Shown: piece after piece, positions 1 to 64,000 of the stretch | Position numbering within the stretch: position 1 is the stretch's first letter | Layout of the letters: each line of letters starts with the position of its first letter | From: Salinibacterium sp. UTAS2018 | Lineage (GTDB): Bacteria; Actinomycetota; Actinomycetes; Actinomycetales; Microbacteriaceae | Direction of reading: 5' to 3' | DNA: 64,000 bases | NCBI RefSeq assembly: GCF_004118935.1 | Contig: NZ_CP035375.1 | Span: 2,418,001 to 2,482,000 of the forward strand | Program-made: the position numbers and the translations under genes | Notes under the pieces: generated by a model | Databases searched by the model: none | What the model was told of the DNA's origin: nothing | Seen by the model: the letters and a program-made list of their open reading frames with translations, nothing else

Positions 1-451
1 CGAGCCCCACTGCCAGAATTTCGTCGTGCGTTGCGTCGACAGACTCGAGCATGTCGGTGATGAGCTGAGCGGCGCGATTCAGTTCATTGTCGGCGCGGTG
101 GTCTTTCGCGAGCGGCATGTGATGTTCCGCAACGACAGTATGCGCGACATCCGAGAGCGCGACGCGCATATGACGCTCGGAGAAATGCACGCCGACCACA
201 AGGCCGAGGGCGCGGGCGAGAGTGATCTGATGGGCGCGGCGACCGCTGCGAGTGCTCATGGTGGTCGCGAGCACACCCGCAATGACGAGCTCTTTGACGA
301 TGTTGGAGACTGTGGCGGGGGAGAGGCCGGTAACTCCGGCTAGTTCGATCTGCGTGAGGCCGCCATGATGCTTCACCGCGTCGATGATGCGAGCGCGGTT
401 AGCTTCGCGGAGCGAAGTCTGCGACCCCGGGGTCGCCCGTTTTTTGCTCAC
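1..451 (-). CDS. ROK family transcriptional regulator, partial (5' part)
   Basis: The 150 visible codons begin with GTG at 451; the gene runs off the window. Residues about 15-75 form a winged-helix HTH of the NagC/XylR kind: NRARIIDAVKHHGG, then LTQIELAGVTGLSPATVSNI, then a SGRRAHQITL wing. The start of the ROK sugar-kinase-like domain follows (ALGLVVGVHFSERHMRVALS). Such proteins usually repress sugar genes, but the sensor domain is not visible, so no ligand is proposed. On the minus strand TATCTT lies exactly 6 bases before the GTG and there is no Shine-Dalgarno, so a leaderless mRNA is likely. The track of ATG ORFs misses it because it starts with GTG and is truncated. Confidence 0.85.
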   Translation of the reverse strand, partial: MSKKRATPGSQTSLREANRARIIDAVKHHGGLTQIELAGVTGLSPATVSNIVKELVIAGVLATTMSTRSGRRAHQITLARALGLVVGVHFSERHMRVALSDVAHTVVAEHHMPLAKDHRADNELNRAAQLITDMLESVDATHDEILAVGL

Positions 452-501
452 GGAATCAAGATACAGGTAGCGAGAGGTCGCAGATCAGTCCACGAACGGG
501 G

Positions 502-1173
502 CTACGTCGCGAGAGTCGCAAACTTTTCGATGTCTTCAGAATTTCCGCTGACGATGATGAGGTCGTGATTGGAGATCACGGTCTCGGGGGTCGCATAGGT
601 GAATTCCTTGCCCGGAGACTTCACTCCGACCACGGTGATGCCGTACTTGCGACGCACTTGCGATTCGCTGAGCGGTATACCGCGAATGGGCTTCGGGGGA
701 TACATCTTCACGATGGCGAAGTCGTCATCGAACTCGATGAAGTCGATCATCCGACCCGACACCAAGTGGGCAACGCGCTCGCCGGCTTCAGCTTCGGGAT
801 AGATGACGTGGTTGGCGCCGATGCGGTTCAAGATCTTGCCGTGAGAACGGCTAATGGCCTTCGCCCAGATCTGCGGGATCTTGAGGTCAACGAGGTTGGC
901 GGTGATGAGCACGCTCGCCTCGATGGAGGAGCCAACAGCGACGACGGCGATGGAGAAGTCTCCCGCGCCGATCTGCTGGAGGGCGTCAAGGCTGCGGGCG
1001 TCAGTCTGCACGGCGTGCGTGACGCGCTCCGACCACTTCTGAACAAGGCTGAGATCGGCATCGATGGCGAGAACCTCGCGGTCGAGGCGCTGAAGTTGAC
1101 CGGCGGTAGCCGCGCCGAAGCGGCCGAGACCGATCACTAGGACCGGCGCATTGTGCGGAATCTTGTCAACCAA
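502..1173 (-). CDS. ktrA: TrkA/KtrA-type potassium uptake regulatory subunit
   Basis: A 223-residue cytoplasmic RCK protein that gates a TrkH/KtrB-type potassium channel in response to nucleotide. The N-terminal Rossmann fold starts VLVIGLGRFG (residues 11-20, the GxGxxG loop), with an acidic AIDAD end to strand 2. A TrkA-C domain covers roughly residues 140-223. The single RCK copy and the length match KtrA (about 220 residues) rather than double-length E. coli TrkA. Its ATG lies inside the end of the upstream channel gene (8-base overlap), which indicates translational coupling and equal production of the two subunits. Confidence 0.93.
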   Translation of the reverse strand: MVDKIPHNAPVLVIGLGRFGAATAGQLQRLDREVLAIDADLSLVQKWSERVTHAVQTDARSLDALQQIGAGDFSIAVVAVGSSIEASVLITANLVDLKIPQIWAKAISRSHGKILNRIGANHVIYPEAEAGERVAHLVSGRMIDFIEFDDDFAIVKMYPPKPIRGIPLSESQVRRKYGITVVGVKSPGKEFTYATPETVISNHDLIIVSGNSEDIEKFATLAT

Positions 1174-2605
1174 CGATGGGCCTCTCTTCTGCTCTCGTGA
1201 ACAATTGACGACGCTGGCTGGCTGCCAAGGCTGCCGCCAGAGTAACTGTTCCTACTCGCCCGGCCCACATCGTGGCAGCGAGGATGTACTTTCCGCCATC
1301 GGGCAGCGTCTCTGTCAACCCCGTAGAGAGACCACAGGTGGCGAAGGCCGAAATGACGTCGAAGAGCACCCTATCGAGTGGCTCCTTGGTGATTTGAAGA
1401 ATAGCGACGGTGGAGATCGCGACAATCGTTGCTCCCCAGAGCGTCACGCTGACGGCCAGGCGAAGAACGTCAGTGGGGATGCGGCGCTCGAACGCGTGCA
1501 TGTCGTTGTCACCGCGAGCCTCGGCAAGGGCCGCTAAGAACAGCACGGCCAAAGTGGTGACTTTGATGCCACCCGCCGTGGAAGCGGAGCCGCCGCCCAC
1601 AAACATCAGCATGTCGAAGACGAGCAGAGTGGACCCGTTGAGTTCATTGATATCGATGGTGGAGAACCCACCCGAGCGCGTCATGGTCGATAAGAAGGTG
1701 GAGGTGAGAGGCCGAGAGATCAGGCTTTGTCCACCGATGGTGTTGGTGTTGTTCCACTCCAAGATGAGCACAGCGAGTGCCCCCAGAAAGATCAACAGCA
1801 CCGTCGTGGTGAGGGTCAGGCGCGCGTGCACTGACAGGCGAGCGCCGTCCTTGAGGTTGCGGACCACGGCGAAGATCACCGGAAAGCCGAGGCTGCCGAG
1901 GAAGACGCCGGTACCGATTGCTCCGAGCATCCACGGGTCTTGAGCGAAGGCTTCCATGCCGCTGGCGGCTGGAACGAAGCCGGTGTTGGTGAAGGCGGAT
2001 GCCGCGAAGTAGAAACCCTGCCAAATAGCGGGCCACACGTCGTAGCCCTCCACGAGCAGGCGCGGGGTGATGACGAGGGCGAGAACGATCTCGATGGCCA
2101 GTGCGCTGATGGCGACAGTCGCGAGGAGCCCGCCAATTTCGCCAAGTCGGATCGCTTGCGATTCAGACACGGGCCCGACATGGATCCGCGAGGGGTTCGA
2201 GTCACTGGCCGCGATGAGTCGTTGGCGTAGGCCGAGCCTGCGTGACACCACGAGGCCGAGCATGCTGGCGAGCGTGAGCACTCCGATTCCGCCAACCTGC
2301 AGACCGATCAGAATCGCGGTGTTGCCGAAAGCCGACCAGTGCGTTGCCATGTCGAGAGTGGTCAAGCCGGTAACGCAAATGGCGGAGACGGCCGTGAACA
2401 GAGCGTCTACGAGCGGAGTAGCTTGCCCGTCTCGCGCCGAAATGGGCAGAACTAGCAGGGTGGTCAGTACTACGACGAGAGCGGAGAAGATGGCGATCGC
2501 AAAGCGCGCAGGAGTAGCGGCAGCGAAACGATCGATCACATCGCGAATACGAGCGAAGAGGCTGCGTTCGCGAGGGTGCGCACGCATGGGTGCCCAAGAA
2601 CTCAT
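1166..2605 (-). CDS. ktrB: TrkH/KtrB-type potassium channel subunit
   Basis: A 479-residue integral membrane protein of the SKT potassium uptake superfamily, the ion-conducting partner of the adjacent RCK protein. The hydrophobic segments follow the four repeated M1-P-M2 units. Filter-like stretches are visible (SAICVTGLTT, SAFTNTGFVP, TMTRSGGFST, SAFATCGLSTGL), each carrying the conserved glycine of a TrkH/KtrB pore loop. The N-terminus is basic (MRAHPRERSLFARIRD). A GGGGAG Shine-Dalgarno precedes the ATG on the minus strand. The gene is first of a two-gene operon and diverges from the ArsR-type gene at 2670. Confidence 0.93.
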   Translation of the reverse strand: MSSWAPMRAHPRERSLFARIRDVIDRFAAATPARFAIAIFSALVVVLTTLLVLPISARDGQATPLVDALFTAVSAICVTGLTTLDMATHWSAFGNTAILIGLQVGGIGVLTLASMLGLVVSRRLGLRQRLIAASDSNPSRIHVGPVSESQAIRLGEIGGLLATVAISALAIEIVLALVITPRLLVEGYDVWPAIWQGFYFAASAFTNTGFVPAASGMEAFAQDPWMLGAIGTGVFLGSLGFPVIFAVVRNLKDGARLSVHARLTLTTTVLLIFLGALAVLILEWNNTNTIGGQSLISRPLTSTFLSTMTRSGGFSTIDINELNGSTLLVFDMLMFVGGGSASTAGGIKVTTLAVLFLAALAEARGDNDMHAFERRIPTDVLRLAVSVTLWGATIVAISTVAILQITKEPLDRVLFDVISAFATCGLSTGLTETLPDGGKYILAATMWAGRVGTVTLAAALAASQRRQLFTRAEERPIVG

Positions 2606-2669
2606 CTAATTATCTCCCCACGCACAGGAGGCCATGGTACTCCCCAGCAAGCCCCGGTAGCCTTATCTC

Positions 2670-3152
2670 ATGGCCGACATCTTTGACGTAGTAGCCGATT
2701 CAACCCGGCGTAGCCTTTTGGCAGTGCTGCTGGAGCAGTACATCGCCTCCGAATCTCCCAGCGGCGAGCTCAGCGTGAGCGAGATTGTCGAGAAGCTCGA
2801 TCTGAGCCAGCCGACAGTTTCCAAGCACCTCAAGGTGCTGCGCGATCACGGGTTGGTGTCGGTGCGCGAAGACGGCCAACACCGCTATTACCGCCTCGAC
2901 TCGTCGCCTCTCGAAGCGGTCGAAGACTGGCTGATCCCGTTCTTGAGCGCAGACTTTCATGACGACTTCGACGATGAACTTCGCGAATCCACCGGCGCCT
3001 TTGCGGCGTGGTCGGGAGCGGATGTCGGAGACAACTTCGGTCGTCGCGTCGCCGAACGCACACACCAGGCGCGTTCAGCACTGCACGATGCCACAGAAGC
3101 CGCAAAGCAGCTCCCTGGCGCGGTTCGCTCTCGCATCTTTGGCAAGGATTAG
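2670..3152 (+). CDS. ArsR-type winged-helix transcriptional regulator
   Basis: A 160-residue protein. Residues 1-90 form an ArsR/SmtB winged helix: MADIFDVVADSTRRSLLAVL, then SVSEIVEKLDLSQPTVSKHL as recognition helix, then an HRYYRLD wing. No CxC metal-binding motif is seen, so metal sensing is not supported. The acidic C-terminal half (WLIPFLSADFHDDFDDEL and onward) is not recognised. TAGCCT ends 6 bases before the ATG without a Shine-Dalgarno, so translation is probably leaderless. It diverges from the potassium uptake pair 64 bases away, which makes those genes possible targets; this is positional inference only. Confidence 0.88.
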   Translation: MADIFDVVADSTRRSLLAVLLEQYIASESPSGELSVSEIVEKLDLSQPTVSKHLKVLRDHGLVSVREDGQHRYYRLDSSPLEAVEDWLIPFLSADFHDDFDDELRESTGAFAAWSGADVGDNFGRRVAERTHQARSALHDATEAAKQLPGAVRSRIFGKD

Positions 3153-3320
3153 ACCGAAGGCGCGCCGTACTGGTGCGATCAGGGCTTTACAGCGAGTCAC
3201 AGCAGCCTCTATTCTTACCGATTAGCACTCCAGTCACATTCTGGGTGCGTCGTGTAGTTATCGAGGGCACTGCGTAGTCGATTCACATCGCGCAGTAGCC
3301 AAACCAAAGGGGCTGGTCCG

Positions 3321-3515
3321 ATGTCGCGGGATCTTTCTGAGATGCGCTTTCTTACCGTCGCCGAGGTGGCGGACATGATGCGTGTTTCGAACATGACCGT
3401 GTATCGACTCGTTCACTCTGGTGAGCTACCCGCCGTGCGCTTTGGCCGCTCATTCCGCATCCCGGAATCGGCCGTAGCGAGTGCTGTCGCACCCCCGATC
3501 TCTGAGGTCGGATAG
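3321..3515 (+). CDS. small MerR/excisionase-type HTH DNA-binding protein
   Basis: A 64-residue protein that is almost entirely one winged helix of the excisionase/MerR class: FLTVAEVADMMRVSNMTVYR followed by LVHSGELPAVRFGRSFRIPE. The GELPAVRFGRSFRI wing is characteristic. It lies immediately before bS22 and the HAD phosphatase, the same order as Rv0500A-Rv0500B-serB1 in Mycobacterium tuberculosis, so it is the actinobacterial chromosomal regulator rather than a phage excisionase. AAAGGGG lies 8 bases before the ATG. BldC of Streptomyces is a relative in fold, but the sequence is closer to the Rv0500A type. Confidence 0.88.
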   Translation: MSRDLSEMRFLTVAEVADMMRVSNMTVYRLVHSGELPAVRFGRSFRIPESAVASAVAPPISEVG

Positions 3516-3653
3516 CGCCAAAAGTTCGCTCAGGGTTGGTTCCCAGTTCAGTGAGACTTTAAAACCCGCCCGGTGCGGTAAACTCTTCCGGTATGTCTTT
3601 CCGCGGTTCTGAATCGGACCGGGTCGGTTCGTTCAGAAATCAGTGAGGTCCCT

Positions 3654-3752
3654 ATGGGTTCAGTCATCAAGAAGCGTCGCAAGCGTATGGCAAAGAAGAA
3701 GCACCGCAAGCTGCTTCGTAAGACTCGCCACCAGCGTCGCAACAAGAAGTAA
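3654..3752 (+). CDS. 30S ribosomal protein bS22 (AURKAIP1/COX24-like)
   Basis: A 32-codon gene. The product starts MGSVIKKRRKRMAKKKHRK and ends TRHQRRNKK, with about two thirds basic residues. This is the actinobacterial small-subunit protein bS22, seen in mycobacterial ribosomes bound to 16S rRNA near the decoding region. A GAGG Shine-Dalgarno lies 5 bases before the ATG. Position between the small HTH gene and the HAD phosphatase matches Rv0500B. A TAAACT at about 3579 could be its -10 box. A bidirectional-looking hairpin follows at 3799-3832. Confidence 0.95.
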   Translation: MGSVIKKRRKRMAKKKHRKLLRKTRHQRRNKK

Positions 3753-3798
3753 CTAGTTCCAACGACTAGGTAGTCGTCGTTCTCGACGGCCACATCTC

Positions 3799-3832
3799 AA
3801 CACCCGAACGTTCTTCTGAACGGTCGGGTGTT
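3799..3832. terminator. hairpin terminator between convergent bS22 and HAD genes
   Basis: AACACCCGA and TCGGGTGTT plus CGTTC and GAACG form a long stem (one A/G mismatch) around a TTCT loop. It lies between the two convergent genes, 46 bases after the bS22 stop and 6 bases before the HAD stop. Neither side has a strong T-run, so it may act as a structural or bidirectional barrier. Confidence 0.6.
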
Positions 3833-3837
3833 CGAGG

Positions 3838-4602
3838 TTAACGAGAGTTTTTTCGAACTCTTTTGGCTTGCCGCTTCACGCGTTTGCGTGCCTCTTTGAG
3901 GCCGGCGCGGTTGAGCGGCATGATTTGCCACCCCATTTTTTGGGCGTGATGGGTGAGCTTCTCATCCGCGTTCACGGCGACACGATTGCCGACGGCACTC
4001 AGCAGGGGGATGTCGTTGCTGGAGTCGGAATAGGCCCAGCACTCCGCGAGGTCGGCTCCGACGCGCTCAGCGAGCTCTGTGGCCACAGCAGCTTTTTCTG
4101 GACCATGAAGCACGTGGCCGTCGAGTTCTCCCGTGAGAACGCCGTCTTCGGCTCGTACCCGCGTTCCAAGAGCGCCGGTGAGCCCGAGGCGTTCGGCGAT
4201 CACTTGAGCCACAAACTGCGGTGTCGCTGTAATCAGCCACACTTCGTGCCCCTTCGCGAGGTGCTCCTTCGCGAGATCAACCGTCTCTGGCCACAGGTTC
4301 GGCAGAATGTCCCGCTCGTAAATTGTTTCAGCGAGCTCTACGAGGGTCTGCATCGAGTGGCCGCCCACGATTTCGAGCGCTCGTTCGCGCGCGCTAAGCA
4401 TGTGCTTATGGTTTTCGCCGACCGCGACGAACCGAAATTGATGCCAGGCGAAACGAGCAATATCGCGCCAGCCCACGATTCCCCGCCGCCACGCTTCCTT
4501 GCTGAGGTAGTAAGCGCTCGCGCCGCGCATCAGTGTGTTGTCCACGTCAAAGAAAGCCACAACCGCGTTATGGCTCGATAGGGGCGCCGTTACCTCGTGC
4601 AT
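3838..4602 (-). CDS. HAD-IB family phosphatase (SerB1-like)
   Basis: A HAD-superfamily hydrolase of about 254 residues, subfamily IB. Motif I is FFDVDNTLMRG with nucleophile and acid aspartates, motif II is the threonine in VWLITATP, motif III is a lysine in HGPEKAA, and motif IV is YSDSSNDIPLL. An N-terminal helical cap lies between motifs I and II. It matches SerB1 (Rv0505c) in family and neighbourhood; the real substrate is uncertain (phosphoserine or a lysophospholipid headgroup phosphate). I start it at the ATG at 4602: TAGAAT ends 7 bases upstream, the leaderless arrangement used by many genes here, while the ATG at 4608 would be only 1 base from that box. Confidence 0.88.
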   Translation of the reverse strand: MHEVTAPLSSHNAVVAFFDVDNTLMRGASAYYLSKEAWRRGIVGWRDIARFAWHQFRFVAVGENHKHMLSARERALEIVGGHSMQTLVELAETIYERDILPNLWPETVDLAKEHLAKGHEVWLITATPQFVAQVIAERLGLTGALGTRVRAEDGVLTGELDGHVLHGPEKAAVATELAERVGADLAECWAYSDSSNDIPLLSAVGNRVAVNADEKLTHHAQKMGWQIMPLNRAGLKEARKRVKRQAKRVRKNSR

Positions 4603-4608
4603 TCGCAT

Positions 4609-4620
4609 TATTCTAGGACT
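4609..4620. promoter_or_regulatory. overlapping divergent -10 boxes
   Basis: On the plus strand TATTCT (4609-4614) stands 6 bases before the GTG of the glutaredoxin gene. On the minus strand TAGAAT (4615-4610) stands 7 bases before the ATG of the HAD gene. The two boxes share five base pairs, so RNA polymerase cannot open both at once. Inferred from spacing; no transcript data. Confidence 0.55.
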
Positions 4621-4884
4621 GTGCCCACGAAACGTCTCACTTTAATTGGAAAACCGGGCTGTCACCTGTGTGACGATGCGCGCGAAACGATTAAGGCGGT
4701 CATCGCTGCGCTGCCGACGGAGCTCTCAGCCGAACTCACTGAACAGTCGATTCTGGATGACGAAGCTCTGCACGCCCGGTACTGGGACGAGATCCCCGTG
4801 GTGCTCATCAACAATCGTGTGCACACCATCTGGCGTGTCGAACCCGAGCGCCTGCGCTCCGCCCTTCTGGAGGAAACCGAATGA
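4621..4884 (+). CDS. glutaredoxin-like protein
   Basis: An 87-residue thioredoxin-fold protein. The active site is GKPGCHLCDDARE (a CHLC redox pair close to the N-terminus), the cis-proline is in DEIPVVLIN, and the C-terminal helix is ERLRSALL. This is the short 'glutaredoxin family' type common beside SerB1 in actinobacteria; a thiol-disulfide role in the cytoplasm is inferred. I choose the GTG at 4621 over the ATG at 4597 because the latter lies inside the divergent HAD gene, and TATTCT stands 6 bases before 4621. The stop overlaps the next ATG by 4 bases. Confidence 0.87.
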   Translation: MPTKRLTLIGKPGCHLCDDARETIKAVIAALPTELSAELTEQSILDDEALHARYWDEIPVVLINNRVHTIWRVEPERLRSALLEETE

Positions 4885-5180
4885 TCCGTCACATCGTGAT
4901 GTGGAAGCTCAACGCAGAGGATGCCGCCGGCCAGAAAGTGGCAGTGGAGGCCATGGCTGCCGCGCTCGAACCACTCGTCGGCCAGATCGAGGGCTTGGAA
5001 TCGCTCACCGTGCGAGCGGATGCCGCAGCGGTCGCATCGAACTGGGACGTCATCCTCGTGTCAGACCATTCTTCGCCCGAAGCCTTGCTGTCGTACGGTA
5101 CTCACCCGCTGCACGTGGAAGCGGGAGCTGTCGTGAAGGCGAACACTCGCGAGCGCGCCTGTATCGACTTCGAAATCTAG
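4881..5180 (+). CDS. Dabb (stress-responsive A/B barrel) domain protein
   Basis: A 99-residue protein with the ferredoxin-like alpha/beta Dabb fold: MIRHIVMWKLN at strand 1, LVGQIEGLESLTVRADA at strand 2, WDVILVSDHSSPEALLSYGT, and the closing HPLHVEAGAVVKANTRERACIDFEI with the usual H..H region. These proteins dimerise; some are small-molecule cyclases or monooxygenase-like enzymes, and most have no assigned reaction. ATGA overlap with the glutaredoxin gene shows co-translation. Confidence 0.88.
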   Translation: MIRHIVMWKLNAEDAAGQKVAVEAMAAALEPLVGQIEGLESLTVRADAAAVASNWDVILVSDHSSPEALLSYGTHPLHVEAGAVVKANTRERACIDFEI

Positions 5181-5209
5181 AGCCGCGCTCGCGCGCCGCG
5201 CCCTAGCGC

Positions 5210-5500
5210 CTACTTGTTGACTTCGATCGGCCCGGTCATATGATTCTTGATCGAGTCCCGTTCAGCGGCCAGCGACGCGAGCGTTCCGCTGTCGAGACCA
5301 GGCTGAAGCATGTCGTCGAACGGGTTTCCCATGCCACTCTTGGAGTGCACAACTTCGGCGTAGGCGGTTGCGGCCGCGGCCACTTTCGCGCTTGCTCGCT
5401 GCGCCTTCTTGAGGGAGACAGCTGAGCTGCCCACCACCTCGGCGTGCTTGTTGAGTGCCTTTTTTAGATCCTTGAGTGCAGCATCAATTTTCTTTGACAT
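5210..5500 (-). CDS. small helical hypothetical protein
   Basis: A 96-residue product that I do not recognise. Residues 1-50 are an Ala/Lys-rich helix (MSKKIDAALKDLKKALNKHA then SLKKAQRASAKVAAAATAYA) that could form a coiled coil. Residues 55-96 contain GMGNPFDDMLQPGLDS. There is no signal peptide or membrane segment, so it is cytoplasmic. An AGGATG sequence precedes the ATG on the minus strand. It is convergent with the Dabb gene (29 bases) and codon use resembles its neighbours. Confidence 0.72.
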   Translation of the reverse strand: MSKKIDAALKDLKKALNKHAEVVGSSAVSLKKAQRASAKVAAAATAYAEVVHSKSGMGNPFDDMLQPGLDSGTLASLAAERDSIKNHMTGPIEVNK

Positions 5501-5585
5501 GACGTCATCCTGCCTTAGTGAGCTATGCGCTGGCTATGGGTTCGGTGTGTCGAACTGTGAGGCCCTCGCGAGCCCCACAGGGCGG

Positions 5586-6914
<1,329 letters not shown>

Positions 6915-6981
6915 AGCGCCGAGTTTACAAGGGATAACGCGAGAGAAAGTGCGGCAGGGCTGCCAACGTAGACTGAATACC

Positions 6982-7617
6982 GTGCCAGCAGACCTCATCC
7001 ATCTCGTCCGCCATGGTGAAGTGCACAATCCCGACCGCATTCTCTATGGCCGTCTTCCCGGGTATCACCTCAGTGAACTCGGCCATCAGATGGCCGACCT
7101 CGCCGCTGCTAGCCTCGAACAACGGCCCCTCCGGGCGCTCTACGCGAGCCCGCTGCTGCGTGCCCAAGAGTCGGCGCACCCCTGGTCACAGCGCTCCGGA
7201 CTCGCGGTGACGCCCGAAGAACGCATCATCGAGCCCCACAACTGGTTCGAGGGCGGTCGCTTGCAATTTCCTCAGGTGCTCGCGCAACCCAAGGCCTGGC
7301 CACACCTCATCAACCCATTCAAGCCCAGTTGGGGTGAGGCCTACGTCAGCATTGAAGCGCGGATGCTCGCCGCGATTGACGACGCGTGGGCCGCCGCCGA
7401 TGGTGGCGAAGTTGTAATGGTGAGCCACCAATTGCCGATCGTGATGGTCGCTCGCTCCGTCAAAAAAATGCGCCTCGCGCACGACCCCCGCAACCGTCGC
7501 TGCACGCTGTCGAGCATCACGACGCTCGCTCGCGAGGGCGACCATTTCGTCGAGGTTGACTATCAGGAACCTGCGGGAGAATTGCTCGCAGCATCCATCG
7601 ATTTAGGAGCAGTGTGA
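6982..7617 (+). CDS. histidine phosphatase family protein
   Basis: A 211-residue phosphoglycerate-mutase-like enzyme. The catalytic LVRHGEVHNP is at the extreme N-terminus, the ALYASPLLRAQESA arginine follows, and the second histidine is in VVMVSHQLPIVM. The start is GTG at 6982, chosen because it places the RHG motif at the expected position and TAGACT stands 7 bases upstream with no Shine-Dalgarno (leaderless). The stop overlaps the tlpA start by 4 bases, so it heads the cytochrome c maturation operon. The same phosphatase-resA-ccdA-resB-ccsB order occurs in many actinobacteria; its link to haem or cytochrome assembly is unexplained. Confidence 0.9.
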   Translation: MPADLIHLVRHGEVHNPDRILYGRLPGYHLSELGHQMADLAAASLEQRPLRALYASPLLRAQESAHPWSQRSGLAVTPEERIIEPHNWFEGGRLQFPQVLAQPKAWPHLINPFKPSWGEAYVSIEARMLAAIDDAWAAADGGEVVMVSHQLPIVMVARSVKKMRLAHDPRNRRCTLSSITTLAREGDHFVEVDYQEPAGELLAASIDLGAV

Positions 7618-8204
7618 ACCGCCGTCTCATCGCCATTGTTGTGGCGTTCGCCGCACTCGCCACGGTTTCGTGTTCCAGCCCGAACGAGTCTCTGGCCCAG
7701 CAGTACGAGAACGGTTCGGATGAGGGCTACATTTCGGGCGATGGTTCGACCGTCGAAATCCCGGCGAGCAACCGCGATGAACCCATCGCGTACGACGCCA
7801 CGCTTGACACCGGCGAAACAGTCGCAAGCAGCGACTTCGCGGGCTCGGTTTACGTGGTCAACTTCTGGTATTCCAGTTGCCCGCCGTGCCGCCTCGAAGC
7901 TCCTGACCTTGCTGAACTGAGCGAGCAATACACCGAAGTGCCATTCCTCGGCGTCAACGTGGCAGATACCGCTGAGACTTCGCGTACTTTCGCCGACGAA
8001 TTCAGCATTCCCTACGCCTCTGTTGTGGATGCCACGACCGCGGGCGTTCAACTCGCGTTCGCCGGCTCCGTGCCTCCCAACGCGGTGCCGACCACTCTCG
8101 TGGTCGACCGTGAAGGTAGAGTCGCCGCGCGCATCAGTGGTCTGGTGCGTGACCCGAGCATCCTCGCAGCGATGATCGATTCCGTCGTCGCCGAGGAACA
8201 GTAA
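7614..8204 (+). CDS. TlpA/ResA-type thiol-disulfide lipoprotein
   Basis: A 196-residue lipoprotein. The signal segment ends in ATVSC with the lipidated Cys20, followed by a thioredoxin-like domain with WYSSCPPC (Cys89 and Cys92) and a cis-proline in PPNAVPTTLVVD. Proteins of this family keep the CxxCH cysteines of apocytochrome c reduced on the outer face of the membrane. Electrons would come from CcdA, encoded next. It starts with GTG at 7614, overlapping the phosphatase stop, and ends directly before ccdA. Confidence 0.93.
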   Translation: MNRRLIAIVVAFAALATVSCSSPNESLAQQYENGSDEGYISGDGSTVEIPASNRDEPIAYDATLDTGETVASSDFAGSVYVVNFWYSSCPPCRLEAPDLAELSEQYTEVPFLGVNVADTAETSRTFADEFSIPYASVVDATTAGVQLAFAGSVPPNAVPTTLVVDREGRVAARISGLVRDPSILAAMIDSVVAEEQ

Positions 8205-8948
8205 GTGTCTAACCCTGTCGGCGAGCTCATCCTCGACGGCAACCTTCTTATCGCGATCCCGATCGCGCTTCTCGCGGGCCTCGTCTCGTTCGCATCGCCC
8301 TGTGTTCTGCCTCTCGTGCCGGGTTACCTCGGCTACATCGGTGGGTTCACGAGCGCAGAGGAGAAGGGCAGTACGAAGCGTCTTGTTCTCGGCGTTGGCC
8401 TGTTCATCCTCGGTTTCACGGTCGTGTTCGTCGCGTTCACGGTGCTGTTCGGCACGGCGGGCCTTCTGCTGCGACCGTGGCTCGACCTGATCACGCGCAT
8501 CGCCGGTGCTCTCGTGATCGTGATGGGTGTCGTGTTCATCGGGCAGGTCACCTTCGCGCAGCGCACGATCAAACCCAAGTTCAAGGTCGCAACCGGCCTC
8601 GCTGGGGCGCCGCTATTGGGCGTGGTCTTCGCCCTCGGCTGGACCCCGTGCGTTGGCCCGACTCTTATCGCCGTCGGCAGCATGGTCTTGGATGGCGGCG
8701 ATCCGGGCCGCGCCGCTATCGTCGGCATCGCCTACAGTCTCGGTCTCGGCATCCCGTTCCTCTTGGTGGCTCTCGGCCTCAACTGGGCGACCGGATCGGT
8801 GGCGTGGATGCGCCGCCACATCCGACTTATTAACCTGATTGGTGGAGCACTGCTCGTGCTGATCGGCGTACTCATGGTCACCGGCGTGTGGCGTGCAATC
8901 GTGACAAGTTTGGGGGCGGTGATCGGTGGTTTCGACACACTCCTCTGA
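8205..8948 (+). CDS. ccdA: cytochrome c biogenesis protein CcdA
   Basis: A 247-residue protein with six hydrophobic segments. The two redox cysteines are in FASPCVLPLVPGYLGYIGG (Cys33) and ALGWTPCVGPTL (Cys149), the paired positions of CcdA/DsbD-beta. It moves reducing equivalents from cytoplasmic thioredoxin across the membrane to the TlpA-like lipoprotein. The GTG start directly follows the tlpA stop. The last 23 bases overlap resB. Confidence 0.95.
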   Translation: MSNPVGELILDGNLLIAIPIALLAGLVSFASPCVLPLVPGYLGYIGGFTSAEEKGSTKRLVLGVGLFILGFTVVFVAFTVLFGTAGLLLRPWLDLITRIAGALVIVMGVVFIGQVTFAQRTIKPKFKVATGLAGAPLLGVVFALGWTPCVGPTLIAVGSMVLDGGDPGRAAIVGIAYSLGLGIPFLLVALGLNWATGSVAWMRRHIRLINLIGGALLVLIGVLMVTGVWRAIVTSLGAVIGGFDTLL

Positions 8949-10587
8949 TTCGGCGAACGGCGACGCAGCCGGAGACAACTTCGTGCCTGAGGGCGACGCG
9001 ACGCGTCCCAGCGACCACATGGATGCTCCGGCGCCCGCGCGGGACAGCAAGATTCAGCAGCCGCGGCTCGGCTTCGTTGGCTACGCGCGGTTCTTCTGGC
9101 GTCAGCTCACGAGTATGCGCACCGCGCTGTTCTTGCTGCTGCTTCTCGCGGTGGCGGCCATCCCCGGCTCGCTCGTTCCGCAGATCACGTCTGACCCCAA
9201 CGGTGTCATCGCCTACCGCAACAACTATCCCGATACTGCCGCGGTGCTCGACTTCTTCCAAGTCTTCAACACCTACAGCTCGGTGTGGTTCTCGTCGATC
9301 TACCTGCTGCTCTTCATTTCCTTGATCGGCTGCGTGCTTCCGCGCACCAAGCATCACTTCGACGCGTTGCGCGCGAGCCCGCCCAAAACGCCGGCCCGCC
9401 TTTCGCGGTTGCAAGGCTTCACCACGCGCACGACCGAAGCGGATGTTGACAGCACCATCGACTCCGCGCGCCGCCTGCTGCGCTCGCAGCGTTATCGCAC
9501 CGAGCTTTACGGAGACTCGGTCAGCGCCGAGCGTGGCTACCTGCGCGAAACCGGAAACCTCGTATTCCATGCCGCGCTCGTGGGCGTGCTCGTCACGGTT
9601 GGCCTTGGCGGGGGCTTCGGCTACACGGGTCAGCGCGTCATCGTTGAGGGTTATGCGTTCAGCAACTCTCTTGCCAGTTACGACTCGTTCAACCCGGGCC
9701 GCTTCTTCACGGATGATGCGCTCGATCCGTACACCGTCGCTCTCGACTCCTTCGAGCCGGTCTACGAGCAAACCAACCGCCAGGCCATTGGGCAAGCGAT
9801 CGACTTCACCGCCAACGTCACCACGACTGTGCGCGGCGAGCAACCGCAGCAGTCGCAAATCAAGGTCAACGAACCCCTGAGTCTCAGCGGAACAAACCTG
9901 TACCTCCTCGGTAACGGCTACGCCCCCGTTCTCACCGTGCGCGACGCCGATGACAAGGTCGTGTGGTCGCAGCCAACGCCGTGCCTCCCGTTCGACGCCA
10001 ACCTCGGCAGCACGTGCGTCATCAAGATTCCGGATGGCCTCAATCAGCAGATCGGAATGCTCGGCTTTCTCTATCCGACCACCGGCACGCTCGGTTCTGG
10101 CGCTCTCGCTTCGGTCTATCCCGACCTCATCTCGCCCACGCTCACGTTGGAGGTGTACGAGGGCGACCTCGGCCTCGACAATGGCCAGGGCGCTAATGCC
10201 TACGCGCTGAACACTGACTCCCTCGAGCAAGTCGCGGGGCGCAACTCTGAGGCCGAAACGCTGCGGTTGACGCCCGGTGACCGCCTCGAGCTGCCCAACG
10301 GTCTCGGCAGTGTCGAGTTGGCGAGCATCCCGCGCTTCGTGTCGCTGGATGTGCACCACGACCCCTCACAGCTGCCCGTGCTGATTTTCGCCATTCTCGT
10401 GATCAGCGGGCTCGTGACGAGTCTGTTCGTTCCGCGACGCCGCATGTGGGTCGCCGCGCGCGCTGATGGTGCGGGAACAACAACAATTGAGTACGCGGCA
10501 CTGGCCCGCGGTGACGACCCCACGCTGGAGGCCGCCGTCACTGATTTCGCCGACAAACATTCCCAGCAACTGAGAGTTAGGGTGTAG
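8926..10587 (+). CDS. resB: cytochrome c assembly protein ResB (CcsA partner)
   Basis: A 553-residue System II cytochrome c synthetase subunit. An N-terminal cytoplasmic tail of about 40 residues precedes TM segments at FFWRQLTSMRTALFLLLLLA, SSIYLLLFISLIGCVLPR and LVFHAALVGVLVTVGLGGGF. A large extracytoplasmic domain follows. The final TM is LPVLIFAILVISGLVTSLFV and a short cytoplasmic tail ends the protein. With CcsB it delivers haem to apocytochrome c outside the membrane. GTG start inside the end of ccdA. Confidence 0.94.
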   Translation: MVSTHSSDSANGDAAGDNFVPEGDATRPSDHMDAPAPARDSKIQQPRLGFVGYARFFWRQLTSMRTALFLLLLLAVAAIPGSLVPQITSDPNGVIAYRNNYPDTAAVLDFFQVFNTYSSVWFSSIYLLLFISLIGCVLPRTKHHFDALRASPPKTPARLSRLQGFTTRTTEADVDSTIDSARRLLRSQRYRTELYGDSVSAERGYLRETGNLVFHAALVGVLVTVGLGGGFGYTGQRVIVEGYAFSNSLASYDSFNPGRFFTDDALDPYTVALDSFEPVYEQTNRQAIGQAIDFTANVTTTVRGEQPQQSQIKVNEPLSLSGTNLYLLGNGYAPVLTVRDADDKVVWSQPTPCLPFDANLGSTCVIKIPDGLNQQIGMLGFLYPTTGTLGSGALASVYPDLISPTLTLEVYEGDLGLDNGQGANAYALNTDSLEQVAGRNSEAETLRLTPGDRLELPNGLGSVELASIPRFVSLDVHHDPSQLPVLIFAILVISGLVTSLFVPRRRMWVAARADGAGTTTIEYAALARGDDPTLEAAVTDFADKHSQQLRVRV

Positions 10588-10589
10588 TC

Positions 10590-11594
10590 GTGACTGAGAC
10601 CTTCGTGTCGTATTCGCTGATTGCGGTTTATTCAGCGATGGCGATCTATACCTTCGCGTTCATTCTGTTCGCCGTCGACTTGGCGCGCCGCTCGGCAGAG
10701 TCGAGCGATGCGTCCGCAGCGAGTGCGACCGGCCTAGCTTCGGCATCCGCCCAGCAAGCTAGCGTGATGGCCCAGAGTTCCGCCGCTGGTGGTACAAGCA
10801 CGCTCACTGCGACGGCTGGCCCTGACGCCGAGCCTCGCGCCCCGCGGTCTCCCATTTCGCTCAAGCTCGCCATGGCCATGACGGTTCTCGCGTGGGCGCT
10901 TCACGTCAGCGCTGTGATCTTCCGCGGTGTTGCGGCCGGCCGCGTGCCGTGGGCCAACATGTTCGAATTCACGCTCACCGCCACCGCCCTCATCGTCGGT
11001 GTCTTTCTCGCCGTTCAGTTCTGGCAAGATCTTCGCTTCCTCGGCTCGTTCATTACGGGCTTCGCGCTGCTCGCGCTCGGCATCGGAACGTCGAGTTTTT
11101 ATGTGGATGTCGTACCCCTGCCGCCGGCGCTGCAGTCGGCCTGGTTGGTCATCCACGTCTTCGTCGCTAGCCTCAGCACCGGGTTCTTTGCTCTCGCCGC
11201 CGGGCTCTCCATCGTGCAGCTTATGCAGGCCCGTCGCGAGGCAGGCAAGGCGCTCAAGCTTCGCTTCCTCGACACTCTGCCCGCTGCTGACCGACTCGAA
11301 ACCTTGGCCTACCGCCTCACAGTGGTCGGCTTCGTCATGTGGACCTTCACGCTTATCGCCGGCGCTGTCTGGGCTGAGCGCGCCTGGGGTCGCTACTGGG
11401 GTTGGGACACCAAGGAAGTCTGGACCTTCATCATCTGGACCTTGTATGCCGGGTATATTCACGCCCGAGCAACGCGCGGTTGGCGCGGCTCGCGTTCGGC
11501 GTGGCTGGCGATCGTCGGGTTCCTCGCCATCGTCTTCAACTTCACGATTGTGAACCTCTTCTTCAAAGGACTTCACGCCTACTCAGGCCTCTAA
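10590..11594 (+). CDS. ccsB: cytochrome c biogenesis protein CcsB (haem-handling CcsA type)
   Basis: A 334-residue multi-spanning protein carrying the haem-binding signature RYWGWDTKEVWTFIIW (tryptophans at 270 and 272, Asp273), diagnostic for the CcsA/CcmC/CcmF family. After TM1 comes an unusually Ala/Ser-rich cytoplasmic segment (about residues 30-85). It follows resB by 2 bases with a GTG start and ends the operon. The last codons (Tyr-Ser-Gly-Leu-stop) form the first unit of a 16-bp tandem repeat that continues past the stop. Confidence 0.94.
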   Translation: MTETFVSYSLIAVYSAMAIYTFAFILFAVDLARRSAESSDASAASATGLASASAQQASVMAQSSAAGGTSTLTATAGPDAEPRAPRSPISLKLAMAMTVLAWALHVSAVIFRGVAAGRVPWANMFEFTLTATALIVGVFLAVQFWQDLRFLGSFITGFALLALGIGTSSFYVDVVPLPPALQSAWLVIHVFVASLSTGFFALAAGLSIVQLMQARREAGKALKLRFLDTLPAADRLETLAYRLTVVGFVMWTFTLIAGAVWAERAWGRYWGWDTKEVWTFIIWTLYAGYIHARATRGWRGSRSAWLAIVGFLAIVFNFTIVNLFFKGLHAYSGL

Positions 11595-11644
11595 TCACTC
11601 AAGCCTGTAACTACTCAGGCCTGTAATCACTCAGGCCTGTAAGC
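11581..11644. repeat. four 16-bp tandem repeats crossing the ccsB stop
   Basis: Units start at 11581, 11597, 11613 and 11629 with an exact 16-bp period and consensus ACTCAGGCCTGTAATC. Unit 1 contains the last ccsB codons and its stop; units 2-4 are non-coding. Each unit but the second carries the AGGCCT palindrome. The rest of the gap to 11714 shows nothing further. Confidence 0.9.
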
Positions 11645-11714
11645 ACCGGCCGCGGCGACCAGCCGTGCGATGAGGGATGCGTCTACCGACGGCATCCGAC
11701 GCGGGGTGCCGGGC

Positions 11715-11755
11715 TAAAAAGAAACGCTGGGGCCGCACCGAGCGACACCCCAGCG
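11715..11755 (-). terminator. intrinsic terminator for the 11800-12417 lipoprotein gene
   Basis: Read on the minus strand, CGCTGGGG and CCCCAGCG (11755-11748 and 11732-11725) form an 8-bp GC-rich stem around a 15-base loop, followed by TTTCTTTTTAG. The T-rich tail is only on this strand, so it serves the lipoprotein gene, not ccsB. Confidence 0.8.
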
Positions 11756-11799
11756 CTTGCTTGGGGAGAGCCGACCATAGCGGCTCAGGGGTGACGAGT

Positions 11800-12417
11800 T
11801 TAGCTGGCCGGAGTCAGCTGCATGGCCACCGTCGGGTTGCCGTCGCCGGTCGCGAATTGAATGATCGGACCGTCGGCGCCGCACTCGTAGGGCGCCGAGT
11901 TGATCGGGGCGCTATTGATGAAGCCCTCGCTGAGATCGGTACCGTCAACGCTGATGCCGCCCACGGAGACCGTCACGGCAATATCGCTCTCTTCGTGAGA
12001 GGTCGTGATAGTCGTCTCGGTGGCTTCGTAGTCGCCACTGATCGCGCCGGTGATAGCTCCCACGCCTTCGCTGCCCGCCACTTCAAGAAGGATCGTGAAA
12101 TCGGGCGTGTAGGTGTAGGTGGTGTCGCTAAATGAGAGCCCCGTTCCGCCCTCCACGCTGATGTCGAGCCCTTCGTTGGAACCGCTGACGGCGCTGTAGA
12201 AGCCCTGCATTTGGTCTTCAGCGATGTACCACTCGCCGATCAGGCACTCCGGGCCGCTGACCATCTCTTCTTCGGGCTCAGCAGGAGCTGCGGCATCCGT
12301 TTCAATGCTCGTGGTGTCGTCAGGTTCCGCTGCGGGCGGGGTGCACGCGGTGAGTACGCCCACGCTGAGCAGGCTTACGGCGGTTAGTGCTCGCAGGCGG
12401 CGCAGCTCAGTAGACAT
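11800..12417 (-). CDS. hypothetical lipoprotein
   Basis: A 205-residue exported protein that I do not recognise. The signal peptide ends in the lipobox LTAC (Cys25). An acidic Pro/Ala/Glu linker (residues 26-52) leads to a beta-rich domain that begins SGPECLIGEWYIAEDQMQGF and ends SAPYECGADGPIIQFATGDG, with one cysteine at each end that could form a disulfide. 'LxGxW...' openings are seen in lipocalin-like domains, but that is only suggestive. AAGGAG lies 5 bases before the ATG. A terminator follows at 11755-11715. Confidence 0.82.
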   Translation of the reverse strand: MSTELRRLRALTAVSLLSVGVLTACTPPAAEPDDTTSIETDAAAPAEPEEEMVSGPECLIGEWYIAEDQMQGFYSAVSGSNEGLDISVEGGTGLSFSDTTYTYTPDFTILLEVAGSEGVGAITGAISGDYEATETTITTSHEESDIAVTVSVGGISVDGTDLSEGFINSAPINSAPYECGADGPIIQFATGDGNPTVAMQLTPAS

Positions 12418-12482
12418 TGTTGCTCCTTGACGGCGATCACCCTCGGTAGCGATCGACGAATCTAGCCTACTGAGCGGCCTCG

Positions 12483-13475
12483 CTACTGCGGTGAGTAATT
12501 TTTACCTAGTTCATGACAGCGCGTCAGGCGGTCGAGCCACCACTGGGTGCGTTCCGGGCTGGCAGCCCATCGTGTCAGCAGCGCTTCGTCGGCCTCGACG
12601 CGGCGCACTTCAAGTTGGCCGTCACGAGCGCGCAGGGGAGCAGGGGTGACGTCGGCGGCGAGCAGGGATGCTGTGGCGAGCCCACAGTCGTAATCGAGCG
12701 GGTCGATCGCAGCCGCCAAGTGCGCCCCCATTGCAAGCCCCACCGAAGTCTCCAAGGCGCTCGAAACGACGACGGGAAGGCCAGCGTCATTCACGATCGC
12801 CAGGGCCCGAGAGATGCCACCCAGGGGCTGTGCCTTAATCACCAGCAGATCGGCGGCACCTGCGCGCGCCACTGCGAGCGGATCAGCGGCCTTGCGCACG
12901 CTCTCGTCTGCTGCGACCGGGATACCCATGTACTTGATGCGGGTGCGCAACTCGCCCAGCTCTTCCACCGTGGCACAGGGCTGTTCAACGTACTCGAGGT
13001 CGTATTCGGCGAAGGCATGAACGGCACGCTCCGCCTCATCCACGTTCCAGGCGCCGTTGGCGTCGACGCGAATGCGACCGGTCGGCCCCATCACGCGACG
13101 CACCTCGGCGACGCGAGCAACGTCATCCGCCAAGGTCTGACCGGGTTCGGCCACCTTTACTTTGGCGGTGCGGCAGCCGTGAAAGCGCTCGAGAACCGCC
13201 TCGACGAGGTCGGCAGGCACTGCGGGCACGGTGGCATTGACCCAGACATGATCGCGCACGAGGGGCGGCTGCTCGTTGTAGGCGTAGTCGATGGCAGCGA
13301 GTAGCCACGGCGTTGCTTCGACATCGTCGTACTCGACGAAGGGCGAAAACTCGCTCCACCCTTGCGGGCCGCGGAACAACAGCGCTTCACGTTGATCGAT
13401 GCCACGAAAGCGTGACGTCATGGGCAGGGACACCACGTGAGCGGTGTCGAGAATTTCGTTCACTGAAGGGAACAT
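12483..13475 (-). CDS. menC: o-succinylbenzoate synthase
   Basis: A 330-residue enolase-superfamily enzyme that dehydrates SHCHC to o-succinylbenzoate in menaquinone synthesis. The catalytic lysine pair region is TAKVKVAEPG, metal ligands are in RVDANGAWN, VEQPC and AADES, and the second lysine is in LLVIKAQPLGG. It is transcribed away from menB, beyond a small membrane protein gene. A CAGACT box (a weaker TANNNT variant) stands 6 bases before the ATG, so translation may be leaderless. Confidence 0.93.
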   Translation of the reverse strand: MFPSVNEILDTAHVVSLPMTSRFRGIDQREALLFRGPQGWSEFSPFVEYDDVEATPWLLAAIDYAYNEQPPLVRDHVWVNATVPAVPADLVEAVLERFHGCRTAKVKVAEPGQTLADDVARVAEVRRVMGPTGRIRVDANGAWNVDEAERAVHAFAEYDLEYVEQPCATVEELGELRTRIKYMGIPVAADESVRKAADPLAVARAGAADLLVIKAQPLGGISRALAIVNDAGLPVVVSSALETSVGLAMGAHLAAAIDPLDYDCGLATASLLAADVTPAPLRARDGQLEVRRVEADEALLTRWAASPERTQWWLDRLTRCHELGKNYSPQ

Positions 13476-13517
13476 GTTCCCAGTCTGACAAGTTCCACTG
13501 TCAGTTAGGGTAATTGC

Positions 13518-13943
13518 GTGACTAATCCGGGGGATATCGAGCGCGTAGCGACCAAGATCGTGCCGTATTACGTCGTCGGCGTTGTGGATGACGAAGAAAC
13601 TGATGCGCCCGCCGACGGTGAATCAGAAGAGACCGTCGAACCGGAGGAGACTCCAGTGGCACGTCGCCCCCGGCCCCGCTGGGTCGGTTTCATCGCCGCA
13701 GCGCTCGGCGTTGCGACCCTCGTGCTCTTGATCATCGCCATGATCGTGTCTGCCGGCGGCGATTACCCCACGGGCACACTCCTCGCTCAAGTCACCATCG
13801 TGGTGTCGATTTCGGCGGCCGTCACTGCTGCGCTCTGCCTTGTCTTCGGCCTGCAACGTCGGTGGGCGGCATTCGGCCTTGCGGTCGCGATTCTTGCCAA
13901 TCCGCTGGTTGTGCTGAACGTCTTCCGGTTCTTCGAGAGCTAA
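13518..13943 (+). CDS. small membrane protein of unknown function
   Basis: A 141-residue product. Residues 1-55 are hydrophilic and acidic (an E/D/P-rich stretch after VPYYVVGVVDDEE). Three hydrophobic helices follow: WVGFIAAALGVATLVLLIIA, TLLAQVTIVVSISAAVTAAL and AAFGLAVAILANPLVVLNVF. I do not recognise the family. GTG start, with TAGGGT exactly 6 bases upstream and no Shine-Dalgarno. It sits between menC and menB, but nothing ties it to quinone synthesis except position. Its final codons seed the 22-bp tandem repeat that follows. Confidence 0.8.
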   Translation: MTNPGDIERVATKIVPYYVVGVVDDEETDAPADGESEETVEPEETPVARRPRPRWVGFIAAALGVATLVLLIIAMIVSAGGDYPTGTLLAQVTIVVSISAAVTAALCLVFGLQRRWAAFGLAVAILANPLVVLNVFRFFES

Positions 13944-14012
13944 ACGTCGGTTCTTCGCGAACCGAGTGTCGGTTCTTTGAGAACCGAAAGTCGGTTGGGG
14001 CGAACCGAAGCG
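13925..14012. repeat. 22-bp tandem repeats containing inverted repeats, upstream of menB
   Basis: Three full units start at 13947, 13969 and 13991 with an exact 22-bp period. Units 1 and 2 hold CGGTTC-N5-GAACCG, unit 3 the shorter CGGTT-N6-AACCG. A fourth, diverged unit (13925) lies inside the last codons and stop of the preceding gene and shares its first half, CGGTTCTTCG. The array ends about 45 bases before the menB -10 box. Confidence 0.9.
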
Positions 14013-14068
14013 CAGCATCCTCGGTTCGGCATCAGCCCGCGCTGCACGCGGGTGGATATGGTGGACCC

Positions 14069-15040
14069 ATGGCGCCTGTTTCTGAAATTTTTGATGAGAA
14101 GTTGTGGCGATCAGTCGCCGGTTTTGACGATCTCACCGACATCACCTATCACCACGATGTGACGGGAACGATTGCGCGCATCGCGTTCGATCGCCCCGAA
14201 GTGCGTAACGCCTTTCGGCCGCACACCGTCGACGAGCTTTACCAAACCCTGGATGACGTGCGCCAGAACCCGCGCATCGGTGTCGTTCTCCTCACCGGCA
14301 ACGGCCCGAGCGAGAAAGATGGCGGCTGGGCGTTCTGCTCCGGCGGCGACCAGCGCATCCGTGGCCGTGCAGGTTATGAGTACGAAGGCCAAGAGGGCGC
14401 GACGAACCCGACAGCCACTGCCGGGCTTACCGAAGCTGAGGTCGAGGCCGAAGCCGCTGCTGCCGCAGGAAAGCGTCGTGCCGCGGCTGGGCGCCTGCAC
14501 ATTCTTGAAGTACAGCGCCTCATCCGCTTTATGCCCAAGGTCGTTATTGCCGTGGTGCCCGGCTGGGCTGCCGGGGGAGGGCACTCACTACACGTGGTCT
14601 GTGACCTCACGATTGCCAGCGCCGAGCACGCCCGCTTCAAGCAGACGGATGTCGACGTCGGGTCGTTCGACGCCGGTTACGGCAGCGCCTACTTCGCTCG
14701 CCAGGTCGGCCAAAAGTTTGCCCGTGAAGTGTTCTTCCTTGCCCGCGAGTACGACGCGCAGCGTGCCCTCGACGCGGGAGCGATCAACGCCTCCGTGCCG
14801 CATGCCGAGCTCGAGGCCACCGCCTACGACTGGGCGACCACGATCATGACCAAGTCGCCGACCGCGATCCGCATGGTCAAGTTCGCCCTCAATGCCGTCG
14901 ACGACGGACTGGTCGGCCAGCAGGTCTTTGCGGGCGAAGCCACCCGGCTGGCGTACGGCACTGACGAAGCCGTCGAAGGCCGGGACTCGTTCTTGCAGAA
15001 GCGTGAACCTGACTGGTCGCCCTTCCCGTGGCAGTACTGA
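14069..15040 (+). CDS. menB: 1,4-dihydroxy-2-naphthoyl-CoA synthase
   Basis: A 323-residue crotonase-fold enzyme that closes the second ring of the naphthoquinone from o-succinylbenzoyl-CoA. Visible features are the oxyanion-hole glycines in AFCSGGDQRIRG and PGWAAGGGHSLHVVCDLTIA, the catalytic aspartate region TDVDVGSFDAGYGSAY, and the C-terminal domain-swapped tail ending PDWSPFPWQY. An Ala/Glu-rich insert (about residues 115-145) is typical of actinobacterial MenB. The ATG at 14069 is chosen because TATGGT stands 6 bases upstream; the longer ORF to 13862 reads through the preceding gene and the repeats. Confidence 0.95.
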   Translation: MAPVSEIFDEKLWRSVAGFDDLTDITYHHDVTGTIARIAFDRPEVRNAFRPHTVDELYQTLDDVRQNPRIGVVLLTGNGPSEKDGGWAFCSGGDQRIRGRAGYEYEGQEGATNPTATAGLTEAEVEAEAAAAAGKRRAAAGRLHILEVQRLIRFMPKVVIAVVPGWAAGGGHSLHVVCDLTIASAEHARFKQTDVDVGSFDAGYGSAYFARQVGQKFAREVFFLAREYDAQRALDAGAINASVPHAELEATAYDWATTIMTKSPTAIRMVKFALNAVDDGLVGQQVFAGEATRLAYGTDEAVEGRDSFLQKREPDWSPFPWQY

Positions 15041-15123
15041 CGCCCTAAAAGGGTAGACGCCCCGGCGGTACTGAGGCTCCGCCGTTCTAACGTTCCGACA
15101 GTTCACCGCAGAGAGGTTTACCC

Positions 15124-16251
15124 GTGACCGCTGAAAACACTCCGACTCGAGAACTCTGGTCCGTCGACGCCCGTGACCCCCGCAAGGTGTGGGCGGCGCT
15201 GAAGCCGGCACTCGATGGTTCGGGGGCCGCGATTCTGCCGCACCCGGCCTCCCCCTCTGGCCTGCCAGAGACCGTTGCCGCGAACGTGGCTGTCGTCGTT
15301 GAAACGAGCGGATCGACGGGCCGACCCAAGCGCGTGATGCTCAGTGCGGCTGCGTTGAAGGCGAGTGCTGCGGCATCCGATGAACTTCTGGGCGGGCCGG
15401 GGCAATGGCTGCTGGCCGTTCCGGCGCACTACATCGCGGGCATCAATGTACTCGCCCGCTCGTATTTTGCGGGTACCGAGCCGGTCATGATGGCGCCTCA
15501 GGGGTTTACGGCCGATGCCTTCGTGGCGGCCGTGGCCGAGCTCACCGCCGAGCGCCGTTTCGTGTCTCTCGTACCCGTGCAGCTCGCGCGACTGCTTGAG
15601 TCAGAAGAGGCTGTCGCGGCCCTCGCCACGTTCACACGGATCTTGGTGGGTGGGCAATCGTCTCCGGGCGCCCTCCTCGCCGCAGCTCGCGCTCGCGGCC
15701 TCGCGGTCTCGACCACCTACGGGTCGAGTGAGACCAGTGGCGGCGCTGTATGGGATGGCACGCCATTGCCCGGGGTCAGCGTGCGACTTGTGGATGACCG
15801 CATCGAACTTTCGGGGCCGATGCTCGCCGAGGGCTACCTCGACGACCCACGTCGCAGCGCCTTCTCGTTTCGGCTGAGTGACGGCGTGCGGTGGTACCGC
15901 ACCGACGATGTCGGCGACATTGTCGATGGAGTGCTGCGGGTTCGCGGCCGCGCCGACGACATGATTATTTCGGGCGGAGTGAAGGTTTCGCTCACCGAGG
16001 TGGAGACCGCTGTTCGCTCGCTTCCCGGCCAGAGCGCGGCTGTCGTGGTGGCCGCACCTCACCCGGAATGGGGCGAAGCCCCCGTCATGATCACGACCGT
16101 GGCGATTGAACTGGATGCGCTGCGAGAGACAATCGTCGCTCAACTGTCAGCGGCAGCGGCGCCCGCTCGCGTCATCCTCGTCAATGAGATTCCTATGCTT
16201 TCGACGGGAAAACCCGACAAACTCGCCTTAGCGTCAGTCGTGCTTAAGTAG
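15124..16251 (+). CDS. menE: o-succinylbenzoate--CoA ligase
   Basis: A 375-residue ANL-superfamily adenylating enzyme, short as usual for actinobacterial MenE. The P-loop is VVVETSGSTGRPKRVML, the adenine motif TTYGSSETSGG, the hinge YRTDDVGDI, then RGRADDMIISGGVKVSLTEV, with the catalytic lysine in LSTGKPDK. It activates o-succinylbenzoate for MenB. GTG start with GAGAGG 7 bases upstream, so unlike its neighbours it carries a leader. Its stop TAG forms part of the -10 box of menA. Confidence 0.93.
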   Translation: MTAENTPTRELWSVDARDPRKVWAALKPALDGSGAAILPHPASPSGLPETVAANVAVVVETSGSTGRPKRVMLSAAALKASAAASDELLGGPGQWLLAVPAHYIAGINVLARSYFAGTEPVMMAPQGFTADAFVAAVAELTAERRFVSLVPVQLARLLESEEAVAALATFTRILVGGQSSPGALLAAARARGLAVSTTYGSSETSGGAVWDGTPLPGVSVRLVDDRIELSGPMLAEGYLDDPRRSAFSFRLSDGVRWYRTDDVGDIVDGVLRVRGRADDMIISGGVKVSLTEVETAVRSLPGQSAAVVVAAPHPEWGEAPVMITTVAIELDALRETIVAQLSAAAAPARVILVNEIPMLSTGKPDKLALASVVLK

Positions 16252-16260
16252 AATCCCTCC

Positions 16261-17295
16261 GTGGCCTCTCCCAAACAGCAACGCATCGATCCGAAGACCG
16301 TCTCGCCGAAAGCGGGCTCGAAGTCGAGTCCACCCGCGGGTAAGAACAACGGCAAGAGCGCGAGTGGCCGCCCGGGTGGGCGTCCGCCGAAAGCACCCAA
16401 GATCGCCAAAGCGACGGCTCGCGATTGGATCAGCGGCGCTCGCATCCAGACGCTGCCGCTCGCTTTTGCCCCCGTGGCTCTGGGCACCGCCGCCGCGTTC
16501 GTGCTCCCGCACAACGTTGAAGGTGATGGCTGGCACTGGGTGCGTGCGCTGCTCTGCCTCGTGGTTGCTGTCTCGCTGCAGATCGGGGTGAACTTCGCCA
16601 ACGACTATTCCGACGGAGTGCGCGGCACGGATGATCACCGCGTTGGTCCTCGTCGCCTCACCGCTTCTGGTGCCGCTCGCCCGCGCACCGTCATCACGGT
16701 CGCCTTCGTGTGGTTCGGCATCGCTGCCGTTGCCGGGCTCATCATTGTGGTGCGCAGCGAACATTGGTGGCTGCTGGCGGTCGGAGCGGCAGCGATCGTC
16801 GCCGCGTACTTCTACACCGGCGGTAAGCGCCCCTACGGCTACCTCGGCCTTGGTGAGGTTTTCGTCTTCATCTTCTTCGGCCTCGTCGCCACGGCGGGAA
16901 CCACCTACGTGCTCGCGGATTCCGTGAACCTTGAGTCGTGGCTGGCCGCTGTCGCCGTGGGGCTGTTCGCGGTCGCGACGCTCATGGTCAACAACATCCG
17001 AGACATCGCTCAAGACAAGGTTGCGGGCAAGCGAACGCTGGCTGTGCGGATGGGTAACCTGCCGTCGCGCATCTTCTACGTCGTTGCGATGCTCGTACCG
17101 TTCGGCATTCTCGGCATCTACTCGCTGCTGTACTTCAACGCGTACCTGGTGTACTTCGTGCTTCTCGCTGCACTGCCCGCGTGTGTCATCGTGCTCACCG
17201 GTAAGACGCCGGCCGAGCTGATCTTGGCGCTAAAGCTGACGGGGCTCACTGCTCTGTTGTTCGGTATCGGTCTCGCTCTGGCGATCGCCTTCTAG
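16261..17295 (+). CDS. menA: 1,4-dihydroxy-2-naphthoate polyprenyltransferase
   Basis: A 344-residue UbiA-type membrane prenyltransferase that attaches the isoprenoid tail. The first aspartate-rich motif is NDYSDGVRGTDDHRVGPRRL and the second is NNIRDIAQDKVAGKRTLAVR, between about eight hydrophobic helices. The first about 55 residues are an uncommon Lys/Ser/Pro/Gly-rich cytoplasmic extension. GTG start; TAGAAT, which includes the menE stop, stands 6 bases upstream (leaderless). The last 66 bases overlap the convergent DUF4229 gene. Confidence 0.94.
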   Translation: MASPKQQRIDPKTVSPKAGSKSSPPAGKNNGKSASGRPGGRPPKAPKIAKATARDWISGARIQTLPLAFAPVALGTAAAFVLPHNVEGDGWHWVRALLCLVVAVSLQIGVNFANDYSDGVRGTDDHRVGPRRLTASGAARPRTVITVAFVWFGIAAVAGLIIVVRSEHWWLLAVGAAAIVAAYFYTGGKRPYGYLGLGEVFVFIFFGLVATAGTTYVLADSVNLESWLAAVAVGLFAVATLMVNNIRDIAQDKVAGKRTLAVRMGNLPSRIFYVVAMLVPFGILGIYSLLYFNAYLVYFVLLAALPACVIVLTGKTPAELILALKLTGLTALLFGIGLALAIAF

Positions 17296-17628
17296 CGAGG
17301 CAGCGCGCGGAAACGCGTCGGGGCGGGTCGCGCCCTCGGCGGTGGTTGCGGAGTCGGCAGCAGTCTCGGGGTCGGCAGCAGTCTCGAGGTCGGCCTCAGC
17401 GTCTTCAGCTTCGCGGTCGGGGTCGTGGCTTGGGCCTTCGCGGCGGGCGGCGAAGTCAAGAGCAACGGCATCCCGAAGTTTGCCGAAAAAGACATAAGAG
17501 ATGGCGAAACCGAGCACTGTCGCAATAACGGCGGCGAGCCACGGCTCAGTGCCCGCAATCATGAGAACGGTGAACGCCGCAGCGAACACTCCGAGGCGGA
17601 GCAGCGAGTAGGCGATCCAAGGTTTCAC
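17230..17628 (-). CDS. DUF4229 domain membrane protein
   Basis: A 132-residue protein with two N-terminal helices (YSLLRLGVFAAAFTVLMIAG and WLAAVIATVLGFAISYVFFG) followed by KLRDAVALDFAARREG, which matches the actinobacterial DUF4229 pattern. The C-terminal half is a disordered acidic Ala/Thr/Glu tail containing an 18-bp duplication. Role unknown. The gene overlaps the 3' end of menA by 66 bases tail to tail, which is large for a real pair; the C-terminus might be dispensable. Confidence 0.78.
   Translation of the reverse strand: MKPWIAYSLLRLGVFAAAFTVLMIAGTEPWLAAVIATVLGFAISYVFFGKLRDAVALDFAARREGPSHDPDREAEDAEADLETAADPETAADSATTAEGATRPDAFPRAASLEGDRQSETDTEQQSSEPRQL
17353..17388. repeat. 18-bp coding duplication in the DUF4229 tail
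   Basis: Two adjacent copies, GTCGGCAGCAGTCTCGGG and the same with one change near the end, give repeated Glu-Thr-Ala-Ala-Asp units in the minus-strand protein. A third, decayed copy follows at 17389. Confidence 0.85.
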
Positions 17629-17682
17629 GGCATCAGTCTAGGCTCGCATCCCGCGTGCAGCCTGCGAGCGTAGACTGGTGGC

Positions 17683-18015
17683 ATGCCTCGCCTATTGGTC
17701 GTTCTCGCTTTCGCGCTTGTGGCGGTTGACGTGTTCTCCATCGTGGACGTGGTCCTTACTGATCGCAGCCGCGTGCGCGCTCTGCCGAAGTTTCTCTGGA
17801 TTCTCGTGATCGTGCTCTTGCCTGTTATCGGCGTAGTGCTCTGGTTCATGCTCGGTAAGGCACGTAGTTCTAACTCGGGTCGCACGCGCACTGTTGCGCC
17901 CGACGACGACCCCGATTTCTTGCGCAACATGCGCGCCAAAGAAGAACAAGATGAGCGCATTCGCCGCCTCGAACAGGAACTAGCAGATCTCGACGATGAC
18001 GATAAGACCAACTAA
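17683..18015 (+). CDS. PLDc_N domain membrane protein
   Basis: A 110-residue protein with two helices (LLVVLAFALVAVDVFSIVDV and LPKFLWILVIVLLPVIGVVL) and the WFMLGK exit motif of the phospholipase D nuclease N-terminal domain, here without any nuclease domain. The C-terminal 45 residues are charged and probably coiled-coil (EEQDERIRRLEQELADLDDD). TAGACT stands 6 bases before the ATG (leaderless). Its last 20 bases overlap menD, a constant neighbour in actinobacterial menaquinone loci. Confidence 0.88.
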   Translation: MPRLLVVLAFALVAVDVFSIVDVVLTDRSRVRALPKFLWILVIVLLPVIGVVLWFMLGKARSSNSGRTRTVAPDDDPDFLRNMRAKEEQDERIRRLEQELADLDDDDKTN

Positions 18016-19711
18016 CTCTCCCGCCACCAATTTCTCGGTAGCCCTTCTCGAAGAGTTCGTTCGTCTCGGCGTTCGAGACATTGTGGTGAGTCCGGGCTCG
18101 CGCTCGCAGGCGATCGCGCTTGCTGCTGCCGAGTTCGAGAAGCACGGCCTGCTGCGTTTGCGCGTGCGTATCGATGAGCGCGTCGGAGCCTTTTTGGCGC
18201 TCGGCCTCGCGGTTGAAACGAAGTCGCCGGTGCTGGTCGTCACAACCTCTGGCACCGCGGTGGCCAACCTTCACCCGGCCGTGCTCGAAGCGCATCACTC
18301 GGCTGTTCCGCTCATCATTATCAGTGCCGACCGCCCGGATTCCTTGCGCGGCATTGGCTCGAACCAGACCACCCAGCAGCCCGGCATTTTCGGCACCGCC
18401 GTACACCAGACCTGGGATGTCGAGGCGCCAACGGGTGCTGCCGGCGAGATGGATGCCGCAGCGCAACTGGCGCGCGATGCCGTCGCCGCGGTCAGCGGTC
18501 CCGTTCACCTCAACCTGTCTTTCGATGAGCCTCTGTCTGCGCCCTTCGAGTGGCAGCCCACCGAGGATGCCGTAGCCCCCGAACCGGCAGCTCACCGCGA
18601 GCCCGTGTTCCCCGATCTCTTTAGCGATCTCGACCCCGTGGTCGAGAACACCACGCACCAGTCACCCGGCGCTCCGACGACGCTCGCTCTCAGCCCATCT
18701 CCCGCCACGGTGGTGGTGGCGGGCACCGGCGCTGGCCCCCGCGCCGAGCAGGTCGCTCGCGAGCTGGGCGCACCGCTCATCGCCGAGGTCTCCAGCGGGG
18801 CCCACTTTGGGCCGAACCTCGTCGTGGCCTATCGCGAGCTGTTGAACGCGGCCAACTTTGGCGACCGCGTCGCGCGCGTGATCGTGTTCGGGCATCCCAC
18901 GTTGAGCCGCGAGATTCCGGCACTCATCCAGCGTCGCGGCGTGGAAACCGTCGTGGTGCGGCATCCGTCGGCCGACGACTACAACCCCGGCCGCTGCGTG
19001 CGGCTCTTCGTCGATGAAGTGTCGGTCTCGGGCGAAGCCACCGACCGCGCCTGGTTGGGCCGCTGGGTCACCACGAGCCGTCAGCTGCTCGAAACCGCCA
19101 GCATCGCACCCGATATTGAGGCGGATGCCGGAACCCACGCCAAAGCTGAACTTGCGATCGTGCGCACTCCTGTCGACCGGCGGATGCTCGCCGACGCGGT
19201 CTGGCGCGCAACCTGGCCCCACGATCGCCTCGTGCTCGGAGCCTCACGCTTGATCCGCGAGGTCGACCGCGTTGTTCCCGGCAAGAAGATTTCGGTTCAC
19301 GCCAACCGCGGACTCGCGGGCATCGATGGCACGATCTCGACGGGCCTCGGAATTGCTCTCGCGAGCCAGGCCGAGAAGGGCAACGAGGGGGTCACTCGCG
19401 TGCTCCTCGGTGACCTCGCGATCTTCCACGACGTCGGCGCTCTCATGTTCGGCGTGGGAGAACCTCGCCCGCGCATCCAAGTCATCGTTGGCAACGACGG
19501 TGGTGGCACCATTTTTGACGTTCTCGAGGTGGCAAGCCAGGCGGGCGAAAGCTTTGACCGCGTACTGCTCACTCAGCAGAGTGCCTCCATCGAAGCTCTC
19601 GCCACGGCCTACGGCTGGCGCTACCTTCGGGCGTCCACGCGAGGCGAGCTCGATCAGGCGCTGTCTGCTCACCCTGAACCCACCATCATCGAGGTCCCGC
19701 TCGGACGCTAA
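17996..19711 (+). CDS. menD: SEPHCHC synthase, thiamine-diphosphate dependent
   Basis: A 571-residue enzyme that joins isochorismate and 2-oxoglutarate. The N-terminal domain has VSPGSRSQAIALAA, the ThDP glutamate in RIDERVGAFLALGLA, and VTTSGTAVANLHPAVLEA. The cofactor-binding domain has GLAGIDGTISTGLGIALAS and the metal site in VGNDGGGTIFDVLE. Length and motifs match MenD. It overlaps the PLDc_N gene by 20 bases. Confidence 0.95.
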   Translation: MTIRPTNSPATNFSVALLEEFVRLGVRDIVVSPGSRSQAIALAAAEFEKHGLLRLRVRIDERVGAFLALGLAVETKSPVLVVTTSGTAVANLHPAVLEAHHSAVPLIIISADRPDSLRGIGSNQTTQQPGIFGTAVHQTWDVEAPTGAAGEMDAAAQLARDAVAAVSGPVHLNLSFDEPLSAPFEWQPTEDAVAPEPAAHREPVFPDLFSDLDPVVENTTHQSPGAPTTLALSPSPATVVVAGTGAGPRAEQVARELGAPLIAEVSSGAHFGPNLVVAYRELLNAANFGDRVARVIVFGHPTLSREIPALIQRRGVETVVVRHPSADDYNPGRCVRLFVDEVSVSGEATDRAWLGRWVTTSRQLLETASIAPDIEADAGTHAKAELAIVRTPVDRRMLADAVWRATWPHDRLVLGASRLIREVDRVVPGKKISVHANRGLAGIDGTISTGLGIALASQAEKGNEGVTRVLLGDLAIFHDVGALMFGVGEPRPRIQVIVGNDGGGTIFDVLEVASQAGESFDRVLLTQQSASIEALATAYGWRYLRASTRGELDQALSAHPEPTIIEVPLGR

Positions 19712-19781
19712 CCGGCGGTTGCATTGTCGTACGTTGCTCCGCAGCGATAGCGCTAAGAGGCCTGCCGAGTAGCCTTGAGGC

Positions 19782-20606
19782 ATGAGCACACTCACGCCTG
19801 TCACCGCCGACTTCGAGCTTGCGAGCATCGACCCGTCATCAACTCCTGAGTTCGATGGCGACAAGAAAGATGCCGAAAAGGCCCTCGAGAAGAACGGCGA
19901 AAAGCTCGCCGCGCTTCAAGAGCGACTCTTTGCCGAGAGTAAGTTCGGCGGCGAGCGTCGCGTTCTTCTCGTACTGCAGGCTATGGATACGGCGGGCAAG
20001 GGCGGCATCCTGCGTCACGTTATCGGCGGTGTAGACCCCCAGGGCGTGCAGATTCACGCGTTCAAGGCGCCCACCGACGAAGAGAAGTCGCATGACTTTC
20101 TCTGGCGCATTCGCAAAGAGCTGCCCGAGGCGGGGTTCATCGGTGTCTTCGACCGTTCGCACTACGAGGATGTTCTGATTCACCGCGTGCGCGGTTTCTC
20201 GACGCCGGAAACCGTCGAAGAGCGTTACGGCATCATCCAGAAGTTCGAAGAAGAGCTTGTGGCTAACGGAACGGTCATCATCAAGGTGATGCTGCACATC
20301 AGTGCCGATGAGCAAAAAGAGCGTCTGCAGGAGCGACTTGACCGGCCTGAAAAGCACTGGAAGTACAACCCCGGAGATGTGGATGAGCGCCTGCTCTGGG
20401 CCGAATACCAAGAGGCCTACGAGATTGCCCTGCGCCGCACGACAACCGAAAGTGCGCCCTGGTACGTGATTCCGGCCAACCACAAGTGGTACGCCCGCTG
20501 GGCTGTTCAGCAGCTTCTGCTTGATGCTCTCGAGGGAATCGACCCGCAGTGGCCGAGTGCTGATTACGACGTTGAGGCCGAAAAGGTGCGCCTCGCTAAC
20601 AGCTAA
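19782..20606 (+). CDS. PPK2-family polyphosphate kinase
   Basis: A 274-residue kinase that transfers phosphate between polyphosphate and nucleotides. Walker A is LQAMDTAGKGGILRHV (residues 65-80), Walker B is GVFDRSHYEDVLIHRV, and the lid is QKERLQERLDRPEKHWKYNP. Single-domain length fits PPK2; whether it uses NDP or NMP cannot be told from these motifs alone. TAGCCT stands 6 bases before the ATG (leaderless). It is convergent with menF, 15 bases apart. Confidence 0.92.
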   Translation: MSTLTPVTADFELASIDPSSTPEFDGDKKDAEKALEKNGEKLAALQERLFAESKFGGERRVLLVLQAMDTAGKGGILRHVIGGVDPQGVQIHAFKAPTDEEKSHDFLWRIRKELPEAGFIGVFDRSHYEDVLIHRVRGFSTPETVEERYGIIQKFEEELVANGTVIIKVMLHISADEQKERLQERLDRPEKHWKYNPGDVDERLLWAEYQEAYEIALRRTTTESAPWYVIPANHKWYARWAVQQLLLDALEGIDPQWPSADYDVEAEKVRLANS

Positions 20607-20621
20607 CGACGCAGAGGCTCG

Positions 20622-21875
20622 CTAGCCGAACGCTTCGACAATGGGGCGGAATTTGAGCTCCGTCTCCGCAAGCTCTTTTTTGGCGTCGGAGCCGGCCACA
20701 ATTCCCGCGCCGGCGTAGGCGGTGATGCGCGCGCCGCTGACCTGGGCACAGCGCAACGCCACGGCCCATTCACCGTTGCCGTTGGCATCCACCCAGCCGA
20801 CGGGCCCGGCGTAGCGGCCACGGTCGAAGCCCTCAAGTTCGTCAATGAGGCGGATGGCGTCGGGCGTTGGCGTGCCGGCAACGGCAGCCGTGGGGTGCAA
20901 GATTCCGATCAGGTCGAGCCCGCTGGAACGCTGGCTCAGTTGCCCCTCAATGTCAGTCGCGAGGTGCCACAGGTTGGGCAACTGCAGCGTGAATGGGGCG
21001 GATGCCGCGTTCAGTTCGCTGCAGAGTGGTGCGAGGGCATCCATCACGCTCGCGAGCGCGAGCGCATGTTCTTTCTGATCTTTGGGCGAGTTCATGAGCG
21101 TTCCGGCGGCTCGCCCGTCGGAGATGCGGTCGTCGCCGCGCGCGGCACTGCCCGCGAGCACGCGAGCGCTGACGGCGCCATTCTGCACGCGAACGAGCGT
21201 CTCGGGGCTCGAGCCGATGAGGCCGTCGACGGCGAACGTGAAGGTGTCCGGGTAGCGGCTGGCGAGTGCGGTGATGGGTAGGCGTAGATCGGCGTCGACC
21301 GAAAGTTCGGCGCTCTGATCGCGCGCGATCACGATTTTGGCTGCAGCCCCGCGCGATATTTCGCGCAGCGCGGCCTTCACCGTCTTGGTGAAGTTCTTGG
21401 TGCTCATCTCGCCGGGCAGGAAGTCGACGTGCACGAGATCGCCAGCGGGCTCGTGCGGGCCAGTGGGCAGGCCGTCTGAGGTGCCAGGCAATCCGTTTGT
21501 TTCTCCGACGGTGATGGTAGTGACCCACTGAATGCCATCGCGGCTGCCGACGACAACGCGCGGAACGATGAGAACGCTCACGGCATCGGAGGAGTCGGCG
21601 AACGCAAAGCTGCCAAGTGCCACGAGCCCGGTGCCTGCTCGCTTAACGCTGTCGTGCACAATCGCGGTGCGAGCCAGCTCTGCCCATGCCGCAGCGGCAG
21701 CAGTGAAGCGATCTGGGCCGCGGAACTCGAGGCGCAGAAGCTCGCCGATGCCCACGAGGCCTTCTCCATCGCGCACGAAGGCGAGGGGATGCTGCGGAGT
21801 GATCCAGTCGAGCAGGCGGTCAACCGACGCTGTGGGGCGCGTGACAACGCTGAGAATCTCGTGGGTGCTAGCCAT
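20622..21875 (-). CDS. menF: isochorismate synthase
   Basis: A 417-residue chorismate-utilising enzyme that opens the menaquinone branch. The C-terminal catalytic domain includes AAAKIVIARDQSAEL, SSPETLVRVQNG, LAGSAARGDDRISDG, LHPTAAVAGTPTPDAIRLI and GRYAGPVGWVDANGNGEWAV, the conserved block with magnesium-binding glutamates of the anthranilate synthase I fold. The alanine after GSA..RG and GTP..A positions fit isochorismate rather than anthranilate synthase. I start at ATG 21875 (MASTHEILSV), with GGAGA 8 bases upstream, instead of the ATG at 21935. Confidence 0.9.
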   Translation of the reverse strand: MASTHEILSVVTRPTASVDRLLDWITPQHPLAFVRDGEGLVGIGELLRLEFRGPDRFTAAAAAWAELARTAIVHDSVKRAGTGLVALGSFAFADSSDAVSVLIVPRVVVGSRDGIQWVTTITVGETNGLPGTSDGLPTGPHEPAGDLVHVDFLPGEMSTKNFTKTVKAALREISRGAAAKIVIARDQSAELSVDADLRLPITALASRYPDTFTFAVDGLIGSSPETLVRVQNGAVSARVLAGSAARGDDRISDGRAAGTLMNSPKDQKEHALALASVMDALAPLCSELNAASAPFTLQLPNLWHLATDIEGQLSQRSSGLDLIGILHPTAAVAGTPTPDAIRLIDELEGFDRGRYAGPVGWVDANGNGEWAVALRCAQVSGARITAYAGAGIVAGSDAKKELAETELKFRPIVEAFG

Positions 21876-22003
21876 CGCTCTGTCTCCGATTCTGCCCGTG
21901 AACGGACCGCTCTCTAGCCCCTTTGTGCCCCACAAGTATCAGAGTACCTGTCAGTTGCGGCGAAGAAAGTGAGCATCGGCTCTGAGCGCCCTAGACTAAA
22001 GGG

Positions 22004-22804
22004 GTGGGTAAGGCTGACATGAACAAGCGACCGGAAGACGTAGCCGGAATGTTCGACGGTGTCGCAAAACATTACGACCGTACGAACAACGTGCTCTCCG
22101 CGGGAAACGCCGTGCTCTGGCGGGCTGCCACGGTGCGTGCTGTAGCTCCGGCAGCGGGGGAGCGCATCCTCGATATCGCCGCGGGCACGGGCACAAGCTC
22201 GGCTGCTCTTCACCGTAATGGTGCGCGCGTTGTTGGTCTCGATTTCTCCACCGGCATGGTGGAGCAAGCGCGTAAGCGCCACAAGAAGATCGAGTTCATT
22301 CAGGGCGATGCTCAGCAGCTGCCCTTCGGCGATAACGAGTTCGACGCCGTCACGATCAGTTTTGGTCTGCGCAACATTAACGATCCCCGCGCTGCTCTCT
22401 CTGAGATGTACCGCGTGCTCAAGCCCGGTGGGCGTCTCGTCATTACTGAATTTTCGAAGCCTCCGGTCGCGATCGTTCGCGCCGGCTACTTCACCTACCT
22501 CAACCGCGTGATGCCGATCATCGCTGATCGCTCAAGCTCCAACCCCGAGGCGTACACCTACCTCGCGGAGTCGATTCGTGAGTGGCCTGATCAGGGCGAA
22601 CTCAGCCAGTGGATCCGGGCTGCCGGCTTCACCCGCGTTGCGTACCGCAACCTCACCGCCGGCATCGTGGCGATGCACCGTGGGCACAAGCCCGCTGACG
22701 CCACCGTGCTCGCCTCGGTTGCCAAGCGCAAAGGCAATGCCACTCGTCCGATCAAGACGATCACCAAGGCAAAAACCAACTCAGACACCACACCGAAGCC
22801 GTAG
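22004..22804 (+). CDS. menG: demethylmenaquinone methyltransferase
   Basis: A 266-residue class I SAM methyltransferase of the UbiE/MenG family, the last step of menaquinone synthesis. The N-terminal signature is RPEDVAGMFDGVAKHYDRTN, the SAM loop is LDIAAGTGTSSAAL, then DAVTISFGLRNINDPRAALS. The C-terminal 30 residues are a basic Thr/Lys-rich tail. GTG at 22004 is preferred: TAGACT stands 6 bases upstream, and the extra residues GKADMNKRP align with the known actinobacterial N-terminus. The ATG at 22019 is the alternative. Confidence 0.94.
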   Translation: MGKADMNKRPEDVAGMFDGVAKHYDRTNNVLSAGNAVLWRAATVRAVAPAAGERILDIAAGTGTSSAALHRNGARVVGLDFSTGMVEQARKRHKKIEFIQGDAQQLPFGDNEFDAVTISFGLRNINDPRAALSEMYRVLKPGGRLVITEFSKPPVAIVRAGYFTYLNRVMPIIADRSSSNPEAYTYLAESIREWPDQGELSQWIRAAGFTRVAYRNLTAGIVAMHRGHKPADATVLASVAKRKGNATRPIKTITKAKTNSDTTPKP

Positions 22805-22831
22805 CGCTTCGCAAAAGAAACCGGTTGATCA

Positions 22832-23908
22832 GTGAACCCGAGTGTTCCGCCTGCTCGTCGCAGCAACACCCTGAGCTCTTCGTTGGGGCTGGGAGAAAAG
22901 CTCTTTGCCTCGAGCGATGAGCGTCGTTTCGCGACGGCGATTGAAAAGGGCCTCGACGAGGTCGAAGCTGGCTTGCTTTCGCACATGGCCTTTGCCGATG
23001 AAATCGCGGATGCCACGAGCCGCTACCTGCTCGAAGCCGGTGGCAAACGCGTGCGGCCCGTACTCGCGCTGCTCACCGCTCAGCTCGGTGACGGCAACAA
23101 CGCCGATGTGGTTATTGCCGCGCAAGCAATTGAGATCACGCACTTGGCCTCGCTCTACCATGACGACGTGATGGATGAGGCGCAATTGCGTCGCGGTGTC
23201 CCGAGCGCTCAAAATGTCTGGGGCAACTCGGTTGCGATCCTCACGGGCGACCTTCTTTTTGCGCGCGCGAGCAAGCTCGTTGCCGGGCTCGGCGAAGAAG
23301 CGCTTATGCTGCAGGCCAACACTTTTGAGCGGCTCTGCCTCGGACAATTGCACGAAACTCTCGGCCCGAAGCCGGACGAGAACCCCGTCGAGCATTACCT
23401 TCAGGTTTTGGCCGACAAGACGGGTTCGCTGATTGCGACCGCGGCAGAAATTGGAGTGATGTTCTCCAACGCCCCCGCCGAGTACACCAAGCCGGTTCGC
23501 GAGTTCGGTGAAAAAGTTGGGGTGGCGTTTCAGCTCATCGACGACGTCATTGACCTCTCAGCCGAGACCGGCAAGACCGGCAAGAAAGCCGGAACGGATC
23601 TGCGCAGTGGCGTTGCCACGTTGCCGCTCTTGTACCTGCGTGAACTTGCTCTCGTTGACAGCGACGCGGCCGAGCTGCTGACGCGCATCGAGCGCGACGT
23701 CAACGCCAACTTCTACGGCGAAGGCGACGAAGCAGCCATCGATGCTGCCGTTACCGAGCTGCGCGAACATGCCGTGACGAAGAAGACACTAGACGAAGCC
23801 CGCCGCTGGGGCCGCGAAGCTGTTGAAGCCCTCGCGCCGCTGCCCAATGGCCCCGTCAAGAAAGCTCTCACGCGTTTCGCTGAAGGCATCGTCGAACGCT
23901 CTAACTAG
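22832..23908 (+). CDS. polyprenyl diphosphate synthase (menaquinone side chain)
   Basis: A 358-residue all-alpha trans-prenyltransferase. The two aspartate-rich motifs are YHDDVMDEAQLRRG (111-115) and QLIDDVIDLSAETGKTG; GGKRVRPVLALL precedes the first and KAGTDLRSGVATLPLL follows the second. The residue before the first motif region (LASLYHDD) lacks the bulky aromatic pair of short-chain enzymes, fitting a long-chain (hepta- to nonaprenyl) product. It follows menG by 27 bases on the same strand. Confidence 0.92.
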   Translation: MNPSVPPARRSNTLSSSLGLGEKLFASSDERRFATAIEKGLDEVEAGLLSHMAFADEIADATSRYLLEAGGKRVRPVLALLTAQLGDGNNADVVIAAQAIEITHLASLYHDDVMDEAQLRRGVPSAQNVWGNSVAILTGDLLFARASKLVAGLGEEALMLQANTFERLCLGQLHETLGPKPDENPVEHYLQVLADKTGSLIATAAEIGVMFSNAPAEYTKPVREFGEKVGVAFQLIDDVIDLSAETGKTGKKAGTDLRSGVATLPLLYLRELALVDSDAAELLTRIERDVNANFYGEGDEAAIDAAVTELREHAVTKKTLDEARRWGREAVEALAPLPNGPVKKALTRFAEGIVERSN

Positions 23909-23962
23909 TACGCCCACTCGCCCGCGCCCCGGGCGCACCGAGATGAACGGAAAACACAACCG

Positions 23963-25321
23963 ATGAGCAAGCTACGACTCGCCATTGTTGGTGCCGGCCC
24001 CGCCGGAATCTACGCCGCAGACATCCTGCTGAAGGCTGAACGCCAATTCGACGTCTCGATCGACCTCTTCGAGCAGCTTCCCGCGCCGTATGGTCTCGTA
24101 CGTTACGGCGTTGCCCCCGATCATCCGCGTATCAAGGGCATCGTCAACGCCCTGCGAGACGTGCTCGACACCGGCAACATCCGCCTCTTCGGCAACGTGA
24201 CGTACGGGCGCGACATCACGCTCGACGACCTCAAGAAGCACTACAACGCGGTCATCTTCTCGACCGGTTCAGTGCGGGATGCTCCGCTTCCGATCCCCGG
24301 CATCGACCTGCCCGGCAGCCACGGTGCCGCCGACTTCGTCAGCTGGTACGACGGCCACCCCGACTTTCCGCGCGAGTGGACTCTTGACGCGAAAGAGACC
24401 GCCGTCATCGGCAACGGAAACGTCGCGCTCGACGTCGCCAGAATGCTCGCTAAACATGCGGATGACCTGCTGCCGACCGAGATTCCCGCCAACGTCTACG
24501 AGGGCCTCAAATCGAGCCCTGTGACCGACGTGCACGTCTTCGGTCGTCGTGGCCCCATGCAGGTGAAGTTCACGCCTCTCGAGCTTCGCGAACTTGGCGA
24601 GCTTGACGACGTTGACCTGGTTGTCTACGAAGAAGACTTTGACTACGACGACGCCTCCAAGGCCGCCATCGAGTCGAACAAACAGATCATGGTTCTCGAC
24701 CGCATCTTCACGAAGTGGCGCGGCCAAGAAAAGGGCACCGCATCACGTCGCCTGCACCTGCACTTCTACGCCGGCCCCGTCGAGGTGCTCGGTACTGATC
24801 GTGTTGAGGGCTTCCGTTATGAGCGCACCACGCCAGACGGCCAGGGCGGAGTCGTCGGCACCGGCGAGTTCCGCGAGGTCGAGGTGCAGAGCCTGTATCG
24901 CGCTGTTGGCTACTTCGGTTCGCCGCTCGACGGCATCCCGTTCGACGACCACCGCGGTGTCATTCCTAACCGCGAAGGTCAGGTCATCGACGACAACGAC
25001 GAGCAGGTTCACGGCGTGTACGCGACCGGCTGGATCAAGCGCGGCCCCGTTGGCCTTATCGGCCACACCAAATCTGACGCGATGGAAACCATCAAGCACG
25101 TCATGAACGACCAGGCCAACTGGTGGAGCCCCGAGAACCCCGACGAACAGGCCATCGTCGACCTGCTGAAGAGCCGCGACGTGGAGTACACGAACCTGCA
25201 GGGGTGGCAGTCGCTGGATGCCCACGAGATCGCTCTTGGCGAGCCGGAAGGCCGTGCGCGTATCAAGCTCGTTGACCGCGACGAGATGATCGCGGCCTCC
25301 AAGAGCACCGACTCGGAATAG
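23963..25321 (+). CDS. ferredoxin/adrenodoxin-type NADP reductase (FprA-like)
   Basis: A 452-residue FAD enzyme of the adrenodoxin-reductase family. The FAD loop is LAIVGAGPAGIYAADILL, followed by PYGLVRYGVAPDHPRIKGIV. The NADP-binding loop is VIGNGNVALDVARML and the second site is HVFGRRGPMQVKFTPLELRE. The C-terminal FAD contact is ATGWIKRGPVGLIGHTKSDA. It passes electrons between NADPH and ferredoxin, for example to P450s or Fe-S enzymes; no ferredoxin gene is adjacent. It follows the prenyl synthase by 54 bases. Confidence 0.93.
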   Translation: MSKLRLAIVGAGPAGIYAADILLKAERQFDVSIDLFEQLPAPYGLVRYGVAPDHPRIKGIVNALRDVLDTGNIRLFGNVTYGRDITLDDLKKHYNAVIFSTGSVRDAPLPIPGIDLPGSHGAADFVSWYDGHPDFPREWTLDAKETAVIGNGNVALDVARMLAKHADDLLPTEIPANVYEGLKSSPVTDVHVFGRRGPMQVKFTPLELRELGELDDVDLVVYEEDFDYDDASKAAIESNKQIMVLDRIFTKWRGQEKGTASRRLHLHFYAGPVEVLGTDRVEGFRYERTTPDGQGGVVGTGEFREVEVQSLYRAVGYFGSPLDGIPFDDHRGVIPNREGQVIDDNDEQVHGVYATGWIKRGPVGLIGHTKSDAMETIKHVMNDQANWWSPENPDEQAIVDLLKSRDVEYTNLQGWQSLDAHEIALGEPEGRARIKLVDRDEMIAASKSTDSE

Positions 25322-25334
25322 GGATAGACCGCCG

Positions 25335-26810
25335 CTACTGAACGGCGGCGGTGAGGCGCGCGAGGTTGTCGAGAACCTTTGAGCGTCGTGGGCGCTTCAT
25401 CCACTCCTCAAGGGTGAGCTCGCGACTGACGGCCCGGTACTCCGATTCGAGCTCACGCATGTCGGCGATGAATTCGGCACCGCGCACCATCACGGAGATT
25501 TCTAGGTTGAGACTGAACGAGCGCATGTCCATGTTGCTCGAGCCGATGACGGCGACCTGGTCATCGATCGTGAAGTGCTTGGCGTGCAGCACGGTGGGTT
25601 CGGGGAAGAGCCAGATCTTTACGCCGGCTCGCAGGAGCGTCTCGTAGTAGCTGCGCTGGGCGTGATAGACCAGAGCCTGATCTGCGACCTCCGAGACGAA
25701 GAGTTGCACGTCGAGTCCGCTTTGAGCCGCGGTAGTGATGGCGTAGAGCATCGAGTCATCCGGCACAAAATACGGGCTGGTGATGATGACGCGTTGCTGA
25801 GCGGCGTAGAGCAGAGAGTTGAACAGCCGAAGGTTGTTCTCGCCCTCGAAACCGGGACCACTCGGTACGACTTGGGCGTCGAGACTCGCGCTGGAGTTGG
25901 TCGCCGGCGCGAGCGACCCCTCTCGGACGAGCAACTCGTCGGTTTCGCTGTACCAGTCGGTGATGAAAAGGGCGTTGATTCCGGCAACGATCGGGCCCTC
26001 GAAACGAACCATGAGGTCTTTCCACCGAAGCCCGCGCTTGAGGTTGGCGCGTTTGTTGTACGAGGAGTCGACCATGTTCTGCGATCCCGTAAAAGCGACG
26101 TTTCCGTCGATGATGAGGATCTTGCGGTGGTTACGCAGGTCGGGGCGCTGGAACTTCCACTTCAGCGGTTGAACCGGCAACATGACGTGCCAGTCGACAC
26201 CGATTTTTTTCAAATGACGGATCGTGGCGAAATAGCCCGGTGACCGCAGAGACGCGATGTGGTCGAGGAGCACCCGCACCCTCACCCCGCGCTGCACTGC
26301 ACGCTCGAGGGCATCGAAAAAGGGCCGTGTGGTGGAGTCAACGCTGAGAATGTAGAACTCGACGTGCACAAAACTGGAGGCGTTGTTGACCTCGGCGATC
26401 ATGGCATCCAACGACTCTTCGTATTCTGAGTGCAGCGTCGCGGTGTTGCCGCCAACCAGAGGCATTGCACCAAGGGTGCGGTTGAGTTCGACGACAGGCT
26501 TGAGCCATGTGGGCCACGGTTCATCTTGTGCGACCTGATCCATGCCCTCAGTCGATTCGATGATGAACTGATTGATCTCAGCCTGCTTCTCGCGGCGACG
26601 CTTGGGGAGTTTGCGGCTGCCAAATATGAGGAACAGGATGATGCCGAAGTAGGGGATGAAGAAGATAGCGAGCAACCAGGCCATGGCGGTCTGCGGTCGG
26701 TGATTGCGCGGAACGTAGATGATCGAGAGCACTCGAATCATAAAGTCGATGACGACAAGAACAGCAGCGAGAACCGCTGTAAAACTGAAGTCAATGCTGC
26801 CCAAGTCCAT
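25335..26810 (-). CDS. cls: cardiolipin synthase (PLD type)
   Basis: A 491-residue membrane enzyme that joins two phosphatidylglycerols. Two N-terminal helices lie in the PLDc_N region (residues 5-65). The two HKD motifs are NHRKILIIDGNVAFTGSQN and LHAKHFTIDDQVAVIGSSN, with GSQNMVD and GSSNMDMRSF completing them. TAGACT stands 6 bases before the ATG on the minus strand and no Shine-Dalgarno is present (leaderless). Confidence 0.95.
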   Translation of the reverse strand: MDLGSIDFSFTAVLAAVLVVIDFMIRVLSIIYVPRNHRPQTAMAWLLAIFFIPYFGIILFLIFGSRKLPKRRREKQAEINQFIIESTEGMDQVAQDEPWPTWLKPVVELNRTLGAMPLVGGNTATLHSEYEESLDAMIAEVNNASSFVHVEFYILSVDSTTRPFFDALERAVQRGVRVRVLLDHIASLRSPGYFATIRHLKKIGVDWHVMLPVQPLKWKFQRPDLRNHRKILIIDGNVAFTGSQNMVDSSYNKRANLKRGLRWKDLMVRFEGPIVAGINALFITDWYSETDELLVREGSLAPATNSSASLDAQVVPSGPGFEGENNLRLFNSLLYAAQQRVIITSPYFVPDDSMLYAITTAAQSGLDVQLFVSEVADQALVYHAQRSYYETLLRAGVKIWLFPEPTVLHAKHFTIDDQVAVIGSSNMDMRSFSLNLEISVMVRGAEFIADMRELESEYRAVSRELTLEEWMKRPRRSKVLDNLARLTAAVQ

Positions 26811-26853
26811 GGGCGAAGTCTAGCGAGTTCACGAGCGATAAGAGCCGTGACGA

Positions 26854-26881
26854 CCACGCTGGCGAACGACTACCAGCGTGG
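26854..26881 (-). terminator. hairpin at the antiporter 3' end
   Basis: CCACGCTGG and CCAGCGTGG form a perfect 9-bp stem around 10 bases, overlapping the last antiporter codons and its stop. There is no T-run downstream on the minus strand, so termination is uncertain. Confidence 0.4.
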
Positions 26882-28069
26882 AGGCGGCCCCTGCCATGCC
26901 GGGGTCTCTTGGGCTTCGCTGAACGATCGAGCGACCACGACATCCGTGGAGGAATGAGCGATGATCGACAGCGCGATAGTGAGAGCCACAATGTGGAAGA
27001 TGAGGTCGCCAGCGGGGATACCCGCGGAGACGACCACGAGAACGTATACGACCGAAGCGAAACCCTTCGGGCCGAACCACATCGCGGCGACCTGTTCTCG
27101 CATCGAGAGCCCGGAACCGAGGAACGAGACGTAGAGCGCGATAGGGCGCGCGGCGATGAGAGCGAGGATGGCGAAGGCCCAGCCGGTCCAGGCGATTTCG
27201 CCCAAAAACTTGAAGGACAGAAGCGCGCCGAAGATCATGAGCGCCAAAAGTTTGAGCAGCTCGGAGACGATTTCGCCGAACTCTTCGAAGGCCTCGCGCT
27301 CTTTCTGGCCCACCGTGGCGACGGTCACTCCGGCGGCAAATGCGGCGAGGAAGAGATTGGCGTGGGTGTAGCTCGACAGCGCGAATACGAGCAGGCCAAT
27401 CGCGATCGGAACGATGGGCTCAAAGACTCCGGCTGCCGCGAAGAGCCGCGTATGAAGCGCCTTGATCACGATCCACGGCACTGCGATGCCGATAGCGGTA
27501 CCGGCCAGCAGCTCAAGGCCCAGCTCGCCGAGATGCAGCTCTTCTGATCCTGAACTGACCGCTAAGAAGACCACCACGAACGGTAACGCCAAACCGTCGT
27601 TGACGCCTGACTCCACGTTGAGCAATTGGCGCAACCGCTCCGGAACTCGCTTGTTGCCCACGAGTGCCGCAGCAAAAACCGGGTCTGTTGGCGCCAAGAT
27701 GGCGCCGATCAGCAGCGACTCCGCCCAGCCGAGGCCTAAGAGGAAGTGCGCGAGCACCGCAGTAATAGCAAGAGTGAGCGGTAAGCCCCACCCGAGCGCG
27801 CGACCAGGAAGACGCCAGGCCTTGCGTAAGTCAGCCCAGCCCATTTTCATGCCGTCGGTGAACAGTACGACGAAGAGAGCAATCTCGGCGATCGTTGAAA
27901 CCTCGGTTGACGAGGAATCGAACTGCAGGATGCCCGTGGTCTCCGAGCCGATCACGAAACCGACCACCAAGAACAACACGGCGGCCGACAACACCGTGCG
28001 CCCCGCGAGAGCGGAGAACAAGACAGCGACCAATAGGGTCGCTGCAAAAATCAGCAGGAAGAGATCCAT
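26870..28069 (-). CDS. cation:proton antiporter, CPA1/NhaP type
   Basis: A 399-residue protein with about 12 hydrophobic helices exchanging Na+ or K+ for H+. The ion site is LLNVESGVNDGLALPFVVVF (the ND motif of electroneutral CPA1 exchangers) after GAILAPTDPVFAAALVGNK, and AARPIALYVSF is the usual arginine helix. The C-terminus is short, with no RCK or TrkA-C domain, so nucleotide gating is not expected. It follows yajQ by 14 bases on the same strand. The ATG has no clear Shine-Dalgarno. Confidence 0.92.
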   Translation of the reverse strand: MDLFLLIFAATLLVAVLFSALAGRTVLSAAVLFLVVGFVIGSETTGILQFDSSSTEVSTIAEIALFVVLFTDGMKMGWADLRKAWRLPGRALGWGLPLTLAITAVLAHFLLGLGWAESLLIGAILAPTDPVFAAALVGNKRVPERLRQLLNVESGVNDGLALPFVVVFLAVSSGSEELHLGELGLELLAGTAIGIAVPWIVIKALHTRLFAAAGVFEPIVPIAIGLLVFALSSYTHANLFLAAFAAGVTVATVGQKEREAFEEFGEIVSELLKLLALMIFGALLSFKFLGEIAWTGWAFAILALIAARPIALYVSFLGSGLSMREQVAAMWFGPKGFASVVYVLVVVSAGIPAGDLIFHIVALTIALSIIAHSSTDVVVARSFSEAQETPAWQGPPPRW

Positions 28070-28083
28070 GCTGGGGGGAGTTG

Positions 28084-28572
28084 TTAGCGGAAGTTCACGA
28101 ACTGGAGAGCGACTTCGATGTCTTTGCCCTTCAGCAGTGCCATCGTGGCCTGAAGGTCATCGCGGCTCTTGGACTGCACACGCAGCTCGTCGCCCTGAAT
28201 CTGCGACTTCACGCCCTTCGGCGCCTCATCACGGATGATCTTAGAAATCTTTTTCGCGTCTTCAGAGGAGATGCCGTTCTTCAGGCTGATCTCGATGCGG
28301 TATTCCTTGCCGCTGGGGAAGGGCTCGCCGGCGTCGAGGCTGCGCAGCGAGATGCCACGCTTGATGAACTTGGCTTCAAGCACCTCGAGAACGGCTTTGA
28401 CCCGCTCTTCGGCGCTCGCCTTAAGGAGGAGGCTCTCGCCGGTCCACTCGACCGAGGCGCCAACGCCCTTGAAGTCGTAGCGCTGAGCAAGCTCCTTTTG
28501 CGCCTGGTTGACGGCGTTTTCCGCCTCCATTTGGTCAACTTTGCTCACAATGTCAAACGAAGAATCAGCCAT
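28084..28572 (-). CDS. YajQ family nucleotide-binding protein
   Basis: A 162-residue two-domain protein: [20 protein letters not shown] at the start, then [17 protein letters not shown], and [20 protein letters not shown] near the C-terminus. Family members bind RNA or cyclic di-GMP (shown in Xanthomonas); the role here is open. The ATG is preceded by TAACAT at 6 bases (leaderless). It leads the antiporter gene. Confidence 0.94.
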
Positions 28573-28706
28573 AATCCCATGTTACCCGGGCAGAGCCCAG
28601 AACTCCCACAGACGAGTTTCGGGGAAGTGGTCACGCGTGGCTCGGTTTCCTTGTATTCTGGTTCAGCGCGTTCGGTCAGATGAATACATGTGGCCGAAGG
28701 CGTCTT

Positions 28707-28791
28707 GGCGAGTTACCCAAGTGGCCAAAGGGATCTGACTGTAAATCAGACTGCATCGCATTCGAGGGTTCGAATCCCCCACTCGCCACCA
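28707..28791 (+). tRNA. tRNA-Tyr (anticodon GTA)
   Basis: Acceptor arms GGCGAGT and ACTCGCC pair fully, followed by discriminator A and an encoded CCA (28789-28791). The anticodon GTA is at 28741-28743 between paired CTGAC-type arms. A long variable arm makes it class II, normal for bacterial tRNA-Tyr; the T-arm is GAGGGTTCGAATCCCCC. A TATTCT at 28654 could be the -10 box. Confidence 0.97.
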
Positions 28792-28797
28792 CTTATT

Positions 28798-28832
28798 CGA
28801 AAGGCCCTGTGCGCACAGCACGGGGCCTTTCG
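28798..28832 (+). terminator. terminator of tRNA-Tyr
   Basis: CGAAAGGCCCTGTGC and GCACGGGGCCTTTCG form a 15-bp stem (one T-G pair) with a 5-base loop, 6 bases after the CCA. The next gene starts only 15 bases beyond it. Confidence 0.85.
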
Positions 28833-28846
28833 TGAATAATGGGCGC

Positions 28847-29980
28847 GTGAATCTAACCGCTTCTCCCGAGAGCCCATCGTTTCGTCGTCGACTAACCCAG
28901 TTTGTTGACTCATCACTCGTTCAGAACTTCGTTCTCGCCGTCATCGTGGTCAATGCCGTCATCATCGCTCTGATGACCGCGGCAGAAGAGGGCACGACGA
29001 CCTACGAGGTTCTCCACTCTCTCGACTCGATTGCCCTCGTGGTCTTCGTCATTGAGCTCGTTCTCAAGCTTGTTGCCTACGGCCCCAAGCGTTTCTTCAC
29101 CGATGGGTGGTCTGTTTTTGACCTCATCGTTGTGGGGATTGCGCTTGTGCCCAGTGCTGGACCACTTTCGGTTCTTCGTGCGCTCCGAGTGCTGCGTATT
29201 TTGAGAGTCATCAAGTTCATGCCGCAGGTGCGGATGGTTGTTGAGGCGCTCATCCGCTCGTTCCCGGGCATCGGTGCAATCGCCCTGCTGATGTCTCTCG
29301 TCTTCTTCGTGGCATCCGTTATGTCGACCGAACTCTTCGGCGATCAGTTTCCGGAGTGGTTCGGCAGCATCGGAAAGTCGACGTATTCGCTGTTTCAGAT
29401 CATGACCCTCGAGAGTTGGTCGATGGGGATCGTGCGCCCGATCATGGAAGTGATGCCGTTGGCGTGGCTGTTCTTCGTGCCGTTCATCCTGATCGCCGCG
29501 TTCATCACCCTGAACCTGTTTATTGCCGTCATCGTGGACACGATGTCGTCGCTGCGCGTCGAGCGCGAAGAGGCAGATCACGCGGAACAGGAACGACTCG
29601 CTCCTTCAGTGCAGCTCGAACTGAGCGACGACGAGCAATCGCTGCTCTCCGTTGGGCTCAGTCGACTACTCGCGCCAGCAGCGGCCCAACCAGACCTGCT
29701 GCGGATGTGGGGCGTCGACACTGCCGACGCATTGCACGATGATATTCAGCGCCTTCAGATCGCCCTTGCCGCTGGCGGTGAGCACTCCCCGGCGGATTGG
29801 GCTCGCATTGTGTTCGCGGCAGACTTAGCGCTGATGCGGAGCCAACCCGGCGGTGCGACTAGCGACGAGCTGGCTTCGAGCGACGCGAAAGCCCTAGCGA
29901 TCTCACGCTCCCTTCGGGCGCGACTCGATGCGCATGAGGGAATGTCCGCCGGCGCAGCCGTCGTCACCGTTGAGGCGTGA
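28847..29980 (+). CDS. bacterial voltage-gated sodium channel (NavAb/NaChBac type)
   Basis: A 377-residue six-helix channel subunit. S1-S3 lie in residues 25-105. The S4 sensor is LRALRVLRILRVIKF, four arginines and a lysine at every third position. The pore has the selectivity filter TLESWSMGIVRP (about 187-198), the same as I recall for NavAb, then MEVMPLAWLFFVPFILIA and S6. The fold assembles as a homotetramer. After S6 comes an acidic coiled-coil-like segment (LRVEREEADHAEQERLAPS) and a further about 110 residues not seen in the 267-residue NavAb. The start is GTG 28847: AATAAT stands 6 bases upstream; the GTG at 28832 lies in the tRNA terminator. Confidence 0.93.
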   Translation: MNLTASPESPSFRRRLTQFVDSSLVQNFVLAVIVVNAVIIALMTAAEEGTTTYEVLHSLDSIALVVFVIELVLKLVAYGPKRFFTDGWSVFDLIVVGIALVPSAGPLSVLRALRVLRILRVIKFMPQVRMVVEALIRSFPGIGAIALLMSLVFFVASVMSTELFGDQFPEWFGSIGKSTYSLFQIMTLESWSMGIVRPIMEVMPLAWLFFVPFILIAAFITLNLFIAVIVDTMSSLRVEREEADHAEQERLAPSVQLELSDDEQSLLSVGLSRLLAPAAAQPDLLRMWGVDTADALHDDIQRLQIALAAGGEHSPADWARIVFAADLALMRSQPGGATSDELASSDAKALAISRSLRARLDAHEGMSAGAAVVTVEA

Positions 29981-30000
29981 TCTCTCCCGCGGTGAAAGCC

Positions 30001-30918
30001 TCAGGCTGAGAGTTCGTACGCCCGGATGTAATCGAGACGGTATTCCTGCGGCTGCGTGATGTCGTCGGAGAGGTCGCCTCCAAAGTCCCCTCCGACTGCA
30101 AGATTGACGAGGAGGAAGAAGGGCTGATCGAAGACCCAGGAGTTTGGTGCCACGTCAGCCGGCACAGCCTCGTGGTAGACGGTGCCATCGACTTCCCACA
30201 CGATTCGCCCGGGGGACCACTCCACCGCGACCTCGTGCCACTCGTCGGCAACCGGGGTGCCGAGGCCGAGGACGCCACCGAACGACTGTTCGCCGGAATA
30301 ACCGGGGCCATGAATCGTGCCGAAAATCTGGGTCGGTGAATTTCCCACGAACTCCATCACGTCGATCTCGCCCGCCTCTGGCCAATCGACCTCGGAGAGG
30401 TCTTCGCCGAGCATCCAGAACGCCGGCCACACACCGCCTGCTCCAGGAACCTGGATGCGCGCTTCCACCCGCCCGAACTCCACCGTCACCTTGTCGGCCG
30501 AGATGAGACGAGCCGAGGTGAAGGAGCACGGTCCGTACCAGCACGACTGGTCTGACGCGAGCGGATCGAGAGCCCGAGCGGTGATCACGAGATTGCCCGT
30601 TCCATCGAGCGCGGCATTCGCTACGCCCTCCGTGTAGAACTGCAACTCATTGTTGCCCCAGCCTTCGCCTCCGACCTCGTTAGTCCAGTTGTCGGGGTTG
30701 GGCGCCGAACCTGCCGGTCCATCAAACTCGTCACTCCACACTAGGGAGCGACCCGGTAGCTGGGGATCGGGCGGCGGCGACGCGAGGTCATTGGGCTCGT
30801 CACTTGCTACGGGTGGCCCGCTGGCAGAATCGCCAATCTGGGAAACCAGCAGCACGCTGAGAAGCAACGCGACGGCGAGCAGTGTGATGGCGAGCGGGGT
30901 GACTCGTTTTCTGTTCAT
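30001..30918 (-). CDS. GH16 beta-glucanase (laminarinase type), secreted
   Basis: A 305-residue protein. An N-terminal membrane/signal helix (PLAITLLAVALLLSVLLVSQ) is followed by a Pro/Asp linker and a GH16 jelly roll from about residue 57. The catalytic motif is WPEAGEIDVMEFVG (Glu184, Asp186, Glu189), the ExDxxE form of beta-1,3-glucanases. LVWSDEFDGP and the GGEGWGNNELQFYTE substrate-cleft motif are typical of bacterial laminarinases. Algal laminarin is a likely substrate, consistent with an aquatic habit (inference). ATGA overlap joins it to a decayed upstream reading frame. Confidence 0.93.
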   Translation of the reverse strand: MNRKRVTPLAITLLAVALLLSVLLVSQIGDSASGPPVASDEPNDLASPPPDPQLPGRSLVWSDEFDGPAGSAPNPDNWTNEVGGEGWGNNELQFYTEGVANAALDGTGNLVITARALDPLASDQSCWYGPCSFTSARLISADKVTVEFGRVEARIQVPGAGGVWPAFWMLGEDLSEVDWPEAGEIDVMEFVGNSPTQIFGTIHGPGYSGEQSFGGVLGLGTPVADEWHEVAVEWSPGRIVWEVDGTVYHEAVPADVAPNSWVFDQPFFLLVNLAVGGDFGGDLSDDITQPQEYRLDYIRAYELSA

Positions 30919-31264
30919 CTTGCACCTTTAGTGGCGACCACATCCAGATCGAGCGACGTGTGTACCGGCCGGAGAGGCCGGGGCCCTGTTCTCCCCACCG
31001 AAGCGACCTCGAATGGAGTGCCATCGTACAGGCGCGGGCGGAACGTGGCGCGAGCGAACTGACCGGAGTTGAGGGTGAACCAGAGTCCACCTCAATAAAC
31101 AGTCGCTGCCGGTTGCGCACGAAGTAGACCTCTCCGGAGCGCTCATCGCCACGGGATTCGCCTCCCTGCAGGGATTGCGCGTAGATGCGGCAAAAGAAAA
31201 GGACTTTATCCTCGCTGCGGAACCAGCCGTTGCCCAGAAACTTGAGGCAGTGTTGAAGCAGTTG
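30915..31264 (-). pseudogene. decayed gene upstream of GH16, headless with a probable frameshift
   Basis: The 3' frame (30915-31091) encodes a 58-residue tail ending VHTSLDLDVVATKGAR, with its TGA inside the GH16 start (ATGA). A second minus frame (about 31085-31264) reads GNGWFRSEDKVLFFCRIYAQ then SGEVYFVRNRQRLFIEVDS. One missing base near 31084 would join them as FIEVDS-WFTLNSGQFARATF. A TAG at 31265-31267 and no start codon close the 5' side. Third-position GC of the upstream part is about 70% by my count. I do not recognise the protein. The plus strand has a rival headless frame (31079-31274) ending QKLEAVLKQLLA, so assignment is tentative. Confidence 0.4.
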
Positions 31265-31274
31265 CTAGCCTGAG

Positions 31275-31311
31275 TAGACCACTTTATAAAGGTCTGGCAA
31301 CTAGACCACTT
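31275..31311. repeat. direct repeats TAGACCACTT with inverted half-sites
   Basis: TAGACCACTT occurs at 31275-31284 and 31302-31311. Between them lies AGGTCT, so AGACC and GGTCT form inverted pairs with either copy. This resembles GntR-type operators (the DasR element ends TAGACCACT). Downstream to 31383 an imperfect ACCCGCGC/GTGCGTGGGT hairpin is visible, and at 31384-31404 ATTCAC and GTGAAT arms flank 9 bases just before the next Shine-Dalgarno. Confidence 0.35.
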
Positions 31312-31420
31312 GCGCGCTAGCCTTTATGAATCTGTTACCCGCGCGCAACCCGTACGTGCGTGGGTCAATTACCCGAGTTTTGCATTCACACCTAGCAGGT
31401 GAATCGCGTGGAGGAGAAGA

Positions 31421-31486
31421 ATGTCGCTGATGAGCGCGCATGCCCCAGTGGCCTTCTCTTCCCGCCACCACGAGCTCGTTCTATGA
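31421..31486 (+). CDS. 21-codon upstream ORF coupled to the M23 peptidase
   Basis: ATG at 31421 follows GGAGGAGAAG, the strongest Shine-Dalgarno in this area. The predicted peptide starts MSLMSAHAPVAFSSRHHE. Its stop TGA overlaps the ATG of the peptidase gene (ATGA at 31483-31486). The peptidase ATG itself lacks a good ribosome site, so translation is likely coupled. Too short to test by composition; function as a leader is inferred. Confidence 0.5.
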   Translation: MSLMSAHAPVAFSSRHHELVL

Positions 31487-33123
31487 GCCGGGACGCCGCG
31501 CCCTCCCACAACCCGGGAACCGAAGCGAATCCGCCGCTGACGCGCAAAGAAATGCGCGAGCGTGAACGCGAAGCTCAACAATCAGCTAACCAGCGAAGCA
31601 GCGCGAAGCGCCCGGCGAAGACGCCAGTGGTTCCCGTGCTCGCTGATTTGTTCAGTCCGCACTCGCAGCCTGCTCCCGAAGAGCAGCAGCGGCAGCCCGC
31701 AGCAGTCGAACCGCGACCAGTAGTCGCTGTCGTTCTGCCCTCAGCTGTCGAGACGGCCCCCGAGAGTGTCGAATCTCAGGCGGCAGCGGCAGCGTCCGAG
31801 CCATTTGCGGTGGCGGTTCCGGAAATCGTGACAGCGACAGTGGATCGCCCCGTTTCGGTTGAGAGCGCGGTCGCATTGCCGAGCCGTCGTTCGATGCGCA
31901 CCAAGGCTGCTGCTGTGGCCTCCGTGCCCGCAATTCCCACGCCGGCTTTTCCGGCGCCCGCCAGCAGCGTTGTCGTGAGCCCGGCGCCTGTCTCGGTCGC
32001 ACCGCCGGTGGTGGCGCCTGGCGCGCCGACGGTATCTGAGCGACTGTTCACTGCTCCGATCTCTACCGTGCACGCCCCGGCCGCAGCGACAGCCGCCGTC
32101 GACCCAGCACCTTCCGAGCCTCAGAGCATTGGGGCTGACGCGCCTTTCGACATCTTTGGCTTGACGCCCAGCACGGTTACTTCGACATCCGACGCCTCCG
32201 TGGAGACTCTAGAGTCGAACGCGGCGCTCGCGGTGGCCCCGACAAGCCGCAAGCGTTCGCGGCCGGCCAAGGCAGCCCAGAGTGGTCGTGCACCGAAGCA
32301 GGCGACCGCGGCTACTGCACCTCGCTCACGCAAGGCGACAAACTCCGCGGTCAAATCGAAGCGTGTGTGGGTTTCCCGCAAGGCATTAGCGCCGAGCAAC
32401 ACCTCCGGTTCGAGCAGCAAGCGTTCGGCGTCGAAGGCGCTCTCATTTGTCGCGATGCTGTTCGCATTCCCGATTCTCGTCGGTGTCTCGGTGCCGTCAA
32501 ACATATTCATGGATGCGGATTCAGCCACGATCGCCGCCGGCGCCCCGGTCGCTGACGTTGCGGCCCTCAGCGCGAACGCGCGTGCCAGCCAGTCCCTGGC
32601 GGTCTCCGACGATGTTGCGGGTGAGGTCGCTGCGCATGACGACATCAAGGTGATCTCGTACGCAGAAGTACTGGCGCTCAAATATGCCGGAATCGATTAC
32701 GAGTACAGCGCGACGAGCGGCGATGTTCGCTGGCCGTTCCCCTACTCCGTACCGATCACCGATGGTTTCGGCGACCGCGTCGGTGGCTTCCACAAGGGAA
32801 CTGACTTCGCGGCAGCATCCGGAACACCGATCTACGCGATCGCTGACGGCACCGTAGATCTCATTCAGGCGGACTGGTCGGGCTACGGATATCACGCCGT
32901 CATTAGCCACACGATCAACGGCCAGCAGGTCACGAGCCTCTACGCTCACATGATCACGGACTCCAGCCCCGTCGTCGTAGGGCAGCAAGTTAAGGCGGGT
33001 GACTTCCTCGGTCTCGTCGGCGAAACCGGCATCGCCTATGGTGCCCATCTGCACTTTGAAGTGCACCTCGATGACGTTCCCGTCGACCCCTACGCCTGGC
33101 TTACAGCAAATGCTGTTGACTAA
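31483..33123 (+). CDS. membrane-anchored M23 (LytM) peptidase with long disordered region
   Basis: A 546-residue protein. Residues 1-230 are Pro/Ala/Val/Glu-rich and disordered, 250-325 are basic (TSRKRSRPAKAAQSG, APRSRKATNS), and one helix (ALSFVAMLFAFPILVGVSV) lies near residue 345. The C-terminal domain (about 420-546) is an M23 endopeptidase with HKGTD (His437, Asp441) and AHLHFEV (His522, His524) zinc sites, acting on peptidoglycan outside. The topology places the disordered part in the cytoplasm. The start at ATG 31483 is set by the coupled upstream ORF; the GTG at 31399 is in frame but would bypass the strong ribosome site. Confidence 0.88.
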   Translation: MSRDAAPSHNPGTEANPPLTRKEMREREREAQQSANQRSSAKRPAKTPVVPVLADLFSPHSQPAPEEQQRQPAAVEPRPVVAVVLPSAVETAPESVESQAAAAASEPFAVAVPEIVTATVDRPVSVESAVALPSRRSMRTKAAAVASVPAIPTPAFPAPASSVVVSPAPVSVAPPVVAPGAPTVSERLFTAPISTVHAPAAATAAVDPAPSEPQSIGADAPFDIFGLTPSTVTSTSDASVETLESNAALAVAPTSRKRSRPAKAAQSGRAPKQATAATAPRSRKATNSAVKSKRVWVSRKALAPSNTSGSSSKRSASKALSFVAMLFAFPILVGVSVPSNIFMDADSATIAAGAPVADVAALSANARASQSLAVSDDVAGEVAAHDDIKVISYAEVLALKYAGIDYEYSATSGDVRWPFPYSVPITDGFGDRVGGFHKGTDFAAASGTPIYAIADGTVDLIQADWSGYGYHAVISHTINGQQVTSLYAHMITDSSPVVVGQQVKAGDFLGLVGETGIAYGAHLHFEVHLDDVPVDPYAWLTANAVD

Positions 33124-33222
33124 TCTTTGCCAACGGCCATTTTTGGGCCAAAAGCGTAAGGAGAGGCCCCCAGCGGGTGCTATTCTCTTACGGTGCCAAT
33201 CGCGCGTTTAGCGCTTTTGTGT

Positions 33223-33294
<72 letters not shown>

Positions 33295-33320
33295 CGCTCA
33301 TCCGAATTTTTGGATGATGT

Positions 33321-33394
33321 GGCTGAGTAGCTCAGTTGGTGAGAGCGCACGACTCATAATCGTGAGGTCGCGGGTTCGAATCCCGCCTCAGCTA
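33321..33394 (+). tRNA. tRNA-Met (anticodon CAT)
   Basis: Acceptor GGCTGAG pairs with CTCAGCT (first pair G-T), the anticodon CAT (33355-33357) sits in loop CTCATAA between CACGA and TCGTG, the D-arm is AGCTCAGTTGGTGAGAGC and the T-arm GCGGGTTCGAATCCCGC. The first pair excludes the initiator. Elongator Met or lysidine-modified Ile cannot be separated by eye. It lies 26 bases after tRNA-Thr, with a CATCC/GGATG hairpin between. Confidence 0.93.
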
Positions 33395-33711
33395 CCGTTT
33401 GTTGTTCCCGGGATCTATGAGTCCCCTTGTTGTTTCCAGCGTTCGCTTCCGCGAGTTGTGACCGTCGCGCATCGCCTTCGCCTTCGCCTTCGCCTTCGCT
33501 CAGCGCCGGGCGGGTTCTTCGATGTCGGGCACCGCGAAAGCGAAAATACTTCTCTTATGATGGGTGGTGGCGCCACCACCACCACAGTTCCGGGCGTATT
33601 CGCGACAGTCGTGGGGGTAAAAATCGCCGTTGATCTTCATCACACCAACGTTCGGTCGCTCCGATTTGGGGTCGCTGGCGCTGACGACGCGCAGTTCCCA
33701 AGGAGTTTCCG
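33395..33711. other. gene-free stretch between tRNA-Met and the ThuA gene
   Basis: No convincing coding frame. It contains a CGCCTT hexamer repeat (33473-33500), a perfect 18-bp palindrome GGTGGTGGC-GCCACCACC (33563-33580), and AAGGAG before the ThuA start. The palindrome could be a repressor site for the ThuA gene 132 bases downstream, but nothing confirms it. Confidence 0.6.
33473..33500. repeat. CGCCTT hexanucleotide tandem repeat
   Basis: Four exact CGCCTT copies followed by CGCT. It lies in a gene-free stretch and is a candidate slipped-strand site. Confidence 0.9.
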
Positions 33712-34410
33712 ATGAGCAACCCGAAGAATGCACTCGTGGTGCGCGGGGGATGGCCCGGGCATCACCCCGTCGCCACCACCGACGCATTCATCCCCTTCCT
33801 TGAATCGCAGGGATTTGCCGTGCGCGTCGAAGAATCGTCTGCGATCTACGCCGACGAAGCCGCGATGAGTGATATCGACCTCATCGTTCAGTGTGTGTCG
33901 ATGGCGACAATCGAACGTGAAGAATTCGACGGATTAGATGCTGCTGTTCGGCGCGGAGTTGGGCTTGCCGGCTGGCACGGGGGAATCGTCGATTCGTATC
34001 GCAATACACCGGAGTATCCGCAACTTATTGGGGGATACTTCGCCACGCATCCGCCGAAGCCGCACCATGACCGCATGGGGGATGGCAGCGACTATATGGT
34101 TCCCCACCGCATAGAGGTCACTCCCGCGGGAAAGGAGCATCCCATCACCAGCGGTATCGGTGCGTTCGATCTCGACACTGAGCAGTATTGGGTGCTTACG
34201 GACAACTACAACACTGTGCTCGCTACGACGACGCATGCGAGTAAACCGGGAGATCCTTGGGGTTCGCCGGTGACATGCCCCGCGGTGTGGACGCGGCAGT
34301 GGGGCAAGGGGCGCGTGTTTGTCGCGACGCCAGGCCACGACCCCGACGTCTTGGCGATGTCGCCCGTGCGCACCATGGTCGAGCGGGGCCTGCTGTGGGC
34401 CAGCCGTTAG
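33712..34410 (+). CDS. ThuA domain protein
   Basis: A 232-residue glutamine-amidotransferase-like protein: ALVVRGGWPGHHPVATTDAF at the start, GVGLAGWHGGIVDSYRNTPE in the middle, and PAVWTRQWGKGRVFVATPGH towards the end, the conserved ThuA (trehalose utilisation) landmarks. No nucleophilic cysteine is seen, as usual for ThuA. The family is linked to oxidation of trehalose-type or other sugars; the substrate here is unknown. AAGGAG lies 6 bases before the ATG. Confidence 0.9.
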   Translation: MSNPKNALVVRGGWPGHHPVATTDAFIPFLESQGFAVRVEESSAIYADEAAMSDIDLIVQCVSMATIEREEFDGLDAAVRRGVGLAGWHGGIVDSYRNTPEYPQLIGGYFATHPPKPHHDRMGDGSDYMVPHRIEVTPAGKEHPITSGIGAFDLDTEQYWVLTDNYNTVLATTTHASKPGDPWGSPVTCPAVWTRQWGKGRVFVATPGHDPDVLAMSPVRTMVERGLLWASR

Positions 34411-34480
34411 ACGCCATTGGTAGGGGCCACGCGCTGCCCTCGCGAGAAATTGCGCACGCTCATCGCCTACGCTGAAGCCA

Positions 34481-34828
34481 ATGGACCATTTGCTGCTCAA
34501 ACAGTTTGTCGCCGCCGGGCACCAACTGCATTTCGCCCACGCGGCACGCTCGTTGGGGGTTCCGCGGTCGAACCTTGTTGCGGCGATCAGGTCACTCGAA
34601 GAGCAACTGGGTTACCCGCTGTTCGATACCTCCGCGACGACGACGCAGCTAACCCCTGAGGGCGAAGCGTTTCTGATCGACGCCGACCGTCAACTTGATA
34701 AGTCTGCGAAGGCCGCCGCCGCATCCGTGGCAAAGCCGGGCGGAAAAGCCAAAGCCTCGAAAGGTAAGGGGCGCGCGCCTTCGGTCAAAGGAAAGTCGAA
34801 GCCGGGCTTTCGACGCCAAGCGCGTTAG
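34481..34828 (+). CDS. LysR-type DNA-binding domain with basic tail, no ligand domain
   Basis: A 115-residue protein. Residues 1-65 are a LysR winged helix (LKQFVAAGHQLHFAHAARSL, SNLVAAIRSLEEQLGYPLFD, LTPEGEAFL). Instead of the about 220-residue substrate-binding domain there are 45 residues rich in Lys, Ala and Gly (KPGGKAKASKGKGRAPSV). It ends with a normal stop and looks intact, so it may act as a small nucleoid-type or partner-dependent regulator. TACGCT stands 7 bases before the ATG (leaderless). Confidence 0.85.
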   Translation: MDHLLLKQFVAAGHQLHFAHAARSLGVPRSNLVAAIRSLEEQLGYPLFDTSATTTQLTPEGEAFLIDADRQLDKSAKAAAASVAKPGGKAKASKGKGRAPSVKGKSKPGFRRQAR

Positions 34829-34963
34829 GCACCAGTGCCGGCGTAATTAACCTGCTTTTTACAAGGCTGGAATCTCAGGACCCCCACCGTGTCAGTGGCT
34901 CTGCCAAGCTTCAATGAACACGACGAGTAAGGCGCTCGCCGCACGCCCCGATTCGGCAGGTTC

Positions 34964-35527
34964 ATGTCCACGGTTGATCGCAGAGCAACGCTCGAATCGC
35001 CCCTGCGGGTGCCGGTCATCCGGACCCCGCGCGTATCGCTTCGACCGCACCGGATGTCGGATGCTGCGCGATGGCACGAGATTCAGTCCAGCCCGCAGGT
35101 GAGTCAGTACACGGCGTGGCCGCAGCGCAGCCGCCGGTCCTCGCTGCGACAACTGACGCGTCGAACACGGCAGACTTCTATCCGTCGAGTGGACGACGTG
35201 CTGGCGCTGGCCATCGAATTCGAGGGTGAGCTGGTCGGAGAAATCAGCCTGCAGTTACGATCCTTGACCGCCTCAACTCGTTGCCTCGAAGTGAGTTGGA
35301 TCGTGCATCCGCAATTCCAAGGTCAAGGAATCGCGTACGAAGCGATGCGGCCGCTTTTCGCCTACGTGCGGGCGAACATTGAAGCTCTGTTGTTGGTCGC
35401 CGTCGTACACCCGGAGAATGCGGCGTCAGTAAAGCTGGCGCACAAACTGAAGTTGCACCCGCTGCCGGGTACCGCCGATCGCACCGTTTTCGTGGGGCGG
35501 AATGGGCCGCTGGCAGCGTTGTTCTGA
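34964..35527 (+). CDS. GNAT N-acetyltransferase
   Basis: A 187-residue acetyltransferase of the RimJ/RimL-like group. TPRVSLRPHRMSDAARWHEI opens the fold, ALAIEFEGELVGEISLQL is strand 4, and WIVHPQFQGQGIAYEAMRPL holds the acetyl-CoA pyrophosphate loop (QGQGIA), followed by VVHPENAASVKLAHKLKL. The substrate is not predictable. A GGCAGG sequence lies close before the ATG. The about 130 bases before it hold nothing I can name. Confidence 0.85.
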   Translation: MSTVDRRATLESPLRVPVIRTPRVSLRPHRMSDAARWHEIQSSPQVSQYTAWPQRSRRSSLRQLTRRTRQTSIRRVDDVLALAIEFEGELVGEISLQLRSLTASTRCLEVSWIVHPQFQGQGIAYEAMRPLFAYVRANIEALLLVAVVHPENAASVKLAHKLKLHPLPGTADRTVFVGRNGPLAALF

Positions 35528-35661
35528 CGGAGGAACGGCGCCGGCTGCAGGTGGCTTAGGCGTGCTTGAACACGTAGCGGGGCTGGTCGACGGTGCCGCA
35601 CGGTTCGTGGCTGCGGGGCATAATGGGGGCAGCGCTCAGTGGTTGCGCGCGGATGGCGGTC

Positions 35662-36690
35662 ATGGAATCAGGTAGCGGGGTGCAATCGGCGAAGCTTCGT
35701 GCTCCGAACATACGAGACGTCGCTCGCCGCGCTGGAGTGTCGTACCAGACGGTCTCGCGGGTGCTTAATGACAGCCCCAACATCCGCGATTCCACACGGG
35801 ATCGTGTGCGCGAGGCCATAAATGAACTGGGCTACCGCCCCAATCAGGCGGCGCGCACTCTGGTCACCAGCCGCACGCGCACCATCGGTGTGCTCGCGCA
35901 GCAGTCGAGCCACTTCGGCCCGGCGACTACGATTCAGGCGATCGAGCTCGCAGCACGGGAGGCGAGTTATCGCCTCAGCATCACCAATGTTGCATCTAAT
36001 GACCGCCACGCGATCAAGGCTGGCCTCGACTATTTGATGAGTCAGTCGGTCGAAGCGATCGTCTTCGTGACGCCGCAAGGGCGAGCGTTGGATGCGGTGC
36101 GCGAGTTGTCAGTCTCGGTGCCGTTCGTGGCGCTACACGCCAATCAAGTCGACCAGAGTCGGCACAGCATGTCGGTCGACCAGCAGGCGGGCGCTCGCCT
36201 CGCCACGCGACACCTGATCGATCTCGGTCACACCGAGATCATGCACTTGTCCGGGCCCCGGGACTGGCTCGAGGCAGAAGCGCGCGTGCAGGGATTTCTC
36301 GACGAAATTAATGAAGCCGGGCTCAAGGCGCGGGCGCCCGTTCTGGGCGACTGGAGTTCCAGCTTCGGGTATTACGCGGGCCTCGAACTGCTGCGATCGC
36401 GCGACTTCACGGCGCTGTTCGCCAGCAATGACCAAATGGCGTTGGGCTTCATGCACGCCTGTCGTGAGCTGGGGCTGAGTATCCCCGACGATATGAGCGT
36501 CGTGGGCTTCGATGACATCCCCGAAGCGGCCCACTTCTTTCCGCCGCTGACCACAGTGCGGCAGAACCTTCCGGAAATCGGCCGTCGCGCCATCTCCGTA
36601 CTGTTGGCGGGCCTGCGCGGTGAAAATCCTGGTGACGACGGCATTGTTCTTCCGGAGTTAATCGTGCGCGAATCGACCGCGACGCTCTAG
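35662..36690 (+). CDS. LacI family regulator, probable arabinose repressor
   Basis: A 342-residue LacI-type repressor. The HTH and hinge are NIRDVARRAGVSYQTVSRVL and YRPNQAARTL. The periplasmic-binding-type effector domain contains TRTIGVLAQQSSHFGP, MHLSGPRDWLEAEARVQGF and FASNDQMALGFMHA. It lies on the same strand just before araBDA with two operator-like sites between. LacI-type AraR proteins control araBDA in some corynebacteria, so an arabinose role is a reasonable inference. Several in-frame ATGs exist (35593, 35653, 35662); the last two keep only a short tail before the HTH. Confidence 0.88.
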   Translation: MESGSGVQSAKLRAPNIRDVARRAGVSYQTVSRVLNDSPNIRDSTRDRVREAINELGYRPNQAARTLVTSRTRTIGVLAQQSSHFGPATTIQAIELAAREASYRLSITNVASNDRHAIKAGLDYLMSQSVEAIVFVTPQGRALDAVRELSVSVPFVALHANQVDQSRHSMSVDQQAGARLATRHLIDLGHTEIMHLSGPRDWLEAEARVQGFLDEINEAGLKARAPVLGDWSSSFGYYAGLELLRSRDFTALFASNDQMALGFMHACRELGLSIPDDMSVVGFDDIPEAAHFFPPLTTVRQNLPEIGRRAISVLLAGLRGENPGDDGIVLPELIVRESTATL

Positions 36691-36726
36691 TCCGCGGCGT
36701 GGCTGTCGGATGATGATCTGCTGCCC

Positions 36727-36784
36727 TTGACGGATGTGACCGTTTCGCATGTAACATAGTGACCACAATGTGAACGGTCACATT
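36727..36784 (+). promoter_or_regulatory. araBDA promoter with two LacI-type operators
   Basis: TTGACG (36727) and TAACAT (36752) are -35 and -10 candidates, 19 bases apart. Between them lies an imperfect operator ATGTGACCGTTTCGCAT (36734-36750). Just downstream is a perfect one, AATGTGA-ACGG-TCACATT (36767-36784). Centres are about 33 bp apart, near three helical turns. Confidence 0.7.
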
Positions 36785-36817
36785 CACTGAACTGCACCCT
36801 AGACAACGGAGTCCGAC

Positions 36818-38485
36818 GTGAGTTTTTCCCCGAGCGACCAATTCGTGATTGGTGTCGACTTCGGCACGCTGTCGGGTCGTGCCGTCGTAGTCCGCGTTTC
36901 CGATGGAGCCGAACTCGGCGCGGGCGTTCATGACTACTCCCACGCGGTTATGGACTCCACCTTGGCCAGTTCAGGCCAAGCGCTGCCGCCGGAGTGGGCG
37001 CTGCAGGTGCCTTCAGACTATGTGGACGTACTCAAACATGCCGTTCCCGCGGCGCTCACAGCATCCGGCGTCGACCCAGCGCAGGTCATCGGAATTGCAA
37101 CAGATTTCACCGCCTGCACCATGATCCCGACTCTGGCAGACGGTACTCCGCTCAATGAGCTTCTCGAGTTTGTGGACCGCCCCCACGCCTACGTCAAACT
37201 GTGGAAGCACCATGCCGCGCAGCCGCACGCTGACCGCATCAACGAGCTTGCGGCCGCACGGAATGAACCGTGGTTGTCTCGCTACGGTGGGCTCATCTCG
37301 AGCGAGTGGGAATTCGCTAAAGGACTGCAACTGCTCGAAGAGGATCCCGAACTGTACGAACTCATGGACCACTGGGTCGAAGCCGCCGACTGGATCGTCT
37401 GGCAGCTCTCCGGCCGCTACGTTCGTAACGCCTGCACCGCCGGGTATAAGGGCATCCTCCAGGACGGCGAGTACCCCAGTCGGGAATTCCTTGCCGCATT
37501 GAATCCCGCCTTCGCAAGCTTCGCTGATGACAAAGTGAGTCACGCTCTTGGCCAGTTAGGTGATGCTGCGGGCACGCTCACGGCGCAAGCAGCGTCTTGG
37601 ACGGGACTGCCCGAGGGAATCGCCGTCGCTGTGGGAAACGTCGACGCGCACGTGACCGCTCCTGCTGCTGGGGCGACGCGACCGGGTCAGATGGTCGCGA
37701 TTATGGGCACCTCCACGTGCCACGTCATGAACTCGGATGTTTTGACCGACGTTCCAGGGATGTGTGGAGTCGTCGAGGGCGGTATCGTCTCGGGCCTGTA
37801 TGGCTACGAAGCAGGACAGTCGGGGGTGGGCGATATCTTCGCCTGGTACGTCGAGAATCAGGTGCCATCTCGCTACTTCGACGCCGCCGCTGAGGTTGGC
37901 GTGAGCATCCACGAACACCTCACCAGCCTGATCGCCGGTCAACCGGTTGGCGGCCACGGATTGGTAGCGCTCGACTGGCACGGCGGCAACCGCTCGGTGC
38001 TTGTCGACGCGGAGCTCAGCGGCGTAGTGTTTGGCGCCACCCTCGCGACCCGCGCCGAAGAGGTGTACCGCGCATTGTTCGAAGCGACGGCGTTCGGCAC
38101 CCGCACGATTGTCGAAACCTTTAACGCACACGGCGTACCAGTGACCGATTTCATCGTCGCCGGAGGGCTGTTGCGCAACCCCGTGCTCATGCAAATCTAC
38201 AGCGACGTGCTGCGAATGCCCATCTCCACGATCGCGAGTGAGCAAGGTCCGGCGCTCGGCTCCGCGATTCACGCAGCCGTGGCTGCCGGGGCCTACGACA
38301 CCGTCGTGGCCGCGGGCGAAGCCATGGGCAAAGTTCAGAAGGCGACGTATGTGCCGGATGCGGCATCCGCTGACGCCTACGACGCACTTTTCGCAGAGTA
38401 CCGCACTCTGCACGACTACTTTGGCCGCGGCGGCAATGATGTCATGCGCCGGCTCAAAAACATTCGTCGGGAGGCCCTCGCATGA
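36818..38485 (+). CDS. araB: ribulokinase
   Basis: A 555-residue FGGY-family kinase that phosphorylates L-ribulose. The N-terminal phosphate loop is VIGVDFGTLSGRAVVV, a central motif is GTSTCHVMNSD, and the C-terminal adenosine motif is VAGGLLRNPVLMQIYSDVL. Length is typical for AraB. GTG start with GGAG 6 bases upstream. First gene of a three-gene operon joined by 4-base overlaps. Confidence 0.96.
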   Translation: MSFSPSDQFVIGVDFGTLSGRAVVVRVSDGAELGAGVHDYSHAVMDSTLASSGQALPPEWALQVPSDYVDVLKHAVPAALTASGVDPAQVIGIATDFTACTMIPTLADGTPLNELLEFVDRPHAYVKLWKHHAAQPHADRINELAAARNEPWLSRYGGLISSEWEFAKGLQLLEEDPELYELMDHWVEAADWIVWQLSGRYVRNACTAGYKGILQDGEYPSREFLAALNPAFASFADDKVSHALGQLGDAAGTLTAQAASWTGLPEGIAVAVGNVDAHVTAPAAGATRPGQMVAIMGTSTCHVMNSDVLTDVPGMCGVVEGGIVSGLYGYEAGQSGVGDIFAWYVENQVPSRYFDAAAEVGVSIHEHLTSLIAGQPVGGHGLVALDWHGGNRSVLVDAELSGVVFGATLATRAEEVYRALFEATAFGTRTIVETFNAHGVPVTDFIVAGGLLRNPVLMQIYSDVLRMPISTIASEQGPALGSAIHAAVAAGAYDTVVAAGEAMGKVQKATYVPDAASADAYDALFAEYRTLHDYFGRGGNDVMRRLKNIRREALA

Positions 38486-39225
38486 TCGCATACAGCCCAG
38501 AAGTTCAGGTCGCCATTGCGCGTATTCGCGATGAAGTTGCCGCACTTCACGCCGAACTTACCCGTTACGGTCTTGTCGTGTGGACCGGCGGTAACGTCTC
38601 AGCACGTGTGCCTGGAGCTGACCTGTTCGTGATCAAGCCGAGCGGGGTCTCGTACGACGACCTAGCGCCAGAGAACATGATTCTGTGCGATCTCGACGGT
38701 GCGGTGATCCGAGATACTCCGGGATCAGATCGTGCTCCCTCGAGCGACACAGCGGCCCACGCCTACATCTATCGCGCCATGCCCGAGGTCGGGGGAGTCG
38801 TGCACACCCACTCCACCTATGCCACCGCATGGGCGGCACGAGGCGAAGCTATCCCTTGCGTTATCACGGCGATGGCGGATGAATTCGGTGGTGAAATTCC
38901 TATCGGTCCTTTCGCGATAATCGGTGACGATTCGATCGGCCGCGGAGTTGTCGAGACGCTCACCGGCCACCGTTCGCGAGCTGTTCTGATGCAAAACCAT
39001 GGCCCTTTCTCGATCGGTAAGAATGCTCGCGATGCTGTGAAGGCCGCAGCGATGGTCGAGGATGTCGCGCGCACCGTTCACATCGCGCGACAGGGCGGAG
39101 CTCTGGTGCCGATTGCTCAAAGCGCTATCGACTCGCTCTTCGACCGCTATCAGAACGTGTACGGACAAGCTCCCCAAGGAGCACTAGTCGACAGCACCTC
39201 CGACGGAAAGGCACCCTCACTGTGA
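38482..39225 (+). CDS. araD: L-ribulose-5-phosphate 4-epimerase
   Basis: A 247-residue class II aldolase-fold enzyme converting L-ribulose 5-phosphate to D-xylulose 5-phosphate. The substrate loop is [10 protein letters not shown], the zinc histidines are in [16 protein letters not shown], and the third ligand region is [18 protein letters not shown] overlap with araB and GTGA overlap with araA indicate one translationally coupled operon. Confidence 0.95.
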
Positions 39226-40745
39226 GCAACCGCAGCATCACCCCCAACCTTGCGAGCTACGAAGTGTGGTTTCTCACGGGAAGCCAAGAGCTGTATGGCG
39301 AAGAGACTCTTCAGCAGGTCGCCGAGCAGAGCCGCGCTGTGGCCGATGCCTTGAGTGCCGCCGCGAACGTACCCGTTACGATCGTGTGGAAGCCGGTCTT
39401 GAAGGGCTCGGACGCCATCCGCCGCACCGCTCTTGAGATCAATGCTGCCGATAACGTGATTGGCGTTATCGCGTGGATGCATACCTTCAGCCCCGCCAAG
39501 ATGTGGATCGCGGGCCTCGACGCGCTGCGCAAGCCGCTGCTGCACCTTCACACTCAAGCCAATGTCGAGCTACCCTGGGCCGATATTGATTTCGACTTCA
39601 TGAACCTCAACCAAGCGGCGCACGGCGATCGCGAGTTTGGCTACATCCAGTCGCGTCTCGGCGTCGCGCGCAAAACCGTTGTGGGCCACGTCTCCAATCC
39701 GGCGGTGCTTGCCAGCATTGCGACCTGGTCGCGCGCCGCGGCAGGTTGGGCCGCCAGCCGTTCGCTCAAGCTCGCACGCTTCGGAGACAACATGCGTTTT
39801 GTCGCCGTAACGGAGGGTGACAAGACCGAGGCAGAATTGCGCTTCGGTGTGCAGGTCAACACCTGGGGCGTCAATGAACTCGCGGATGCCGTTGCTGCAG
39901 TAGCGGAAGCAGACATCGACGATCTCGTCGCGGAATACGAAGCGAGCTACGAGGTGGCGGCTGAACTGCGTGTTTCTGGCGAACGCCATCAGTCGCTGCG
40001 CGACGGTGCAGCGATCGAACTCGGTCTGCGCTCCTTCCTCGAAGCTGGCGGATTCTCGGCCTTCACCACTAGTTTCGAAGATCTTGGCCAGCTCAAGCAA
40101 CTGCCCGGGCTCGCGGTACAGCGTTTGATGGCGGATGGTTATGGGTTCGGCGCCGAGGGCGATTGGAAAACTGCCATCCTCGTGCGCGTCGCCAATGTCA
40201 TGGGCGCAGGGCTCCCCGGCGGCGCGAGCCTCATGGAGGACTACACCTATCACCTCACTCCGGGCGAAGAGAAAGTTCTCGGTGCTCACATGCTCGAAGT
40301 CAGTCCGAGTCTCACTACTTCCAAGCCGAGTCTCGAAATTCACCCGCTCGGAATCGGCGGCAAAGACGACCCCGTTCGTCTTGTATTCACGGCTGACAGT
40401 GGCCCCGCCGTGGTAGTTGCACTCAGCGACATGCGCGATCGTTTCCGTCTCGTCGCGAACGTCGTGGAAAACGTTCCGCTGGATGCCCCCATGCCGAACC
40501 TTCCGGTCGGTAGGGCCGTGTGGAAGCCTGCGCCCGACTTTGCAACCTCGGCGGCGGCCTGGCTGATTGCGGGCGCTGCACATCACACAGTGATGTCCAC
40601 AGCGGTTGACATCGAGGTTTTCCGCGACTGGGCCGAAATGTCGGGAACGGAGCTTCTCGTCATTGATGAAAGCACGACGATCCGCGAGTTCCAGAAAGAA
40701 GTTCGCTGGAATGCGGCCTACTACCGGCTGGCACAGGGGCTGTAA
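39222..40745 (+). CDS. araA: L-arabinose isomerase
   Basis: A 507-residue isomerase converting L-arabinose to L-ribulose. [20 protein letters not shown] opens the protein, [13 protein letters not shown] is the conserved N-terminal core, and the metal-binding C-terminal part contains [16 protein letters not shown] and [19 protein letters not shown]. Length and motifs leave no doubt. No arabinose transporter is encoded next to the operon. Confidence 0.96.
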
Positions 40746-40806
40746 GTCGACGTAGCTAAACCGATCTGGATAAGCACGATGCTTCGCCGCGCAGGGGCGT
40801 AGGTGC

Positions 40807-40839
40807 TAGCGTGACAACCACCGTCGAAGGGAATATCCC
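40807..40839 (+). promoter_or_regulatory. possible heliorhodopsin promoter and translation start region
   Basis: TAGCGT (40807-40812), a -10 form also seen before the 60425 gene, precedes a 27-base leader. AAGGG lies 7 bases before the GTG, inside a short GGGA-ATA-TCCC stem. No good -35 is seen. Confidence 0.4.
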
Positions 40840-41643
40840 GTGTCAAAGAAGACCTATTCTCCGGAGCAGCAAGTTGATCGTCTGCGCATCTACAACATTG
40901 TGGCGGGCAGCCTGCATCTCCTGCAGGCCATCGGCTTTGCCATCGTTCTCACGATGCTCAGTACTCAAGTGCTGTTCGCCGTCACGGCGGACTACCTAGC
41001 GGGCCCTCCCGGAGCGCCGATACCGCCCGAGCGTGTGACCGTCTTCGAGATCAACATCGGGATCGGCGTCGTCGTCTTCCTCGCGCTGAGCGCGGTATTC
41101 CACTTTGCGGTGTCGAGCCCGTGGTTCTTTGGGCGCTACAAGACGGGCCTGCTGGAGAGCCGCAACTACTTCCGTTGGACCGAATACTCGCTCAGTTCAT
41201 CCATCATGATCTGGCTGATTCTCGCGATCAATGGAGTGACGGATATCGCGGCACTCTTCGCAGTATTCACCGTGAACGCCGCCATGATTCTGTTCGGTGC
41301 GGTGCAAGAGAAGTACGAGAAGCCCGGATCGGGCGGGATGCTGCCCTTCATCTTCGGCTCGATGGTCGGTGTTGTGCCGTGGATTCTTATCCTCATCTAC
41401 TTCTTGCGCCCCGGCAGCTCCAACGAAGCCGCTGCTCCCGGTTTTGTCGTCGGCATTGTGATCTCGCTCTTCCTGTTCTTCAACACCTTCGCCCTCAACC
41501 AGTGGTTGCAATACAAGCAAGTGGGCAAGTGGAAGAGCTACCTGCAGGGCGAACGCACCTACATCACGCTCAGCCTGGTCGCGAAGACCGCGCTCGCGTG
41601 GCAAGTGTTCTCCGGCGCGATCGTTCCGGCGCTCACCAGTTGA
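40840..41643 (+). CDS. heliorhodopsin
   Basis: A 267-residue seven-helix retinal protein. The Schiff-base lysine is in helix 7, TLSLVAKTALAWQVF (Lys249). The counterion is in helix 3, FRWTEYSLSSSIMIWL (Glu115). The 134-residue spacing equals that of Glu107 and Lys241 in heliorhodopsin 48C12. The sequence lacks the type 1 DxxxxT/D pump motif. Heliorhodopsins are inverted (N-terminus inside) and have a long photocycle; most do not pump ions and the role is unsettled, with regulatory links to enzymes proposed. It follows araA by 94 bases on the same strand but has its own promoter-like box. No retinal synthesis gene is in the window. Confidence 0.96.
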   Translation: MSKKTYSPEQQVDRLRIYNIVAGSLHLLQAIGFAIVLTMLSTQVLFAVTADYLAGPPGAPIPPERVTVFEINIGIGVVVFLALSAVFHFAVSSPWFFGRYKTGLLESRNYFRWTEYSLSSSIMIWLILAINGVTDIAALFAVFTVNAAMILFGAVQEKYEKPGSGGMLPFIFGSMVGVVPWILILIYFLRPGSSNEAAAPGFVVGIVISLFLFFNTFALNQWLQYKQVGKWKSYLQGERTYITLSLVAKTALAWQVFSGAIVPALTS

Positions 41644-41675
41644 CGACGTAGCGCGAACTCGCCATACCTCACAAC

Positions 41676-41713
41676 AGAAATGCCCCGCAGCTGATGCTGC
41701 GGGGCATTTCTTT
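41676..41713. terminator. strong terminator after heliorhodopsin
   Basis: AGAAATGCCCCGCAGC and GCTGCGGGGCATTTCT form a perfect 16-bp stem with loop TGAT, followed by TTT on the plus strand. It also stands 53 bases beyond the convergent oxidoreductase gene and may serve both. Confidence 0.92.
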
Positions 41714-41766
41714 GCCGCACCGAAGTGCGGGGAGTGTGCGCCGTTCGGGTCGGCAGCCACACGGGA

Positions 41767-42771
41767 CTAGATACGAACGAGCGCCTTGCCGATGTTGGCG
41801 CCGCTCATCATGCCGTTGAAAGCATCGAGAGCGTTATCAATGCCGTCGGTGATGGTTTCATCGAAGACGATCTTGCCTTCGCCGAGCCAGCCCTGCATTG
41901 CGGCGCCGAACTCGGGGGCGAGGTGGAAGTAGCTGCCCATCGTGAAGCCCTTGATGGTGAGACCACGGGTGACGATGTTGGAGCTGTTCTTGATGCCCTC
42001 ATCCTTGCCGTTGATCAATGACATAACGCCGCAGACTGCTACGCGGCCGCCGTCCTTGAATGCACCGAGTGCTGCCGAGAGGTGCTCGCCACCCACGTTG
42101 TCGAAATAGACATCGATTCCGTCGGGTGCTGCGGCATCCAGCTGACCGGCGATGTCGCCGTTCTTGTAGTTGAAGGCGGCGTCGTAGCCGTACTTGCTTG
42201 TGAGGAGTGCGACCTTCTCGTCGGTGCCGGCGCTGCCGACAACGCGTGCTGCACCGAGGATGCGAGCGATTTGGCCCACCATCGTGCCGACTCCACCAGC
42301 GGCACCGGAAACGAAGACGGTGTCGCCCTCCTTGATGTGGGCGATCTGAGTGAGGCCGGTCCAGGCGGTGATTCCGGTGATGCCGAGAACGCTGAGGAAC
42401 AGCGAGGGCGAGATACCGGGAACGTCGGGGAGCGCCGTGAACTGACCAGCGGGAGCCTGCGCGATGTCGCGCCAGCCGAGCTGGTGCTGCACGAGGGTGC
42501 CGACGGGCAGCGATGCATCCTTCGACTCGATGACTTCACCAACCGCAGCCCCGACCATTGTCTCGTTGAGGTTGAACGGTGCGATGTACGAGCGGCCCTC
42601 GTTCATGCGACCGCGCATGTACGGGTCAACCGAGAGGAACGTGTTGCGTACGCGAACGTCGCCGTCAGCGAGCTCGGGCAGGTCGACCTGAATCTTGACC
42701 ACGTTCTCGGTGGTAGGTACGCCGGTGGGGCGTGAGGCGAGTTGCCATTGGGTGCTGGTGCTTGTTGTCAT
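41767..42771 (-). CDS. NADP-dependent oxidoreductase, CurA-like MDR family
   Basis: A 334-residue zinc-independent medium-chain reductase. RNTFLSVDPYMRGRMNEGRS is the conserved CurA/prostaglandin-reductase N-terminal motif, VFVSGAAGGVGTMVGQIARI the NADP loop, and YFDNVGGEHLSAAL follows. The family reduces alpha,beta-unsaturated carbonyls. It lies 51 bases after the DJ-1-like gene on the same strand; both deal with reactive carbonyl compounds, supporting a shared stress role under the TetR regulator. Confidence 0.92.
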   Translation of the reverse strand: MTTSTSTQWQLASRPTGVPTTENVVKIQVDLPELADGDVRVRNTFLSVDPYMRGRMNEGRSYIAPFNLNETMVGAAVGEVIESKDASLPVGTLVQHQLGWRDIAQAPAGQFTALPDVPGISPSLFLSVLGITGITAWTGLTQIAHIKEGDTVFVSGAAGGVGTMVGQIARILGAARVVGSAGTDEKVALLTSKYGYDAAFNYKNGDIAGQLDAAAPDGIDVYFDNVGGEHLSAALGAFKDGGRVAVCGVMSLINGKDEGIKNSSNIVTRGLTIKGFTMGSYFHLAPEFGAAMQGWLGEGKIVFDETITDGIDNALDAFNGMMSGANIGKALVRI

Positions 42772-42822
42772 GAAAATCTCCTTGAGCTTATTGCCGAGTG
42801 AAAAGTGGGAAGTGTGCGGTCG

Positions 42823-43527
42823 TTAGGACTTGTCGGCGACGATGCGCTCGGCAACGGCGACGGATGATGCGGGGTTCTGACCGGTGTACAGCGAGCCATC
42901 AACGACCACGTAGGGCGCGAAGGGCTCCGGTGCCTTGGAGTAGTCGGCACCCAGTTCAACGAGACGGGTCTCGACGAGCCACTTGACCTTGTCGGCGAGG
43001 CCGGCGATCTCTTCTTCGCTGTTGGCGAAGCCGGTCATCTTGCGGCCCTTGAGAACCCATTCGCCGGTCGCCTTGTCGTTCGCGGCGAGCAGTGCAGCGG
43101 GGGCGTGGCAGAGGACACCGAGGGTGGTGTTCGACTTAACGGCCTCGACGATGAGCTGGCCGGAGTCGTCGTCGGTCGCGAGGTCTTCCATGGGGCCGTG
43201 GCCGCCGGGGTAGAAGATGACGTCATAGTCGCTGGCGTTGACGGCATCCAAGCGGAGGGGATTCTGGAGGATGCTCTGCATTGCGGCAATTCGAGCCTCG
43301 AAGTCAGCGAGGCGTTCGGCGGAACCGACACCACCCTCGCTGAGGCTGGAAGCGTCAAAAGTGGGGGCGACGCCGGCGGGGCTGGCGAGCTGAACCTTCC
43401 AGCCGGCCTCGGTGAAGATGCGGTACGGCTCGAGAAGCTCTTCTGCCCAGACACCCGTGGGGTGCTCTGAACCATCGGCGAGCGTCAAGTGTGATGCTGC
43501 GGACAAGACCATCAATACGTTTGTCAT
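42823..43527 (-). CDS. DJ-1/PfpI-type protein, Hsp31-like (glyoxalase III/chaperone)
   Basis: A 234-residue type 1 amidotransferase-like protein. The nucleophile elbow is GVLCHAPAALLAA (Cys140, His141), the glutamate side is TGVWAEELLEPY, and IFYPGGHGPMEDLA is the conserved oxyanion loop. This pattern fits Hsp31-like DJ-1 proteins that remove methylglyoxal or protect proteins. AGGAG lies before the ATG. It diverges from the TetR gene across two palindromes. Confidence 0.9.
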   Translation of the reverse strand: MTNVLMVLSAASHLTLADGSEHPTGVWAEELLEPYRIFTEAGWKVQLASPAGVAPTFDASSLSEGGVGSAERLADFEARIAAMQSILQNPLRLDAVNASDYDVIFYPGGHGPMEDLATDDDSGQLIVEAVKSNTTLGVLCHAPAALLAANDKATGEWVLKGRKMTGFANSEEEIAGLADKVKWLVETRLVELGADYSKAPEPFAPYVVVDGSLYTGQNPASSVAVAERIVADKS

Positions 43528-43582
43528 ACGAACTCCTTACAAAGCTGGGTGGCTCGGTGACGAGCCAATTGATTGTTTACCA

Positions 43583-43636
43583 AACCAATTGGTTCGACAG
43601 TACGTCTGCGTGTAAGGTAAGTCAAACCAACCGGTT
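43583..43636. promoter_or_regulatory. pair of TetR-type operators
   Basis: AACCAATTGGTT (43583-43594, a perfect palindrome) and AACCAACCGGTT (43625-43636) are each followed by CGA and lie 42 bp apart, four helical turns. A partial third site GCCAATTGATT is at 43564. They fill the divergent gap between the DJ-1-like and TetR genes. Confidence 0.7.
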
Positions 43637-43653
43637 CGATTTGGAGGTGTTTG

Positions 43654-44259
43654 GTGGTTTCGACAGAAATGCCGCGTGATCAACTCCGTGGCCGCGAAAC
43701 AAAACAGCGCGTGCTCGAGGCAGCAGCGGCTGAATTCGCCGAGTACGGCGTTGCTGGCGCGCGCATCAACCGCATCGCGGAAACCGCGAAAGCTAGCAAG
43801 GAACGTATTTATGCGTGGTTCGGCGACAAGGAAGCGCTGTTCGATCACGTGATGCAGTCCGGGCTCGATCGGCTCGCTCACGCGGTCCCGATCGATGCCG
43901 ACCTCGTGGAATATGCGGTGCGACTGCACAACTACTTCGTCAACGACCCCTCCTTGGAACGCGTTGCGATGTGGGCGTGGTTGCACGATGCCGCCACCCT
44001 GGGCTCGTTTTCCGAGGGGCGCGTTGAGGGCTACCAGCACAAGCTCGACGTAATCGCCGATGCTCAAGAGCGTGGCGTCGTCGACGCGTCGTGGAAGCCT
44101 GAAGAGCTACTGGCGCTGCTTCTTTCCGTCGCGAGCAACTGGGAACGTGCTCCGGCAGAGCTGCGCTCCATCGGATGCGCTGAGTTTGCCGACAGCGAAA
44201 AGGCCCGTTGCGACTCCGTGCGCGAAGCCGCCCGCCGCCTCGTCGAACCCCGCTCTTAG
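43654..44259 (+). CDS. TetR family regulator
   Basis: A 201-residue repressor. The N-terminal HTH is TKQRVLEAAAAEFAEYGVAG and INRIAETAKASKERIYAWFG, with KEALFDHVM closing it. The ligand domain (residues 75-200) is helical and its ligand is unknown. The GTG at 43654 follows GGAGG by 6 bases. By position and the twin palindromes it should control itself and the divergent DJ-1/CurA pair, probably responding to an electrophile (inference). Confidence 0.92.
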   Translation: MVSTEMPRDQLRGRETKQRVLEAAAAEFAEYGVAGARINRIAETAKASKERIYAWFGDKEALFDHVMQSGLDRLAHAVPIDADLVEYAVRLHNYFVNDPSLERVAMWAWLHDAATLGSFSEGRVEGYQHKLDVIADAQERGVVDASWKPEELLALLLSVASNWERAPAELRSIGCAEFADSEKARCDSVREAARRLVEPRS

Positions 44260-44385
44260 AGCCGTGGCAACGGCATCCGCGGGTGTCCGGATTCGTTCGG
44301 GATCACCGAAATCGCACGGGGGCAGTGACCACAGGGGTTGTACTAGACGCTGACGATTAGACCCGTGAGTACCGACAGGGGCGGC

Positions 44386-45105
44386 ATGAAACTACAAACC
44401 AGCGACGACAAACGAGCTATTTCCGCCATCCTCAGCGAAACGATGATGCAGGTGGATAGCCGGCTCGTTACCGCGTCGTGCGTGGCGCCCGACCTGGTCG
44501 TGACCATCGAAAGCACCGATGTCTCTCGCCTCCAGGGAATCAGCAAATTGGAGTTCGCGGCCGTCACCTCCGAACTGCGCCGGGCTCTCACGACCTATAA
44601 CGCGGACCATGACGCGATCGCACTCGAGGTCGCTGAAAAAGCGCGACACCTGACAAATGAAGATCGTGGGCGGATGCTCGCCCAGAGCCTGCTCGTCATT
44701 CTCGCGGTGGGCGGATTCTTTGTTGTCCCGGGTGCCGTCGTTTTCTCGCTCCTCGTTCTTGTCGGAACGTTTATCGCGCGGTCGCTCTGGATTGCTCGGC
44801 TCGAAGAACGCGCCGAAGCGCTATCCGAAGCTTTCGAAGGTCCGGCGGCAGTGCTGCGGGAGAAGTTGGGCACGACTCCCGCTCAGGCGCGACAGGCGAT
44901 GTGGTCGAGTGCGACAGGCCTCTGTGCGCGCGCTGACGCTCTCTACCTTGAGTCGCTCGAACCAGCGCAGCGAACGTTGGAACTTGCGACGCGTCATCAG
45001 GACGCGCAGCGCTGGGCCGATCAACGGTTCGCGCAGCACTTCGCCAGCGAGCAGTCGTCTGACGAAAGATCAGGGACCGCTGCGGGGCTCACCGTCGCGT
45101 GTTGA
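44386..45105 (+). CDS. hypothetical protein with a membrane hairpin
   Basis: A 239-residue product that I do not recognise. Residues 1-85 are soluble (MKLQTSDDKRAISAILSETM), two helices span about 95-135 (LAQSLLVILAVGGFFVVPGA and VVFSLLVLVGTFIARSLWIA), and the rest is helical and charged (ARQAMWSSATGLCARADALY). Both termini would face the cytoplasm. ATG 44386 follows AGGGG by 5 bases; the GTG at 44365 is in frame but without a ribosome site. Its 3' end overlaps the convergent HTH fusion gene by 17 bases. Confidence 0.7.
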   Translation: MKLQTSDDKRAISAILSETMMQVDSRLVTASCVAPDLVVTIESTDVSRLQGISKLEFAAVTSELRRALTTYNADHDAIALEVAEKARHLTNEDRGRMLAQSLLVILAVGGFFVVPGAVVFSLLVLVGTFIARSLWIARLEERAEALSEAFEGPAAVLREKLGTTPAQARQAMWSSATGLCARADALYLESLEPAQRTLELATRHQDAQRWADQRFAQHFASEQSSDERSGTAAGLTVAC

Positions 45106-46096
45106 GCGGCCCATCTCTGCGCCGAATGATCTCGGAGAATCCGAGCCTGCCGAGCAAGTGAATGATGGCGAGCGCCGTGTAGCCGGTGATGAGTTTGTCG
45201 GCGAGTGAGATCGAGATGTTCACCGTGAACACCGAGGTCCAGAGGCCGTCGCCGATCGCCCTTAAGGTGGAAATGAAGTCGTCACCGGCGTGACCGGCGA
45301 CCCCGCCAAAGACGAGCACCGTGATCGGAACAGCGGTGATCGTGCAGGCGAGAGCAACTAAGACATTGAGCAGCAAGAAACGTAGCCGGGTCTTATCGAG
45401 GTGCCAAAGTCGCACCCCGTAACCCCAGACGAGCGCCCCCACTACGTTGACGATCGCGTAGGCCAGCGTTGCGGGAACCGTGGAGAAAACTCCGACGACA
45501 TTGGTTGAGAGCCCGACGAGAGCCCCATGCCAGGGCCCGAGCATGATCGCGACGACCGCGGTGCCGATCATGTCCAGAAAGATGGGCAGCTCAAACCGTG
45601 AGACCACGCTGCCGCCGAAGAGGTTGAGGCCGACAGCAGCAACCATCAGCACCACGACAATAGCGAGCCGTGAATCGTGATTCGGGGCCGGTGTTAGCGG
45701 AGCGTGGGCAGTCTGCGCTTTCATTGTCGTGCGAACGGCAAGACAGCGAGCCCGCCAGGCTTCAGCGTCGACGTCGTCGTGGCCGAGGGCGACGACAATT
45801 TCGGCCACGAGCTCGGCATTGATGCGAGTTCTTCCGGTGCGGAAGATGTCGAAGACTGTTGAACGGGCAACCCGCGCGGCGGCGGGGCTCATGCCGTTTT
45901 CTTGGCGACGATGCGCGATGCGCGAGGCAAGCTCGGAGTATGACACTTCTCCGGCGGCGATCCTCAGCCGTTGCAGATCATCCGCAATCTGGTCGAGGGA
46001 GTCGGCAGGCAACGACGAGCGATCGCTCTCCATGCTCACGTCTGCCCCCAGACTCTCGACGCCCGCACAAGGCCGGTTCGATTCCGATTGTGCCAC
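45089..46096 (-). CDS. HTH domain fused to an ECF S-component-like membrane domain
   Basis: A 335-residue two-part protein. Residues about 30-125 form an XRE-like HTH of the actinobacterial type (DDLQRLRIAAGEVSYSELAS, RSTVFDIFRTGRTRINAELV). Residues 145-320 hold about six helices, with FLDMIGTAVVAIMLGPWHGA and LVGLSTNVVGVFSTVPATLA resembling the substrate-binding S subunits of ECF vitamin transporters. No ECF A or T subunit is nearby. The arrangement suggests a membrane-tethered regulator that senses a small molecule through an S fold. The start is uncertain (GTG 46096 or ATG 46033). Confidence 0.75.
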   Translation of the reverse strand: MAQSESNRPCAGVESLGADVSMESDRSSLPADSLDQIADDLQRLRIAAGEVSYSELASRIAHRRQENGMSPAAARVARSTVFDIFRTGRTRINAELVAEIVVALGHDDVDAEAWRARCLAVRTTMKAQTAHAPLTPAPNHDSRLAIVVVLMVAAVGLNLFGGSVVSRFELPIFLDMIGTAVVAIMLGPWHGALVGLSTNVVGVFSTVPATLAYAIVNVVGALVWGYGVRLWHLDKTRLRFLLLNVLVALACTITAVPITVLVFGGVAGHAGDDFISTLRAIGDGLWTSVFTVNISISLADKLITGYTALAIIHLLGRLGFSEIIRRRDGPLNTRR

Positions 46097-46140
46097 AGCG
46101 AAACCAGAGAACAGTGCGAGGTAACCCGAACTGGGTGGGG

Positions 46141-47157
46141 CTACTGGGGTGGTCGACTTGTGCTCGAACGCACGACCAAGTCGTAGCCGATCGGCGTGTT
46201 TTCGGGGATCTCGGGATGCTTTCCCGGCACCAACAGATTCATCAGAATCTCGACCGCGTGCTCGCCCTGAGCCTGCGGGTATTGGGCAACGGTTGTGAGC
46301 CCAAAGAAATCGGAGAGCTCGTGGCCGTCGATTCCGATGATGGAAATGTCTCGCGGAACGACAAGACCGAGGTCGCGCGCGGCCAGAATGCAGCCGATCG
46401 CCATCTCGTCAGACGACGCAAAGATCGCCGTCGGCCGCTGGAGGGGATTACCCAGCAGCTGCTTGGCAGCGTGGTAGCCACCCTGGATGGTGAAATCGGC
46501 GGTCGCAAAAAACTCTGGTTGTGGTTCGATTCCGGCGGCGCGCAACGCCGCTTCGTAGCCACGGCGGCGATTCGTCGGAATGTGGAACTCGAGATCGTAG
46601 TCTTCCGAACCACCGATATGAGCGATCCGAGTATGCCCCAACGACAACAGGTGACTCGTTGCCAGATTCGACACCGCATCATCATCGAGAGTGAGGGTGC
46701 GCACGCCATCAATGGGACCACCCACTCCCACGACCGGCTTATCCAACGCTTGCAGCCGTTCGACCTCAGAGGGGGAAAGTTTCAACGAGACCGTGACGAT
46801 CCCATCAATTCTCTTGCGCTGCAGAAAGACATCGAACACTGCTTCGCGCTCTTCAACGCTGCCCGCCAAGTTGTACAGCGTCACGTCGTAGCCGTGGCGC
46901 ATCAGAGACTGCTGGGCGCCCTCGACCACCGAGGTGAAGAACCACCGGGCCAAATACGGCACCATGAGGCCAACATTTTTGGTGCGACCGGAGGCGAGGC
47001 TCGATGCGCTCGACGAGACGACGTAGTCAAGCGCGGCAGCGGCATCCGCCACCTTCTCGCGAGAGGCCGCCGAAACGGGGCCATTGCCGCTCAGGGCGCG
47101 CGAGACCGTGGCAGTCGAGACGCCAGCGCGACGGGCAACATCTTCGATGCTCGCCAT
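46141..47157 (-). CDS. LacI family regulator, probable maltose regulator
   Basis: A 338-residue repressor. The HTH is MASIEDVARRAGVSTATVSR and the hinge LDYVVSSSASSLASGRTKNV. The effector domain has VGLMVPYLARWFFTSVVEGA, HTRIAHIGGSEDYDLEF and AIFASSDEMAIGCILAARDL. GAGGGG lies 6 bases before the ATG. It lies downstream of aglA on the same strand and is the nearest LacI gene to the AAGCGCTTGCA operators, so control of aglA and malEFG is inferred. Confidence 0.9.
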   Translation of the reverse strand: MASIEDVARRAGVSTATVSRALSGNGPVSAASREKVADAAAALDYVVSSSASSLASGRTKNVGLMVPYLARWFFTSVVEGAQQSLMRHGYDVTLYNLAGSVEEREAVFDVFLQRKRIDGIVTVSLKLSPSEVERLQALDKPVVGVGGPIDGVRTLTLDDDAVSNLATSHLLSLGHTRIAHIGGSEDYDLEFHIPTNRRRGYEAALRAAGIEPQPEFFATADFTIQGGYHAAKQLLGNPLQRPTAIFASSDEMAIGCILAARDLGLVVPRDISIIGIDGHELSDFFGLTTVAQYPQAQGEHAVEILMNLLVPGKHPEIPENTPIGYDLVVRSSTSRPPQ

Positions 47158-47285
47158 CGGTAACCCCTCGTCGGATGCTTGTCGTAGTGCGCCACTGGGG
47201 CGAATGGATGCCGACCCACAGTCAGCATGCTGCTGCCGATTCTAGCGACCGGCATCCGCTCGCTGCTATTCGGTACGCCGGTGGA

Positions 47286-48974
47286 CTAGCCGCGCAGCCA
47301 CACCGTGGTGTCGGCGGGCAGCTGGTTCTCGCCGAGGGGACCGCTCGCCAGCAGCACCTCGCCGGCGGGCAAAGGCACAGCGCTGTCTCCCGTGTTGGCG
47401 TACACGCGAACGTCGCCGTTGCGGAGCGCAAGCACGGCGTCGGCGCCGCTGTCGAGCCACTCGAGTTCGCCGGTCGCCAACTCGTGGGCCCGGCGAAGGG
47501 CGAGAGCGTGGCGGTACAGCGAGAGCGTCGAGTTGTCGTCGTGGCGCTGCACATCGCGAGCGAGAGTCGCCCACTCTGCGGGCTGCGGCAACCACGCGGC
47601 ATCCGAGGGGCCAAAGCCGTATGAGGGCGAATTGGCTTCCCACGGGATGGGCACGCGGCAGCCATCGCGGCCGTAACGCTCACCGTTGGTGCGGAACCAC
47701 GTCGGGTCTTGGCGAGCCTCATCGGGCAGATCGATGACCTCGGGCAGGCCGAGTTCTTCACCCTGATAGAGGTAGGTGCTGCCGGGAAGCGCGAGCATGA
47801 GGGCGGTTGCCGCTCGCGCCCGGCTCAGGCCGAGCTCGGGGATGGGCAAGCCAGCAGACTTCGGGCCGATGCCGGCGCCCTGCGGATTCTCGGCGGTAAG
47901 GGCGAGACGCGACGCGTGACGCACAACATCGTGATTCGAGAGCACCCACGTGCTGGGCGCTTCGACGGCGGAGAAGGCGCTGATCGAGGCGTCGATTACG
48001 GCGCGCAACGGTGCAGCGGCCCACGGCGTTTCGAGGTACGGAAAATTGAAGGCCTGATGCATCTCGTCGGGGCGTACCCACTTGGCCATGTCGGTCAGCG
48101 GGTCTACCCAGGCTTCAGCGGCAAGAATGCGCTCGCCGTCGTAGCTGTTGAGAATCGTGCGCCATTCGCGGTAGATCTCGTGCACGCCGTCTTGCGCCCA
48201 GAACGGTGCGCGGGATGCCGCGGGGTCGGCAGCCGTTGCGTCGCCGCCCTCTGGAGTGCCTGCTCCGCCCATGCTGCCGCCCGCGAGCGGGGGAGTCCAG
48301 TCGGGAAGGCCCTCGGCTTTGATCATGCCGTGGGCGACATCAACGCGGAAGCCGTCGACGCCACGATCGAGCCAGAACCTAAGCACGTCTTCGAACTGGC
48401 GGCGCACCCAAGGATTGTGCCAGTTGAAGTCGGGTTGGGTGCTGTCGAAGAGGTGCAGGTACCACTGGCCAGGGGTGCCGTCGGGGTTCTCGGTGCGGGT
48501 CCACGCGCGACCGCCGAAGACTGACTCCCAATTATTGGGGGGCAACTCGCCATTCTGGCCAAGACCGTCCCGGAACATATAGCGATCGCGTTCGGCGCTA
48601 CCGGGAGCGGCCGCCAGTGCTTCTTGGAACCAGCGGTGATCGCTCGAAGAATGATTGGGCACAAGATCGACGATCAGGCGCAGCCCGAGTTCGTGGGCGC
48701 GACTCGTCATCGAGTCGAAGTCGTCGAGGGTGCCGAAGAGGGGGTCGACGTCGCAGTAGTCGGCGACATCGTAGCCTGCATCGCGTTGCGGCGAGGTGTA
48801 AAAGGGCGAGAGCCACACGGCGTCGATGCCGAGTTCGGCAAGTTCAGGAAGCCGGTCGCGGATGCCGAGCAAGTCGCCCATGCCATCGCCGTTGGAGTCG
48901 GCGAAAGACCGCGGGTAGATCTGGTAAATCACTGCGGAGCGCCACCACTCGGTGCGCGGAAGAACGGAAGTCAT
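47286..48974 (-). CDS. GH13 alpha-glucosidase
   Basis: A 562-residue cytoplasmic GH13 enzyme of the oligo-1,6-glucosidase/alpha-glucosidase group. WWRSAVIYQIYPRSFADSNG opens the barrel, DLVPNHSSSDHRWF is conserved region I, the nucleophile is in DGFRVDVAHG (Asp212), the acid/base in ILAAEAWVD (Glu287) and the third acid in VLSNHDVVRHA (Asp349). An Ala/Gly-rich insert lies around 230-255. No signal peptide, so it cleaves imported maltose or maltodextrins. ATG 48974 is favoured over 48983. It diverges from malE across two operators. Confidence 0.92.
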   Translation of the reverse strand: MTSVLPRTEWWRSAVIYQIYPRSFADSNGDGMGDLLGIRDRLPELAELGIDAVWLSPFYTSPQRDAGYDVADYCDVDPLFGTLDDFDSMTSRAHELGLRLIVDLVPNHSSSDHRWFQEALAAAPGSAERDRYMFRDGLGQNGELPPNNWESVFGGRAWTRTENPDGTPGQWYLHLFDSTQPDFNWHNPWVRRQFEDVLRFWLDRGVDGFRVDVAHGMIKAEGLPDWTPPLAGGSMGGAGTPEGGDATAADPAASRAPFWAQDGVHEIYREWRTILNSYDGERILAAEAWVDPLTDMAKWVRPDEMHQAFNFPYLETPWAAAPLRAVIDASISAFSAVEAPSTWVLSNHDVVRHASRLALTAENPQGAGIGPKSAGLPIPELGLSRARAATALMLALPGSTYLYQGEELGLPEVIDLPDEARQDPTWFRTNGERYGRDGCRVPIPWEANSPSYGFGPSDAAWLPQPAEWATLARDVQRHDDNSTLSLYRHALALRRAHELATGELEWLDSGADAVLALRNGDVRVYANTGDSAVPLPAGEVLLASGPLGENQLPADTTVWLRG

Positions 48975-49008
48975 GCCTGACACCGTATCGCTAATCGACG
49001 TAAAAACT

Positions 49009-49020
49009 AAGCGCTTGCAT
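49009..49020 (-). promoter_or_regulatory. LacI-type operator in the aglA promoter
   Basis: AAGCGCTTGCAT carries the same 11-bp core as the malE operator. On the minus strand TTGCTC (49047-49042) and TTTATG (49023-49018) form an 18-base-spaced promoter whose -10 overlaps the operator. Confidence 0.65.
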
Positions 49021-49073
49021 AAACCCGGCCCTCAATTTCTCGAGCAAATCGGCGACGGCCTGAAAACTCGCGC

Positions 49074-49117
49074 TTGCCCAATCGCCCTGATGCAAGGTAT
49101 ACATGGAAGCGCTTGCA
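49074..49117 (+). promoter_or_regulatory. malE promoter with LacI-type operator
   Basis: TTGCCC (49074-49079) and TATACA (49098-49103), 18 bases apart, are followed at once by AAGCGCTTGCA (49107-49117), placing the operator over the start of transcription. The leader to the malE ATG is about 40 bases. Confidence 0.7.
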
Positions 49118-49153
49118 GTTTGCAATGCTTTCACTGACGAAAGGCAGCCACCA

Positions 49154-50386
49154 ATGAAGGTGACCAAGAGAGGACTGTGGGCCGTAGGCGCGCTCACTGT
49201 TACTGCATCCCTCGTTCTGACCGGATGCACAGCAGCATCCGATGACGCAGACAACGCCGCTGGTACCGGCGAAGCACTGACCGTCTGGGTCGATGCCGAT
49301 CGCGCAGCCGTGCTGAAAGACGCCGCCGCTGACTTCACCGCCGAGACCGGCGTCGAGGTCAAGCTCGTTCAAAAAGAGTTCGGTGACATTCGCGACCAGT
49401 TCGTCGCCCAGGTACCCACCGGTAAGGGGCCTGACGTTGTCATTGGAGCCCACGACTGGCTCGGCACCTTTGTCACCAACGGCGTCGTTGCTCCCGTTGA
49501 ACTCGGCGACAAAGCGGACGACTTCCAAGCTGTGGGCGTGACCGCCATGAGCTACGAAGGCCAGGTGTACGGCGTTCCCTACTCGATCGAGAACATCGCC
49601 CTCGTGCGCAACACTGCACTCGCGCCCAGCACGCCCGCGACCTTCGATGAGATGGTCACGATGGGTGAAGCTGCCGGCACTGAGTACCCGTTCCTCGTCG
49701 GCCTCGACCCCGAAGCCGCCGACCCGTACCACCTGTACCCGTTCCAGACCTCGTTCGGTGCGCCCGTCTTCGGCACCGATGCCGATGGAAGCTACGACTC
49801 GGACGCCCTCGAAATCGGCAACGCTGGTGGCGACGAGTTCGCTGCCTGGCTTGCCGAGCAGGGAGCTGCTGGAGTTCTCAACACGAACATCACCGGCGAC
49901 CTCGCCAAAGAGAAGTTCGTGGCCGGCGAAGCACCCTTCTACCTGACCGGACCGTGGAACGTTCCCGCCGCCGTCGAAGCAGGCATCGACGTCGCGATCG
50001 ACCCGATCCCCTCCGCTGGTGGAGAAGACGCTCAGCCGTTCGTGGGTGTTCAGGGCTTCTTCGTCAGTGCGAAGAGCGAGAATGCGCTCGCTGCGAACGA
50101 GTTCATCGTGAACTACATGGGCAGCGAAGAAGTGCAGACCGCTCTGTTCGAAGTGGGCGGACGAGCCCCCGCGCTCACCGCATCCTTCGACGCCGCCAGC
50201 GCCGACCCGATCGTTGCCGGCTTCGGCACCGTCGGTGAAAACGCTGTACCGATGCCCTCGATTCCTGCCATGGGAGCCGTGTGGGAGTTCTGGGGTGTAA
50301 CCGAAGCCGCCATCATCAACGGTGGTGACCCCGCTTCGCTCTGGCAGAAGATGTCGGGCGACATTCAGACCGCTATCGCTGGATAG
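49154..50386 (+). CDS. malE: maltose/maltodextrin ABC transporter binding lipoprotein
   Basis: A 410-residue family 1 solute-binding protein. The lipobox is SLVLTGC (lipid-anchored cysteine near residue 21), then an acidic linker and LTVWVDADRAAVLKDAAADF, GKGPDVVIGAHDWLGTF, VYGVPYSIENIALVRNTAL and APFYLTGPWNVPAAVEAGID, all typical of MalE. It is followed by a hairpin and by malF/malG homologues. ATG 49154 follows AAAGGCAG and starts directly at the signal peptide; the ATG at 49103 would lie in the promoter. Confidence 0.93.
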   Translation: MKVTKRGLWAVGALTVTASLVLTGCTAASDDADNAAGTGEALTVWVDADRAAVLKDAAADFTAETGVEVKLVQKEFGDIRDQFVAQVPTGKGPDVVIGAHDWLGTFVTNGVVAPVELGDKADDFQAVGVTAMSYEGQVYGVPYSIENIALVRNTALAPSTPATFDEMVTMGEAAGTEYPFLVGLDPEAADPYHLYPFQTSFGAPVFGTDADGSYDSDALEIGNAGGDEFAAWLAEQGAAGVLNTNITGDLAKEKFVAGEAPFYLTGPWNVPAAVEAGIDVAIDPIPSAGGEDAQPFVGVQGFFVSAKSENALAANEFIVNYMGSEEVQTALFEVGGRAPALTASFDAASADPIVAGFGTVGENAVPMPSIPAMGAVWEFWGVTEAAIINGGDPASLWQKMSGDIQTAIAG

Positions 50387-50392
50387 CGCACG

Positions 50393-50437
50393 GTGGCCGT
50401 CCGCCTGCAAGCGGGCGGCCACTTCCTTCCCCTTTTT
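50393..50437 (+). terminator. malE-malF intercistronic hairpin (attenuator)
   Basis: GTGGCCGTCCGC and GCGGGCGGCCAC pair with one mismatch around CTGCAA and are followed by the pyrimidine run TTCCTTCCCCTTTTTCTTTC. Placed 6 bases after the malE stop, it would end part of the transcripts and raise malE over malF/malG. Confidence 0.75.
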
Positions 50438-50484
50438 CTTTCTCGCTCTTAGAGCGAACCGCACGTCTTCAACGGAGAACCCTC

Positions 50485-52098
50485 GTGACGACCTCCCCCC
50501 AGACTGACCCCGGCCCCCTGCGGCAGTCAGCCCGCGCCAAGCGGGCAACCAGAATCGCGGATGCCGCCTCCGGAGGCTGGAAAGTCGTCGCCGCGAAAAT
50601 TCTGGGTCTCGGTGTCGTCGACGCGATCGCGATCTACGCGCTCTTCGTACTCGTGCGCAGCGAATCGTGGCTCGTCGCCGGGCTTGTCGTGTTTGTGACG
50701 TTGCTCGTCAACTGGATCTACTTCTCGCGTGGCAAGCTGCCCGCGAAGTACCTCGCACCAGGGCTCATTTTCCTCGCGATCTTCCAGATCTTTGTGCTGC
50801 TCTATTCGGGCTACATCGCGTTCACGAACTACGGCACCGGCCACAACTCCACGAAGGCTGACGCGGTCAACGCGTTGCTGCTCTCGTCGCAAAACCGGGT
50901 GGCCGATTCGCCCAGCTACAAGCTCACCGTTCTCGAGCAGCTCGGCGAGCTCTCCTTTCTCGTCACTGAGCCCGATGGCAGCGTGAGCATCGGTGGCAAT
51001 GAGCGTCCGCTCGAAGACGTGTCGAACGCCCGAGTCGAAGGCGGCGTTGCTGTCGGCCTCGACGGTTACACGTCGCTGGGCTTCTCCGACATTCTCGGCA
51101 AGCAAACCCAGATTGCCGCGATCAGCGTTCCCCTCTCCGACGACCCCAACGACGGAATGCTGCGCACCCCCGACGGGTCGAGCGCCTTCCTCTACACGTC
51201 GTCGCTGGAGTATGACGAGGCCGCCGGTACGATGCGCGACACGAACTCTGGCACCGTGTACTCCGACATCGGAACGGGAGCGTTCACCTCGGATGCCGGC
51301 CAAGAGCTGCTGCCGGGGTGGAAAATCGATGTCGGCTTCGACAACTTCATTCGTGCGTTCAGTGAGGACTCCATCCGGGGCCCGCTGATTAGCGTCACGA
51401 TCTGGACCTTCGCCTTCGCCTTCCTTTCGGTGTTCACCACCTTCGCGCTCGGCCTCTTCCTGGCGATCGTGTTCAACGACAAGCGGATGAAGAGCCGCAA
51501 GTATTACCGGATCATCATGATCTTGCCGTACGCCTTCCCCGGCTTTCTCTCGGCGCTGGTCTGGGCCGGCATGATGAATCAGGAGTTTGGTTTCATCAAC
51601 GTGGTGCTGCTCGGCGGGGCCGAAGTTCCGTGGCTCACGAATGAGTGGCTAGCCAAGGGCTCGGTGCTGTTCGTGAACCTGTGGCTGGGCTTCCCGTACA
51701 TGTTCTTGGTCACGACGGGCGCGCTGCAGGCGATCCCCGAAGAGCTCACCGAAGCCGCAACGGTGGATGGTGCCAAACCGTGGGCGATCTTCCGGTTCGT
51801 GAAACTGCCGCTGCTGCTCGTCTCGGTTGCCCCGCTGTTGATCTCGTCGTTCGCATTCAACTTCAACAACTTCAACCTCATCTACATGCTCACCAACGGT
51901 GGGCCACGCGATGTTTCTGCGGGGGTGAATGTGGGCGCCACGGACATCCTAATTTCGATGGTCTACAAGGTCGCCTTCGTGGGAGCCAACCGAGATTACG
52001 GTCTCGCGAGTGCCTTCGCGATCATCATCTTCCTTCTGGTGGCGGGTATTTCGATCATCAGTTTCCGTCGTACCAAGGCCCTTGAGGAGCTGAACTGA
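50485..52098 (+). CDS. maltose ABC transporter permease, MalF-like
   Basis: A 537-residue inner-membrane permease. After three N-terminal helices a large external domain (about residues 115-285) matches the P2 domain of MalF. The C-terminal permease domain carries the ATPase-contact EAA loop EELTEAATVDGAKPWAIFRF. GTG start with GGAGA 6 bases upstream. The ATPase (MalK/MsmK type) is not in this cluster and must be elsewhere. Confidence 0.92.
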   Translation: MTTSPQTDPGPLRQSARAKRATRIADAASGGWKVVAAKILGLGVVDAIAIYALFVLVRSESWLVAGLVVFVTLLVNWIYFSRGKLPAKYLAPGLIFLAIFQIFVLLYSGYIAFTNYGTGHNSTKADAVNALLLSSQNRVADSPSYKLTVLEQLGELSFLVTEPDGSVSIGGNERPLEDVSNARVEGGVAVGLDGYTSLGFSDILGKQTQIAAISVPLSDDPNDGMLRTPDGSSAFLYTSSLEYDEAAGTMRDTNSGTVYSDIGTGAFTSDAGQELLPGWKIDVGFDNFIRAFSEDSIRGPLISVTIWTFAFAFLSVFTTFALGLFLAIVFNDKRMKSRKYYRIIMILPYAFPGFLSALVWAGMMNQEFGFINVVLLGGAEVPWLTNEWLAKGSVLFVNLWLGFPYMFLVTTGALQAIPEELTEAATVDGAKPWAIFRFVKLPLLLVSVAPLLISSFAFNFNNFNLIYMLTNGGPRDVSAGVNVGATDILISMVYKVAFVGANRDYGLASAFAIIIFLLVAGISIISFRRTKALEELN

Positions 52099-52099
52099 G

Positions 52100-53020
52100 A
52101 TGACTGCAACAACTCAGGATGCGGATGCCGCAGTGCGCTCGCACGTCGCCGTCGGCCACCCGAAGCGGCCTTTCAAGCGCTACTTCCGCGAAACCGGCTG
52201 GCGCCACCTCATCGGAATCGTCATGTCGATCTTTGCGGCTTTCCCGCTGCTGTACGTGTTTAGCGCTTCGCTGAACCCGGGCGGCACTCTCGTGACGGCG
52301 AACTCGCTGTTCTCCAACTTCAGCTTTCAAAGCTACGTCGATCTCTTCAACCGCCCCCAGCAGCCGTACGCCGCGTGGTTTGGCAACACGCTGTTGATCG
52401 GCGGTATCTCGTCGCTCGGCACTGTGTTCCTCGGCGCGCTTGCGGCATATGCGTTTTCGCGCATGCGCTTCCTCGGTCGTAGGGTCGGGCTGCTGACGCT
52501 GCTGCTCGTGCAGATGTTTCCCCAGCTGCTCGCGGTCGTCGCGATCTTCTTGCTGCTCTCGGGCATTTCCGAAATCTTCCCGGCGATCGGGCTCAACAGC
52601 CAGATCGGCCTCATCATGGTCTACCTCGGCGGCGCACTCGGAGTGAACACCTACCTGATGTACGGGTTCTTCAATACGGTTCCGTCATCCATTGACGAAG
52701 CGGCGAAAATCGATGGCGCAGGCCATGCGCGCATCTTCTTCACGATCATCCTGCGCCTCGTTGCACCGATCTTGGCGGTCGTTGGTCTGCTGTCGTTCGT
52801 CGGCACCACCAGCGAGTTCGTGATTGCGAGCATCGTGCTCATCGATCCCGACAAGCAGACCCTCGCGGTTGGTCTCTACCAGTTCGTCTCTCAAGAGTTC
52901 TCGCGCAACTGGAGCATCTTCGCCGCCGGTGCCGTGCTCGCCGCCATCCCCGTAATGACCCTGTTCTTGTTCCTGCAGAAATACATCGTCGGCGGTCTCA
53001 CGGCAGGAAGTGTGAAGTAA
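52100..53020 (+). CDS. maltose ABC transporter permease, MalG-like
   Basis: A 306-residue permease with six helices. The EAA loop is SSIDEAAKIDGAGHARIFFT, and FSASLNPGGTLVTAN follows the first helix as in MalG. The C-terminus ends in the MalG-like KYIVGGLTAGSVK. It starts 1 base after the MalF-like stop, and its own stop shares a base with the next start. Confidence 0.93.
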   Translation: MTATTQDADAAVRSHVAVGHPKRPFKRYFRETGWRHLIGIVMSIFAAFPLLYVFSASLNPGGTLVTANSLFSNFSFQSYVDLFNRPQQPYAAWFGNTLLIGGISSLGTVFLGALAAYAFSRMRFLGRRVGLLTLLLVQMFPQLLAVVAIFLLLSGISEIFPAIGLNSQIGLIMVYLGGALGVNTYLMYGFFNTVPSSIDEAAKIDGAGHARIFFTIILRLVAPILAVVGLLSFVGTTSEFVIASIVLIDPDKQTLAVGLYQFVSQEFSRNWSIFAAGAVLAAIPVMTLFLFLQKYIVGGLTAGSVK

Positions 53021-55068
53021 TGGATGCCCTTCTCCCGCACCACGATGGCTCGGCCTTGCACGTCTCGACTCAGACGCCCGCGCTCGGCGACACCGTCACT
53101 CTGCGTCTTCGCGTGCCCGTTGGTTATGGCCCGCTGAAGGCAGTGCGGGTGCGCGAGAATCCCGATCACGAACCGCGCTGGACGGATGCCCGCCTCACCG
53201 GCACCGCCGCCGGCTGGGATTGGTGGCAGGCCGAAGTGGTTGTCGAGAACCCACGGCACGGCTATCGGTGGTTACTCGTGCACGAGGATGCTGCTGCCGC
53301 TGACGGTCCTGCCGCTGCCGGCGCTGCTGCGACGTCAGGCCAAGGCACCGCTGCTGGAACCACCGCGCCAGCGGGTCGCAGCAACGCTGGCCGCATCGAA
53401 TGGCTCAACCAGAGCGGACTGCACTCGGTCGAAACACTCGACGCCGAAGACTTTGCCTTGCTCGCGACCCCGGCTGCACCGGAGTGGTTGGCGGAGACGG
53501 TGATGTACCAGGTGTTCCCCGATCGCTTTGCCCGCTCATCCGCCGCCGACTCTCATGACAAGCCCGAGTGGGCCATCGCCGCGCGCTGGGATGAGCCGGT
53601 TGACCCTGTGTTGCCCGGCCGCTCGAAGCAGTTTTACGGGGGAGACCTCGACGGCATCACCGAGCACCTCGATCACCTGACCGACCTCGGCGTGACCATG
53701 CTGTACCTGACGCCGATCTTTCCGGCGCGCTCGAATCATCGCTACGACGCGTCGAGCTTCGTGGATGTCGATGAGCTGTTGGGTGGACGCGAGGCGCTGA
53801 TCCGTCTGGTGGGCGAGGCTCACGCTCGCGGCCTCAAGGTCATTGGCGATCTCACGACGAATCACTCGGGCGATGGGCACGAATGGTTCCAGGCCGCGCT
53901 CGGAAAGCCGGATGCCCCCGAGGGCGACTTCTACTACTTCACGAATGACGAGCACACCGAGTACGTGGGCTGGTTGGGTACGCCAAGCCTGCCGAAGTTC
54001 AACTGGAACTCGACCGAGCTGCGTCGCCGCTTCATTGAGGGCCCGGATTCGGTGGTTGCCCACTGGCTCAAGGAGCCCTACAACTTCGACGGTTGGCGCG
54101 TGGATGTCGCGAACATGACCGGCCGGATGGGTGCCGAGGACCTCAACGAGGAAGTGCGGCAGATCACGCGCCGCACGATGGAAGCCGTGAATCCGGACAC
54201 GGTGCTGCTGGCCGAATCGACGAACGATGCCGCCAGCGATCTGCAGGGTGATGCCTGGCACGGCGCGATGACGTATCCGTCATTCACGCGCCCGGTGTGG
54301 GGGTGGCTCACCGAACCCGGAGACACCTCCCATGTGACCGCCGATGGCTCGATCGATCCGGAGGCGTGGTTCTTCGGGCAGCCCATCGGTGGCATCCCGA
54401 ACTACAGCGCCCGCGACTTTGCGGAGATGACGGTACGGTTCACGGCGAGCATCCCATGGCGCATCCGGCTCGGCAATATGAACCCCCTCGACACTCACGA
54501 CACCGCGCGGTTTCGCACGCATGCGCCCGCCGACAACGTTCCGCTCGCTCTCGCTCTCTCGGTAACGCTGCCCGGAGTGCCCGTCGTCTTCGCGGGTGAC
54601 GAGTTCGGCCTCAGCGGCGACGACGGCGAAATGTCGCGCACGCCCATTCCGTGGGGAACCGAAACTGACCCCGCCGTGGCGCCCACGCTCGACGTCTATC
54701 GCCAGCTAATCGCCCTGCGGCGCGAGCTGCCCACGCTCTCGCACGGCGGTCTGCGCTGGTTGCACGTTGCGGATGACGCGCTCGTTTTCGTGCGCGAGGA
54801 TGCCGACGCGACCGTTCTCGTTGTTGTCGCGCGCTCGCCATTGACGGTGACGCTGCCCGCAAACGCGCTCGGTGTCGAGTTGGCCGCTACGGCCGCCTCC
54901 GATGGAGCTGCCTCCGGGCACGCTTCAGGTGGGGCGGATGCCGCGAGCCCCGCGTTCCTCTCCGGCGATGCGACTCTGGCATCCGCCGCCGCCGGGCTCA
55001 CGCTCTCCGCGGCCGCCCGCACCTGCGCGATCTGGATTCTGCCCGGCGTCGAGTACCCAGTCGATTAG
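53020..55068 (+). CDS. GH13 neopullulanase/cyclomaltodextrinase-like enzyme
   Basis: A 682-residue enzyme. An N-terminal beta domain (residues 1-135, TVTLRLRVPVGYGPLKAVRV) resembles CBM34, then the barrel starts WLAETVMYQVFPDRFARSSA. Catalytic residues are Asp362 (GWRVDVANMTGR), Glu399 (VLLAESTND) and Asp494 (LDTHDTARF). No signal peptide, so it acts inside the cell on imported maltodextrins. Two low-complexity Ala/Gly/Ser stretches (about 90-125 and 625-660) are unusual insertions. It belongs to the malE operon. Confidence 0.9.
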   Translation: MDALLPHHDGSALHVSTQTPALGDTVTLRLRVPVGYGPLKAVRVRENPDHEPRWTDARLTGTAAGWDWWQAEVVVENPRHGYRWLLVHEDAAAADGPAAAGAAATSGQGTAAGTTAPAGRSNAGRIEWLNQSGLHSVETLDAEDFALLATPAAPEWLAETVMYQVFPDRFARSSAADSHDKPEWAIAARWDEPVDPVLPGRSKQFYGGDLDGITEHLDHLTDLGVTMLYLTPIFPARSNHRYDASSFVDVDELLGGREALIRLVGEAHARGLKVIGDLTTNHSGDGHEWFQAALGKPDAPEGDFYYFTNDEHTEYVGWLGTPSLPKFNWNSTELRRRFIEGPDSVVAHWLKEPYNFDGWRVDVANMTGRMGAEDLNEEVRQITRRTMEAVNPDTVLLAESTNDAASDLQGDAWHGAMTYPSFTRPVWGWLTEPGDTSHVTADGSIDPEAWFFGQPIGGIPNYSARDFAEMTVRFTASIPWRIRLGNMNPLDTHDTARFRTHAPADNVPLALALSVTLPGVPVVFAGDEFGLSGDDGEMSRTPIPWGTETDPAVAPTLDVYRQLIALRRELPTLSHGGLRWLHVADDALVFVREDADATVLVVVARSPLTVTLPANALGVELAATAASDGAASGHASGGADAASPAFLSGDATLASAAAGLTLSAAARTCAIWILPGVEYPVD

Positions 55069-55091
55069 TGAAGGCGAGAGGCGTTCTGAAA

Positions 55092-56054
55092 TTAGTGGTC
55101 AGCGTTGAGCACCAGCGCTTCGTCGTGCGCGTTCAACCCTGAGGTGCGCGGGCGATCTCGGCCTCGCGCGAGTTCATCGTTCAGAGTGCGCGTAATAGTT
55201 TCGCGAAACGGCCGAAGCGTGCCGCCCGCGGCGCGATAGCGGGCGTTGTTCCGCTGCAGGAAGCCGGCGTCGGTCGCGGGAATCCAGAGGGGGAGTGAAC
55301 GCGGTCCCGCCCAATAGCTGATCTCGTGGCCGGTGAGCCACTCGTCATCGCGCTGCTCGAAGCCCTCGGTGAAGCCCGCAATGCCAGCGGTGAGTTCGAG
55401 GAATTCTTCGAGCGGGAGCGCGTCTCCGACTGCATTGATCGTCCCGGTAATGCCCGCTCGCCCGGCATGCACGATCCATGCGGCAAGGTCGTCGACGTCG
55501 ATCACTTGCACCCAGCGACCGGCAAAAGTGGGTGCTAATACTTCGCCACCGCGGTGGAGTCGTGCCGGCCAGTAGCCGAAGCGGTCGGTGGGATCACCGG
55601 GACCGACGATGAGTCCTGGGCGCGCGATGAGCACGCGCTCGCCACGATGGCGGGTGCTCGCTCTCTCGGCGGCGACCTTGGCGTGGGCGTAATCGTCCAG
55701 ATCGACGGGCTCGACAACGGCAGCGCTTTCGTCGGCATCCGGCTGATCGTTAAGTTCGTAGACGGACACGGTCGAGACGAACGTCCAGTGCCCCGCACGT
55801 GAGCTCAGCGCCTGCAGCGCTGACTCCACTTGCTCGGGATCTCGCGACACCTCGATAACAGCATCCCAGTCACCCGTCACCTCGTCGTATGCTCCGGGGT
55901 GGGTGCGATCGGCGCGGATGAGGTGAGCGCCCTCGGGTACCGTGCCAGATTCTCCGCGTGCCAAGCACGTAACGTCAGCCCCGCCCTGAACGGCGGCCTG
56001 CGCGATCGCTCGGCCCAGCCATCCGGTTCCGCCAAGGACTAATACTCGTCGCAT
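55092..56054 (-). CDS. NAD-dependent epimerase/dehydratase
   Basis: A 320-residue short-chain epimerase-type protein. MRRVLVLGGTGWLGRAIAQA is the nucleotide loop, STVSVYELNDQ and DYAHAKVAAERA carry the catalytic serine and YxxxK-like positions (here tyrosine in DDYAHAK), and VLIARPGLIVGPGDPTDRFG is the typical PGxIxGP element. The substrate is not predictable. I start at ATG 56054 so that the Rossmann strand begins directly; 56066 is the alternative. Convergent with the GH13 gene. Confidence 0.85.
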   Translation of the reverse strand: MRRVLVLGGTGWLGRAIAQAAVQGGADVTCLARGESGTVPEGAHLIRADRTHPGAYDEVTGDWDAVIEVSRDPEQVESALQALSSRAGHWTFVSTVSVYELNDQPDADESAAVVEPVDLDDYAHAKVAAERASTRHRGERVLIARPGLIVGPGDPTDRFGYWPARLHRGGEVLAPTFAGRWVQVIDVDDLAAWIVHAGRAGITGTINAVGDALPLEEFLELTAGIAGFTEGFEQRDDEWLTGHEISYWAGPRSLPLWIPATDAGFLQRNNARYRAAGGTLRPFRETITRTLNDELARGRDRPRTSGLNAHDEALVLNADH

Positions 56055-56127
56055 GGCTCCATGCAACAGTACTCGCCGCGACTCCGCCTCCCTGTTCGCT
56101 GGCGGCGGATGTTGAGCCCGGCGAGCT

Positions 56128-57156
56128 TTACGCGACCGTAACGTCGATCAGCACCTTGCCGACGGCTCCGCTCTCGACGAGAGCATGGGCATCCGCAGTT
56201 TGCTCGAGCGAGAAACGGTGCAGCGGCAGACCGGTCTCTTCGCCGATGCCGAGCGCGCCATCCTCGATCGCGATGTTAATCGTGTCGCCCGCGGCACGAA
56301 TAGCGTCGATGCCGACGGTGTAGAGCAGCACGAATTGGTAGCGAACGTTGAGCGTGATGTTGCGGCGCACATCCAGAGTTAGCTCGGGGCTGTTGTTGGC
56401 GTAGATCGAGATCGAACCTCGGTTGCGGATGACCGCGAGGTTGAGGTCCGCGTTCTGGGAAGGGGCCACCTCAACAATCTGGTCGATACCCTCGGGAGCG
56501 ATCGCGCGGATCTGCTCCACGATGTTGGCGTCGGTGTAGGTGAGCGCATGGTGGGCACCAGCCGCGGTGGCGAGGGCCGCTTTCGCTGGCCCACTTACGG
56601 TCGTGATGACGGTCGCGCCCGCCCAGCGCGCAAGCTGAATGGCGGCGTGACCCACGGCACCGGCTCCACCGGCAACGAGTACGATTTTGCCGCTGAGAGC
56701 GGTCGGATGCAGTTCGTCTGGTCCGTCTTCGGCAACCGTGAGGGCGCGGTAGGCCGTGATCGCGGGCACGCCTAGGCTCGCACCCTGATCGAAGCTCGCG
56801 CTCGCGGGCAGCGCAAAGACGCGCTCGGCAGGCAGCACAGCCTGCTCTTGGCTGGAGCCACTGTTCGACCGCTGGTAGGCAGCGAGGGCCAGCCACACGC
56901 GGTCGCCGACGCTGACATGCTGCACGTCAGAGCCGATCGCTTCCACGATGCCGGCACCGTCTTGCCCGGGAACTACCTCGTCAAACGGCAAGGCCTGAAC
57001 GGATGCCGCACCGCGGCGCGACTTCCAATCGGTCGGGTTCACTCCGCTGACCACAATGCGCACGCGCACTTCGTCGGGCCCGGGTTCGGTCACGGGCCTC
57101 TCGACTAGCTGAAGTACGGAGGGGTCGCCGGTCTCGGTGTAAACAATTGCTTTCAT
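56128..57156 (-). CDS. NADPH:quinone oxidoreductase-like protein
   Basis: A 342-residue zinc-free medium-chain dehydrogenase. MKAIVYTETGDPSVLQLVER and VVPGQDGAGIVEAIGSDVQH form the GroES-like domain; ILVAGGAGAVG-type loop (VLVAGGAGAVGHAAIQLARW) binds NADPH. No structural-zinc cysteines are present. GGAG lies 5 bases before the ATG. It is last in a tdh-kbl-gntR-qor run, 66 bases after the GntR gene. Confidence 0.9.
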   Translation of the reverse strand: MKAIVYTETGDPSVLQLVERPVTEPGPDEVRVRIVVSGVNPTDWKSRRGAASVQALPFDEVVPGQDGAGIVEAIGSDVQHVSVGDRVWLALAAYQRSNSGSSQEQAVLPAERVFALPASASFDQGASLGVPAITAYRALTVAEDGPDELHPTALSGKIVLVAGGAGAVGHAAIQLARWAGATVITTVSGPAKAALATAAGAHHALTYTDANIVEQIRAIAPEGIDQIVEVAPSQNADLNLAVIRNRGSISIYANNSPELTLDVRRNITLNVRYQFVLLYTVGIDAIRAAGDTINIAIEDGALGIGEETGLPLHRFSLEQTADAHALVESGAVGKVLIDVTVA

Positions 57157-57222
57157 ACCAACTCCAACGTTGTCGTGATGCGGAACAATTCCCGGTCGCC
57201 CGACGCGGCAGCCCGAGAAAAG

Positions 57223-57999
57223 CTAGTGCCCGGGGATCGCACTCCACGGTGCCCGCATCGTGCGCACGAAGGAGTACATGACGAGCGTGGGGTGGTGGTG
57301 TTCGAGGGCGTAGAAGATGCGCTCGCCGCTGAGGGTGACGCCGATGGTCTCCCACATTTTGGCTTCGGTGCCCTTATCGAGCTGCAGCAGGTCGGCGTAG
57401 TTGTCGTCGAGGAGGGCAACGCCGGCGGTCACGATTTCCCACGCGATGCCTTCGCCCCAGAGGTTCTTGGCCGACTCGTAGACCGGGTCGGTGGGGTTGA
57501 TCGGGTCGTGCTCGCCAGCGGGCAACGGAATCGTGTATTCGGCGACCATCGCGGCCTGGTCATCGGCGTACCAGCGCAGCACAATCTTCACGGCGCGGGT
57601 GGTGCTGAGCGGCGACAGCAGGGGAGCGAGATCGGCGGGAAGTTCGATCGTTTCGGCCGTCAGGATCTCGACCGAGGGCGTGTACCCCATGCGCGCGAGC
57701 ACCTCACCGTAGGAAACGCTCGCTTCGAAGCGAGCACTCAAGCGCAGGGCGACCGGGTCGACGACGGTGGCGGCTCCCTGACTGCGAATCACAATCCCTT
57801 GACGCTCCAACTGCGCGAGCGCCACCCGAACCTGCGGGCGACTGCAGTTCAACCACTCGGCAAGCTTGAGCTCACCGGGCAGTAGAAAGTTGGAGTCGCG
57901 GGCCGCTTCACGCACATGGCGAAGCACGCCACTGAGAATTCGCTCGTCTTCGGTGAGCGATCCAGTAACGATGCGGCCTTCGGGGACCGTTATTTCCAT
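57223..57999 (-). CDS. GntR family regulator
   Basis: A 258-residue GntR-type protein. The winged helix lies in residues 17-75 (LLPGELKLAEWLNCSRPQVR, LERQGIVIRSQGAATVV). The C-terminal domain (FEASVSYGEVLARMGYTPSV, TRAVKIVLRWYADDQAAMVA, ALEHHHPTLVMYSFVRTMRA) has the UTRA-like chorismate-lyase fold of the HutC group. It sits 8 bases after kbl, so it is co-transcribed with the threonine genes it may control. Confidence 0.88.
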   Translation of the reverse strand: MEITVPEGRIVTGSLTEDERILSGVLRHVREAARDSNFLLPGELKLAEWLNCSRPQVRVALAQLERQGIVIRSQGAATVVDPVALRLSARFEASVSYGEVLARMGYTPSVEILTAETIELPADLAPLLSPLSTTRAVKIVLRWYADDQAAMVAEYTIPLPAGEHDPINPTDPVYESAKNLWGEGIAWEIVTAGVALLDDNYADLLQLDKGTEAKMWETIGVTLSGERIFYALEHHHPTLVMYSFVRTMRAPWSAIPGH

Positions 58000-58007
58000 G
58001 TGCGCTC

Positions 58008-59189
58008 CTATGCGGCGATCGACTCTCGGGCGGCCACAAAAGCCTCAACGCAACGGCTGATGTCCTCGCTTGAGTGTCCAGCCGACAACTGTACGCGAAT
58101 ACGAGCTTTGCCCAACGGCACGACAGGGAACGAGAAAGCGATCACGTAGACGCCGAGCGTGAGCAGGGCATCCGCCATGGCAACAGCTTCGTGCTCGTCG
58201 GCAAACATGACCGGAATGATCGGATGCTCGCCCGGCAGTAGCGTGAACCCGGCCTCGGCCATTCCGCTGCGGAACTGCTCTGCATTCGCCTTCAACTGGG
58301 CACGGCTCTTGGCTCCTTCGGCCACAAGATTGAGCGCTTCGATCGAGCCGGCAACCACCGAGGGGGCAACGGCATTCGAGAACAGGTACGGGCGGGCGCG
58401 CTGGCGCAGCAACTCCACAATCTCGGAGTGGGCGCTGATGTAGCCTCCGGATGCTCCGCCCAGGGCCTTGCCGAGCGTGCCCGAGATGATGTCGACACGG
58501 TCGGAGACGCCGCAGTGTTCGGGGGTTCCGGCTCCAGTCTCGCCGACGAATCCGACAGCGTGCGAGTCATCGACCATGACCATCGCGTCGTACTGTTCGG
58601 CCAGGTCGCAGATCGCTTCGAGCGGGGCGAGGTAGCCGTCCATCGAGAAGACACCGTCGGTGACGATGAGGCGGCGGCGGGCATCCTTCGCGGCAATCAA
58701 CTGCGCTTCGAGGTCAGCCATGTCGCGGTTCTTGTAGCGGTAGCGCGCAGCCTTTGAGAGGCGGATGCCGTCGATGATCGAGGCATGGTTCAACTCATCC
58801 GAAATCACCGCATCCTCGGCACTCAGCAGCACCTCGAAGATGCCACCGTTCGCGTCGTAGCAGGAGGGGAACAGGATGGTCGCCTCCATGCTCAGTAGTG
58901 CAGAAAGCCGGTTCTCGAGCTCAACGTGCTGGGTTTGGGTGCCGCAGATAAAGCGCACGCTCGCCATCCCGAAGCCCCACTCGTCGAGGGCATCCTTCGC
59001 GGCAGCGACGAGGCGCGGGTGGTTGGCCAGACCGAGGTAGTTGTTGGCGCAGAAGTTGAGCACCGGCTTCCCGCCCGATTCAACGTGGGCAGCTTGCGCA
59101 GTGTCGAGTTGGCGTTCGGTCTTGTAGAGGCCAGCGGAGCGGATCTCGCTCAGGGTCTCGGTGAGTTGCTCGCGAACTGTTCCGTACAT
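58008..59189 (-). CDS. kbl: glycine C-acetyltransferase (2-amino-3-ketobutyrate CoA ligase)
   Basis: A 393-residue PLP enzyme cleaving 2-amino-3-oxobutyrate with CoA to glycine and acetyl-CoA. The PLP lysine is Lys241 in [18 protein letters not shown], the cofactor aspartate is in [20 protein letters not shown], and [14 protein letters not shown] is the family's N-terminal signature. It follows tdh by 51 bases, completing the two-step threonine-to-glycine route. Confidence 0.96.
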
Positions 59190-59240
59190 GGTGTTCTCCT
59201 AAAAAATGTGGGGTGGGGCCGGAAGCGAGAGCGACAGGCG

Positions 59241-60266
59241 CTACGACCAGTCGATGATGACCTTGCCGCCATTTCCGCGGCGTGCAGTCGCGAAGGCTTC
59301 TTCCCACTGTTCGGCGGGGAAGCGGTCGGTGACGACGGCGGAGACATCCAAACCGGTGTGCACCATGGCGTTCATGGCGTACCAGGTCTCGAACATTTCG
59401 CGACCGTAGATGCCCTTGATGGTGATCATGTGGGTCACGACGGTGGCCCAGTCGATGCCGATGGGTTCGGCGGGCAGGCCGAGCATCGCAATGCGACCGC
59501 CCTGGTTCATGTTGCTGATCATCTCGGGCAGGGCGGTGGGGTGACCGCTCATTTCGAGCCCGATGTCGAAGCCCTCTTTCATGCCGAGCAGCTCTTGGGC
59601 TTCAGCGATGCGCGTTGTCGACACGTTGATCGCGAGGTTCACGCCCATCTCGCGGGCGAGTTGCAGCCGCTGTTCGTTCACGTCGGTCATCACAATGTTG
59701 CGGGCGCCGATGTGACGCGCAACTTTGGCGGCCATGAGTCCGATCGGCCCAGCGCCGGTGATGAGCACGTCTTCGCCGACCATCGGGAACGACAGTGCGG
59801 TGTGCACGGCGTTGCCGAGGGGGTCAAAGATGGCGGCAAGTTCGGGGTCGATATCGGTGGGATGCGCCCAGACGTTCTGTTCGGGAATGACGACAAATTC
59901 GGCAAAGGCACCGTCGCGGTTTACACCAATGCTTGAAGTGAATTTGCAGAGATGGCGGCGGCCGGCACGGCAGTTGCGGCAATGGCCGCACACGACATGA
60001 CCTTCGCCGGAGACGAGGGCGCCAACCTCGACCGAAGTGACTCCTTCGCCGAGCTCCACGACGTGCCCAGAGAATTCGTGGCCAGGAATGAGGGGAGCGT
60101 TGATGGCGCCGGCGGCCCAGGCATCCCACGACTCAATATGCAGGTCAGTGCCGCAAATTCCGGTGCGGGCAACCCTGATTTTTACCTCACCGCGACCAGG
60201 GGTCGGCTCGGGGCGTTCGGCCAATATGAGGCCTGGTCCGGCCTTGTCCTTATAGAGGGCTTTCAT
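59241..60266 (-). CDS. tdh: L-threonine 3-dehydrogenase
   Basis: A 341-residue zinc alcohol dehydrogenase. Catalytic zinc ligands are Cys38, His63 and Glu64 ([33 protein letters not shown]). The structural zinc site is [16 protein letters not shown], and [20 protein letters not shown] binds NAD. The WDAWA region and pairing with kbl identify threonine as substrate. It heads the operon and diverges from the amidohydrolase. Confidence 0.96.
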
Positions 60267-60360
60267 CGTTGATTCCTCTCAGGCGGCGCGACAGGGCGCG
60301 TGGTGTGCGCTTGTGGCGCACCTCATTCGACGTGTCCGCTGCTGTGTTTCAGGGTACCGC

Positions 60361-60394
60361 CACTTGTTTACAAGTGCGACTCTTCTGCTAGCGT
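60361..60394 (+). promoter_or_regulatory. amidohydrolase promoter with GntR-type palindrome
   Basis: CACTTGT-TT-ACAAGTG (60361-60376) is a perfect 7-bp inverted repeat. It overlaps TTTACA (60367-60372), a -35 candidate spaced 16 bases from TAGCGT (60389-60394). The tdh operon starts 95 bases to the left. Confidence 0.6.
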
Positions 60395-60424
60395 CATACA
60401 AATCATAAGTTGAAGGAGCCATTC

Positions 60425-61657
60425 GTGACCGAAATATCCCAGCGCATCGAGGGAATATCGCTATGGGATGGTACGGCCGCGCACGGCATTGGTTCCCTCA
60501 GCTGGACAGGTGACCGGATCGACGCGGTAGAAACCGTGAACGACGCCACGGCCACCGACTCGGATGCCGCAACCACGGCATCCGAATACAGCGTGATTCC
60601 GGGCCTCATTGACACCCACGTTCACCTCGGCGGCTATGCCGGACCGGACAAGGTCGACTGGGTTTCGTGGCCGCTTCTGACGCCGTGGGAAGAGCAGGTC
60701 TTCCACATCGCGGCGAACGCCCACCAGGCAGCCCGCAACGGCGTGACCACGCTGCGCGATCTGGCCGGCGACGGACGTCAACTGGCCGTCAAGCGCGCCT
60801 TCGATCAGGGCATCCAGCAGGGGCCGCGCATTCTTGTGCACGGCCCCGTCGGTATGACGGCGGGCCACGGTGATCTCTTCATCCCGCCGCACTACTCGCA
60901 CCGCACGCCCACCGCCGACAGCCCAGACGAGTGCCGCAAGCTCGTGCGCGAATACGCTCGCGCCGGTGTTGACGGCATCAAGATCTTCACGAGTGGCGGC
61001 GTTCTTTCGACCGGCGACAAGGTCGGCTGGCGTAACCAGACCACCGCCGAAATCGAGACAACCCTCGATGAAGCCCACGCTCTCGGCCTCAAGGTTGCCG
61101 CGCACAGTCACTCCACCGAGGGCAACCAGATTGCTCTGGATGCCGGAGTCGACTCCCTCGAACACGGCACTGGGATTACCGAAGAGCAATGGCCAACGCT
61201 GCTCGAGCGCAACATCTCGGTTGCTCCCACGCTCATGATCAACGACGTGATCGCGGAAGCTCGCATCCCTGTCTCGGCCGAAGCGCAAGAAAAAGCGCAG
61301 GCCGTTGTGCTCGAGCGCAACACCAACTTTGCTGCAGCAGGTCGCGCCGGGGTGCGCTTCGTGCTCGGCACCGATGCCAATGGCATCTTCGTGAAATTCG
61401 GCGATCAGATGGAAGAAGTGCGTCTGATGGCCGAGATGTTTGGATGGAGCGCCGAACGTGCGCTGCAGTCCGCGACCTCGGATGCCGCCGACGCGATCGG
61501 CCTGGCACACAAGGTAGGAACCCTCGCGACCGGATGGGGCGCTGACTTTGTCGTGCTCAAGGGTCGTCCGTGGGAAGACATCACTCAACTTCGAACCGAA
61601 AACATCGTCGCGGTTGTCTCGCGCGGTGTTGTCGTGTTCGGAGAACTCCCGCAGTAA
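60425..61657 (+). CDS. amidohydrolase family protein (imidazolonepropionase/prolidase-like)
   Basis: A 410-residue metal-dependent hydrolase. Metal ligands are in IDTHVHLGGY (HxH), the carboxylated-lysine position in GVDGIKIFTSGGV, then AHSHST, LEHGTGI and LGTDANGIF. The flanking beta-sandwich is formed by both termini. Such enzymes often cleave Xaa-Pro dipeptides or cyclic amides. The GTG at 60425 follows GGAG by 7 bases; the TTG at 60410 is upstream of that site. The following ABC importer suggests imported peptides as substrate. Confidence 0.88.
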   Translation: MTEISQRIEGISLWDGTAAHGIGSLSWTGDRIDAVETVNDATATDSDAATTASEYSVIPGLIDTHVHLGGYAGPDKVDWVSWPLLTPWEEQVFHIAANAHQAARNGVTTLRDLAGDGRQLAVKRAFDQGIQQGPRILVHGPVGMTAGHGDLFIPPHYSHRTPTADSPDECRKLVREYARAGVDGIKIFTSGGVLSTGDKVGWRNQTTAEIETTLDEAHALGLKVAAHSHSTEGNQIALDAGVDSLEHGTGITEEQWPTLLERNISVAPTLMINDVIAEARIPVSAEAQEKAQAVVLERNTNFAAAGRAGVRFVLGTDANGIFVKFGDQMEEVRLMAEMFGWSAERALQSATSDAADAIGLAHKVGTLATGWGADFVVLKGRPWEDITQLRTENIVAVVSRGVVVFGELPQ

Positions 61658-61810
61658 TCGCGTCACCAGCACCACCCGCGTTACCAGTACGACTACCTCC
61701 AGTAGTAAGTGCAGCACCAGTACCAGCACCACTCGCAGCATCCGCATCACATTCCGCAGTACCACCGCAACGCTCACCACGTTGCGTAGACAGCACTGAA
61801 AGGACCGAGT
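61658..61810 (+). other. C-rich, G-poor intercistronic leader
   Basis: No coding frame. The plus strand is unusually rich in CCA/ACC/AGC triplets (for example GCACCAGTACCAGCACCAC at 61712) and poor in G, with few stems. This is the composition of a Rho-loading site or an unstructured leader before the binding-protein gene. AAAGGAC lies before the next ATG. Confidence 0.45.
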
Positions 61811-63397
61811 ATGAACTCCCCGAAAAACCGAGTACTTCGCTGGGGCATTGCCCCGGTCGGAGCACTTGCCGCACTGGGCCTGTTGGCCTCTTGCGCGGCA
61901 GGGCCAGCCGCTTCGCCCAAGACGGATATCACGATGGCAGTCACGGGCGACCCCGTGTGCCTCGACCCTCAGCAGGTCACCCTCACCACCGCGCTCAACA
62001 TTGGCCGCCAGGTTGTTGACTCGCTTATTGATCAGGATGCTGAAACCGGTGAACTCGTGCCGTGGCTCGCAGAGAGCTGGGAAACCAACGATGACCTCAC
62101 CGAGTTCACTTTCGAACTGCGCGATGACGTCACCTTCAGCGATGAGACCGCACTGACGGCAGACACCGTGGTCAAGAACCTCGATGCTCTCTTCGAAATG
62201 GGTTCCACCGCATCCCTCGCTTCGCAGTACCTCGCCGGTTACGAAGGCAGCACCGCTGTTGACGAGAACACGGTGACCGTGAACTTCGAGTCGTCGAACG
62301 CCCAGTTCTTGCAGGGCGCAAGCACCATCACGCTCGGCCTCGTCTCTGACGCCACCACCGAACTCAGCGCTGAAGACCGCTGCCAGACTGTTGTCGGCAC
62401 CGGCCCGTTCACGATCGACTCTTACGTGGCTAACGACTCCGTCGTGATCGCCAAGCGTGTCGGCTATGACTGGGCATCCGAACTTCGCGGCCACAGCGGT
62501 GAAGCACTCGTTGACACCGTCACGTTCCCGATCACGCCTGAGGCAGGCGTGCGCACCGGTGGACTCCAGACCGGCGAATTCGACATCATCCAGGACCTTC
62601 CTGCCGTAGACGAGACCCGCTTCGACACCGCGGACTACAACATCTACGCTCGCGGAAACCCCGGAATGCCCACGAGCCTCGTGCCCAACACCACACGTCC
62701 CGTCGTCAGCGACGAGATCGTGCGTAAGGCAATGCTGCTCGCCACCGACCGTGCCGAAATCACCGCACTCACTGGTTCGTCGCAGTCGCAGCCCGCATCG
62801 AGCGCACTCAGCTCCGCGACTCCCGGCTACAGCAGCCAGGAAGACGCGATGGCCTACGACCTCGATGCAGCCACCGCGTTGCTCGACGATAACGGTTGGG
62901 TAGTCGGTTCTGACGGCATCCGCGAGAAGGACGGCCAGCGTCTCACCATGAGCGTTACCGCCTTCTACGGCCAGGATGTTCTTGAGGCAACTCAGATTCA
63001 GCTCGCTAAGGCTGGCATCGACCTGCAGCTCAACATCGTGACCGCCGGCGACTTCTTCGGAGCCATCGCGACCGGTGACTACGACTTCTTGAGCGCCAGC
63101 CTCACGCGCACTGACCCCGACGTTTTGCGGGTCACGTTCTCGAAGGATGCCGTCTCGAAGTGGGCCATCATCGATGACGCTGAACTGGAGTCGCTCCTCA
63201 CCGAGCAGGCCACTACGGCAGACACCACCGAGCGCACGGCACTCATCGCCGAAATTCAGGAGATGATTATTGACCGTGCGTACCTGATCCCGCTTCTCGA
63301 AGTTGCTCAGGTGCACGCCTCAACCGCTAACGTTTCTGGTCTGACCTTCGACTCGTCGTCGCGCCTGATCATGTACGACGTCAGCGTTTCGGAATAA
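61811..63397 (+). CDS. peptide-type ABC transporter substrate-binding lipoprotein
   Basis: A 528-residue family 5 solute-binding protein (DppA/OppA type). The lipobox is GLLASC (Cys about 28). DPVCLDPQQVTLTTALNIGR is the family signature, then WLAESWETNDDLTEFTFELR and RDDVTFSDETALTADTVVKN. MPTSLVPNTTRPVVSDEIVR marks domain III. It follows the amidohydrolase by 153 bases and precedes a DppB-like permease, giving a peptide import-and-cleavage unit. Confidence 0.93.
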   Translation: MNSPKNRVLRWGIAPVGALAALGLLASCAAGPAASPKTDITMAVTGDPVCLDPQQVTLTTALNIGRQVVDSLIDQDAETGELVPWLAESWETNDDLTEFTFELRDDVTFSDETALTADTVVKNLDALFEMGSTASLASQYLAGYEGSTAVDENTVTVNFESSNAQFLQGASTITLGLVSDATTELSAEDRCQTVVGTGPFTIDSYVANDSVVIAKRVGYDWASELRGHSGEALVDTVTFPITPEAGVRTGGLQTGEFDIIQDLPAVDETRFDTADYNIYARGNPGMPTSLVPNTTRPVVSDEIVRKAMLLATDRAEITALTGSSQSQPASSALSSATPGYSSQEDAMAYDLDAATALLDDNGWVVGSDGIREKDGQRLTMSVTAFYGQDVLEATQIQLAKAGIDLQLNIVTAGDFFGAIATGDYDFLSASLTRTDPDVLRVTFSKDAVSKWAIIDDAELESLLTEQATTADTTERTALIAEIQEMIIDRAYLIPLLEVAQVHASTANVSGLTFDSSSRLIMYDVSVSE

Positions 63398-63438
63398 CTC
63401 TCACGGGGTGATGTGACCAGCATGAATGAGCTTCAGTC

Positions 63439-64000
63439 ATGACACAGGTGAAAGCCTGGGCCAGCTACCTGCTGCCCAAAATCGGACAGTTCCTGTTCGT
63501 TGTCGTGGCTACCTACACGCTCGTTTTCGTGCTGGTCCACTTCCTGCCCGGTGACCCGTTGATCGCCGCCCTTGCAGCAAAGGGCGGCGCATCAACGGTC
63601 ATCGATCCGGCCGAGCTCGACGCCCTGCGCGTGCAGTACGGGCTCGACGGAACACTCTGGCAGCAGTACTTCGGCCACCTCGTTGCGGCGGCTCAGGGAG
63701 ACCTCGGTGTCTCCATCTCCACCGGAGTTCCCGTGACCGAGATGATCGCCCGGGCCTTCCCGTTCAGCGTGCAGATCGCCTCCCTCGCTCTGCTCTTCGG
63801 CGTGACATCCGCCGTTCTCATCACTTTCTTGGCCTACGCAGCACCGTGGCCGTGGCTGCGCCAACTGCTGCTGCAGATTCCGCCATTCGGGATCGCGGTG
63901 CCCGCCTTCTTGAGCGGTCTGCTGCTGATCAGCGTCTTCGCTTTCGCTCTCGGCTGGTTGCCCTCCGCCGGCGCTCGCAGCTTCGACGCGGCCATCCTGC
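63439..64000 (+). CDS. DppB-type ABC transporter permease, partial
   Basis: The first 187 codons of an oligopeptide permease; the gene continues past the window. KIGQFLFVVVATYTLVFVLV is helix 1, HFLPGDPLIAALAAKGG the conserved PGDP motif, and AELDALRVQYGLDGTLWQQY is typical of DppB. LGVSISTGVPVTEMIARAFP precedes helix 2. A seven-codon ORF (ATG 63422) ends in TGA overlapping this ATG, perhaps coupling translation. Confidence 0.92.
   Translation, partial: MTQVKAWASYLLPKIGQFLFVVVATYTLVFVLVHFLPGDPLIAALAAKGGASTVIDPAELDALRVQYGLDGTLWQQYFGHLVAAAQGDLGVSISTGVPVTEMIARAFPFSVQIASLALLFGVTSAVLITFLAYAAPWPWLRQLLLQIPPFGIAVPAFLSGLLLISVFAFALGWLPSAGARSFDAAIL

Follow-up and report, generated by a model that had tools for sequence, protein, structure and literature searches.

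A heliorhodopsin gene next to an arabinose block in Salinibacterium sp. UTAS2018: gene identity, retinal source and gene setting

The window analyzed here, a stretch of 64,000 nucleotides from Salinibacterium sp. UTAS2018, carries a heliorhodopsin (HeR) gene directly downstream of a set of arabinose genes, and this arrangement raises the questions of what such a protein does in this setting and from where it obtains its retinal. Heliorhodopsins probably act as slow photoreceptors and not as ion pumps. Taking all the evidence together, we consider it likely that the gene encodes a canonical, retinal-binding photoreceptor expressed from a promoter of its own, that the arabinose genes came to lie beside it through an accidental insertion, and that the retinal comes from outside the cell.

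Identity and conservation of the heliorhodopsin

The HeR gene (40840..41643, + strand) starts with GTG and encodes 267 amino acids with no internal stop, including E115 in helix 3 and K249 in helix 7. In a Pfam scan at E ≤ 10, PF18761 (Heliorhodopsin) was the sole family to match the protein, with 307.2 bits against a cut-off of 26.7; the type-1 rhodopsin family PF01036 gave no match, nor did any other seven-helix family fit better. The NCBIfam equivalog for HeR, NF038020, scored 333.9 bits (cut-off 100). When the protein was compared with PDB sequences by phmmer, the HeR 48C12 (PDB 6su3, also represented by 6su4 and 6uh3) aligned over nearly the full length (5.6e-85, residues 10-265 on 7-257). 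In this alignment, residues 107 (E) and 241 (K) of 48C12, which we take to be the counter-ion and the retinal lysine, fall on E115 and K249, and the spacing from E to K is 134 residues in both proteins. The window HeR also has the same residues as 48C12 at H26, H88, S120, N146, E157 and S245, presumably further positions of importance in heliorhodopsins. The two proteins come from different hosts. Type-1 microbial rhodopsins, of which actinorhodopsin is an example, likewise carry their retinal lysine in helix 7, but PF01036 matched neither the window protein nor anything else in its genome, where HeR is the only rhodopsin detected.

The original prediction, which had called the gene a heliorhodopsin from Glu115, Lys249 and the spacing of the type protein, is therefore borne out by both family profiles and by the alignment, including the fall of K249 on a retinal lysine. 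By these comparisons, the gene encodes a genuine, canonical heliorhodopsin that is an ordinary member of the known family. By homology, the protein would have the inverted membrane topology with the N-terminus inside. It would be a seven-helix membrane protein carrying retinal on K249 with E115 as the counter-ion, and family membership suggests that it may act as a slow photoreceptor that pumps no ions.

To see how well these features are kept, we turned to a sample of 249 Microbacteriaceae genomes out of a larger set. A HeR match exceeded the cut-off in 39 of them; that of G248 is a lysine-less protein, which leaves 38 HeR genomes. With the fragment G094:C15 (profile positions 1-126) left out of the reading, the lysine and the glutamate are both present in all 40 HeR copies read from these 38 genomes. 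Among named HeR genes (80 loci, L134 left out), the LSLxAK and RWxEY motifs were found in 79 of 79. HeR is under strong purifying selection, with dN/dS values of 0.007-0.057 over 15 pairs of six sequences from the genus; five of these pairs, all involving the sister genome G145, have dS >1. In a tree of 54 selected sequences, the window HeR groups with that of Salinibacterium amurskyense (96/90).

Source of the retinal

The absence of a retinal synthesis gene from the neighborhood had been noted at the outset, along with the corollary that another part of the genome, or an external source, must supply the chromophore. No known retinal-making family matched near HeR, and the corollary can be sharpened: PF15461 (Blh) and PF03055 (RPE65-type) had no match anywhere in the window genome (G000), which is a single contig. 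The window genome thus resembles rhodopsin plus Blh systems in having a retinal-binding protein and differs from them in having neither enzyme family. PF15461 had no match in any of the five genomes of the genus that were sampled, and the sister G145 has a type-1 rhodopsin with no Blh found. The same model does find Blh in 27 of the 249 genomes of the family sample, in which type-1 rhodopsin and RPE65-type proteins were found, again over the cut-off, in 62 and 6 genomes, respectively.

A carotenoid cluster, which we assume to be of the C50 type, is present in the window genome and contains crtI, two lycopene-cyclase domains, a PRK13105-type prenyltransferase and, judged by eye, a crtB-like ORF. 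Looking for blh, crtY and crtI, as had been proposed, thus gave a divided result: crtI and cyclase domains are there, but blh had no match, and PF05834 is represented in G000 by two partial matches only. A full lycopene cyclase was not found in a set of nine genomes, which gave only partial PF05834 matches; these comprise five from the genus and four other HeR genomes that have neither type-1 rhodopsin nor Blh. Because the window genome shows no known retinal-forming enzyme and no other detected rhodopsin, the retinal is most likely taken from outside the cell, and HeR would be loaded with this scavenged molecule.

How unusual this state is can be judged from the family sample. Type-1 rhodopsin accompanies HeR in 28 of the 38 HeR genomes and Blh in 9, none has an RPE65-type protein, and eight have neither type-1 rhodopsin nor Blh, among them the window genome and S. 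amurskyense (G197). HeR is associated with type-1 rhodopsin (28/38 vs 34/211) and weakly associated with Blh (9/38 vs 18/211), both counts being uncorrected for relatedness. By these associations, lacking both is the rarer condition in genomes with HeR; most of the genus is in this condition. Since HeR is the only rhodopsin detected here and is strongly selected with its lysine intact in a genome that shows neither known kind of retinal enzyme, we tentatively suggest that it could respond jointly to light and to retinal that phototrophic neighbors release, an idea we find plausible but hold short of probable.

A separate observation concerns the type-1 rhodopsins of Microbacteriaceae, where PF15461 is missing from 38 of the 62 genomes that have such a rhodopsin; one of these 38 (G159) has PF03055, and among the 38 are the one-contig genomes G059, G229 and, from the sisters, G145. 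Such a proportion suggests scavenging, a divergent enzyme or a route to retinal that is not yet described, and by the same count a very divergent retinal-forming enzyme may have been missed in the window genome. It also lends some weight to the strongest alternative to uptake, in which the organism would make its own retinal with an undescribed enzyme from C50-type or minor carotenoids and load HeR from inside. However, a search of G000 gave no cyclase domains beyond the two of the carotenoid cluster, and we regard internal synthesis as possible but rather unlikely.

Far less probable, in our judgment, is that HeR works without retinal, as an apo-protein component of the membrane. Such a role would agree with the lack of a match to any known retinal-forming family in the window genome, and the lysine-less HeR-like paralogues of the family, described below, indicate that the scaffold is able to survive where the lysine has gone. 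On the other hand, the unbroken conservation of lysine and glutamate in the family sample extends to the eight genomes that lack both type-1 rhodopsin and Blh, and the two motifs are equally constant in the named genes; such constancy would be difficult to account for if no retinal were bound. A lineage with one rhodopsin and neither known kind of retinal enzyme would make either scavenging or an undescribed synthase directly testable, and S. amurskyense, a named DSM strain, shares the state without type-1 rhodopsin and Blh.

Gene neighborhood and transcription

We then asked whether the genes around HeR say anything about its function. A GNAT acetyltransferase gene (34964..35527, + strand) lies upstream in the window, and its homologue directly precedes HeR in four of four sister genomes, being 77-80% identical to the window copy in three of them and 44-47% identical in G145. 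This arrangement could suggest that HeR acts together with the acetyltransferase. However, a GNAT match was found at only 9 of 97 HeR loci (L043, L045 and L046 of which duplicate L066, L064 and L065); eight of the nine, duplicates included, belong to the sister group of the window, and the ninth (L080) is weak, with 31% identity, and lies on the opposite side of HeR. Together with the 5.3 kb that separate the two genes in the window and the divergence of the G145 copy, these counts make a GNAT partnership very doubtful. A wider survey of the closest 80 of 180 named loci, based on a crude GC-based gene caller and on up to six genes on each side with some loci cut by contig ends, revealed no conserved neighbor, the largest family occurring at 11 of the 80 loci in mixed positions. 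A conserved functional partner of HeR was accordingly rejected as a candidate, no widely conserved neighbor having been found.

Between the GNAT gene and HeR lies the arabinose block, all on the + strand. It begins with a LacI-type, araR-like regulator (35593..36690) and continues with araB for ribulokinase (36818..38485; TIGR01234, 765.7 bits), araD for L-ribulose-5-phosphate 4-epimerase (38482..39225; NF005123, 368.1 bits) and araA for L-arabinose isomerase (39222..40745; NF002795, 795.3 bits), these family matches confirming that araB, araD and araA precede HeR on its strand as predicted. The gap between araA and HeR is 94 bases, and it contains no strong fold (z 0.14 vs shuffles), so read-through from the arabinose genes into HeR is possible in the window strain.

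The comparison with related genomes indicates that araA is a chance neighbor of HeR. In blastn comparisons, the match to the three closer sister genomes stops by 35521 and restarts at 40802, and araA was not found in any of the four sister genomes. Across the 97 HeR loci, some of them cut by contig ends, there was no match to araB, araD or araA. Seen from the other side, 11 of the 27 Salinibacterium genomes compared, among them the window genome, carry araA, and HeR was not found in the 8.7-17 kb fetched around araA in the ten other araA genomes. Two of these, G652 (S. xinjiangense) and G649 (Salinibacterium sp. G-O1), do have HeR on the contig that carries araA, at a distance of more than 200 kb; for the remaining eight, the search for HeR covered the stretch fetched around araA. 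Gene order after araA in related genomes, which had been proposed as a check, therefore speaks against the suggested tie between light sensing and arabinose use. An operon in which HeR would couple light to sugar use is favored by the common strand, the short gap and the lack of a clear terminator in it, but is extremely unlikely given that, among the genomes examined, the adjacency is confined to that of the window and that the −10 element of HeR, described below, stands at the edge of the block and is common to sisters lacking it. The HeR-arabinose operon was rejected as a candidate on this lack of conserved adjacency among the sisters, the 97 loci and the ten araA genomes.

The simplest reading of these boundaries is that, in the window lineage, araRBDA was inserted behind a GNAT gene that was there before it and ahead of the HeR promoter, and the block would then have no functional tie to HeR; loss of the arabinose genes in the sisters, instead of insertion, is a less simple reading. 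With the setting most probably accidental, a tempting but false lead on HeR function is removed. Two further observations were made in this region and its counterparts. The gene content between tRNA-Thr/tRNA-Met and HeR varies among the sisters, in the manner of an insertion hot spot (33223-35592 in the window), and at all three of the other araA loci that were listed gene by gene (L235, L237 and L240) a gene resembling a sugar ABC ATPase, read by eye, lies beyond araA on its strand.

An extended −10 promoter-like element, TGCTAGCGT (40804..40812, + strand), begins 36 nt before the HeR start codon and is a putative promoter. It lies at the very edge of the arabinose block and is shared with the sisters that have no such block. 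To evaluate it, we assembled 80 HeR upstream regions, consisting of 79 loci and the window, with L134 omitted, as the match there began at residue 9. The motif TGNTANNNT occurs within 70 bases upstream of HeR in 41 of the 80 regions, compared with a mean of 2.1 and a maximum of 8 in shuffled sequences, and it precedes 31 of 1060 other genes of the same loci, for which start sites are crude. After similar regions were removed, it was still found in 30 of 58 (shuffles: 1.4, maximum 7). A simple −10 pattern is absent from 39 of the 80 regions, and a sigma-70 consensus scan listed no promoter upstream of HeR. The enrichment of TGNTANNNT makes a start site belonging to HeR itself most likely, and the gene is probably transcribed alone from this extended −10 promoter.

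Downstream of the element, the probable ribosome-binding site of HeR, GAAGGGA (40826..40832, + strand), is present in the four sister genomes. The GGGA/TCCC stem that had been described at this site does exist (40829-40832 / 40836-40839). Shuffled sequences, however, fold just as well as this stretch (z 0.08), and the stem is broken in G145; on both counts it was rejected as a meaningful structure.

At the other end of the gene, a perfect 16-bp hairpin with a 4-nt loop (41676..41711) lies between HeR and a convergent oxidoreductase gene, with a folding energy of −33.9 kcal/mol (z −8.8 vs shuffles). The hairpin had been taken for a terminator closing this side of the locus; its strength is confirmed, but a consensus terminator scan did not list it, and the label, which is given because of the hairpin and a short T-rich tail, is only probable. 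In this position, G082 has a near-identical hairpin and G145 has one that differs; for G197 and G242, in which HeR is followed by another gene, none is evident in the stretch examined. The HeR transcript probably ends at this hairpin, which would act as a bidirectional terminator common to both genes. The oxidoreductase gene (41767..42771, − strand; ADH_N_2/ADH_zinc_N) and the DJ-1/PfpI family gene beyond it (42823..43527, − strand) form a right flank of HeR that is conserved in all four sisters, with 0 to 3 genes between HeR and the oxidoreductase gene.

Lysine-less heliorhodopsin-like paralogues

The family sample also contained 14 HeR-like paralogues (L161-L172, L178 and L179), defined as all family profile matches scoring below 130 bits, and none of the 14 has a lysine in the K249 column. 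At the position of E115, ten of them carry glutamate, three aspartate and one alanine. Nine were scanned with PF18761, and eight exceeded the cut-off, with L169 just under it. An AlphaFold2 model of one of these proteins, built from 14 sequences, has a mean pLDDT of 79, and its ten best PDB matches are all heliorhodopsins with TM scores of 0.72-0.75 over the query. In the tree, the lysine-less paralogues fall on one side of a single branch (100/99), a placement that carries long-branch and composition warnings.

Searching 396 genomes of the order with a profile of the lysine-less proteins gave matches in 27 genomes; the 26 full-length matches, two of which are within Microbacteriaceae, all have the lysine. 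Lysine-less proteins may have been missed in this search because only six candidates were scored per genome. Within the family, the genomes that carry the lysine-less paralogues have type-1 rhodopsin in 12 of 14 cases and Blh in 10 of 14 (uncorrected for relatedness). Proteins of this kind could serve to separate the function of the HeR scaffold from that of retinal.

A DUF1684 (PF07920) gene recurs beside both kinds of protein. In the survey of 80 loci it directly follows HeR at nine (tblastn), for example at 9809-10621 of L102, in Pontimonas and in other Microbacteriaceae or Actinomycetota; L107 and L110 in this count come from one assembly, and L175 and L176 are further copies of such loci. 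Among the lysine-less paralogues, it follows closely in 4 of 14 cases (L162, L165, L167 and L168), with one gene in between in L162.
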